A stretch of DNA of 32,776 bases from Bacillota bacterium (GTDB lineage Bacteria > Bacillota > UBA994). The stretch lies in NCBI GenBank assembly GCA_009773495.1, contig WSXW01000019.1, forward strand, positions 1-32,776, in the 5' to 3' direction. The notes under the pieces are model-generated. The model had not been told where the DNA came from, made no database searches, and worked only from the letters and a program-made list of their open reading frames with translations. Position numbers and translations under genes: made by a program. Below are positions 1 through 32,776 of the stretch, in pieces. Within the stretch, counting starts at the first letter, position 1, and every line of letters starts with the position of its first letter.

Positions 1-437
1 GAGAGGAGATGTTTAGCCTCGTTGTTTCCAAGCCCCTGTCGATCCAAAAAAAGAACCCCACTGGCGAAGGCAACTCAGCCTCTCGCCTCATTACCATGCC
101 CTCAAACAGCAAGGCATCGAGTCGTAGCAAGCATACTCTCAACACAACCCCTGAGAATTATCCTATTAACCTAGCTGCTGCAATGCTTTATGCCTCGACG
201 TAGGTGAAAAAAACGCCAAACACGAGTGAGAGGCGTGAGCCTCTCCTCTACTCTACTGGTTTACTTTTTTCACGAGAGGATAAAGAGTCGCATAAATGCT
301 ACTTTCTTGACTAGTAAACCCATTTGCAGTCGTACTGGTTCTGGGATTAGATTTAGAAGGATGCTGCTTGTATGGCTGTAGCTATGCTCTAGGGCCGATA
401 TTCATCGGTCCAGACATCATTTGAATACGCTATACAG
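1..437. other. Non-coding stretch without a convincing gene
   Basis: No open frame here has both a good ribosome binding site and protein-like composition. The longest, on the plus strand at 9-203, has its purine-rich site directly against the ATG and resembles no family I know. The stretch holds a nested inverted repeat at 204-273 and a short hairpin at about 392-411 (GGGCCGAT / ATCGGTCC with one G-U pair). The left edge on the minus strand is open for about 35 codons and could be the start of something outside the window, but I cannot identify it. Confidence 0.5.
204..273. repeat. Nested inverted repeat
   Basis: The outer arms are GTGAAAAAA (204-212) and TTTTTTCAC (265-273), a perfect 9-base match. 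Inside lies a second hairpin, GAGAGGC-GTGA-GCCTCTC (about 228-245). The inner hairpin followed by T-rich sequence could act as a weak terminator on either strand. Alternatively the whole may be a small palindromic element. No flanking gene clarifies its role. Confidence 0.45.
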
Positions 438-556
438 AAGGGTCAACTGAGGACGGAACTGGCAGCCGTCGCTCCGTGCAAGCGGTTAAGAGATGCAGGA
501 AGGTCACCCTGCCCTTGACTCTTCAACACTAGTCCGCAGCTTTGGCTGCGGGCTTT
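438..556 (+). ncRNA. Candidate structured RNA with intrinsic terminator
   Basis: A closing stem, AAGGGTCAA (438-446) with TTGACTCTT (515-523), encloses three possible hairpins. These are GACGG/CCGTC (452-456/466-470), CGCT/AGCG with a 7-base loop (470-473/481-484), and GCAGG/CCTGC (495-499/508-512). This is followed at 534-556 by a GC-rich hairpin and CTTTTGTC, a typical intrinsic terminator. The layout resembles a small RNA or a riboswitch, but I do not recognise the class and no co-directional gene follows within 370 bases. The stems were found by eye, without any energy calculation or covariation, and hairpins of this size also arise by chance. Confidence 0.3.
534..556 (+). terminator. Intrinsic terminator
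   Basis: CCGCAGC-TTT-GGCTGCGG followed by GCTTTTGTC. It is oriented for plus-strand transcription, although the only candidate transcript upstream is the putative structured RNA. Confidence 0.6.
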
Positions 557-590
557 TGTCTTGCGCTTCAGGGGTGAAGCGGCCTTTTTA

Positions 591-630
591 GACAAAGGGG
601 ACAGTCGTCTTGCGGACTGCCCCCTTTGTC
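591..630. repeat. Long near-perfect inverted repeat
   Basis: The left arm GACAAAGGGGACAGTC (591-606) matches the reverse complement of the right arm (about 615-630) apart from one base and a bulge. The loop is about 8 bases. There is no T-run directly after it on either strand, so a terminator role is not obvious. Hairpins of this GGGGACAGTC type occur as dispersed palindromes in some bacterial genomes, and a RAYT-like gene lies elsewhere in the window, but a link between them is only inference. Confidence 0.5.
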
Positions 631-644
631 CGGTAGCTGCAAGA

Positions 645-676
645 CTAAAAAGCTCCCCTGCATGTGCAGGAGAGCT
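645..676 (-). terminator. Intrinsic terminator of the tRNA-Leu(CAA) transcript
   Basis: On the minus strand AGCTCTCCTGCA-CA-TGCAGGGGAGCT forms a 12-bp stem with one G-U pair and is followed by TTTTTAG. It lies just downstream of the tRNA. Confidence 0.85.
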
Positions 677-693
677 CTTAAATGTGAAATTAA

Positions 694-778
694 TGGTGCC
701 GAAGGCCGGACTCGAACCGGCACGTCCAGAGGACGCTTGATTTTGAGTCAAGTGCGTCTGCCATTCCGCCACTTCGGC
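694..778 (-). tRNA. tRNA-Leu (anticodon CAA)
   Basis: The acceptor stem GCCGAAG/CTTCGGC, a long variable arm, a T-loop GTTCGAGTC and an encoded CCA end are all visible on the minus strand. The anticodon loop CTCAAAA gives CAA, which reads UUG leucine codons. The class II size of 85 bases fits leucine. Confidence 0.96.
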
Positions 779-792
779 ACGTGTGCTTAAAA

Positions 793-821
793 ATTATAGC
801 ATGCGGATGCTGTGAAATCAA
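793..821 (-). promoter_or_regulatory. Sigma-A promoter of tRNA-Leu(CAA)
   Basis: On the minus strand TTGATT (816-821) and TATAAT (793-798) are separated by 17 bases, ending about 14 bases before the mature tRNA. Confidence 0.75.
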
Positions 822-935
822 TAGATGCTTAATTGGCAACATCGCCAGCATATACTAGGGTTTTGAGTCCCTTGCGCAGTCAATACTAAACATGGTTCGT
901 GCGAAAGCGAATCAAAAAAACGATGGAGGTGTGCT

Positions 936-1463
936 GTGACAATTGCCAACGAATTAGCAATGTGTTTATCGAGTATTGAGGGTGCAGCTGCAGACTTAAA
1001 GTCTTTTAGTCTTCAAACTCAGGACCAGCAGGCTAAGCAGATGTTCCAACAGTTAGCAAATACTATGGATCATGCTGTACAGCAGCTTAAGGGTCGCTTG
1101 GACTACGTTATGCAGGAAGAACCTCAATACCGCAATGAGATCGGCGGCACCTATAGCATGTCTACTTGGACTCAAGGTGGCGGAGCAAAAACAGGCCAGG
1201 GAAGCGGCGGTTTTGGCACCACTACAGGGACTGGGGGCGGCATGAACATGGGTGGCATGGGCGGCAGCATGGGTGGAACCACTCTGGGTGGCAACACCAT
1301 GGGGAGCACAAACATGAGCCAGGGTACAACTCGTGGCACCAACACTGGGCAAGGGTCCACATTCGGCAATCCCACGATGCCTACGAACCCTACTAAGACT
1401 ACAGGCATTGGTAACAAAAACAGCGGCAAGAAGCAGAAGACAAACACGGACAAGTCCTACTAA
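936..1463 (+). CDS. DUF1657 protein with Gly/Met/Thr-rich C-terminal tail
   Basis: Residues 1 to about 70 match the DUF1657 family: a small helical domain with a run of Gln- and Leu-rich heptads, opening MTIANELAMCLSSIEG. The family normally ends there at about 65-70 residues. Here a further 105 residues are low complexity and rich in Gly, Met, Thr, Asn and Ser, with repeated MGG/GGxM/MGST units and a basic end (KKQKTN). DUF1657 genes are known next to spoVA-type and DUF421 genes in spore formers, which fits the DUF421 gene 100 bases downstream, so a spore role is inferred; the biochemical function is unknown. The GTG start at 936 is chosen for GGAGGT at 925-930. The tail is read in one unbroken frame, so it is not an obvious frameshift product, but its composition differs from its neighbours. 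Confidence 0.85.
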   Translation: MTIANELAMCLSSIEGAAADLKSFSLQTQDQQAKQMFQQLANTMDHAVQQLKGRLDYVMQEEPQYRNEIGGTYSMSTWTQGGGAKTGQGSGGFGTTTGTGGGMNMGGMGGSMGGTTLGGNTMGSTNMSQGTTRGTNTGQGSTFGNPTMPTNPTKTTGIGNKNSGKKQKTNTDKSY

Positions 1464-1477
1464 CCTCTTAGTCGTGT

Positions 1478-1510
1478 GGGCCGACTCTGAACATATGGGT
1501 CGGCCCTTAA
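1478..1510 (+). terminator. Hairpin terminator after the DUF1657 gene
   Basis: GGGCCGAC and GTCGGCCC pair around a 13-base loop, followed by TTAATTT. The T-run is modest, so some read-through to the DUF421 gene is possible. Confidence 0.6.
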
Positions 1511-1565
1511 TTTGCAGTGCTCAATGTTTTCGATATAAGGGCACAATAGGCATGGAGGTGCGGCA

Positions 1566-2489
1566 ATGGTTGCGTTACAGGTATTACTACGTACGATTTT
1601 ATCGTTTGCTTTTTTATTGCTGATGGTGCGCCTCGTGGGCAAACAGCAACTGAGTCAGATGACCTTTTTCGACTTCATTTCAGGTATTACCATTGGGTCA
1701 ATAGCGGCTATAGCCGCCTCTGATCTCAATGCGGCTTGGGAACCCTGGCTGGCCTTAGCCATCTGGACGCTGTTGACCTTAGGTGCTGCCAACCTTGCGC
1801 TCTACAGTCGTCGTTTTCGCAAGGTTGTAGACGGGGAGCCGACCGTCTTAATTCACAAAGGTAAAATCCTTGAACATAACCTCGGCAAGGTGCGTTACAC
1901 TGTCGACGACTTGCGCGCGCAACTCCGCGCCAAGAATGCATTTTCTATGGCGGATGTTGAATACGCCATCCTGGAAACTACCGGCCAGCTCAGCGTGATG
2001 AAAAATCCCCGTAAGGATACTCCGATCAGAGAGGACTTTTTGCTGCTAGGCGAATACGTGGGACTCGAGACCGAGCTAGTGGTCGACGGGGAAGTAATTT
2101 ATGAGAATCTCAAGAACATAAATAAAGACGAGAAATGGCTACGTGAGATGTTGCGCTCCTATGGTGTCGAGTTTGCCAGCGAAGTCTTCTACTGCTCGGT
2201 GGACGAAAAGGGAGAAATGTATGTTGATAGATACGAAGACAAATTGCGAAACCCCAGAGACCCAAGCGATTACAAGATAGACGAATATATTAATTTCGAC
2301 CTGCCTAGAGGCAAGCTGCATTCTGCAGGGCATGCACCTAAGGGTCTATCTCAGCGGCTAAAAAGCTTCGAGAGGGATCAGACTGCTAAGGTCTATCCGC
2401 ACGCCACAAAGGTAGAGAAGCAGACTCAGGATGAAACAAAGACAACTGAAGAACTCCGGCAACGTAAAGTAAACAAAGATTTTGAATAG
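1566..2489 (+). CDS. DUF421 (YetF-type) membrane protein
   Basis: This 307-residue protein has about three hydrophobic N-terminal helices (roughly 5-25, 35-52 and 57-77), with the family's VRLVGKQQLSQMTFFDF segment, followed by the soluble YetF/DUF421 domain (about 80-225, including SVMKNPR and the WLREMLRSYG helix). The C-terminal 60 or so residues are charged and look disordered. DUF421 proteins are found in spoVA-type operons of spore formers and are inner-membrane proteins of poorly defined function. The ATG at 1566 follows GGAGGT at 1554-1559. With the upstream DUF1657 gene it forms a reduced version of the known spoVA-associated pair, without spoVAC, spoVAD or spoVAE in the window. Confidence 0.88.
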   Translation: MVALQVLLRTILSFAFLLLMVRLVGKQQLSQMTFFDFISGITIGSIAAIAASDLNAAWEPWLALAIWTLLTLGAANLALYSRRFRKVVDGEPTVLIHKGKILEHNLGKVRYTVDDLRAQLRAKNAFSMADVEYAILETTGQLSVMKNPRKDTPIREDFLLLGEYVGLETELVVDGEVIYENLKNINKDEKWLREMLRSYGVEFASEVFYCSVDEKGEMYVDRYEDKLRNPRDPSDYKIDEYINFDLPRGKLHSAGHAPKGLSQRLKSFERDQTAKVYPHATKVEKQTQDETKTTEELRQRKVNKDFE

Positions 2490-2492
2490 GCA

Positions 2493-2515
2493 AGAGCCGA
2501 CGCGTCGGCTCTTTT
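2493..2515 (+). terminator. Intrinsic terminator after the DUF421 gene
   Basis: AGAGCCGAC-GC-GTCGGCTCT followed by TTTT. The stem is compact and GC-rich, placed between two convergent genes. Confidence 0.85.
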
Positions 2516-2533
2516 GACTAGGGGAGGGGTAGG

Positions 2534-2830
2534 CTATTTGGGGAGCTCGATAACAGGTTTCTCTGAGTTTGGACGATAGAGAATGAAGTTTCGCCCCATT
2601 GTTTGCACTAGGTCAGCTGAGACACTCGCCGCTAAGGCCGAGGCTAGCTCCTTTACGTCTTGGTCATTGTTCTTAAGCACCCTAATCTTAATTAACTCTC
2701 TGGCCTCTAATGCTTCAGAGACAGAAGCTTTAACTGCTGGAGTAAGGCTTCCTTTCCCGACCTGAATAATCGGCTCATAGGGATTTGCCAAAGCTCGTAG
2801 GTAGGCTCGCTGCTTACTATTAATCATCAT
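2534..2830 (-). CDS. yhbY: YhbY-type RNA-binding protein (CRM domain)
   Basis: At 98 residues this is a single CRM domain at full family length. It has the usual opening (KQRAYLRALANPYEPIIQVGKGSLTPAV), with the loop glycines of the GKxG motif (here GKGS), a central ELIKIRVL strand and a final GRNFILYRP strand. YhbY-family proteins bind the pre-50S ribosomal subunit and assist assembly. Two adjacent ATG codons are possible starts; GGGGGTG sits 5 bases before the first and 8 before the second, so the start could be three bases later. It stands alone between a convergent DUF421 gene and a divergent transpeptidase gene. Confidence 0.93.
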   Translation of the reverse strand: MMINSKQRAYLRALANPYEPIIQVGKGSLTPAVKASVSEALEARELIKIRVLKNNDQDVKELASALAASVSADLVQTMGRNFILYRPNSEKPVIELPK

Positions 2831-2935
2831 TCACACCCCCGCCTTCTGAATTATTATATCCTTTTGTGCAGTTTCCCACAAGTTACCTCGTAAAGCTGCA
2901 TATACTACATGGGCACAACAAGTGGGGGTGTTATC

Positions 2936-4321
2936 ATGAAACGTACTACAATTGTTCTGGTTGCTCTACTGAGTATGGCTCTGAGCTTTTATGCCGGAGG
3001 GGCTCAGGCTGTATCAGGGGAGCACCGCATCGTCATTAATCTTCCAGAGTATAGGCTATACCACTATATTGGGGAGGAGCTAGTTGAAGTATATTCTATC
3101 TCAATTGGGCACATTAATTCACCTACGCCGATTTCTAGTGCTACCCGGAGGTTTGAGATTTATACAAAAATTGTAGCCCCGTGGTGGAAGAGTCCAACTA
3201 CTGGCGTTGTTATGCCACCAGGGCCGACTAATCCTTTGGGGACACGGTGGTTAGGCCTTATGACTATCGATAAGGTGACTCTAACTGGTACCGACACATG
3301 GGAGTCGCTTGCTAAAAGGTACGGCTCGTCTATAATCAGCATTTTAAACCAGAATAAACTGAAGACAGGGGCCAAAATCGTGCCTGGTATGGTGGTGGAA
3401 ATCCCGCATTCTGACGGGTATGGTATTCATGGCACCATAGTCCCTAACTCTATTGGTACTTCAGTTTCACTAGGTTGCATGCGCATGCACAATGCGGAGG
3501 TAGAGAGATTGTTTGAGGTTTTGCCGAGTGGTAAGCGAATCCCGGTGACGATTAACTACGCACCGCTGGCAGAGCGCATTGATGCTCTCACGGGAGAGCC
3601 CTACTATGAGGTTTATTACGACGTTTATAGCCGCACTAAAGATAAAGACTGGCCAGAACAGCTCGAAGCTGCCACAGGACGTATCGGAACACAACTCGGC
3701 CAATGGGTACAAAGCACTTTGAGCCAAAGGTTCAACGATAGTATCCTGATTTCGAAAAGCCCAGCCATCTACAACAATGGAGCGCTTATTGCCGTCGGTG
3801 CTCATCAGCAGGATGGTCAGTTCTTCGTCCCAGCATCTATTGTAGAGCAAATGTTAGGTGAAAGGTATGTCATATTCAATGACGCTCATTATTTAGGATC
3901 ATCAGCGATCGAGCCTGAGGCTGTGGTAATCGTTAACGACATGTTTTATTTAAGCAGTGAGATTATTCGCCAGCGCACGGGTAAAGGCCATTATTATGAG
4001 CCCATGCTTAATATGCTACAGTTCTCAACCTCACGTCTGACCGTCAATGGAGTCGTTGTGAGCTACAATCGGGTGTTTGTCCATCCAACGCTAGGAGCCA
4101 TGATCGCCATCAGCGATTTAACGGACGCTCTTGGCCTTGTGCCGGCTTATCTGCCCCAAGGTAGGGTTGATGTCGGTGGTATTATTCTCACAGGAGAGCC
4201 GTTAGGTTCGTTTGTCTATGTGACCACGAGCGAACTAGCACGACTGGATATTCGAGTTCATTGGAACCCGCGAAGCGGTGAATTAGCAGTCGTTACAGCA
4301 GGGGTTGTGCTTCAGCCGTAG
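2936..4321 (+). CDS. Secreted L,D-transpeptidase (YkuD) with an inserted LysM
   Basis: A signal peptide (residues 1-25, ending AQA) precedes a YkuD domain. The domain begins at HRIVINLPEYRLY, reaches NPLGTRWLGL (99-108) and ends with YGIHGT (His165) and SVSLGCMRM (Cys181 catalytic, Arg183). A LysM-like segment (about 112-158: TLTGTDTWESLAKRYG, ending IVPGMVVEIP) lies inside the catalytic domain, between these two halves. The remaining 250 residues contain repeated segments like copper-amine-oxidase N-terminal domains (FVPASIVEQMLG, LGAMIAISDLTDALG), common in cell-surface proteins of Clostridia. The enzyme should make 3-3 or lipoprotein-type crosslinks in peptidoglycan or the spore cortex. 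The ATG at 2936 is chosen over an upstream one at 2909 because GTGGGGGTG lies 6 bases before it and the signal peptide then starts correctly (MKRTT). Confidence 0.88.
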   Translation: MKRTTIVLVALLSMALSFYAGGAQAVSGEHRIVINLPEYRLYHYIGEELVEVYSISIGHINSPTPISSATRRFEIYTKIVAPWWKSPTTGVVMPPGPTNPLGTRWLGLMTIDKVTLTGTDTWESLAKRYGSSIISILNQNKLKTGAKIVPGMVVEIPHSDGYGIHGTIVPNSIGTSVSLGCMRMHNAEVERLFEVLPSGKRIPVTINYAPLAERIDALTGEPYYEVYYDVYSRTKDKDWPEQLEAATGRIGTQLGQWVQSTLSQRFNDSILISKSPAIYNNGALIAVGAHQQDGQFFVPASIVEQMLGERYVIFNDAHYLGSSAIEPEAVVIVNDMFYLSSEIIRQRTGKGHYYEPMLNMLQFSTSRLTVNGVVVSYNRVFVHPTLGAMIAISDLTDALGLVPAYLPQGRVDVGGIILTGEPLGSFVYVTTSELARLDIRVHWNPRSGELAVVTAGVVLQP

Positions 4322-4330
4322 TGAATTTAT

Positions 4331-4360
4331 GGGCGTCGACTACAGAGTCGGCGCCCTTTC
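4331..4360 (+). terminator. Intrinsic terminator after the transpeptidase gene
   Basis: GGGCGTCGACT-ACAG-AGTCGGCGCCC forms an 11-bp stem with one G-U pair, followed by TTTCC. Confidence 0.75.
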
Positions 4361-4377
4361 CTGTTATAATGTATAAA

Positions 4378-4403
4378 GGAACATATAATAGATACTATTC
4401 GTC
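4378..4403 (+). promoter_or_regulatory. Candidate ECF-sigma promoter (autoregulation)
   Basis: GGAAC (4378-4382) and CGTC (4400-4403) are 17 bases apart, matching the general GGAAC/CGTC form of ECF (SigW-like) promoters. It lies 30 bases before the ECF sigma gene, as expected if the factor transcribes its own operon. The assignment rests on the sequence pattern only. Confidence 0.5.
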
Positions 4404-4432
4404 AAATAGAGGGATATAAGGAGCGTGAATGG

Positions 4433-5059
4433 ATGCTCTCAGCATATGATGACGGTGAACTCATATCTAAATGCAAACAAGGAGACACCGACGCCTTTGG
4501 GCAGTTAGTGGATAAATATCAGCAAAGGGTCTATAATATAACTTTTCGTATGACAAATAACCATGAAGATGCTTTAGATTTAGCCCAAGAGAGTTTTTTG
4601 CGTGTTTATCGCGCCTTAGCATCTTTCAAAGGTGAGAGTGCTTTTAGTACTTGGATTTTTCGCATTGCAAGCAACGTCTGTTTAGATAAATTGCGCCAGA
4701 AGAAACGTCAACCGCACATTGTACTGAGTATGGACTCGCTAATGGCTGGTGAAGAGGGGGACTATCCCATCGAAATTTCCGCGGGCGAAGCTAGTAACCC
4801 TGAACAACATCTCCTGCAAGGAGAAATGCGTCGGGAGATTAGGCAAGCTCTTAACGCAGTTTCGGACGAGCATAGGTTAGTGCTAGTGCTTAGAGATATT
4901 GAGGGCTACTCTTATGAAGAAATAGCTGATATGGTAGGAGCTAACATCGGAACTATTAAATCGCGACTGAATCGGGCTAGACTAGCTCTTCGGGAAGTTC
5001 TCACTGTACGGGAACCTTTAACCTCGTCGGCACGTCTAAGAGAGCAGAAAGGAGGTTAG
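4433..5059 (+). CDS. ECF RNA polymerase sigma factor (SigW/RpoE type)
   Basis: This 208-residue protein contains sigma region 2 (about 20-90: FGQLVDKYQQRVYNITFRM, then DALDLAQESFLRVYRAL and FSTWIFRIASNVCLD) and region 4 (about 135-190: DEHRLVLVLRDIEGYSYEEIADMVGANIGTIKSRLNRAR), which reads the -10 and -35 elements. Regions 1 and 3 are absent, as in group 4 factors. AAGGAG at 4418-4423 sets the ATG at 4433. The anti-sigma gene starts 5 bases after the stop, so the two are co-transcribed. It is likely an envelope-stress or surface-signal regulator; the signal is unknown. Confidence 0.93.
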   Translation: MLSAYDDGELISKCKQGDTDAFGQLVDKYQQRVYNITFRMTNNHEDALDLAQESFLRVYRALASFKGESAFSTWIFRIASNVCLDKLRQKKRQPHIVLSMDSLMAGEEGDYPIEISAGEASNPEQHLLQGEMRREIRQALNAVSDEHRLVLVLRDIEGYSYEEIADMVGANIGTIKSRLNRARLALREVLTVREPLTSSARLREQKGG

Positions 5060-5064
5060 AGGCC

Positions 5065-5682
5065 GTGAATTGTGAATGGATAACAGAGCATATTTGTGAT
5101 ATGTTAGGAGGCCTACTAACTCCTGAAGAGCACGATGCAGTTCAGGCTCATCTAAACGTGTGTCCCGAATGCAGTTTTTTTGTGTCGGAGTTGAGGCAAG
5201 ACATGTTGTTGCTCCAAGGGCTAGGTGATGTTCCTGTACCAGTAGACCTTAAGCTTCGTATTGCCGAAGCGCTAGCTAAACCGAAGCCTCAGAAGAACCC
5301 ATGGCGCTTTTTTTTACCGCGTTTTGCCCCGGTTGCAGCTGCGGTATTAATCTCTATCTTGAGTATTAATACGATACCGGGCTATATGGCCTCGCGGGAA
5401 CAATTAACTAAAGAAACGCAGATTGACGGAGCGCCCAGACTACAAATGGCCGCCCCTGATCAACGTGGGGCTGACCCGGAAGTCGAGGGCACTGGCAACT
5501 GTACTGTTACAGACACAATTAACGCGGGCGCAAAGTTAGGTGCCGCGACAGAAGAGCTAATGACTATGTCTTTAGCGGCAGACAAGACCGAGCCCTCTCT
5601 GTGGGTGGTTTCGTCTGCGGCCGGGAGTACTGTTCTACTGTTGTGGGGAGCAGTCGTGTATCGGTGGTACAAAAAAGTATAG
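5065..5682 (+). CDS. Zinc-finger anti-sigma factor, two membrane segments
   Basis: The N-terminal ZAS zinc-finger domain is clear: His29-x3-Cys33-x2-Cys36 (HLNVCPEC). A first membrane helix follows at about 86-107. The middle (about 108-177) is a polar outside segment with two Cys-free stretches and one isolated Cys. A second hydrophobic helix (about 180-198, SAAGSTVLLLWGAVVY) ends in a basic tail. Most ZAS anti-sigmas of this type have one helix, so the C-terminal anchor is a variation. It should hold the upstream ECF factor inactive until a signal triggers release. The GTG start at 5065 follows AAGGAGG at 5049-5055. Confidence 0.87.
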   Translation: MNCEWITEHICDMLGGLLTPEEHDAVQAHLNVCPECSFFVSELRQDMLLLQGLGDVPVPVDLKLRIAEALAKPKPQKNPWRFFLPRFAPVAAAVLISILSINTIPGYMASREQLTKETQIDGAPRLQMAAPDQRGADPEVEGTGNCTVTDTINAGAKLGAATEELMTMSLAADKTEPSLWVVSSAAGSTVLLLWGAVVYRWYKKV

Positions 5683-5690
5683 CAAAATAA

Positions 5691-5729
5691 AGCGAGTAGG
5701 CTCTGCGAACAGTAGCCTACTCGCTTTTT
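5691..5729 (+). terminator. Intrinsic terminator of the sigma/anti-sigma operon
   Basis: AGCGAGTAGGCT pairs perfectly with AGCCTACTCGCT around an 11-base loop and is followed by TTTT. Confidence 0.93.
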
Positions 5730-5777
5730 GTAGTATACTAGCGGTAGCAATAATTAGTAATGATGAGGAGGCTATGT

Positions 5778-8348
5778 ATGCCCCGTTTGTTTTTATTAGA
5801 TGGACATTCGCTAGCTTTTCGTGCCTTTTACGCCATAGATGTGGTTCTTTCTACAAAGGACGGTAGGCCAACTAATGCTGTCTATGGCTTTGCCCTGATG
5901 ATGAACAAGCTAATAGAGCAGTATCAGCCGGAGTATGTAGTTGCAGCGTTTGATCGGGGTAAGCCTACGATTAGGCTAAAACGATATGCTGAATACAAAG
6001 CCCAGCGCGAGAAGACTCCCCCTGAACTTAGTCTGCAGTTCGACTACATCAAGCAACTGCTTCAGGCCATGGGGGTTCCTATCTACGAGGTAGATGGCCA
6101 TGAGGCAGATGATGTTATCGGTACCCTCAGCCTTTTGGCCGAAGGTGCGGGGATAGATACAGTCATTGTAACTAGTGATCGAGACAGCCTTCAGCTAGTG
6201 AGTCCAAAAGTTAAGGTAATGCTAACCCGCAAGGGTGTAACCGAGATAGAATTGATGGGTGAAGAAGAGGTCTTTGCTAAATATTCACTTAAACCTAAAC
6301 AGTTGATTGACCTCAAAGCTCTTATGGGTGACGCCAGTGACAACATTAAAGGCGTTAGAGGTATTGGCGAAAAGACAGGCTTAGCCTTACTGCAGCAGTT
6401 TGGAACTCTAGAAGAGATTTATAATCGTATTGACGAAGTCACCAAAGCCAGAGTAAAGGAACTGCTTACCGCTGGTGAGGAAGACGCGCAACTAAGCAAG
6501 TATTTGGCCACTATTGTGCGTGACGTGGATCTGGGGTTTGACCTTTCGCAGTTTAAGCGACTTGAGCAAGACACACCAGGACTTGCCAAGGTCTATCGGG
6601 ATCTGGAGCTCCACAGCATGCTCAACCGCCTAGAGCAAGGAGCCATCCTTGGGGAACCTACGTCTCTTCAACAACTAACCCTTGACGTGACAGTGACTAA
6701 AAATATAGACGAAATCGCCAAGAGTTGCCGTGCATTAGTGGCAGGCGAAGATCCCTTGGGAGTGAGTTTTGGCGCAGACTTTGGCATCGCTATAGCACAA
6801 GGCGGTCAGGTTACGGTCTTTAGTCCAGACGATCAAGGTCTAGCCCCAGAGCTATCGCAAATCTTGTCCAGCTCTAGGTTAAAAGTAGTGCGGGGTCATA
6901 AGCAGCTAGAAGTCACGCTACGGCAAAAGGGCCATAGTTTGGGCGAGAACGTTTTTGATGTGGAATTAGCCGCCTACCTGCTTGACCCCAGTCGACTAAG
7001 TTACACGACTAGCGAATTGGCAGAACGTTTCTTGCAGCGGGCGGTTAATGACCAGGCTGGGGAAGCCGCAGCCTTAGTAGACCTTTATCCTGTGCTGTTA
7101 GCCGAGCTAATGGAGAAAGGCGTCGATAGGCTCTACACAGAGGTCGAAGCCCCTCTCAGCCGCGTTTTAGCTTCCATGGAGCTAACGGGAATCGCTGTGG
7201 ATGTAGATGTCCTTAAAGCCATGGAGCAAGGGACGGACAGCAGACTGCGCGTGATAATGGAGAGCATCTATGCCTTAGCAGGTGGGGAGTTTAACATAGC
7301 CTCACCTAAACAGCTCGGGTTTGTCTTGTTTGAGAAACTAGGCCTGCCTATTTTGAAAAAGAATAAGACCGGGTACTCAACTGACGCAGAGGTACTAGAA
7401 GCATTAGCTGATCAACATGAGATAGTAAGTAAAATCTTAGAGTATAGGACGCTAGCCAAGCTTAAGTCTACCTATCTGGAAGGCTTGCAGAAGGTCATCG
7501 ACAAGCATGGCAAGGTCCATACTACCTATAACCAGACTGTGACCGCTACTGGCAGGCTCAGCAGTACCGAACCTAACCTGCAAAACATCCCCATCCGTTT
7601 GGAAGAGGGGAGACTAATTCGACGTGCGTTTAAGCCTTCAGCAGGTTACGATAAAATACTGGCAGTAGATTATTCACAAATAGAACTGCGTATTTTGGCT
7701 CATCTCTCTCGCGACCCTATTCTTACCGAGGCGTTTTGCACTGGGGAAGATATCCACCGACGCACGGCAGCTGAGGTGTTTGGGGTAAATAAGGCAGAGG
7801 TAACACGTGAAATGCGTGACCGAGCCAAGGCAGTTAATTTTGGTATTGTGTACGGCATTAGTGATTACGGACTTTCCCGCGATATTAAAGTCACGCGGGG
7901 AGAAGCGCGGGCTTACATCAGTAACTACTTCGCGAGATACAGCGGTGTTAAATGTTACATCGAGGGGGTTATTGCGGAGGCTAAATCTAAGGGCTATGTG
8001 ACTACTTTGCTCAATCGCCGCAGATACTTGCCCGATATTAACTCCAAGAACTTTAACCTTCGCTCTTTTGCAGAGCGTACGGCGATGAACACACCTATTC
8101 AGGGCACGGCAGCGGACTTAATCAAGCTAGCCATGGTGCGTGTACATGATGAGATAGTGCGACTTAAACTTAAGTCGCGCATGATACTGCAGGTGCACGA
8201 TGAGCTAATCTTTGAAGCCACTGACGATGAACTGCCCCTGCTCAAAAACCTTGTGCGCTCCACCATGGAAAACGCTCTTGAACTAAGCGTGCCACTTACG
8301 GTAGATCTCAAGGTGGGAGATAACTGGTATAACGTAGAGAAAGTGTAA
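5778..8348 (+). CDS. polA: DNA polymerase I
   Basis: At 856 residues it has the normal length. The 5' nuclease domain (about 1-290) shows FLLDGHSLAFRAFYA, HEADDVIGTL, VTSDRDSLQLV and GDASDNIKGVRGIGEKTG. The middle domain (about 305-465) has lost the Asp-x-Glu and other carboxylates of a proofreading 3'-5' exonuclease, as in other Firmicutes and Thermus enzymes, so it should not proofread. The polymerase domain carries motif A (DYSQIELRILAHLSRD, near 630), motif B (RDRAKAVNFGIVYG, near 680) and motif C (VHDE, near 805). It acts in Okazaki-fragment processing and repair. The ATG at 5778 gives MPRLFLLDG and has GAGGAGG upstream; the in-frame ATGs at 5760 and 5763 lie before that site and are unlikely starts. 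It heads the conserved polA-mutM-ytaF-coaE cluster. Confidence 0.97.
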   Translation: MPRLFLLDGHSLAFRAFYAIDVVLSTKDGRPTNAVYGFALMMNKLIEQYQPEYVVAAFDRGKPTIRLKRYAEYKAQREKTPPELSLQFDYIKQLLQAMGVPIYEVDGHEADDVIGTLSLLAEGAGIDTVIVTSDRDSLQLVSPKVKVMLTRKGVTEIELMGEEEVFAKYSLKPKQLIDLKALMGDASDNIKGVRGIGEKTGLALLQQFGTLEEIYNRIDEVTKARVKELLTAGEEDAQLSKYLATIVRDVDLGFDLSQFKRLEQDTPGLAKVYRDLELHSMLNRLEQGAILGEPTSLQQLTLDVTVTKNIDEIAKSCRALVAGEDPLGVSFGADFGIAIAQGGQVTVFSPDDQGLAPELSQILSSSRLKVVRGHKQLEVTLRQKGHSLGENVFDVELAAYLLDPSRLSYTTSELAERFLQRAVNDQAGEAAALVDLYPVLLAELMEKGVDRLYTEVEAPLSRVLASMELTGIAVDVDVLKAMEQGTDSRLRVIMESIYALAGGEFNIASPKQLGFVLFEKLGLPILKKNKTGYSTDAEVLEALADQHEIVSKILEYRTLAKLKSTYLEGLQKVIDKHGKVHTTYNQTVTATGRLSSTEPNLQNIPIRLEEGRLIRRAFKPSAGYDKILAVDYSQIELRILAHLSRDPILTEAFCTGEDIHRRTAAEVFGVNKAEVTREMRDRAKAVNFGIVYGISDYGLSRDIKVTRGEARAYISNYFARYSGVKCYIEGVIAEAKSKGYVTTLLNRRRYLPDINSKNFNLRSFAERTAMNTPIQGTAADLIKLAMVRVHDEIVRLKLKSRMILQVHDELIFEATDDELPLLKNLVRSTMENALELSVPLTVDLKVGDNWYNVEKV

Positions 8349-8457
8349 TTGTCGAGCGCTAGTCGCTAGTCGCTTGGGGATTGCCGCCGGCCCCCAGCCC
8401 CCAGCAGCAGGCAAAGCTGGTACCAGGAACTAGGACCTAGGAACGCTCACGCCATTG
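8349..8457. other. Intergenic stretch with short tandem words
   Basis: Between polA and mutM there are short repeated words: GCTAGTC twice in tandem (near 8359-8373), CCCCCAG twice (near 8393-8405), and the palindrome-like AACTAGGACCTAGG near 8429-8442. No terminator with a T-run is visible, so polA and mutM may be co-transcribed. Confidence 0.4.
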
Positions 8458-8472
8458 AAAGGAGCCTCCCCC

Positions 8473-9297
8473 ATGCCGGAATTGCCAGAAGTAGAAACAG
8501 TCCGTCGTAGCCTACTAGCCTGCCTAAAGGATCTGTCAGTTACGGCAGTGAGTGTTCGTATGCCTAAGCTTATTCAGAACTTGACGGCTGAGGAATTTAC
8601 GCAGGCCATGATTGGCCGGACTGTGCGCGACATCAAGCGTCGTGGTAAGTACTTGATGGTGCGCCTCTCCGGCGAATACACTCTAGTGATTCACCTGCGC
8701 ATGACAGGTCAGCTTCGCTATAGTGATCCAGACGTCCCAGAGCTTCCGCATACGCATATCGTTATTTATCTCTCAGATGGTAAGGAACTCCGTTATACGG
8801 ACATACGACAGTTTGGGTTTTGGTTCTTAGCTCCGGATGATGTAATCGAACAGGTTTCCCGTATTGCAGCTTTGGGACCTGAACCTTTAGAAGATTCGCT
8901 GACATTAGAGTTGTTTTCTTCCCTTATCGTAGGGAAGAAAGGGCGCATCAAAGCTTTACTGTTGAACCAGCAGTTTGTGGCGGGGGTAGGTAATATCTAC
9001 GCAGATGAAGCTCTGTTTTGCGCTGGTATCCACCCTGAGCGCAAGGCAGATACACTTACCAGCGCAGAGATAGCGTCCCTATATTGTTCTTTGCGCAAGG
9101 TCTTAGCCCAAGGCGTATGCATGCGTGGAACTAGCTTTAGCGATTACGTCGATGGTTTAGGTGAGAGAGGCAGCTTCCAGCATGAACTCAAGGTATACGG
9201 GCGAGCAGAAGAACTTTGCTCAGTATGCGGCACACCCATTGCCCGCTTGGTGGTTGCAGGGCGAGGCACACACATTTGCCCTAATTGCCAGAAGTAG
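8473..9297 (+). CDS. mutM: Formamidopyrimidine-DNA glycosylase
   Basis: The protein begins MPELPEVETVRRSL, with Pro2 the catalytic nucleophile and Glu3 the conserved acid. Mid-protein landmarks are KRRGKYLMVRL, HLRMTGQL, and NQQFVAGVGNIYADEALF with the H2TH helices. The C-terminus is a four-Cys zinc finger (CSVC then CPNC). At 274 residues it is full length. It removes 8-oxoguanine and formamidopyrimidines and nicks the strand. The ATG at 8473 is chosen because Pro must be residue 2; AAAGGAG lies 8 bases upstream at 8458-8464. A longer reading from 8455 would mask the catalytic Pro. Confidence 0.97.
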   Translation: MPELPEVETVRRSLLACLKDLSVTAVSVRMPKLIQNLTAEEFTQAMIGRTVRDIKRRGKYLMVRLSGEYTLVIHLRMTGQLRYSDPDVPELPHTHIVIYLSDGKELRYTDIRQFGFWFLAPDDVIEQVSRIAALGPEPLEDSLTLELFSSLIVGKKGRIKALLLNQQFVAGVGNIYADEALFCAGIHPERKADTLTSAEIASLYCSLRKVLAQGVCMRGTSFSDYVDGLGERGSFQHELKVYGRAEELCSVCGTPIARLVVAGRGTHICPNCQK

Positions 9298-9308
9298 ACT
9301 CACCCTAG

Positions 9309-9355
9309 CCTCCCACATGCCATACAATGCATAGACGCATTGTATGGTTGGGAGG
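9309..9355 (+). promoter_or_regulatory. Hairpin that pairs with the ytaF ribosome binding site
   Basis: CCTCCCA (9309-9315) can pair with TGGGAGG (9349-9355), which is the ytaF Shine-Dalgarno. Inside this, CCATACAATGC (9320-9330) and GCATTGTATGG (9337-9347) form a perfect 11-bp stem with a 6-base loop. The ATG of ytaF is 7 bases beyond. The folded form should limit translation initiation. There is no T-run, so it is not a terminator. Confidence 0.6.
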
Positions 9356-9362
9356 TACATTA

Positions 9363-9992
9363 ATGGAGTGGGTGACAATTTTCGCCCTAGCGCTTACTGT
9401 GAGCCTAGACGGGTTTGCGGCCGGAGTTGCGTATGGAACAAGAAAAATTAAACTGCCGGTCTTGGCAATATGCCTAATCAGTATAACCTCGGCTGTGACC
9501 ATGTACATATCAATGTCCATTGGTAGCGTGCTCCGCGACATAATCCCCGAGCAAGTTGCTAGCATTCTTGGTGCGGTGCTCCTTATATCGCTTGGAGCCT
9601 ATTTCGTTCAGCAGCAGTGCAAGTCTCCTAGCAAAGTATCTGAGGCAGAAAGGGACATTCTGCACTTTCGGATAGCATCCATGGGATTGGTTATTCGGGT
9701 ATGGCACGACCCCTTACTTGCAGATAGTGACAAGTCAGGTAGTATTAACTCTGGTGAGGCAATCGTGCTAGGCATAGCCTTGGCTCTCGATGCTTTTGGT
9801 TCAGGTCTTGGGGCTGCCATGACTGGACTACCACCGTTAACAACTGCCATGAGCATTGGTCTCTCCAAATTCATCCTCGTAAACCTTGGGTTGTCTGCTG
9901 GGGGGGCATTAGCGAGTGTAATATCGCCCAAGAGTACGTCTTTACTCCCGGGTCTGTTACTAATAGTTTTGGGAGTAGGGCATTTGTTGTAA
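9363..9992 (+). CDS. ytaF: YtaF, MntP-family sporulation membrane protein
   Basis: This membrane protein of 209 residues has about six hydrophobic helices in two halves, each opening with the family's LxLDxF/A signature (ALTVSLDGFAAGVAYG at the start and IALALDAFGSGLGAAMTG in the second half). Between the halves lies DSDKSGSINSGEA, an Asp-rich loop like a calcium site and typical of YtaF. The protein is a distant relative of the MntP manganese exporter, and YtaF itself is linked to sporulation. Its transported substrate is not established. The ATG at 9363 is chosen for GGGAGG at 9350-9355; earlier in-frame ATGs lie in the hairpin. Gene order mutM-ytaF-coaE matches Bacillus. Confidence 0.9.
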   Translation: MEWVTIFALALTVSLDGFAAGVAYGTRKIKLPVLAICLISITSAVTMYISMSIGSVLRDIIPEQVASILGAVLLISLGAYFVQQQCKSPSKVSEAERDILHFRIASMGLVIRVWHDPLLADSDKSGSINSGEAIVLGIALALDAFGSGLGAAMTGLPPLTTAMSIGLSKFILVNLGLSAGGALASVISPKSTSLLPGLLLIVLGVGHLL

Positions 9993-10006
9993 GAAAGGAG
10001 CTTATC

Positions 10007-10615
10007 ATGACTACTCTAATCGGTCTGACCGGAGGCATAGGGTCGGGGAAATCGACTGTATCTAATATGCTCAAGGAACTTGGTGTAAAAGTGATCGACG
10101 CCGATCAAGTGGGGCGTGAACTCATGGAACCCGGGCACGAGGTCTACTCTCAAGTAGTAAATCATTTTGGGCCATCAATTCTTTGTGCAGATGGAACCCT
10201 TGATCGCTCTAAGCTAGGTGCAATGGTCTTTGGCTATCAACACAAACTCGAAAAGCTTGAGTCTCTCACTCATCCTGCTATTATCTCGGAGATGGATCGG
10301 AGATTTCAAGAGTACAGTGACCAGGGTGAGCGCTTGGTAGCGTTTGAAGTTCCTCTCTTGATAGAAAAGAATATGCAGCATTTAGTAGACGAAATATGGC
10401 TAGTAATCTGCTCTGAAGACACCCAACTTAAGAGAGTGATGGCACGCGGCTTTAGCGAGTCGGATGCCCGTACCCGTATCGTTGCACAAATGCCACTAAA
10501 GGATAAAATAAAATATGCCGACAGAATTATCGATACTGACGGCACACTACAGTTCACACGTATTCAGGTAATTAGGTATTGGAGTAGTGTATGCGGATGC
10601 ATTTTAGAGGGCTAG
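10007..10615 (+). CDS. coaE: Dephospho-CoA kinase
   Basis: The P-loop GLTGGIGSGKST (residues 6-17) and IDADQVGRELMEPG (the CoA-binding Asp-Ala-Asp region) identify CoaE, which performs the last step of coenzyme A synthesis. The lid region ARGFSESDARTRIVAQMP and the RIIDTDGTL segment near the end are also typical. At 202 residues it is full length. AAAGGAG precedes the ATG by 7 bases. Its last 25 bases overlap the next gene, so the two are probably translated together. Confidence 0.96.
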   Translation: MTTLIGLTGGIGSGKSTVSNMLKELGVKVIDADQVGRELMEPGHEVYSQVVNHFGPSILCADGTLDRSKLGAMVFGYQHKLEKLESLTHPAIISEMDRRFQEYSDQGERLVAFEVPLLIEKNMQHLVDEIWLVICSEDTQLKRVMARGFSESDARTRIVAQMPLKDKIKYADRIIDTDGTLQFTRIQVIRYWSSVCGCILEG

Positions 10616-11169
10616 CATGGTCTTTAAAAACTTTGGTCGGTCTTCTACTGCTAGTTCTTTTAGTAATTGTGGTTGCACCTACGTTCTGGCGCATCCTCTA
10701 TCCTTTACCATATCGTGCCGTTATTGAGAAGTACGCGGTTGCCAACAATTTAGACCCTCGCTTAGTTGCCGCGGTAATCAAGGTGGAGAGCAACTTTAGG
10801 TCTGGCGCTACATCCCCTAAGGACGCGCGAGGTCTAATGCAGGTGTTGCCTACTACAGGAGCATGGATCGCCACAGAAATTGGCCTGCCCAATTATAACG
10901 ATGCGATACTCTATGACCCTGAGGTGAATATCAGACTAGGCTGCTGGTACTTAAATAACTTGGTTACGCAATTTGGAGGGCAAATGCCCGTAGCCCTTGC
11001 CTCCTATAACGGCGGACGCGGCAATGTGCAAAACTGGCTTACCACTGGCATCTGGACAGGTAAAGAGGCAGATATAACGCAGATTCCTTTCGCGGAAACA
11101 CGCGGGTATGTGTGGAAAGTATTGCGGGTCTATGCAGTTTACCAGGAGCTATATCCCCTTAGTCGTTAA
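10591..11169 (+). CDS. Membrane-anchored lytic transglycosylase (SLT domain)
   Basis: A membrane anchor (residues about 13-33) is followed by an SLT/goose-lysozyme-type domain. The catalytic Glu is in AAVIKVESNFRSGA; ARGLMQVLPTTG, NIRLGCWYLNNL and ALASYNGGRGNVQNW are the family's other motifs. It cleaves peptidoglycan glycan strands with formation of anhydro ends. At 192 residues it is a minimal enzyme. It overlaps coaE by 25 bases, an arrangement seen in several Clostridia, and its last 11 bases overlap the convergent peptidase gene. The start at 10591 follows GGAG, with a second ATG two codons later. Confidence 0.92.
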   Translation: MRMHFRGLAWSLKTLVGLLLLVLLVIVVAPTFWRILYPLPYRAVIEKYAVANNLDPRLVAAVIKVESNFRSGATSPKDARGLMQVLPTTGAWIATEIGLPNYNDAILYDPEVNIRLGCWYLNNLVTQFGGQMPVALASYNGGRGNVQNWLTTGIWTGKEADITQIPFAETRGYVWKVLRVYAVYQELYPLSR

Positions 11170-12559
11170 ACCAAGGATAAAACCAGCTCTCAAGATTTTG
11201 ACCATAAGCCTCACTGGCGAGCCTGATAAGACCGTTCTTATCAAGCTCGCTATCTTTATACTCAGCGTAAAGTGACTGGGTAAACAACCGATACTTGTCT
11301 GCTCCCATCAGCTTGAATAAATCGTATTGCATAAGGCTACTGCGTCTATAGTTCACGCGATAGTAATGGGACCAATCTGTATAGATATCGAGCGACTGGC
11401 CGAGGCGAACATCAGGGTGTGTTTTCAACAACGGCGCGAGCGCCATACGTTCCTTAGCGTAATGAGAGTCTAACTCGCTGCCCTGCAGGTAACGCTGCTG
11501 AAAAAATGTCGCCAGCCCTTCGTCAATCCAAGAGTCAGTGACTTGGTTGTTGCCAATGATAGCGTAAAACCACTGGTGGGCTAGCTCATGCAACATAGTA
11601 GATCTGACACTGTAGTAGTTTTGCAAGGTAGCGTCGCTCAGCAACACTACTCCAGGGTACTCCATGCCTCCTAAAAACCAACCGGTCTGGACGAAACGCA
11701 GGCTAGGATAAGAATATGGCCCCACTTCGGCGGTAAAGTAATCTATCATGTCCTCAAGCTCATCAAGTAAGCTGTTTACTGTGTTGGGTGGAGCGTTATA
11801 CGTATAGAAGCTCAGCTCTACCCCCTGGCGAGAGGTACGAACCGCTTGGGTGTAAGCAGGACCTATAGCAATGGCAAATTCACGAATGTTTTTAGCTACA
11901 ACGGTAAAGGTAGAATTGGTTTTGTGCAACACCCCAGGACCAACAAGGGTATAGCCTGGAGGAACTTCAATATTTATAGTAAAGTCAGCTACTTGGTTGT
12001 GAAAGGGGTCACCAGCGGGGTAGTATGGGTAGGTTAGCCACGTTTGTCCTTCACGCACTGCTAAGAGCGGCAGCCAATTACCCGCCCACACGGCATCTTT
12101 GTTGGACCCATTGCGGTGGCTAATCTTAGGCACCGTTACGGTATAATCCATAGTTACTTCCACAGGGCGGTTGCTAAGTACATTGCTCCGAGGCATAATT
12201 GTTAGTGCGGTGCCAACGAGGACGAAATCAGCAAGCACACCGTTTACGCGAACGTCGGACACGGCGACGCTTCCCAAAGACTCACCTTGATAAAAAACTC
12301 GTTCCTTAAATTGCGGGAACACAAAAATGCCGTTTATTCCTTGCTCATATGCGTTTGCGTATACTGTGAAAACAATTTGCTCGTAGTCTCCCGGAGGTAA
12401 TTTGTAGTTTAGCTTTGCACTCAAACTGCGTTGTGCAGGGTCGAAGATAACATCAGCGCTATAAAGTGGACGTTCAATTGTGTCGCGAATTTCTTTCGCG
12501 GGTAGTACGACCAGTATTAGTAGCAATAATGTGAGCATTACAACTGCTAGTTTGCGCAT
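11159..12559 (-). CDS. M1-family (gluzincin) metallopeptidase, secreted or membrane-anchored
   Basis: The N-terminal hydrophobic segment (about 5-20) acts as a signal or anchor. The zinc motif is complete: HELAHQW near residue 325, with the third ligand Glu in WIDEGLATFF 18 residues on. The upstream GGMEYPGVVLL is the GxMEN-type exopeptidase motif, here with Tyr in place of Asn. The first 200 residues are beta-rich, as in the M1 N-terminal domain. At 466 residues it lacks the large C-terminal helical domain of full-size M1 enzymes. It is probably an outside aminopeptidase. GGAGG lies 7 bases before the ATG. Confidence 0.88.
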   Translation of the reverse strand: MRKLAVVMLTLLLLILVVLPAKEIRDTIERPLYSADVIFDPAQRSLSAKLNYKLPPGDYEQIVFTVYANAYEQGINGIFVFPQFKERVFYQGESLGSVAVSDVRVNGVLADFVLVGTALTIMPRSNVLSNRPVEVTMDYTVTVPKISHRNGSNKDAVWAGNWLPLLAVREGQTWLTYPYYPAGDPFHNQVADFTINIEVPPGYTLVGPGVLHKTNSTFTVVAKNIREFAIAIGPAYTQAVRTSRQGVELSFYTYNAPPNTVNSLLDELEDMIDYFTAEVGPYSYPSLRFVQTGWFLGGMEYPGVVLLSDATLQNYYSVRSTMLHELAHQWFYAIIGNNQVTDSWIDEGLATFFQQRYLQGSELDSHYAKERMALAPLLKTHPDVRLGQSLDIYTDWSHYYRVNYRRSSLMQYDLFKLMGADKYRLFTQSLYAEYKDSELDKNGLIRLASEAYGQNLESWFYPWFND

Positions 12560-12604
12560 ACTCTACCTCCGAACATTTACAAAATTTTCTCTGGTGCGTC
12601 AGTA

Positions 12605-12633
12605 TTGACACAAGTTATCGTTCCGAGTAAGAT
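12605..12633 (+). promoter_or_regulatory. Sigma-A promoter of the tRNA-Leu pair
   Basis: TTGACA (12605-12610) and TAAGAT (12628-12633) with a 17-base spacer, 27 bases before the first tRNA. Confidence 0.65.
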
Positions 12634-12659
12634 AGATATCGACGGTTGCGACAACCAAT

Positions 12660-12745
12660 GCCGAAGTGGTGGAATGGCAGACGCGCTGCGTTCAGGGCGC
12701 AGTGGGTGAAAACCCGTGTGGGTTCAAGTCCCACCTTCGGCACCA
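12660..12745 (+). tRNA. tRNA-Leu (anticodon CAG)
   Basis: Acceptor stem GCCGAAG/CTTCGGC, anticodon loop TTCAGGG between CTGCG and CGCAG, a long variable arm, T-loop GTTCAAGTC and encoded CCA. It reads CUG codons. The acceptor stem is identical to that of the CAA isoacceptor at 694-778. Confidence 0.96.
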
Positions 12746-12770
12746 CTTCCTTATAACATCCTATCCAAAT

Positions 12771-12853
12771 GTCCGAGTGGCGGAACTGGCAGACGCGTAC
12801 GTTTGAGGGGCGTATGGGCAACCGTGTGGGTTCAAGTCCCACCTCGGACACCA
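12771..12853 (+). tRNA. tRNA-Leu (anticodon GAG)
   Basis: Acceptor stem GTCCGAG/CTCGGAC, anticodon loop TTGAGGG, a long variable arm, T-loop GTTCAAGTC and encoded CCA. It reads CUC/CUU codons and lies 25 bases after the CAG isoacceptor, in the same transcript. Confidence 0.96.
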
Positions 12854-12861
12854 TGATTTAC

Positions 12862-12889
12862 AAAACCACAGCTTAGGCTGTGGTTTTTT
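12862..12889 (+). terminator. Intrinsic terminator of the tRNA-Leu pair
   Basis: AAAACCACAGC-TTAG-GCTGTGGTTTT with a T6 run. Confidence 0.95.
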
Positions 12890-13291
12890 GCATTGACGCC
12901 TTCTTTCACTATTGTATCATAATCCTCAACTGTCTCGTTCCAATCAGCTTATTATGACTATCTGTAGATTCTTTGTTTGAAACCTGAATTCCGCATTAAA
13001 TTAGCGTAAGTTTCGATAGATTTTAAGATGTCATCGGTCGCATTGAAGGCAGAAAGAATCAATTTTTGTTCCTTTGTAGCATCAGTCTGCCGCTTGCGCC
13101 GTAGTATTCAAAATACTTGTCAACACAGTAGATGTCCAGGGTTGGTAGCTAAGCTTTTGGCGAAGAAAAAGGGAAACTAAGCGTATTGTCGACTAATGTC
13201 ACATATACTCGAAAAGTTTTAGTCACTTAACTCACCGCGGTAGCAGGAGTAGTTTGTTCATTTGTCGTAGTTCACACCGAGGTGATTAGTC
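12890..13291. other. Gene-poor stretch after the tRNA pair
   Basis: About 400 bases, AT-richer than its surroundings, without an intact gene. It contains the decayed reading-frame remnant on the minus strand listed separately and otherwise nothing I recognise. There is no integrase, direct repeat of a tRNA 3' end, or other sign of an integrated element. Confidence 0.5.
12958..13148 (-). pseudogene. Frameshifted remnant of an unidentified gene
   Basis: Two neighbouring minus-strand frames encode protein-like sequence that joins only with a frameshift. The first reads TLDIYCVDKYFEYYGA and then meets a stop. The second, shifted by one base near 13105, reads TDATKEQKLILSAFNATDDI, then a Leu-Lys-Ser-Ile-Glu-Thr-Tyr helix, and stops at 12958. 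Stops precede both. Amphipathic, charged composition argues that this was once a gene. I do not recognise the family. Confidence 0.35.
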
Positions 13292-14194
13292 GTGAGTGTA
13301 CAGGAGAGACCGATATATTATTGTGTCTTGCAGGGTAGCTTGAGTAAGTCAGTCTTTATTTCTGACCGCGATAAGCAGGGTTTTTTGGCTACATTACAGG
13401 ATATTAAATCCACACATGCCTTCAAGCTGTACGCCTTTGCTCTACTCGAGTCGCAGGTGCACCTTGCCTTGCGCCCGATGGCAGGGGGCGTTGGCCCAAT
13501 CATGTCTACACTCATCTCTAACTATGCTCAACAGTATAACCGACGCAATAATCTTACGGGTTACTTGTTTAACAAAGTATTTGAATGTAAGCAGTGCCAT
13601 TCTGATCATCAGGTGCTGCCCCTAGTTCGCTTCATGCATTATCTGCCAGTACAGTTGGGGCATTGCCATCACCCTAATTTGGCACGTTGGACAAGTCACT
13701 TAGCGTACTTAGGTGACCCCCGCTATTCTTTCATAGACTCAGCAGATATCTTGGAACTGCTAGCTGGAGAACAGAGCCATGCTCTACGGCTCTACCAAGG
13801 GCTCATGGCACAGTCTGGTAGTACCGTGAAGAGTGAAGGCTCGTTTGTACAAGCAATGACCCAACCAGATGTAATTCGTGAAAGCGATGCAGTGCCGTAC
13901 ACGCCTCCCTCGCTCACGCTTGAAGCTATCGCCGAGTTTGTGACCAAGGCTACAGGGGTCAGCGTCGAGGTGATGCGTGGCAAGGGGAGAGCTGAGCACG
14001 TAGTTGAAGCTAGGCGCATGTTCATCGCCGCTGCTGTAATGGTGTGCTCATTTTCGGTATCAGATGTAGCTAAATTTCTTCATGTTCATCACTCCTACGT
14101 CTCACGCCTAACCTTCATCCGTAGCGAAGCCTCTAAGGCTATGGCAGAGACCGCGAAAGAGTTTGCAGCTACATTACAGAGAAAAATAGTTTAA
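13292..14194 (+). CDS. RAYT/Y1-transposase-like protein fused to a DnaA-domain-IV-like C-terminus
   Basis: Residues 1-140 follow the REP-associated tyrosine transposase (Y1_Tnp) pattern: FISDRDKQGFLATL, FKLYAFALLESQVHLALRP, LISNYAQQYNRR, GYLFNKVFECK and a final WTSHLAYLG. The usual HUH metal motif (NHVHLL) is QVH here (Gln55-Val56-His57). The helix that normally reads RYIHLNPV and supplies the Tyr reads RFMHYLPV, with Phe114 at the Tyr position and Tyr117 nearby. Residues about 205-285 (ARRMFIAAAVMVCSFSVSDV, then HHSYVSRL) resemble the DNA-binding domain IV of DnaA; such fusions are known among RAYT-like proteins. It may bind DNA without cutting it, or use displaced residues. The GTG start follows GAGGTG at 13279-13284. 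No terminal repeats were found around it. Confidence 0.72.
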   Translation: MSVQERPIYYCVLQGSLSKSVFISDRDKQGFLATLQDIKSTHAFKLYAFALLESQVHLALRPMAGGVGPIMSTLISNYAQQYNRRNNLTGYLFNKVFECKQCHSDHQVLPLVRFMHYLPVQLGHCHHPNLARWTSHLAYLGDPRYSFIDSADILELLAGEQSHALRLYQGLMAQSGSTVKSEGSFVQAMTQPDVIRESDAVPYTPPSLTLEAIAEFVTKATGVSVEVMRGKGRAEHVVEARRMFIAAAVMVCSFSVSDVAKFLHVHHSYVSRLTFIRSEASKAMAETAKEFAATLQRKIV

Positions 14195-14222
14195 GTCCCT
14201 GCGCTATTTAGCATAGGGACTT
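14193..14222. terminator. Bidirectional hairpin between convergent genes
   Basis: AAGTCCCT and AGGGACTT form a perfect 8-bp stem around a 14-base loop and overlap the last codon of the minus-strand gene. T-rich sequence follows on both strands, though the runs are short. Confidence 0.5.
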
Positions 14223-15217
14223 CTGATTTTCATATAGTTGTGTATTGTTTTGGCCAATTGGCGCTGGAAGTCTGTAGTCCCGCTGTAAGCATCTCGGGTC
14301 ATAATCACGATGATATAGGGGTTATCCTTGAGGCAAACCAGGGCGGCATCGTTGGTTACGCCAGCTGCAGTACCAGTTTTGTGGGCCACGGGTACTTCAA
14401 AGTTTATACCTTGGGGAATGCGCGAGTTGTAGATCGTATTTTGCAGGGTAGTAAATAGTTTGCGGGACAGTTCCGGGCCTAAAAACTCACCCCTATAGAT
14501 GAGTTCAAGTAAATGGCCAAAGTTCTCGGGGGTGGTGGTATTGGGCTCTAGGGTGCCGTAACGCTGCAATAAGGTGGCGGGTGTGGCCTCGGGTGAGGGC
14601 ATAATTTCACGCTTGACAACGGTATTGAACAGGCCTGCTTCCTGCAGCACGGCGTTTATCTCGCCTACTCCAAATGCACGAAGAAACATGTTGTAGTACT
14701 CATTTACGGAGTGGGTTAACATGCGGCGTATCGCCCAGTCAAGCTCGCCCCTAAACCCGAGTAGCTGATCAGCGATAGTGCTTTTAAGGTCTATTTCGCC
14801 TTTGCTAGCTCCCTTATACACTGCGAGAGCCGCAAGTAGCTTAACGGTAGAGGCCGTTTCAAAGAGCCCCTCAGCCTCGCCGAGGTGAGATTTAACGCCA
14901 TAATACGTGTTACCCGAGTATAGCTCCTTAACATACACTCCGATGACTCCCGTATGCCCTTGGGCGGTTCGTGCTTGTATCAATCGCGCAAACATCTCCT
15001 CAACATCTTGGGCGAAGCTTGTTTGCTCAAATGCCTGTTGCTCAAGCCCTTTTTGCTGTATATTCATCTGCTTTAGCCAAATAGGCACAAAATAAGGTAG
15101 AGCAGCTTGCGGTTTAGAGTTAGCCATTATGGACGACGCAAAAAGACCCACGAAAATGATGTGAATCATAAGTACTAGCGCTATAACCCGCAACCGTACC
15201 AACCCCCAAGTAGGCAC
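14204..15217 (-). CDS. Class A beta-lactamase-like serine hydrolase (PF13354 type)
   Basis: An N-terminal hydrophobic segment (about 8-30) directs export. The penicillin-recognising motifs are present: Ser-Thr-Val-Lys (SxxK, in FETASTVKLLAALAV), Ser-Val-Asn (SxN, in MLTHSVNEYYN) and Lys-Thr-Gly (AHKTGTAAGVTNDAALV). NTTTPENFGHLLELIYRG is the typical helix after the omega loop, but no ExxLN is visible before it, so the deacylating Glu of true class A lactamases seems absent. It is more likely a wall-related serine hydrolase than a resistance enzyme. The GTG at 15217 is used because no better site is visible; a start at the internal ATG (residue 17) is possible. A TATAAT at 15239-15244 (minus) would give a very short leader. 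Confidence 0.82.
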   Translation of the reverse strand: MPTWGLVRLRVIALVLMIHIIFVGLFASSIMANSKPQAALPYFVPIWLKQMNIQQKGLEQQAFEQTSFAQDVEEMFARLIQARTAQGHTGVIGVYVKELYSGNTYYGVKSHLGEAEGLFETASTVKLLAALAVYKGASKGEIDLKSTIADQLLGFRGELDWAIRRMLTHSVNEYYNMFLRAFGVGEINAVLQEAGLFNTVVKREIMPSPEATPATLLQRYGTLEPNTTTPENFGHLLELIYRGEFLGPELSRKLFTTLQNTIYNSRIPQGINFEVPVAHKTGTAAGVTNDAALVCLKDNPYIIVIMTRDAYSGTTDFQRQLAKTIHNYMKIRSPYAK

Positions 15218-15280
15218 TCATCACAGACTATGGGGGTGATTATACAAATATTCCATTTGCTATTGTTCAATGATATAAGC

Positions 15281-15310
15281 AAGGGGCCTCCCACTTGGGG
15301 AAGGCCCCTT
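15281..15310 (-). terminator. Hairpin after the hydrogenase operon
   Basis: AAGGGGCCT and AGGCCCCTT form a perfect 9-bp stem. It lies about 35 bases beyond the last hydrogenase gene on the minus strand. The following T content is low, so efficiency is uncertain. Confidence 0.55.
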
Positions 15311-15343
15311 AAGCTTAACTTACCGGTAGGCGGTAAGCTGCAG

Positions 15344-17056
15344 CTAACGTTTGGTGTAGTGAGTATGCAAGAGCTCGTGCGATTTGAATCCCAGAGGTCG
15401 CTTCAGAAATTCTTCGTAAAGGGTGGAGACCGCTTCGTTCTGATGTGATTTGCGGACCGGCATTTCTTTGTCCACTTGATAAGTGGCGGCAATTCGGCGT
15501 TGTCTGGTGGCGTTAGTCGTGGGAATAGGCTGACCTCCCCCGCCAATGCAGCCACCCGGACAGCACATAATCTCAATAAAGTGGTAGGGAGATGTGCCGC
15601 TTGCGATGTCCTCCATCAGCTTGCGCGCTTGTTTCAGGCCGTGAGCTACTCCAACGCGGATAACGTTACCACCTAGCTCTACTTGTGCTTCCTTGATGCC
15701 ATCCATTCCTCTTACGCTCTTAAAATCGATGTCCTCAAGTTCTTGGCCCGTGACCACTTCGTATACCGTGCGCAACGCCGCCTCCATAACACCACCGGTA
15801 GCTCCAAAAATGGCACCAGCACCGGTTGAAATGCCCAAAGGTGTATCATAGGTATCTTCCTTAAGGTCGTTCCACTGGATACCGCTTTGCTTGAGCATGC
15901 GCGCTAGCTCGCGGGTTGTAAGAACAATGTCGACATCCTTAAATCCAGAACTACGCATATCAGGTCGTTCGGCTTCAAATTTTTTGGCGGTACAAGGCAT
16001 GATAGAGACGACCACAATGTCCTGTGGGTCTATCGCAACCTTTTTGGCGTAGTAAGTCTTGGCTAGGGCTCCAAACATTTGCTGAGGGGACTTACAAGTA
16101 GAGAGATGGGGAAGAAGGTCTGGGAAGGTGTGCTCAATGAACTTGATCCAGCCTGGGCTACAGGAGGTGATCATGGGCAAAGTCCCACCATGCTGCAGGC
16201 GTTCCAAGAGCTCGTTGCCCTCTTCGATAATTGTTAGGTCAGCAGTAAAATCGGTATCGTAGATACGGTCAAATCCCAGCCTTCGTAGTGCTGCAACCAG
16301 CTTTCCGGTAACAATGGCGCCTGCTGGCATGCCGAATTCCTCTCCTAAAGCCACACGGATAGCAGGGGCTGTTTGGACTAAAACATGTTTGCGAGGATCA
16401 GCTATTGCCTCCCACACACGCTCTGTCTCGTCCACCTCGGTAATAGCGCCTACTGGGCAGGCCTGTAGGCACTGCCCACAAAAAACGCAGGGTAGTTCAT
16501 TTAGGTCTTGCCCGAGGGCAGTCCCTACAATGGTCTGTTTCCCGCGCCCGGTGCTGTACAGAATCCCGATCTCCTGCACATCTAGGCAGGCTTCTACACA
16601 ACGCCGACAATTAAGACACTTGTTAGGGTTACGAATCAGGGAGAAGGTGCTACTATCGCTTTGGTATTCTCGGGGCAGCGTTGGGAAGGGAGATTGGGTG
16701 ATATTGAGCTGTTGCGTAAGACTCTGTAATTCACAATTAAGGTTACGAGGGCACTTTAGGCAGTCCTGCGGGTGACTGGACAACATTAGCTCCACAATGG
16801 TCTGGCGTGCTTCTCTTACGCTGGGGGAATTTGTCCGCACCTGCATACCTTGGAACACTGGGTAAGTACATGCAGGCTGCAAGAGACGTTGTCCTTCGAT
16901 TTCTACCACACAGACGCGGCATACTGCTTTTAGGCTCTGATCAGGGTGGTAACACAAGGTAGGTATTTTAATGCCAGCCTTTTCTGCAGCCTGCAACAAC
17001 GAGCTCCCGGTCGGGACCTGAACACAAACATTATCTATGGTTACATCAATTAGCAC
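15344..17056 (-). CDS. hndD: [FeFe] hydrogenase catalytic subunit (HndD/HydA type)
   Basis: The order is: N-terminal plant-type [2Fe-2S] domain (LCYHPDQSLKAVCRVC), the His-ligated [4Fe-4S] site (HPQDCLKCPRNLNC), two [4Fe-4S] sites (CLNCRRCVEAC and CVFCGQCLQACPVG), then the H-cluster domain with TSCSPGWIKF, MPCTAKKFE and EIMCCPGGCIGGGGQP. All four H-cluster cysteines are present. The small C-terminal SSU segment ends FKSHELLHTHYTKR. It reduces protons or oxidises hydrogen with electrons from the HndC/HndA module and ferredoxin. The GTG at 17056 is chosen: AGGGGAGG lies 8 bases upstream and the sequence becomes MLIDVTIDN. An upstream ATG (17104) would give 16 unusual residues. It overlaps hndC by 11 bases. 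The maturation genes hydE, hydF and hydG are not in the window. Confidence 0.95.
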   Translation of the reverse strand: MLIDVTIDNVCVQVPTGSSLLQAAEKAGIKIPTLCYHPDQSLKAVCRVCVVEIEGQRLLQPACTYPVFQGMQVRTNSPSVREARQTIVELMLSSHPQDCLKCPRNLNCELQSLTQQLNITQSPFPTLPREYQSDSSTFSLIRNPNKCLNCRRCVEACLDVQEIGILYSTGRGKQTIVGTALGQDLNELPCVFCGQCLQACPVGAITEVDETERVWEAIADPRKHVLVQTAPAIRVALGEEFGMPAGAIVTGKLVAALRRLGFDRIYDTDFTADLTIIEEGNELLERLQHGGTLPMITSCSPGWIKFIEHTFPDLLPHLSTCKSPQQMFGALAKTYYAKKVAIDPQDIVVVSIMPCTAKKFEAERPDMRSSGFKDVDIVLTTRELARMLKQSGIQWNDLKEDTYDTPLGISTGAGAIFGATGGVMEAALRTVYEVVTGQELEDIDFKSVRGMDGIKEAQVELGGNVIRVGVAHGLKQARKLMEDIASGTSPYHFIEIMCCPGGCIGGGGQPIPTTNATRQRRIAATYQVDKEMPVRKSHQNEAVSTLYEEFLKRPLGFKSHELLHTHYTKR

Positions 17057-18680
17057 TTTGCCTGCCTCCCCTCGCGGTATGGCACTTACATGTGGGACAG
17101 TCACCTTTAAAATGAGCTTCTACCTCTTCATTAAAGTGTACTAGGGCAGATAGCACTGGGACTGGGGCTGTCTGACCGAGGGCACAGAGGCTAGACGACT
17201 GCATCGTGCGGGATAGCCTCTTCAGTAGTCTCATATCAGATTCGGTGGCCAAGCCTCGACTGAGTTTGTCAATTATGCTGTAGAGAGCGGGGGTGCCTTC
17301 CCGACACGGCGTGCATTGTCCGCAGGATTCATGTACAAAGAACTTCAAGAAGCACTTGGTCAGATCGATTATACAATGGCTGTCATCCATAACTAGCAGA
17401 GCGCCACTGCCAAGGGATGAGCCGTGGCCCGCGAGTGAATCATAATCCATAGGTATGTCGAGGTGCTCTTCGGCTAGGCATCCTCCGGAGGTGCCGCCTG
17501 TCTGGGCCATTTTGAAGGAACGACCTTCCGGTATTCCCCCGCCTATCTCATAAATTACTTCGCGGAGCGTAATCCCCATGGGTACCTCGATCAGCCCACT
17601 GTTAATTATATTACCAGTCAGTGTGAAGACTTTTGTACCAGGGGAGTTAGCTGTACCAATCTGTTGGTACCACTCTGCGCCGTGCTGTAAAATAGCTGGA
17701 ATGTTGGCTAACGTTTCTACGTTATTAACGCAGGTTGGCTTACCCCATAAGCCTTGCTGAGCGGGGTAAGGGGGCTTAAAGCGTGGTTCGCCTCGGTTTC
17801 CTTCGATGGATTCAATCAGGGCTGTCTCTTCACCGCATACATATGCGCCCGCCCCTGCGCAAACCTCAACATCAAATTCGAGTTCCGAGCCTAGGATGTT
17901 CTGGCCCAGCAGGCCAAGTTTGCGTGCTTCAGCAATTGCGTGTTCCATGCGGCGGATAGAGAGATCATACTCTCCGCGAATGTAGATGATGCCCTTTGTT
18001 GCCCCTATCGCATATGCTGCAATAATCATGCCCTCTAGGATGAGGTGTGGGTCTCCTTCTAAGATGAGACGGTCTTTAAATGTCCCGGGTTCACCTTCAT
18101 CGGCATTGCAGATTAGGTACTTAGGACTACCGGTGGCCCATCTTGTGAACTCCCACTTGCGACCAGCTGGAAAACCTGCGCCGCCGCGGCCTCTGAGCCC
18201 AGATTTTTTGATGACATCTATGACATCTGTGGGTGTTTTGGTATCAAGGGTGGTGGCTAACGCAATATACCCGTCGGCATGAACATAATCCTCGATGCTA
18301 TCAGGGTTAATCAAGCCGCAGTTCTTTAGCACAATGCGCTTCTGTTTGCTAAAGAAGGGCGACATGTTGAGAGAGTAACCGCTGTCAACAGTTGCAGTGG
18401 GTTGTAGCAGCCGAGGAACTAGGCGACCCTTCAGCAAATGCTCCTCAGCAACTTCGGCTACATCCGCAGCTGTAAGACGGACATACATTACCCCTTCGGG
18501 GTAAACCACGAGCGCAGGGCCATGTTCGCACAGGCCAAGGCATCCGGTCTCCACCAAGCGCACCTCTTGTTCTAGACTTAAGCGAGTTAACTCGCGGCGC
18601 AAGGCTTCCGTTATACCTTGGCAACCCTTGATGTTACAGTTAGAGCCAGTGCAAACCAAAACATGAGATCGGTAAAACAC
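17046..18680 (-). CDS. hndC: NAD(P)H-dependent hydrogenase flavoprotein subunit (HndC/NuoF type)
   Basis: An N-terminal thioredoxin-like [2Fe-2S] domain (CTGSNCNIKGCQG and CLGLC) is followed by the NuoF core, which binds NADH and FMN (GLRGRGGAGFPAGRKWEF, then CNADEGEPGTFKDR and YVCGEETALIESIEG). A SLBB segment and the [4Fe-4S] site (CGQCTPCREG and a later SSLCALG) come next. The end is CPTCKC plus a short tail, so the pair of C-terminal ferredoxin clusters seen in longer homologues is missing. It takes electrons from NAD(P)H and passes them to HndD and, in bifurcating enzymes, ferredoxin. The GTG at 18680 is chosen because AGGAGG (18690-18695) is 8 bases from it; the GTG at 18689 would touch the site. 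Confidence 0.94.
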   Translation of the reverse strand: MFYRSHVLVCTGSNCNIKGCQGITEALRRELTRLSLEQEVRLVETGCLGLCEHGPALVVYPEGVMYVRLTAADVAEVAEEHLLKGRLVPRLLQPTATVDSGYSLNMSPFFSKQKRIVLKNCGLINPDSIEDYVHADGYIALATTLDTKTPTDVIDVIKKSGLRGRGGAGFPAGRKWEFTRWATGSPKYLICNADEGEPGTFKDRLILEGDPHLILEGMIIAAYAIGATKGIIYIRGEYDLSIRRMEHAIAEARKLGLLGQNILGSELEFDVEVCAGAGAYVCGEETALIESIEGNRGEPRFKPPYPAQQGLWGKPTCVNNVETLANIPAILQHGAEWYQQIGTANSPGTKVFTLTGNIINSGLIEVPMGITLREVIYEIGGGIPEGRSFKMAQTGGTSGGCLAEEHLDIPMDYDSLAGHGSSLGSGALLVMDDSHCIIDLTKCFLKFFVHESCGQCTPCREGTPALYSIIDKLSRGLATESDMRLLKRLSRTMQSSSLCALGQTAPVPVLSALVHFNEEVEAHFKGDCPTCKCHTARGGRQSAN

Positions 18681-18692
18681 CTCTATCACCTC

Positions 18693-19142
18693 CTAATTGT
18701 AGAGAGCTAGTACACTAGCCAAGCTTTCGGGGGTAAGGTTGCCGTGAACAGTGTCATTAATCATGATGGCTGGGGCTACCCCGCAAATGCCTAGGCAGCT
18801 TGTTACCTCAAGAGTAAATTTACCGTCCGCAGTAGTCTCCCCCGTACAGATGTTAAGGTTTTTTGCTAAGGCGGTTAGAATGTTGTGGGCTCCTACCACG
18901 TGGCAAGGCGCACTTTCGCAGACCCTTATAATGTACCTGCCTCGGGGGATAGTAGAATACAGAGAATAGAAGGTAGCAACTCCCCATACTTTCGCTAGGG
19001 GCACACCAAAGGCTCCGGATACAAGTTCGAGGTCTTGTGGCGAAAGGAAATTATTGGTATTGCTGTTTTGCAAAGCATGTAACGCCTTCAGCAGCCCACC
19101 TGGTTCACCGATAAATCTTTGAATTAACATGCTTTGAGTCAC
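18693..19142 (-). CDS. hndA: NuoE-like [2Fe-2S] hydrogenase subunit (HndA type)
   Basis: The 149-residue protein has the NuoE/24-kDa fold signature: VWGVATFYSLYSTIPRGRY, then [2Fe-2S] ligands Cys-x4-Cys (CESAPC) and Cys-x3-Cys (CLGIC). It relays electrons next to the flavoprotein subunit HndC. The GTG at 19142 is chosen because its first bases form a GTGA overlap with the stop of the upstream gene, GGTGG lies a few bases before, and translation would be coupled. A longer reading from 19160 adds six residues without support. Confidence 0.93.
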   Translation of the reverse strand: MTQSMLIQRFIGEPGGLLKALHALQNSNTNNFLSPQDLELVSGAFGVPLAKVWGVATFYSLYSTIPRGRYIIRVCESAPCHVVGAHNILTALAKNLNICTGETTADGKFTLEVTSCLGICGVAPAIMINDTVHGNLTPESLASVLALYN

Positions 19143-19498
19143 GACTTTGTCACCACCCATTCAGTGATGGGCGACCCGTTTACGATGTGTTCGAGGACTA
19201 TTTTCCTGGCCTTATCCGCATTAATATAGGCGTAGGTTGTTTTTTGCCCATCGACCTCAATTTCAACGAGTGGCTCTTTCTCACACATGCCCATGCAACC
19301 AGTCTGAGCGACAGCTACATGCTGGAGGTTCCGTGTAGCTAGCTCTTCCATAACGGTCAGCAGCACAGTCCTAGCTCCTGCTGCTATGCCACAGGTACCC
19401 ATTCCCACCATTATTCTGGTAGTAGTCTCATTATTAAGGCGGTTGCTAGGTTGATGCATGCTTTCGCGGATAGCACGTAGCCCGGCTAAAGATTTCAT
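19139..19498 (-). CDS. hndB: HndB-like thioredoxin-fold [2Fe-2S] protein
   Basis: At 119 residues this is a small [2Fe-2S] ferredoxin-like protein of the kind in NADP-reducing hydrogenases. Its cysteines are MGTCGIAAGA near residue 36 and TGCMGMC near 70; the usual four-Cys set is therefore reduced to three clear Cys in these two motifs. The N-terminal helix (LAGLRAIRESM) is typical of HndB. In this operon it precedes HndA, whereas many HndABCD operons start with HndA. GGAGGTG lies just before the ATG. Confidence 0.85.
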   Translation of the reverse strand: MKSLAGLRAIRESMHQPSNRLNNETTTRIMVGMGTCGIAAGARTVLLTVMEELATRNLQHVAVAQTGCMGMCEKEPLVEIEVDGQKTTYAYINADKARKIVLEHIVNGSPITEWVVTKS

Positions 19499-19517
19499 AA
19501 AGCACCTCCATAATTAA

Positions 19518-19877
19518 TTAAAATTGCCTTCTCAGAATGCCTTTAAGTCCTAAATCATAGAGTCTGCCACACAGGTCAAACGCGTTGTCCGAGCTCTGTA
19601 GGACTGTTACACCTACTTCTTCAGCTTTGCTTAGAACCTGTGCTGTTAGTTTCACATCTCCAGAAAACACCACAGCCTGCACATCGAGTAAGGAGGCCAC
19701 GCCTATGACATTAATGTGGCACTGCACGGTAATCCATAAGCAGTTCCCTGGGCAACTCGCCATGACATTGCTTAACAGATCTGAAACATAGGCGTATTTA
19801 ACTGTAGTATCAGGGGACTTAACACTAGTTAAGGGAGTCAAGTTAAGGGCAGAAATGATTTCGGTCAGCTTAGTCAT
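19518..19877 (-). CDS. DRTGG-domain protein
   Basis: This 119-residue protein resembles the DRTGG domain found next to [FeFe] hydrogenases and in phosphotransacetylase and other regulatory proteins. Visible landmarks are YAYVSDLLSNVMASCPGNCLW (containing the first conserved loop), NVIGVASLLDVQAVVFSGD and the final strand with LYDLGLKGI. The function is unknown; a role in sensing or regulation of hydrogenase is inferred from recurrent linkage. The ATG at 19877 is preferred over an upstream GTG because GGAGGTG lies 6 bases upstream; it overlaps the stop of the preceding gene by 8 bases. Homologous operons often carry an ATP-binding kinase-like gene next to it, which is absent here. Confidence 0.72.
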   Translation of the reverse strand: MTKLTEIISALNLTPLTSVKSPDTTVKYAYVSDLLSNVMASCPGNCLWITVQCHINVIGVASLLDVQAVVFSGDVKLTAQVLSKAEEVGVTVLQSSDNAFDLCGRLYDLGLKGILRRQF

Positions 19878-21168
19878 TAGGTACACCTCCTCTGCCCATG
19901 GCGGGCGGCAGTTTAGTCGACAAATCTACCATTTCTTCTGCCAGTTTTTTTACTCTCTCTCTAAGCTTTATAATACAGTCTGTCTCATTAGCGAGACCGC
20001 GTACTATGTCTTCGGCCAGTGCACGGCAATTTGGTGCGCCACAGGCACCGCAGTCTAGTCCAGGCAAGCCGTCTAAAAGCAATTCTAGTCTTTCCATCCG
20101 TCGTATTGCCGTGGTCACATCGTTGTCGAGGGGTAATATTGGTCGCGGGCTGATGCTGTGCGGAATGCGTACCATGGATGCAACGTGGCTGCAGTCGGTT
20201 ATGCGGTCTTTAGTTAGCTTTTGCGTTAAAGCCTTTAAGCGTGCGTGGGATACAAAATGGTTAGTTACCGTCAGCGGTCCACCCAAACATCCCCCCGGGC
20301 AAGCTTGAGCCTCGATAAAGTCAACGCCTTCAAGTCTACCTAATTCTAGTTCTTCTAGCATGCTAACTACATCATGAACTCCGTCTACAGCTAGCGTATT
20401 AGTTTCACCTAGAGCCATGATTTCACCACCAGATAGGGCCCATCTTAAGCCGTGTCTGCTGGCTCGGAGGCGATTTCCCTCGTTTGACTGGGGTAATGCC
20501 TTCATTAGAGCTGTGTAGACTTCACTAATAGAAAGCGTGCCGTCCACATGGGTAGGGTTTCCTTCTGGCTGGTGCACTGCTGTGGTTTTCGCGGGGCAAG
20601 GGGTAATGAAGAAGGCTTTAATCGTCTGTTTGTGATGTTGGAGTCGGGCACGTTGCTTAGCTAATTGCGCTGCTAACTCCATGGGTGTCTCTAGGGGCAG
20701 GAGTTGCGGCAGAAGTTCTGGGAATCGTACTTGAATCAACCTCACAATTGCGGGGCAGCTAGACGAAATCCAGGTTGTTCCTCGGTTCTCTTTTAGAAAG
20801 AGCCGCATAACACAAGTGAGATAATCCGCTGCTCGGGCTACTTCGTATACGTCATCAAACCCTATCGCTCGAAAAGCACTCACAACTTGCTCTGGCGTAA
20901 TATTTGGCTTGAATTGGCCAAAGAACGATGGAGCAGGTAGAGCAATATTATAGTCATCGGGTCGCCAAAAGCTTAGTGAATCGCTATAGGCAGTTTTAGC
21001 GTTGTTGGGACAAATTCGAATGCATTCACCGCAATCAATACACCTCTCCTCAATGATCGTGGCCTTGCCCTCGCGCACTCTAATAGCCTCCGTAGGGCAA
21101 CGCTTGATGCAGTTCGTACATCCCAGGCAACGTTCCTGGTCTAAGCGCACAGAGTGAAAATACTGCAT
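19870..21168 (-). CDS. Hydrogenase-like iron-sulfur protein with altered H-cluster motifs
   Basis: At 432 residues: an N-terminal double [4Fe-4S] domain (CLGCTNCIKRCP and CIDCGECIRICP, residues 14-55), then an [FeFe]-hydrogenase large-subunit-like domain, then a C-terminal CGACGAPNCRALAEDI [4Fe-4S] site (PF04060 type). The three H-cluster loops are changed. The first is SSSCPAIVRLI where catalytic enzymes have TSCCPxW. The second is TPCPAK where MPCxxK is usual. The third keeps ACPGGCLGG. The cluster-binding cysteines remain, but the proton-path Cys and Trp do not. This suggests a sensory or electron-transfer role rather than turnover. It is the first gene of the hnd operon, with GGAGG before the ATG. 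A PAS domain, present in some sensory HydS proteins, is not seen. Confidence 0.8.
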   Translation of the reverse strand: MQYFHSVRLDQERCLGCTNCIKRCPTEAIRVREGKATIIEERCIDCGECIRICPNNAKTAYSDSLSFWRPDDYNIALPAPSFFGQFKPNITPEQVVSAFRAIGFDDVYEVARAADYLTCVMRLFLKENRGTTWISSSCPAIVRLIQVRFPELLPQLLPLETPMELAAQLAKQRARLQHHKQTIKAFFITPCPAKTTAVHQPEGNPTHVDGTLSISEVYTALMKALPQSNEGNRLRASRHGLRWALSGGEIMALGETNTLAVDGVHDVVSMLEELELGRLEGVDFIEAQACPGGCLGGPLTVTNHFVSHARLKALTQKLTKDRITDCSHVASMVRIPHSISPRPILPLDNDVTTAIRRMERLELLLDGLPGLDCGACGAPNCRALAEDIVRGLANETDCIIKLRERVKKLAEEMVDLSTKLPPAMGRGGVPND

Positions 21169-21199
21169 AATCCACCTCCTTTCACAGAGTTTCTTCTAC

Positions 21200-21228
21200 A
21201 CTATATAAATATGATAAATAATTCACAA
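21200..21228 (-). promoter_or_regulatory. Candidate promoter of the hydrogenase operon
   Basis: On the minus strand TTGTGA (21223-21228) and TATAGT (21200-21205) are 17 bases apart, about 32 bases before the first gene. The -35 element begins TTGTGAATTATTTATCAT, whose left half resembles a Rex half-site; the right half fits only partly. Confidence 0.5.
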
Positions 21229-21247
21229 ATCCTCTAAAAATAAAAGA

Positions 21248-21259
21248 CTTAATATTAAG
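21248..21259. promoter_or_regulatory. AT-rich palindrome between divergent promoters
   Basis: CTTAATATTAAG is a perfect 12-base palindrome flanked by a direct repeat of AAGACTT. It lies about midway in the divergent promoter region and could be an operator for either gene, although no known regulator is recognised. Confidence 0.3.
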
Positions 21260-21271
21260 ACTTTGATGAAC

Positions 21272-21300
21272 TTGACCCATTGTTAGGCGTCGTCTATACT
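21272..21300 (+). promoter_or_regulatory. Sigma-A promoter of the ECF S component
   Basis: TTGACC (21272-21277) and TATACT (21295-21300) with a 17-base spacer, 31 bases upstream of the GTG start. Confidence 0.7.
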
Positions 21301-21331
21301 GAGAAGCGGAGAATTAAGAGGGGGTACGCTC

Positions 21332-21841
21332 GTGCGAATTACAACTAGAGAACTTGTTATTGCGGCTTTACTAATCAGCCTTGTAGCTGTCGCAACTATG
21401 GTTATTCAGATTCCTGTAGCCGCTACAAGTGGGTACATTAATTTTGGTGACACCATCATTTTTGCTTCATCTCTCGTATTTGGCCCGGTTCATGGTTTGC
21501 TGGCCGGAGGTTTAGGGTCGGCTGCTGCAGATGTCCTTAGCGGGTACGGTCACTGGGCTCCTTTTACCTTATTGGTTAAGGGGCTTGAGGGTTTGCTCTG
21601 CGGTTTTATCTTTCATACTATTATGCGCGGTCGTACCAAGGCAGGCATTGTGCCCGCTGTACTGAGCATGTTAGTGGCGGGCGCCTGGATGGTAACCGGG
21701 TATTTCCTCGTAGGCTTGTATCTAACTAGGAGCGTAGGCGCTGCTCTGGCTGAAGTTCCCGGCAATGGAATACAGGCAGCAGTGTCGGTAATCCTCGCTT
21801 CAGCCATCTACAAACCACTCGCTAAAATTGCCAAACGCTAA
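21332..21841 (+). CDS. ECF transporter S (substrate-binding) component
   Basis: The 169-residue protein has about five or six hydrophobic helices and the family signature GYINFGDTIIFASSLVFGPVHG followed by GLLAGGLGSAAADVLSGYG, close to the riboflavin/pantothenate group of ECF S components (PF07155 type). It would bind a vitamin or similar substrate and dock on a shared EcfA/A'/T module encoded elsewhere. The substrate cannot be read from the sequence; no riboswitch was seen in its 150-base leader. The GTG start has GAGGGGG 7 bases upstream. Confidence 0.88.
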   Translation: MRITTRELVIAALLISLVAVATMVIQIPVAATSGYINFGDTIIFASSLVFGPVHGLLAGGLGSAAADVLSGYGHWAPFTLLVKGLEGLLCGFIFHTIMRGRTKAGIVPAVLSMLVAGAWMVTGYFLVGLYLTRSVGAALAEVPGNGIQAAVSVILASAIYKPLAKIAKR

Positions 21842-21927
21842 ACGGGCAGTCTCTTTTTCTTGCCCACATAGTGAATTTTTTAAGAAAAGTGATCACTATA
21901 GTCCTTGGTCTATTGCCCATAACATAG

Positions 21928-21968
21928 CAAAGATGGCCCTCGTCCAGTAAGACGGGGCCATCTTTGTT
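21928..21968. terminator. Strong terminator hairpin after the ECF S gene
   Basis: AAAGATGGCCC and GGGCCATCTTT form an 11-bp stem around a loop of about 15 bases. A-rich and T-rich flanks allow action on both strands, between convergent genes. Confidence 0.75.
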
Positions 21969-22013
21969 GATAATTCGCGAGTAGGACGCTCACTAAACCG
22001 ATTACTTATGGTG

Positions 22014-22283
22014 CTATAATTTTTCCCTAGTATGGCCGAGTTTGGCTAATACGTAGGCTCGATCGGCTAATTCTCTGCGGGCACTAAAAGGCAAAGAAGC
22101 CAATATCTCTATTAAAACTGCCAAGGCATCGTATTGCTCAATATCTGAGCAAGGTAGGAGCATCGGGTGTGGATGGTTTTTACCCTGCACTGCGTCAACA
22201 AGTCTACCTAGGGTGTCCAGGGGGATCATTCCGCTCAGTTCTATGACACGCTTGACTGTGTTGCTCGATGTTTGCTTATCCAT
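22014..22283 (-). CDS. Small protein of unknown function
   Basis: This 89-residue reading frame has a strong site, AAGGAGGGG, 7 bases before its ATG. The predicted product is helical and mostly soluble, with a Leu/Ala-rich second half (VLIEILASLPFSARRELADRAYVLAKLG) and a short His/Pro/Leu loop (GKNHPHPMLL). I do not recognise the family. It is divergent from the GNAT gene, about 70 bases away, and ends 46 bases from the terminator hairpin. The good ribosome site and ordinary composition argue that it is real. Confidence 0.65.
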   Translation of the reverse strand: MDKQTSSNTVKRVIELSGMIPLDTLGRLVDAVQGKNHPHPMLLPCSDIEQYDALAVLIEILASLPFSARRELADRAYVLAKLGHTREKL

Positions 22284-22353
22284 CTTTGTACCCCTCCTTA
22301 CTCACATGTATAGAGATGGAGTAGGGGGAGTATGCCTCCGGGGGGGTGACAAG

Positions 22354-22764
22354 ATGCTTAAGTTTGTACGTGTTCGCCATTACTCCCTAGCAGAGTTAAT
22401 TTGCGAAGGTCTTGAGCTCCATAACTTTGTAAAGCGACAGCCTGAAGTAATCCTGAAGAGTCCTCATTATGCAATCTATGAGGGCGAGAAACTCGCGGGT
22501 TGGATTGGTTGCGCTAGGCGTCGCGGAGCAGTGTTTGAAGTAAGGCATCTGACGGTTAGGCCCGAATTGAGAGGTAAGGGGGTTGGGCTGGCGGCTGTCG
22601 AATTTATGATGCGATTGCTCAGACAACATGGCGCGGTCTGCTGCTATGCTCACATTCGTCGAGACAACATCGCTTCTCAGAGCTTATTTCAAAAGTGTGG
22701 TTTTACCCTAATGCGGGAGGGGCTTGTGCGAAAATATCTAAAATTATTACGAGAGGGGCCTTAA
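22354..22764 (+). CDS. GNAT-family N-acetyltransferase
   Basis: The 136-residue protein has the GNAT acetyl-CoA loop, RPELRGKGVGLAAVEFMMRLL, preceded by the strand VFEVRHLTV and followed by CYAHIRRDNIASQSLFQKCGF, the typical terminal motif. The substrate is not predictable. The ATG at 22354 is used because GGGGGGG is 5-9 bases upstream and the product then has normal GNAT length. A longer frame from 22213 would overlap the start of the divergent gene and is not supported. Confidence 0.9.
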   Translation: MLKFVRVRHYSLAELICEGLELHNFVKRQPEVILKSPHYAIYEGEKLAGWIGCARRRGAVFEVRHLTVRPELRGKGVGLAAVEFMMRLLRQHGAVCCYAHIRRDNIASQSLFQKCGFTLMREGLVRKYLKLLREGP

Positions 22765-22846
22765 CGGGCCCTTCCTGCGCCTCAAACATAGCCCGCTACA
22801 TAAGATGTCTACCATATGGAAGAATACATGAGAGGGGTGATGGTAA

Positions 22847-24415
22847 GTGGCACCAAAAGGGAAGAGATTTTTAAAAAAACCTACTCCACTACATCAGAAA
22901 ACCAGAGCGGTTCCCGAAGGCTGTCTCACAGGAAACCTCGACCATGATAGCAACGCTCTAAAACAGCTTATTCGAGATGCAGGAGACCTTGAATACCGCC
23001 TAGTCTACACACAGGGGCATCGTCATGTGGCGCTATTTTATTACGCTGACATGGTAAACTTAACACTCGTTAGTCGGGGCATCATCCACCCTCTGCAACA
23101 ATGCGCTCAGGAGCTTGATATAGCGCACATCGCTCAATCGCTCCTGAATGTGCCTGCCTATAAGCAGGCGAGAGAGTTAGCTCGCCTTGCCGAAGCTCTA
23201 GCAGAGGGTTCAGTGGTATTGCTGTTTCAGGGTTTAGCTGAGGCGCTCATACTTGGCGTCTCTCAGATAGAGCACCGCGTCATTGAGCGTTCAGAATCCG
23301 AAGATGTACTTATGGGTCCGCATGAGAGTTTTTCCGAGCAATTAGGGCGTAACCTTGCCTTGATGCGAAGCAGGCTGGCAACTCCAGCTTTCAAAAATAA
23401 GTTCATTACATTAGGTAAGGTTTCGCGTTCTAAAGTAGCCGTCATGTTTATAGATGGTATTGTTAGCGAAGACCTCGTAGCCGAGGTAGAGGAAAGATTG
23501 CTGCGTATTGACATTGATTATATAAGCGGGGCTGGGCATGTCTCAGAACTGATCAGCGACGAGCCAACAGCGGTACTCCCGCTGTTGCGGATTACTGAGC
23601 GTCCCTCGCGCGTAGCGGGTGCGCTAATGGAAGGACGGGTCGTAGTTCTAGCTGACGGAGACCCCAGCGCTATAATCATTCCAACTTTTGCGGCAGAATA
23701 TCTGCAATCATCAGAAGACTACCTTGAGAGGCCAGCAATAGCAAGCTTCTTGCGTTTCATACGCTTTGGCGGCCTCATCATTTCTGTTTTTCTGCCAGGT
23801 CTATGGCATGCTCTGGTCTCTTTCCACCACGGCATCATACCTCCGCCGTTGTTTAATTCCATAGTTGCAGGTCGCGAGGGGGTTCCCCTACCGACAGTGG
23901 TGGAGATGATTGTTCTGTTATTAACCTATGACATTATTGTTGAGGCCAGCACCCGTATGCCCATGCGCATTGGCCAAGCCTTGGGCATCGTGGGTGGTAT
24001 AATTCTCGGACAAGCTGCAGTGCAAGCGGGTCTCGTAAGCCCCGCAATGGTTATTATTGTGTCACTGACTGGTCTGTCTACTTTTACTCAGCCCTCGGTT
24101 TCTATTCTAGGTCCACTGCGCTTGCTCAAGTACCCGATGCTAGTAGCCAGCAGCATATTTGGTCTGTTTGGATTAATGTGGGCACTCGTCTTTATGGTCT
24201 TGCAGGTTGTCTCCATGCGTTCGTTTGGCTACCCTTTTATGTATCCACTCGCACCTTTTAGATGGAGAGGAGAATTAGACATTTTTATTCGGATCCCCCT
24301 TTTTTGGCTATCAAAGCGACCCGATCTCTTAGCAGGGCAGAATCAACAGCGCATGAATATTACACCACCATACCCGGGGAAAGGAGAACAAGATGGACAA
24401 TCCCGTAAGAGTTAA
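22847..24415 (+). CDS. Spore germination receptor subunit A (GerA/GerKA family)
   Basis: The 522-residue protein has the two-part soluble N-terminal half (about 30-290), with LVYTQGHRHVALFYYADMV and the DGIVSEDLVAEVEERL region, then PTFAAEYLQSSEDYLERPAIASFLRFIR and the membrane half (about 300-480) with the family motifs GREGVPLPTVVEMIVLLLTYDIIVEA and FTQPSVSILGPLR. A GerA subunit with GerB and GerC forms an inner spore-membrane germinant receptor. The GTG at 22847 follows GAGGGGTGATG. It overlaps gerB by 23 bases. Confidence 0.94.
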   Translation: MAPKGKRFLKKPTPLHQKTRAVPEGCLTGNLDHDSNALKQLIRDAGDLEYRLVYTQGHRHVALFYYADMVNLTLVSRGIIHPLQQCAQELDIAHIAQSLLNVPAYKQARELARLAEALAEGSVVLLFQGLAEALILGVSQIEHRVIERSESEDVLMGPHESFSEQLGRNLALMRSRLATPAFKNKFITLGKVSRSKVAVMFIDGIVSEDLVAEVEERLLRIDIDYISGAGHVSELISDEPTAVLPLLRITERPSRVAGALMEGRVVVLADGDPSAIIIPTFAAEYLQSSEDYLERPAIASFLRFIRFGGLIISVFLPGLWHALVSFHHGIIPPPLFNSIVAGREGVPLPTVVEMIVLLLTYDIIVEASTRMPMRIGQALGIVGGIILGQAAVQAGLVSPAMVIIVSLTGLSTFTQPSVSILGPLRLLKYPMLVASSIFGLFGLMWALVFMVLQVVSMRSFGYPFMYPLAPFRWRGELDIFIRIPLFWLSKRPDLLAGQNQQRMNITPPYPGKGEQDGQSRKS

Positions 24416-25499
24416 CCTCTTCCAAGGCGCTATCGCGGTGTTTGTAGTGACTATCGGTACCGTGTTTTTTCCTGTGGCCGGTGTCGTCGTGCCAATTGTC
24501 GGCCAGGCGGGCTGGATTGCGGTGCTCCTAGGCTTTCTTATTCCTTTGCCGTGGGTGTTCATGGCTGCAGCACTTGTTCGCAAGGGCCCTATTGGTGAGT
24601 GGGGCCAAAGCGTTAAGGCGTGGTTAGGACCCTGGGTTGGGAGGGTGTTTCTCCTCTACATCGCCTTTTGCTGGGCCTGGCTGGGGGGCTTGCTCTTAGC
24701 ACAGGGTGGAATGGTGTTTCACAACATTGCCTTGCCGGCTACGCCGCCGTGGATAATGTCCTTCGCGTTGCTGATCTTAGTCGTGCTGGCGGATATGCGC
24801 GGGGTGGAGGTGTACGTGCGGAGCATTGAATTATTGGTCATGGTCTGTCTGCCCTTCGTCACCGCATTCTACTTGGCAATTCTACCAACCATGCAGCTAG
24901 AGAATTTACAGCCACTGCTAGGGGATGGCCCGATTCGCCTTGCTCATGCGGTCTATCTGGTAATACCTTGGGCTATGGAAGGGATTTTATTTGGCCTATT
25001 TATAGGTACACATATTAAGAATAACAAGAGGTTTGGTCTAACTATTTCCTTGGCAGTGTTTGGGGGAGGAGCTGCGTTGGCATTGCTTACAGCTTTCACG
25101 CTCGGAGTGTTGGGACGTGGAGTAACCGAGACGTACCTTTATCCCACCGTGGAACTGGCTCAAACGGCACGAGTTGGATTTTTTCTACAGGGTATCGAGA
25201 TATTTCTCTACCCTCTATGGTTTTTAGCGTCATACATCAAGACAGGAGCAGCTTTTGTCGTAGTATCTGAGAGCCTGCGTGGAGTATGGGCTGGTGCAAC
25301 TCAGCCATATCGTTCATTGGCACTTGGTGTACTCTTCTTTGCTGTTTCTCAGGTGCCAAATACTGTGCAACAGGTTGTAGCTTCTTTGGGTAGGGTGGAT
25401 AGCACTTTCTTCATGGCCTTTTATGTCATCATCCCAGCGCTACTACTCTGGGTTAGTATTGCGCGAAAGGGTGACCCAAACCAAAGTGCGAATAGTTAA
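24393..25499 (+). CDS. Spore germination receptor subunit B (GerB family)
   Basis: This 368-residue integral membrane protein has about 10 hydrophobic helices and the amino-acid-permease-like fold of GerB. It includes the initial FQGAIAVFVVTIGTVFFPV helix and the central VIPWAMEGILFGLFIGTHIK segment. In GerA-type receptors the B subunit carries the germinant-binding site. AAAGGAG lies 10 bases before the ATG at 24393, inside the end of gerA, so translation is coupled. Confidence 0.93.
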   Translation: MDNPVRVNLFQGAIAVFVVTIGTVFFPVAGVVVPIVGQAGWIAVLLGFLIPLPWVFMAAALVRKGPIGEWGQSVKAWLGPWVGRVFLLYIAFCWAWLGGLLLAQGGMVFHNIALPATPPWIMSFALLILVVLADMRGVEVYVRSIELLVMVCLPFVTAFYLAILPTMQLENLQPLLGDGPIRLAHAVYLVIPWAMEGILFGLFIGTHIKNNKRFGLTISLAVFGGGAALALLTAFTLGVLGRGVTETYLYPTVELAQTARVGFFLQGIEIFLYPLWFLASYIKTGAAFVVVSESLRGVWAGATQPYRSLALGVLFFAVSQVPNTVQQVVASLGRVDSTFFMAFYVIIPALLLWVSIARKGDPNQSANS

Positions 25500-26688
25500 A
25501 ACAATGGCTTTCTTGGTTCTAGGTGGTTTTCTGCTCTGTGGTTGTTGGGACCAGCAAGAAATCACTGAACTTGCTGCTGTTACTGGCTTAGGGCTTGATC
25601 CTGGGAGCAGACCTAATACCATCCGGATGAGTGTGCAGATATCCCCCCCTAGTCCCGCCGGAGCGGCAGGTGGAGTTGGTGGTTCTAGGCTGAGAACTAT
25701 TACGGTTGAGGCGGCCTCACTGGGGGAGGCGATGGTTTTGCTGCAAAGCAGGACGAGGCGTGAGCCTTTTCTGCAACACCTCGGCTATGTTGTGTTTGGG
25801 GAAGAGCTGGCTAAAACAGGGATTGCGGGGGTAATCGCTGGCCTTCAGGGTATTGCAACTGTGCGGGGTTCTGTCTCTGTGTTTGTAGCTGCTGGCACCG
25901 CAGCAGAGGTACTACAGGCCCATTCGGGCATCGGCCACACCCCTGGCCAAGATGTTGTTGATCTGCTAGGAAACATGAGCAACGCTCCTGTTGGCAGGAG
26001 CGTTAATCTCAACGATGTAATCAATACACTGACGGTACACGGCAACGAGCTCGCCATACCAATTCTTGAGCTTACACCTCTGCGGCTAGAAGCGGGGGAC
26101 GAGAAGCCCGAGGTCGGTGTAGGTATAGATGATGAGCCGTATCAGGAAGTATTGGTGGCGCGCACTGCTCTATTTAGCAGGGACAAGTGGGTACAGGATC
26201 TGGACCCTTACCTGACGCAAGTGTTTATTAATCTAGTGGGGGCCACTAAGTCTGGTACTAGAACCATCCCCAATCCTGTCGATCCCGCAGGGAAAGTGGT
26301 TGTTGAGTATGAGAGTTTCTCCACATCGTACAAGGCTACGATTAACGATAGCCGTATTGTCGAAGTTCAACTTCAGGTCAAGATTAAAACGCGCATACTA
26401 GAAATTCATGGCACATATGACTTAAGGACGCTTGGTTTTGATCCAATAAACAGCGCTCTAAGCCAAGGGCTTGCCAGCCACATCGAAGAGCTGGTTGTGA
26501 TTCTGAAAGAACATCAGAGTGACGCCTTAGGCCTAGGGCAGATGATTAGCCGTACCCGACCCAAGGATTGGAGCAAGCTTGAGTCTGATTGGAATGAGCT
26601 GTTCACACGTACTGACATTAAGGTGAGTGTGAGTGCTCAGGTAATGGCCACTAATGTTATTAACAAGTATTTCGAAATTAAGAGGTAG
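25486..26688 (+). CDS. Spore germination receptor lipoprotein subunit C (GerC family)
   Basis: A short basic start is followed by a hydrophobic stretch and the lipobox LLCGC|W, so the Cys becomes lipid-modified. The mature protein opens with WDQQEITELAAVTGLGLD, a hallmark of Ger(x)C proteins. The rest is the normal GerC fold at 400 residues. The start is uncertain: no strong site precedes any candidate. GTG 25486, overlapping gerB by 14 bases, is chosen because it gives a compact lipoprotein signal. A GTG at 25471 and an ATG at 25423 are alternatives. Confidence 0.9.
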   Translation: MRIVKTMAFLVLGGFLLCGCWDQQEITELAAVTGLGLDPGSRPNTIRMSVQISPPSPAGAAGGVGGSRLRTITVEAASLGEAMVLLQSRTRREPFLQHLGYVVFGEELAKTGIAGVIAGLQGIATVRGSVSVFVAAGTAAEVLQAHSGIGHTPGQDVVDLLGNMSNAPVGRSVNLNDVINTLTVHGNELAIPILELTPLRLEAGDEKPEVGVGIDDEPYQEVLVARTALFSRDKWVQDLDPYLTQVFINLVGATKSGTRTIPNPVDPAGKVVVEYESFSTSYKATINDSRIVEVQLQVKIKTRILEIHGTYDLRTLGFDPINSALSQGLASHIEELVVILKEHQSDALGLGQMISRTRPKDWSKLESDWNELFTRTDIKVSVSAQVMATNVINKYFEIKR

Positions 26689-26720
26689 CGCAAACAAGCA
26701 TTAATACATGTTTATCTATG

Positions 26721-26750
26721 TTGATTGATGCCGATACTACTTACGATAAT
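26721..26750 (+). promoter_or_regulatory. Possible sigma-A promoter of the small membrane protein gene
   Basis: TTGATT (26721-26726) and GATAAT (26745-26750) with an 18-base spacer, about 40 bases before the TTG start. The match is modest. Confidence 0.35.
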
Positions 26751-26791
26751 ATCCAGATTCTTAGCCATAATAGATTTTAGGGGGTTTGAGC

Positions 26792-27277
26792 TTGGCTAGT
26801 GCACGCAGCCTCGTATGGATTATACTGTTTCTTATTTCGGCTCTAGCGATGGTTATACTTGTGCCCCGTCGACGCATTTGGGAGTTGTTAGCCTTTGGTA
26901 TAGTGGGCGGTTTGGCTTTGGCTATGGCTGTACAGTACGTAGCAGTTGTGCTCCTCAAACTCTGGAGTTTTAACTACTTGCAGATAGCAGCGTGGCGAGG
27001 TATCCCCTTATTCGTAGCAGGTGCTTGGATGCCTTCTGTGATTATATTCGCGCATTTTCTTAGCTATCTACGGAGTTCCACGGGCATTCTCCTATACGTG
27101 GTGAGTTTTTCTTTGGTCACAGCAGGGCTTGAGTACACCTTTGTGTTAATGGGTTATCGCAACTACCTCAATTGGATGTTCCCATATACAGCTGCTTTAG
27201 CTATTGTTCTACACGGCATCTTAGCGCTGTATATTCTCACCTTCGCCCGCGAGAGGCGGCGGGTGAGGTATAGGTAG
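26792..27277 (+). CDS. Small multi-spanning membrane protein (CBO0543-like)
   Basis: The 161-residue product has about five hydrophobic helices. Its layout, with a basic loop after helix 1 (PRRRIWELL), a WSFNYLQ segment in the middle and a final basic tail (RERRRVRYR), resembles the CBO0543 family of unknown function found in spore formers. The TTG at 26792 is chosen because AGGGGG (26779-26784) lies 7 bases upstream; a TTG two codons earlier would sit against that site. It follows the ger operon but has its own candidate promoter. Confidence 0.65.
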   Translation: MASARSLVWIILFLISALAMVILVPRRRIWELLAFGIVGGLALAMAVQYVAVVLLKLWSFNYLQIAAWRGIPLFVAGAWMPSVIIFAHFLSYLRSSTGILLYVVSFSLVTAGLEYTFVLMGYRNYLNWMFPYTAALAIVLHGILALYILTFARERRRVRYR

Positions 27278-27387
27278 CGCGAACTAATCACTAATCAGGA
27301 GCGCTTTCCGCCGTCTAGTACCCCCATATGCCATGCGCAGGTTCTACCTTGTGCCATGCCCTAGTATCTTAGAGCGGAGGTGTATCC

Positions 27388-27900
27388 ATGCGGAGTAAGT
27401 CTTTTATCATAGGAGCTGTTGTCGGGCTGGTTCTCTTAGGATCGGCCTTTACCTTCTATTCCTATGTCTTGGCGCCGTCGCAGCACGCCGAATCTAGGCA
27501 GGTGACCTTGTACTTCGCCAACTCTCAAGTGACACAGGTAGCCCCCGAGAAACGAGTGCTTTCTGTTGAGGTGACCCCTGAGGCTATAGTCTTTGAACTA
27601 ATAAAAGGCCCGCAGACTGCGGACCTTTTCCCTACCATTCCTCAAGGCACACGACTTTTATCGGTGAAAGTCGCAGACCGTATCGCCTACGTGAACTTCT
27701 CACGTGAGGCCAAAGATAATCACAGCGGGGGTAGTGCAGCCGAGCTCATGTTGGTCTACTCAGTTGTAGCATCTTTAACAGAGCTGCCGGAGGTCGCAGA
27801 ATTGCAGTTCCTGTTAGAGGGGGTTATAGAACCCTCGATTTGGGGTCATATGAATACAGACCTCCCCATACCCCCCGACGATAACTTTATCGCCAGGTAA
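27388..27900 (+). CDS. GerMN-domain protein
   Basis: This 170-residue protein has one N-terminal membrane helix (about 6-29). The GerMN domain follows (about 38-160), with TLYFANSQ, the AIVFELIKGPQ segment, LLSVKVADRIAYVNFS and a final LEGVIEPSIWGHMNTDLPI. GerMN domains occur in GerM of Bacillus and related envelope proteins of sporulation and germination. There is no lipobox Cys, unlike B. subtilis GerM, so it is anchored by the helix. GGAGGTG lies 7 bases before the ATG. Its end overlaps the convergent permease gene by 14 bases. Confidence 0.85.
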   Translation: MRSKSFIIGAVVGLVLLGSAFTFYSYVLAPSQHAESRQVTLYFANSQVTQVAPEKRVLSVEVTPEAIVFELIKGPQTADLFPTIPQGTRLLSVKVADRIAYVNFSREAKDNHSGGSAAELMLVYSVVASLTELPEVAELQFLLEGVIEPSIWGHMNTDLPIPPDDNFIAR

Positions 27901-29149
27901 ACCACAGAAACATAGTGCCTAACGTAACGGCGGCGATTGTGACCGGAAATCCTATTTTAAAGAATTCCATAAACGATACCTTGTACCCCTGTCTTTTTAA
28001 CACGCCCACAGCGACTACGTTGGCAGAAGCTCCGATGGGAGTAATATTGCCGCCTAGGCTCGTGCTGAGAACTAATGCAAACATAAATAGCAATGGGTTT
28101 ACCCCCATGCGTTCAGCTATCAGTTGCGAGACGGGAAGCATGGCGATAGTGTACGGGATATTGTCCACAAAGGCAGAAATGACTACCGATGCAACAATGA
28201 TCAAAATATATGCGGTTAAGACCGATGCCCCCGCAAACTCAGTCATCAGGTTGGCGACAGAGGCCACTGCACCGGAGACGGTTAGACTACTTATAAGCAC
28301 AAACAGCCCGGCCAGTAAAAAGAACGTTTGCCAGTCTAGTTTTGCGAGCTCCATTTGAAAGAGTTTGCGCCGATGGTTCCACGCTAGAGCGAGTACACCA
28401 AAAATAGTAGTGACTAAGCCTGGTAAAGTCTCAGGTCTGTTGGGGATAAAAGATGAGCTGGCAAGAGCTATTACGAGAAAAACAATGAGCATTGTAGGTG
28501 TCCAGGTTGCGACTTTGGGCGCTTCTCTTTTGCTTATCTTACCGCGTGCGCCTCTAAATATAAACCAGAGGATTGCTGCGGCTGCAATTCCCCCAATCTG
28601 GACCGCAAAGAAAATTCCTAAGCGTCCGTTCATGAAAAAGAAGTCCATAAATGTCATGCGGGCCGCAGTGGCCAGCAGAATACTAGGTGAGTCACCAATC
28701 ATGGTAGATACACCCTGTAGATTGGCCGACACGGCGACTGCGAGTAGCACAGGTACGGGCGAGACCTTGATCCGCCGGGCTGTCTCTATGGCTAAGGGGG
28801 CAACAATAAAGACGGTGGCTACGTTTTCAATAAACGCTGAGAGAAAGCCAGCAAAAGCCGTTATGGCCAACAGGGCAAAAGTAGCGCTGCCGGTGGCGTT
28901 GACCATGCGCGTGGCCATATAGGCTGGCGCTCCAGAGAGCACAAAAAACTCAGCCAATACCATAGTGCCAAAAAGAATTCCTAAAACATTCCAATTAAGT
29001 GCTTGCCAGGCATCGAGGGGAGAGATAACTCGCAGTGCAAGGAGAATAATTGAGGCCCCCCAGACGAATATCAAGGCCCTGTCGCGGTTAACTATGAGTA
29101 GCAAGTACGTGATACCAAACACGAGTACAGCAATGGATTGGTTACTCAA
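27887..29149 (-). CDS. SLC13/ArsB-NhaD-type permease under a Mn2+ riboswitch
   Basis: This 420-residue membrane protein has about 11-12 hydrophobic helices in two repeats, with the superfamily motifs GFLSAFIENVATVFIVAPLA and SAFVDNIPYTIAMLPVSQ, plus GVSTMIGDSPSILLA and GGNITPIGASANVVAVG. It belongs to the ion transporter group containing SLC13, ArsB and NhaD. The substrate is not proven, but a yybP-ykoY riboswitch just upstream suggests a role in manganese export or tolerance. The TTG at 29149 is chosen because GGGGGG sits 8 bases upstream; reading further upstream runs through the riboswitch terminator, so it is not coding. Confidence 0.9.
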   Translation of the reverse strand: MSNQSIAVLVFGITYLLLIVNRDRALIFVWGASIILLALRVISPLDAWQALNWNVLGILFGTMVLAEFFVLSGAPAYMATRMVNATGSATFALLAITAFAGFLSAFIENVATVFIVAPLAIETARRIKVSPVPVLLAVAVSANLQGVSTMIGDSPSILLATAARMTFMDFFFMNGRLGIFFAVQIGGIAAAAILWFIFRGARGKISKREAPKVATWTPTMLIVFLVIALASSSFIPNRPETLPGLVTTIFGVLALAWNHRRKLFQMELAKLDWQTFFLLAGLFVLISSLTVSGAVASVANLMTEFAGASVLTAYILIIVASVVISAFVDNIPYTIAMLPVSQLIAERMGVNPLLFMFALVLSTSLGGNITPIGASANVVAVGVLKRQGYKVSFMEFFKIGFPVTIAAVTLGTMFLWFTWR

Positions 29150-29173
29150 CAATAACACCCCCCTGTAGTTTGA

Positions 29174-29212
29174 CCAAAAAAATAAAAGACCTCTGCCAAA
29201 ACGGCAGAGGTC
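29174..29212 (-). terminator. Riboswitch expression platform: intrinsic terminator
   Basis: On the minus strand GACCTCTGCC-GTTTT-GGCAGAGGTC is followed by a T-rich run (TTTTATTTTTTT). The left arm GACCTC is shared with the last part of the riboswitch aptamer, so metal binding can free the gene from termination. Confidence 0.9.
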
Positions 29213-29297
29213 TTGCTTCAAAGCTAGACTTTGTGCACAGCCGGCGTGCAGGGCACGCGTGATGACGACTTGTGCAAGGTAAGCTACTCCCCTCAAA
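29205..29297 (-). ncRNA. yybP-ykoY manganese riboswitch
   Basis: The minus strand reads GAGGGGAGTAGC at the 5' end and AGCAAGACCTC at the 3' end, the two hallmarks of the yybP-ykoY aptamer, which pair through GAGG/CCTC. Between them are the GCACA/TGTGC stem with the family's AGTCGTCA and CGCCGGC loop-side strands, a GCGTGC/GCACGC hairpin, and a CAAAG/CTTTG hairpin. This alignment follows the Lactococcus lactis form of the motif closely. Such RNAs bind Mn2+ and usually switch on genes for metal export. The shared GACCTC arm gives an antitermination mechanism. Confidence 0.93.
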
Positions 29298-29304
29298 CGT
29301 CTTA

Positions 29305-29333
29305 AGTGTAGCAGAAGGCACTTGTTAGCACAA
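29305..29333 (-). promoter_or_regulatory. Candidate promoter of the riboswitch transcript
   Basis: On the minus strand TTGTGC (29328-29333) and TACACT (29305-29310) are 17 bases apart, ending just before the aptamer. Confidence 0.6.
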
Positions 29334-29368
29334 GATTTTGTTTGTTCGCAGGAGATTAAAGCTCTCTG

Positions 29369-29397
29369 TTGACAACCTTACACCTCTTTAGGATAAT
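29369..29397 (+). promoter_or_regulatory. Sigma-A promoter of the MurA-like gene
   Basis: TTGACA (29369-29374) and GATAAT (29392-29397) with a 17-base spacer, 33 bases before the ATG. It is divergent from the riboswitch promoter. Confidence 0.75.
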
Positions 29398-29429
29398 TGG
29401 AAAGTACACTGGTATGTGAGGGTGAAATA

Positions 29430-30677
29430 ATGGGAAGTGCATTTGTTCGAGGTGGTGTCCGTTTGGGAGGGGAGGTGTCTGCCAACGGCTCAAAATACGT
29501 CGCTCTATCGGCCTTGCCAGCGGCGCTGCTAGCTAACGGCCCAGTCATTATTGAGAACTTGCCGGACCTTAGCGATGTGCGGGTTTTCTGTGAGATTCTA
29601 CGCAAGCTGGGGGCAACCGTAACTTTCGAGGGTGGGATTGCTACAATCGACCCTACCGGTCTTAAGCCTGGTATAGCTGACCCAAGTTTGGTTAAGAAGC
29701 TAAGAGCGTCTTACTACCTGTTAGGAGTTTTATTGGCGCGATTTGGTGAGGCAGAAGTAGCCCTACCCGGTGGCGATGATATTGGTCCGAGACCAATAGA
29801 TCAGCACCTCAAAGGCTTTAGGGCCTTGGGTGCCGAGACCTCTATTGAGCACGGCAACATTAAGGTTTATGCCGAAAAACTCAACGGAGCTTCCATTTAC
29901 CTAGACGTAGTTAGTTTAGGTGCAACGGTCAATATCATGTTGGCAGCCGTCCTAGCTGAAGGCCAGACCACGATTGTTAATGCTGATAGGGGCCCCTGGA
30001 TCATTGACCTCGCGAATATGCTTAACGCTATGGGGGCGCGTATTTTTGGCACAGGCACGGAGACAATCCGCATTCAGGGCGTAAAGGAATTGCACGGCTG
30101 TCGACACTATATCATCCCTGACCAAAGTGAAGCAGCCACTCTGATGATTGCTACAGCTTTTACAGGTGGTAACGTACTGTTGAAAAATATTATACCCACC
30201 CACCTTGATGCGATTACTGCAAAACTGCGGGAAACAGGGGCTGTCATTGTTATTCACGAAGACAGTGTCAGAGTGATTGGACCGAGTCGGCCTTCTGCTG
30301 TTAATGTTAAGACCTTACCGTACCCTGGGTTCTTCACTGATTTCCAGGCGCCAATGAGCACCATGCTAACCGTTGCTGAGGGAACAAGCATAGTAACAGA
30401 AACAATTTGGGAAGAACGTTTCAAGCACTTAGAAGAACTCACTAAGATGGGTGCGAAAGCACGCATTGAAGGACGTAGCGTTTTTATTGAAGGCGTACGT
30501 CAGTTGAGCTGTGCAGAGGTCACAGGTACAGACCTCCGAGCTAGTGCCTCATTGATGTTGGCAGGGCTCGTCGCCGATGGCGACTCACTAGTGCATGGCA
30601 TTGACCACATGGACCGCGGCTATGAGCGGCTTGACCTGAAACTCAATAGTCTCGGCGCAGACATTAAAAGATTATAA
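29430..30677 (+). CDS. MurA-like enolpyruvyl transferase with Asp at the catalytic Cys position
   Basis: The 415-residue protein has the full MurA layout. Lys22 of the substrate site is kept, but the next residue, normally Asn, is Tyr23 (NGSKYVALSAL). The catalytic loop reads LPGGDDIGPRPIDQHLKGF: Asp116 stands where the Cys that attacks phosphoenolpyruvate (Cys115 of E. coli) usually lies. Asp in YPGFFTDFQAPM and Arg in TDLRASASLMLAGL are retained. Asp at the Cys position occurs in naturally fosfomycin-resistant MurA enzymes (Mycobacterium, Chlamydia, Borrelia). It may be a second MurA or a paralogue with another function. The ATG at 29430 follows GAGGGTG; an earlier in-frame ATG lies in the promoter. 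Confidence 0.9.
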   Translation: MGSAFVRGGVRLGGEVSANGSKYVALSALPAALLANGPVIIENLPDLSDVRVFCEILRKLGATVTFEGGIATIDPTGLKPGIADPSLVKKLRASYYLLGVLLARFGEAEVALPGGDDIGPRPIDQHLKGFRALGAETSIEHGNIKVYAEKLNGASIYLDVVSLGATVNIMLAAVLAEGQTTIVNADRGPWIIDLANMLNAMGARIFGTGTETIRIQGVKELHGCRHYIIPDQSEAATLMIATAFTGGNVLLKNIIPTHLDAITAKLRETGAVIVIHEDSVRVIGPSRPSAVNVKTLPYPGFFTDFQAPMSTMLTVAEGTSIVTETIWEERFKHLEELTKMGAKARIEGRSVFIEGVRQLSCAEVTGTDLRASASLMLAGLVADGDSLVHGIDHMDRGYERLDLKLNSLGADIKRL

Positions 30678-30707
30678 AAAAGTCAGACATTGTCTGACTT
30701 TTTTCTT
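30676..30707 (+). terminator. Intrinsic terminator after the MurA-like gene
   Basis: AAAAAAGTCAGACA-TTG-TCTGACTTTTTT, with a T6 run. It can act in both directions. Confidence 0.95.
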
Positions 30708-30774
30708 TCCATGAAAAGGAGTTTATCTTTTTAGCAGCGAATATATGTTTTACAACCATTGTGGAGTGATGAGG

Positions 30775-32589
30775 ATGAAGGACACTAGGCTTTCTAATAA
30801 GCTTGCGCTTTATCTGGATGTCGGTGCATTTGTCGCTGCTCTCTTAGCTGTCTGTGCAACATGGATCTCGGACTCACCCGTCCTTAATGCAGAAATTGTC
30901 GTGCTGCTAAGCGCGCTTATTGCGGCTACCTTTTATGGTGTCAAAGGGTCGTTGGCTATTTTAGCAATATATGCCATTCCTGTTGGGGTGATGTATGTAC
31001 GGGCCTCCGCAGCTCCCCTCGAGTGGCTGATATTTGCTTTGAAGCTATTATTCATTATGGCTTGTGCAGTGATTGTGACTAGGGTTACTAAACGTTTGTG
31101 GCATCAAATGCGCAGAAGTAGTGCGCAGTTAGCCCTATTGCGAAGAGAGCTGCGACGTATTCAGCGGGTTCAGTTGGCAAGCGAAGAGATAACTCAACAA
31201 ATAGGTCCATCAGAAATCATGAGCTGCACCATGGAGCGCGCTCTAGACATACTGAGGGGGCAAGCGGCTGGGGTCTGGTGTTTTAGGCAGGATAATTTAC
31301 AACCGCAGGTACATAGTAATTGGCCACATCAAATTAGTGCTAATGACATACTCAGCCGTAAGGAATCCGGCTCATATTTCTATTTAAACGGATACAACGT
31401 GGTTTTCACTGAAATTGAGGTCGAAGTAGGGCAGACAGGAATCCTCGCAGTAGCGCTAGCCGGAAGACCAAGAAGGTATCAGGCAGCCGTGCGCCTTCTT
31501 AGAAGTTTAGCTCGCAGTACTTCAGCGGCCTTGAGCAAATCTCAGATATTAGAGTCTCACCGCAAGCAGGCAGATTACCTAGGGCTCCTCAATGAGCTCG
31601 GTCACAAATTCGTGTCTCACCTCGGGTTAGAAGATTTGTTTAGCTCCATGTATCGTGAGGTGCGTCGGGTTATGGACGCTGAGGCTTTCTTTGTAGGTCT
31701 ATATGACTCCGAAATGCAGGAAGTGGATCTTCGGTATATTTTTGACGAAGGTATAAGAGTAGATTCATTTAAGTACATGTTAAACGAGGGACCTACCTCT
31801 CGTGCCATTAAGAGTAGGGCTCCGATTTTGCACAATGTTAATGCTCGTTCAGCCCCTGGGGTCACCTTGATTGGCGATGACACTAAGATTGTTCAGTCCA
31901 TTTTAGTTGTTCCAATTATCTTTAAGGAAAAAGTAATTGGTGCCCTATCAGCTCAGAGTTATAAGCCCAACGCCTACACAGACGAGCATGTACGTCTTCT
32001 TTCTATTATTGCAAGCCAGTCGGCTATCGCTATGGATAACGCTCAGCTCTACGAGCAGACTTTGCGTATGGCCTTGACCGATAGCATGACAGGGTTGGCC
32101 AACGCCCGTGCTTTCCATCAAGAGATTGACGGGGTAATTCAACATGCCCATGCTCATCCTGCAGGAGTTTCTCTAATCATGATTGACTCAGATAGTCTCA
32201 AATATATTAACGATCGCTTTGGTCACTTGGCAGGGGATGAGCACATTTGTAGTCTCTCGGAGGTCATCCGAGAAAGCGTACGTGCCGGAGATATTGTTGC
32301 CCGCTATGCGGGGGATGAATTTGTGGTGCTTTTACCTAACACTACATCGGCAGACGCTAAGGTTATTGCGCATCGCATAGTACAGGCTGTACGTGTGAAA
32401 GAACATCACTTTGATCACTGCAATGTTAGAGTTACTGCCAGCGCTGGGGTGGCGACCTTCCCGCAAGACGCTGACAGCGCCGAGAGTCTCATTCGCGCGG
32501 CTGACAAGGCCATGTATCGGGCCAAGAATGCGGGTAAAGACCAAGTAGCTACTAATGATGACGAATTTATCAAAACCACCGGGTCATAA
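30775..32589 (+). CDS. Membrane diguanylate cyclase with GAF and GGDEF domains
   Basis: The 604-residue protein has about four N-terminal membrane helices (10-105), a coiled linker, a weak GAF-like segment (about 140-250), a clear GAF domain (about 265-415, ending SIIASQSAIAMDNAQLYEQ) and a GGDEF domain (about 430-600). The GGDEF signature is AGDEF (RYAGDEFVVLLP), a variant found in some active cyclases. The RxxD inhibitory site is present (RAGD, 5 residues before), as is DSMTGLANARAF with the FGHLAGDEH loop. It should make cyclic di-GMP in response to a signal sensed by the membrane or GAF parts. The ATG at 30775 has TGGAG 8 bases upstream. Confidence 0.92.
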   Translation: MKDTRLSNKLALYLDVGAFVAALLAVCATWISDSPVLNAEIVVLLSALIAATFYGVKGSLAILAIYAIPVGVMYVRASAAPLEWLIFALKLLFIMACAVIVTRVTKRLWHQMRRSSAQLALLRRELRRIQRVQLASEEITQQIGPSEIMSCTMERALDILRGQAAGVWCFRQDNLQPQVHSNWPHQISANDILSRKESGSYFYLNGYNVVFTEIEVEVGQTGILAVALAGRPRRYQAAVRLLRSLARSTSAALSKSQILESHRKQADYLGLLNELGHKFVSHLGLEDLFSSMYREVRRVMDAEAFFVGLYDSEMQEVDLRYIFDEGIRVDSFKYMLNEGPTSRAIKSRAPILHNVNARSAPGVTLIGDDTKIVQSILVVPIIFKEKVIGALSAQSYKPNAYTDEHVRLLSIIASQSAIAMDNAQLYEQTLRMALTDSMTGLANARAFHQEIDGVIQHAHAHPAGVSLIMIDSDSLKYINDRFGHLAGDEHICSLSEVIRESVRAGDIVARYAGDEFVVLLPNTTSADAKVIAHRIVQAVRVKEHHFDHCNVRVTASAGVATFPQDADSAESLIRAADKAMYRAKNAGKDQVATNDDEFIKTTGS

Positions 32590-32651
32590 AAACAGGAACG
32601 ATCACGGGACTACTGTAAAGACGATAGTCATTTGAGATCTGGATGTACAAT

Positions 32652-32682
32652 AAAGGGGCTGTTGCAGTAACAGCCCCTTTTA
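32652..32682 (+). terminator. Intrinsic terminator after the cyclase gene
   Basis: AAAGGGGCTGTT-GCAGT-AACAGCCCCTTT followed by TA. The stem is perfect and bidirectional. Confidence 0.9.
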
Positions 32683-32688
32683 GCATGG

Positions 32689-32776
32689 GTCGTGCCCTTT
32701 TAGGTGGACGAGGGCACGGCATGGCACGTCGTTCCTACTTTTGTGTAGGGGCACGACATGTCGTGCCCTTTTAGGT
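32689..32776. repeat. Palindromic repeat cluster at the right edge
   Basis: The 17-base word GTCGTGCCCTTTTAGGT occurs at 32689-32705 and again at 32760-32776, 71 bases apart. The second copy overlaps a perfect 20-base palindrome, GGGCACGACATGTCGTGCCC (32749-32768). Between them is a related imperfect copy (GGGCACGGCATGGCACG). The cluster continues beyond the window. Such GTAGGGGCACG palindromes resemble dispersed REP-like elements. Confidence 0.75.

Follow-up and report, generated by a model that had tools for sequence, protein, structure and literature searches.

The analysed window is a stretch of 32,776 nt in which murA runs divergently from position 29397 and a leader RNA sits between murA and the gene of a membrane permease encoded on the minus strand. 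The features of the leader and of the permease gene are collected in Table 1. A longer ORF of 469 aa starting at 29296 was discarded as an artefact, as its start falls inside the aptamer and it is not the gene. A sequence-only reading of the locus had placed a Mn2+ riboswitch of the yybP-ykoY class at 29174-29297, in front of a permease of the ion transporter superfamily. The conserved ends that it named, GGGGAGTAGC and AGCAAGACCTC, were found at that place on the minus strand together with the terminator, and the class assignment was upheld by a covariance model, the sequence core and covariation (see below). A terminator scan recovered the T-tailed terminator, whose stem shares the 3′ arm of P1 as the reading had proposed. 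Regarding the limits, the end at 29297 was correct, while the aptamer proper stops at 29205 and the terminator tail reaches to 29176. Elsewhere in the window, near a tRNA-Leu, positions 442-519 (+) match the skipping-rope RNA (RF02924, 55.8 bits versus a gathering score of 36.7), which to our knowledge is known only as an uncharacterised motif.

Table 1. Features of the leader RNA and of the permease gene in the window.
Feature	Position	Strand	Remarks
Promoter-like pair TTGTGC-17-TACACT	29305..29333	-	Weak; read from the sequence just ahead of the aptamer; below promoter-scan threshold, suggestive only
yybP-ykoY aptamer	29205..29297	-	Three-way-junction form without P2; R1 45.2 bits, E 2.4e-8; covariation
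GAGGGGAGTAGC	29283..29294	-	P1.1 5′ arm (GAGG, 29294-29291), L1 core, P1.2 5′ arm (GC, 29284-29283)
P3 arm	29234..29276	-	P3.1 TGCACAAGTCG/CGGCTGTGCA; P3.2 GCGTGC/GCACGC (29258-29253/29249-29244)
L3 loop UCAUCAC	29259..29265	-	A29263 occupies the alignment column of the invariant A that contacts Mn (A41 in L. lactis)
P4 hairpin CAAAG-UCUAG-CUUUG	29218..29234	-	
AGCAAGACCTC	29207..29217	-	P1.2 3′ arm, L1 3′ side, P1.1 3′ arm (CCTC); common to the terminator
Intrinsic terminator and T-rich tail	29176..29214	-	Stem 29214-29186, 12-13 bp; found by scan; predicted to exclude P1.1
Ribosome-binding site GGGGGG	29158..29163	-	Ahead of the TTG start
Permease gene	27887..29149	-	420 aa; PF03600 (CitMHS); ion-transporter-superfamily fold; TTG start at 29149

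The Rfam model of the class, RF00080, scored 13.6 bits at 29154-29304 against a gathering score of 45. This site was the top RF00080 place of the genome (E 0.15); a second one (C51, E 0.33) was rejected as coding-like and devoid of the core. Taken alone, such a score amounts to the lack of a significant covariance-model match, which the sequence-only reading had named as evidence against a riboswitch. We scanned 299 genomes of the phylum and found RF00080 matches with E<=0.01 in 58 of them, 7 of which rose above the 45-bit cut-off, so that this cut-off fails to separate members from non-members here and hides many likely true members in Bacillota. The model has 177 positions, with a long 3′ extension aligned through terminators, and the low score of the leader turns out to reflect this extension together with the weakness of the cut-off. 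The sub-threshold score was therefore rejected as counter-evidence, given that the cut-off misses most clear matches of the phylum. Because the RF00080 test was too strict in this setting, we built a covariance model, R1, from 26 canonical Mn riboswitches detected through RF00080 in other families of the phylum, excluding the family of the window and using a secondary structure written by hand after the known architecture. R1 matched a single place in the window, the complete aptamer of Table 1 (genome-wide E 1.9e-6), and since the model holds none of the element's own kin, this match assigns the leader to the class independently of them. The window also carries an MntP/YtaF-like gene (PF02659, Mntp) at 9327-9992 (+), between mutM/fpg-like and coaE-like genes; with a single R1 place in the window, no Mn riboswitch was found ahead of it.

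The aptamer folds in the order P1.1 (GAGG/CCUC), L1, P1.2 (GC/GC), P3.1, L3, P3.2 and P4 around a three-arm junction, and contains both the L1 core (GGGAGUA ... AGAC) and the L3 core (UC..CA) with the Mn-contacting A. GGGAGTA was invariant in 31 canonical elements, as were the TC..CA columns of L3 in the canonical set. A29263 aligned with A41 of the L. lactis and A48 of the X. oryzae riboswitch, adenosines whose N7 contacts Mn2+ (PMC6754395). L060, a clear member of the class (RF00080 E 7.8e-8), has the same L3 and the same GTCGTCATCACG as the window aptamer, which agrees with both L050 and L068 in GAGGGGAGTAGC/GCAAGACCTC. The P2 stem, and with it a four-way junction, was absent from the family of the window and present in an element of a related family (G011, ATGG/CCAT), in L015 and in most Clostridia elements. 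Canonical members L035, L039, L046, L047 and L054 likewise do without P2, indicating that this stem does not define the class and that its absence is ordinary variation. The three-way-junction form does lend something to the idea that the ligand has shifted or broadened to Ca2+ or another divalent metal, which the permease would then handle: a Streptococcus member of this form has been reported as a Ca2+ binder (PMC9495176), and the riboswitch class binds other divalent metals too (PMC11477304). However, the L1 and L3 cores are unchanged and include the adenosine that contacts Mn, the L3 of the window aptamer is identical to that of the canonical L060, and several canonical relatives ahead of GDT1 or TerC genes also lack P2, and we regard a change of ligand as quite improbable.

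We then compared pairing in 28 aligned permease-linked elements, two of which, in L257, come from one locus. In this alignment, which was fitted to R1 and is thus biased toward its structure, 87.8% of the cells were paired and the covariation score was 0.606, versus 33-42% and 0.06-0.15 when the partners were slid. Pairing of P1, P3 and P4 was conserved with compensatory changes, P4 being the weakest stem (72% of cells paired). In addition, the 127-nt leader folded 4.3 sd better than its shuffles. An ordinary terminator that resembles an aptamer by chance, and that came to lie between murA and the permease gene by accident, would account for the RF00080 score under the cut-off, but it is contradicted by the R1 match (E 2.4e-8), the strong covariation, the presence of the element in every family member and its recurrence elsewhere, and is hardly credible. 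By sequence core, structure and covariation, the leader RNA is a member of the known Mn2+ riboswitch class.

Folding calculations indicate that P1 and the terminator exclude each other. The minimum free energy of the full leader was -50.1 kcal/mol with the terminator and -35.8 kcal/mol with P1 enforced; once the terminator was removed, the P1-closed form came within 2 kcal/mol of the optimum. We infer that the leader works by antitermination in the source organism with Mn2+ as its ligand, that is, as a transcriptional ON switch of the kind described for the yybP-ykoY class. With too little Mn2+, the terminator would form and the transcript would stop; Mn2+ docked between L1 and L3 would hold P1 (GAGG/CCTC) closed, and the closed P1 would take the 5′ arm of the terminator, allowing expression of the permease.

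The element was kept in 7 out of 7 other genomes of the family and in G011, from a related family of the same class, with R1 scores of 40-55 bits. In all these relatives it lies directly 5′ of the orthologous permease gene and the P1 arm is used again in the terminator that comes behind it; GGAGGTG-like ribosome-binding sites occupy the same place, and the start codons are TTG or ATG. The source genome contains a second R1 riboswitch, located ahead of a GDT1/UPF0016 gene, and a further riboswitch was also found in G002, another genome of the window's family.

The accepted Mn exporters comprise MntP, CDF, P-type ATPase, UPF0016 and TerC proteins (reviewed in PMC9334652). We examined which genes follow other riboswitches of this class in the phylum sample. 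Among 114 first genes, which were called mechanically and include a few wrong frames, there were 35 TerC, 28 GDT1, 20 P-type ATPases and 10 Na/Ca exchangers; the remainder were of various other kinds, and PF03600 was present in none of the 114. A PF03600 permease is not a typical target of the class and, as the sequence-only reading had it, stands outside the better-known exporters of the regulon. Odd first genes behind Mn riboswitches (L130, L139, L153, L167, L138, L042, L099, L100 and L108) encoded the oxaloacetate decarboxylase beta subunit, LemA, M48 peptidase, NfeD and DUF5685.

The count of 0/114 first suggested an oddity of one family, a view that was reversed when the search was made from the permease side. 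Eighty named loci were picked by similarity of the permease protein alone, and 17 of them gave R1 matches. All 18 matches lay on the strand of the permease, and 17 of the 18 were directly 5′ of it, ahead of its tandem copy or at the start of the operon that contains it. One of these 17 loci belongs to the window's family, 14 have the riboswitch directly ahead of the permease or its tandem copy, including loci of Faecalibacterium, where two permease genes stand in tandem, and of Butyrivibrio proteoclasticus, Christensenella and Solobacterium, and two are operon heads (L213:561-649 and L257:519-610), in which a Na/Pi cotransporter-like gene with a PhoU domain (PF02690, PF01895) precedes the permease. 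In L257 the permease is flanked by two riboswitches, the second of which stands ahead of a P-type cation ATPase gene right behind the permease. Behind the riboswitch-permease-permease cluster of Faecalibacterium lies a gene whose product combines DHH/DHHA2, CBS and DRTGG domains and resembles Mn-dependent family II pyrophosphatases (L211:3996-5645).

The association was also found in evenly drawn samples. A close permease occurred in 15 of 150 Lachnospiraceae genomes, with a riboswitch ahead in 3 of the 15, and in 12 of 148 genomes of the Faecalibacterium family (Oscillospiraceae), with a riboswitch in 4 of the 12; together, 7 of the 27 permease-bearing genomes had the riboswitch. In the latter family, 84 of the 148 genomes carry at least one riboswitch, at about one per genome, and by our estimate about one permease in 2,000 would have a riboswitch neighbour by chance. 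On a tree of 110 permease proteins, the riboswitch label changed at least 12 times on well supported branches, implying many gains or losses of the riboswitch inside a single clade of permeases. Few of the approximately 130 riboswitches listed for the Faecalibacterium family stand ahead of the permease, which is thus a minority target, and this may explain the absence of an earlier assignment. Our literature search found no link between the yybP-ykoY riboswitch and CitMHS, ArsB, NhaD or SLC13, although the two founding studies of 2015 might list PF03600 in their gene tables. Most permease relatives, including those of most permease-bearing genomes in both samples, have no riboswitch ahead, which implies other control or another substrate there. 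The survey proposed in the sequence-only reading thus found the same riboswitch ahead of this clade in several other families, and strengthens its suggestion that the permease may be a manganese exporter or a Mn-responsive transporter. Recurrence and the repeated changes on the tree make it a recurrent member of the Mn regulon and a good candidate Mn2+ exporter.

As for the protein, it belongs to CitMHS (PF03600, 181 bits versus a Pfam gathering score of 31.9), and its AlphaFold model (pLDDT 88.5) matched the structures of Pho90, NaS1, ArsB and INDY, in agreement with the superfamily named at the outset. It falls outside ArsB, for which the NCBIfam models gave 51.6, 38.8 and 37.4 bits versus cut-offs of 457, 760 and 415, and outside DASS/SLC13, for which TIGR00785 gave 74.4 versus 198.6 and neither hairpin tip showed an SNT motif. 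At both tips the SNT of DASS is replaced by acidic-Asn pairs, E109-N110 and D329-N330, and these acidic residues would be more compatible with a cation than with an anion or As(OH)3. The pairs are also found in riboswitch-free relatives. Residue markers of riboswitch-controlled permeases were dropped: E109 and GDSPS track the family of the window rather than the presence of the riboswitch, with D and GDATS in their place in L015.

Taken together, we consider it likely that the leader is a Mn2+ ON switch and that the permease exports Mn2+. The transported ion and its direction are our inference: the permease would be an elevator-type protein of the ion transporter superfamily, most likely removing Mn2+ as a cation antiporter coupled to H+ or Na+, and would work alongside the GDT1 protein that this genome encodes behind its second riboswitch. 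That second riboswitch supports a regulon reading, as does the fact that other riboswitches of the phylum stand mostly ahead of cation exporters. As a counterpoint, the substrates of proteins related in fold are anions or neutral As(OH)3. The leader could also be a genuine Mn2+ sensor with a permease that relieves Mn stress indirectly, either by exporting an anion that chelates Mn (citrate, phosphate) or a complex of metal and anion, or by restoring the balance of pH or ions through Na+/H+ antiport. The Pfam family is indeed named for citrate-metal transporters, the fold is common to dicarboxylate, phosphate and sulfate carriers, the riboswitch-headed operons of L213 and L257 pair the permease with a Na/Pi cotransporter-like gene, and two riboswitches are followed by OAD_beta, a subunit of a Na+-pumping decarboxylase. 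Yet the permease lacks the SNT motif, through which DASS proteins bind Na+ and carboxylate, and the genes of the regulon are mostly cation exporters; we therefore find indirect relief unlikely.

Extending Mn2+ export to the whole clade calls for more caution, and we lean only slightly towards the view that this PF03600 clade is an unrecognised family of Mn2+ exporters with an elevator fold, switched on by Mn2+ riboswitches both in the family of the window and, through recurrent gain or loss, in Lachnospiraceae, Oscillospiraceae, Christensenellaceae and Erysipelotrichaceae. None of the accepted Mn exporter families has this fold, and if the proposal is true, a metal cation would join the anions and As(OH)3 for which the elevator fold is known. 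The recurring riboswitch suggests a direct and testable function for an uncharacterised permease of gut and other anaerobes, one that annotation can easily mistake for a citrate or arsenite transporter.

Compared with yybP-ykoY riboswitches (RF00080) such as those of L. lactis yoaB, X. oryzae, E. coli mntP/alx and S. pneumoniae mgtA, the window element has the same GGGGAGUAGC and GCAAGACC cores, the same UCA in L3 with the Mn-contacting A, the P1, P3 and P4 stems and a terminator platform suited to an ON switch; it differs in lacking P2, as some other members do, in scoring below the Rfam cut-off and in preceding a PF03600 permease gene. MntP, TerC, UPF0016/GDT1, P-type ATPase and CDF proteins, several of them under the same riboswitch class, belong to families unrelated to the permease. 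Its best NCBIfam match was the magnetosome transporter MamN, of the same superfamily (84.7 bits versus a cut-off of 500); no magnetosome context was seen. ArsB of L. ferriphilum (structure 10tp) has the same ion-transporter fold (TM 0.72). In the alignment with ArsB (PMC13381914), N110 and N330 of the permease correspond to the substrate-contacting N111 and N337, and D153 falls at or near D148, whereas at the positions of E109 and D329 the ArsB residues are A110 and N336. The DASS/SLC13 carriers VcINDY, NaS1 and Pho90 also have the same fold and inverted repeats, but their SNT motifs become (E/D)NV and DNI in the permease, in which E109 and D329 take the place of the serines of the VcINDY motifs.
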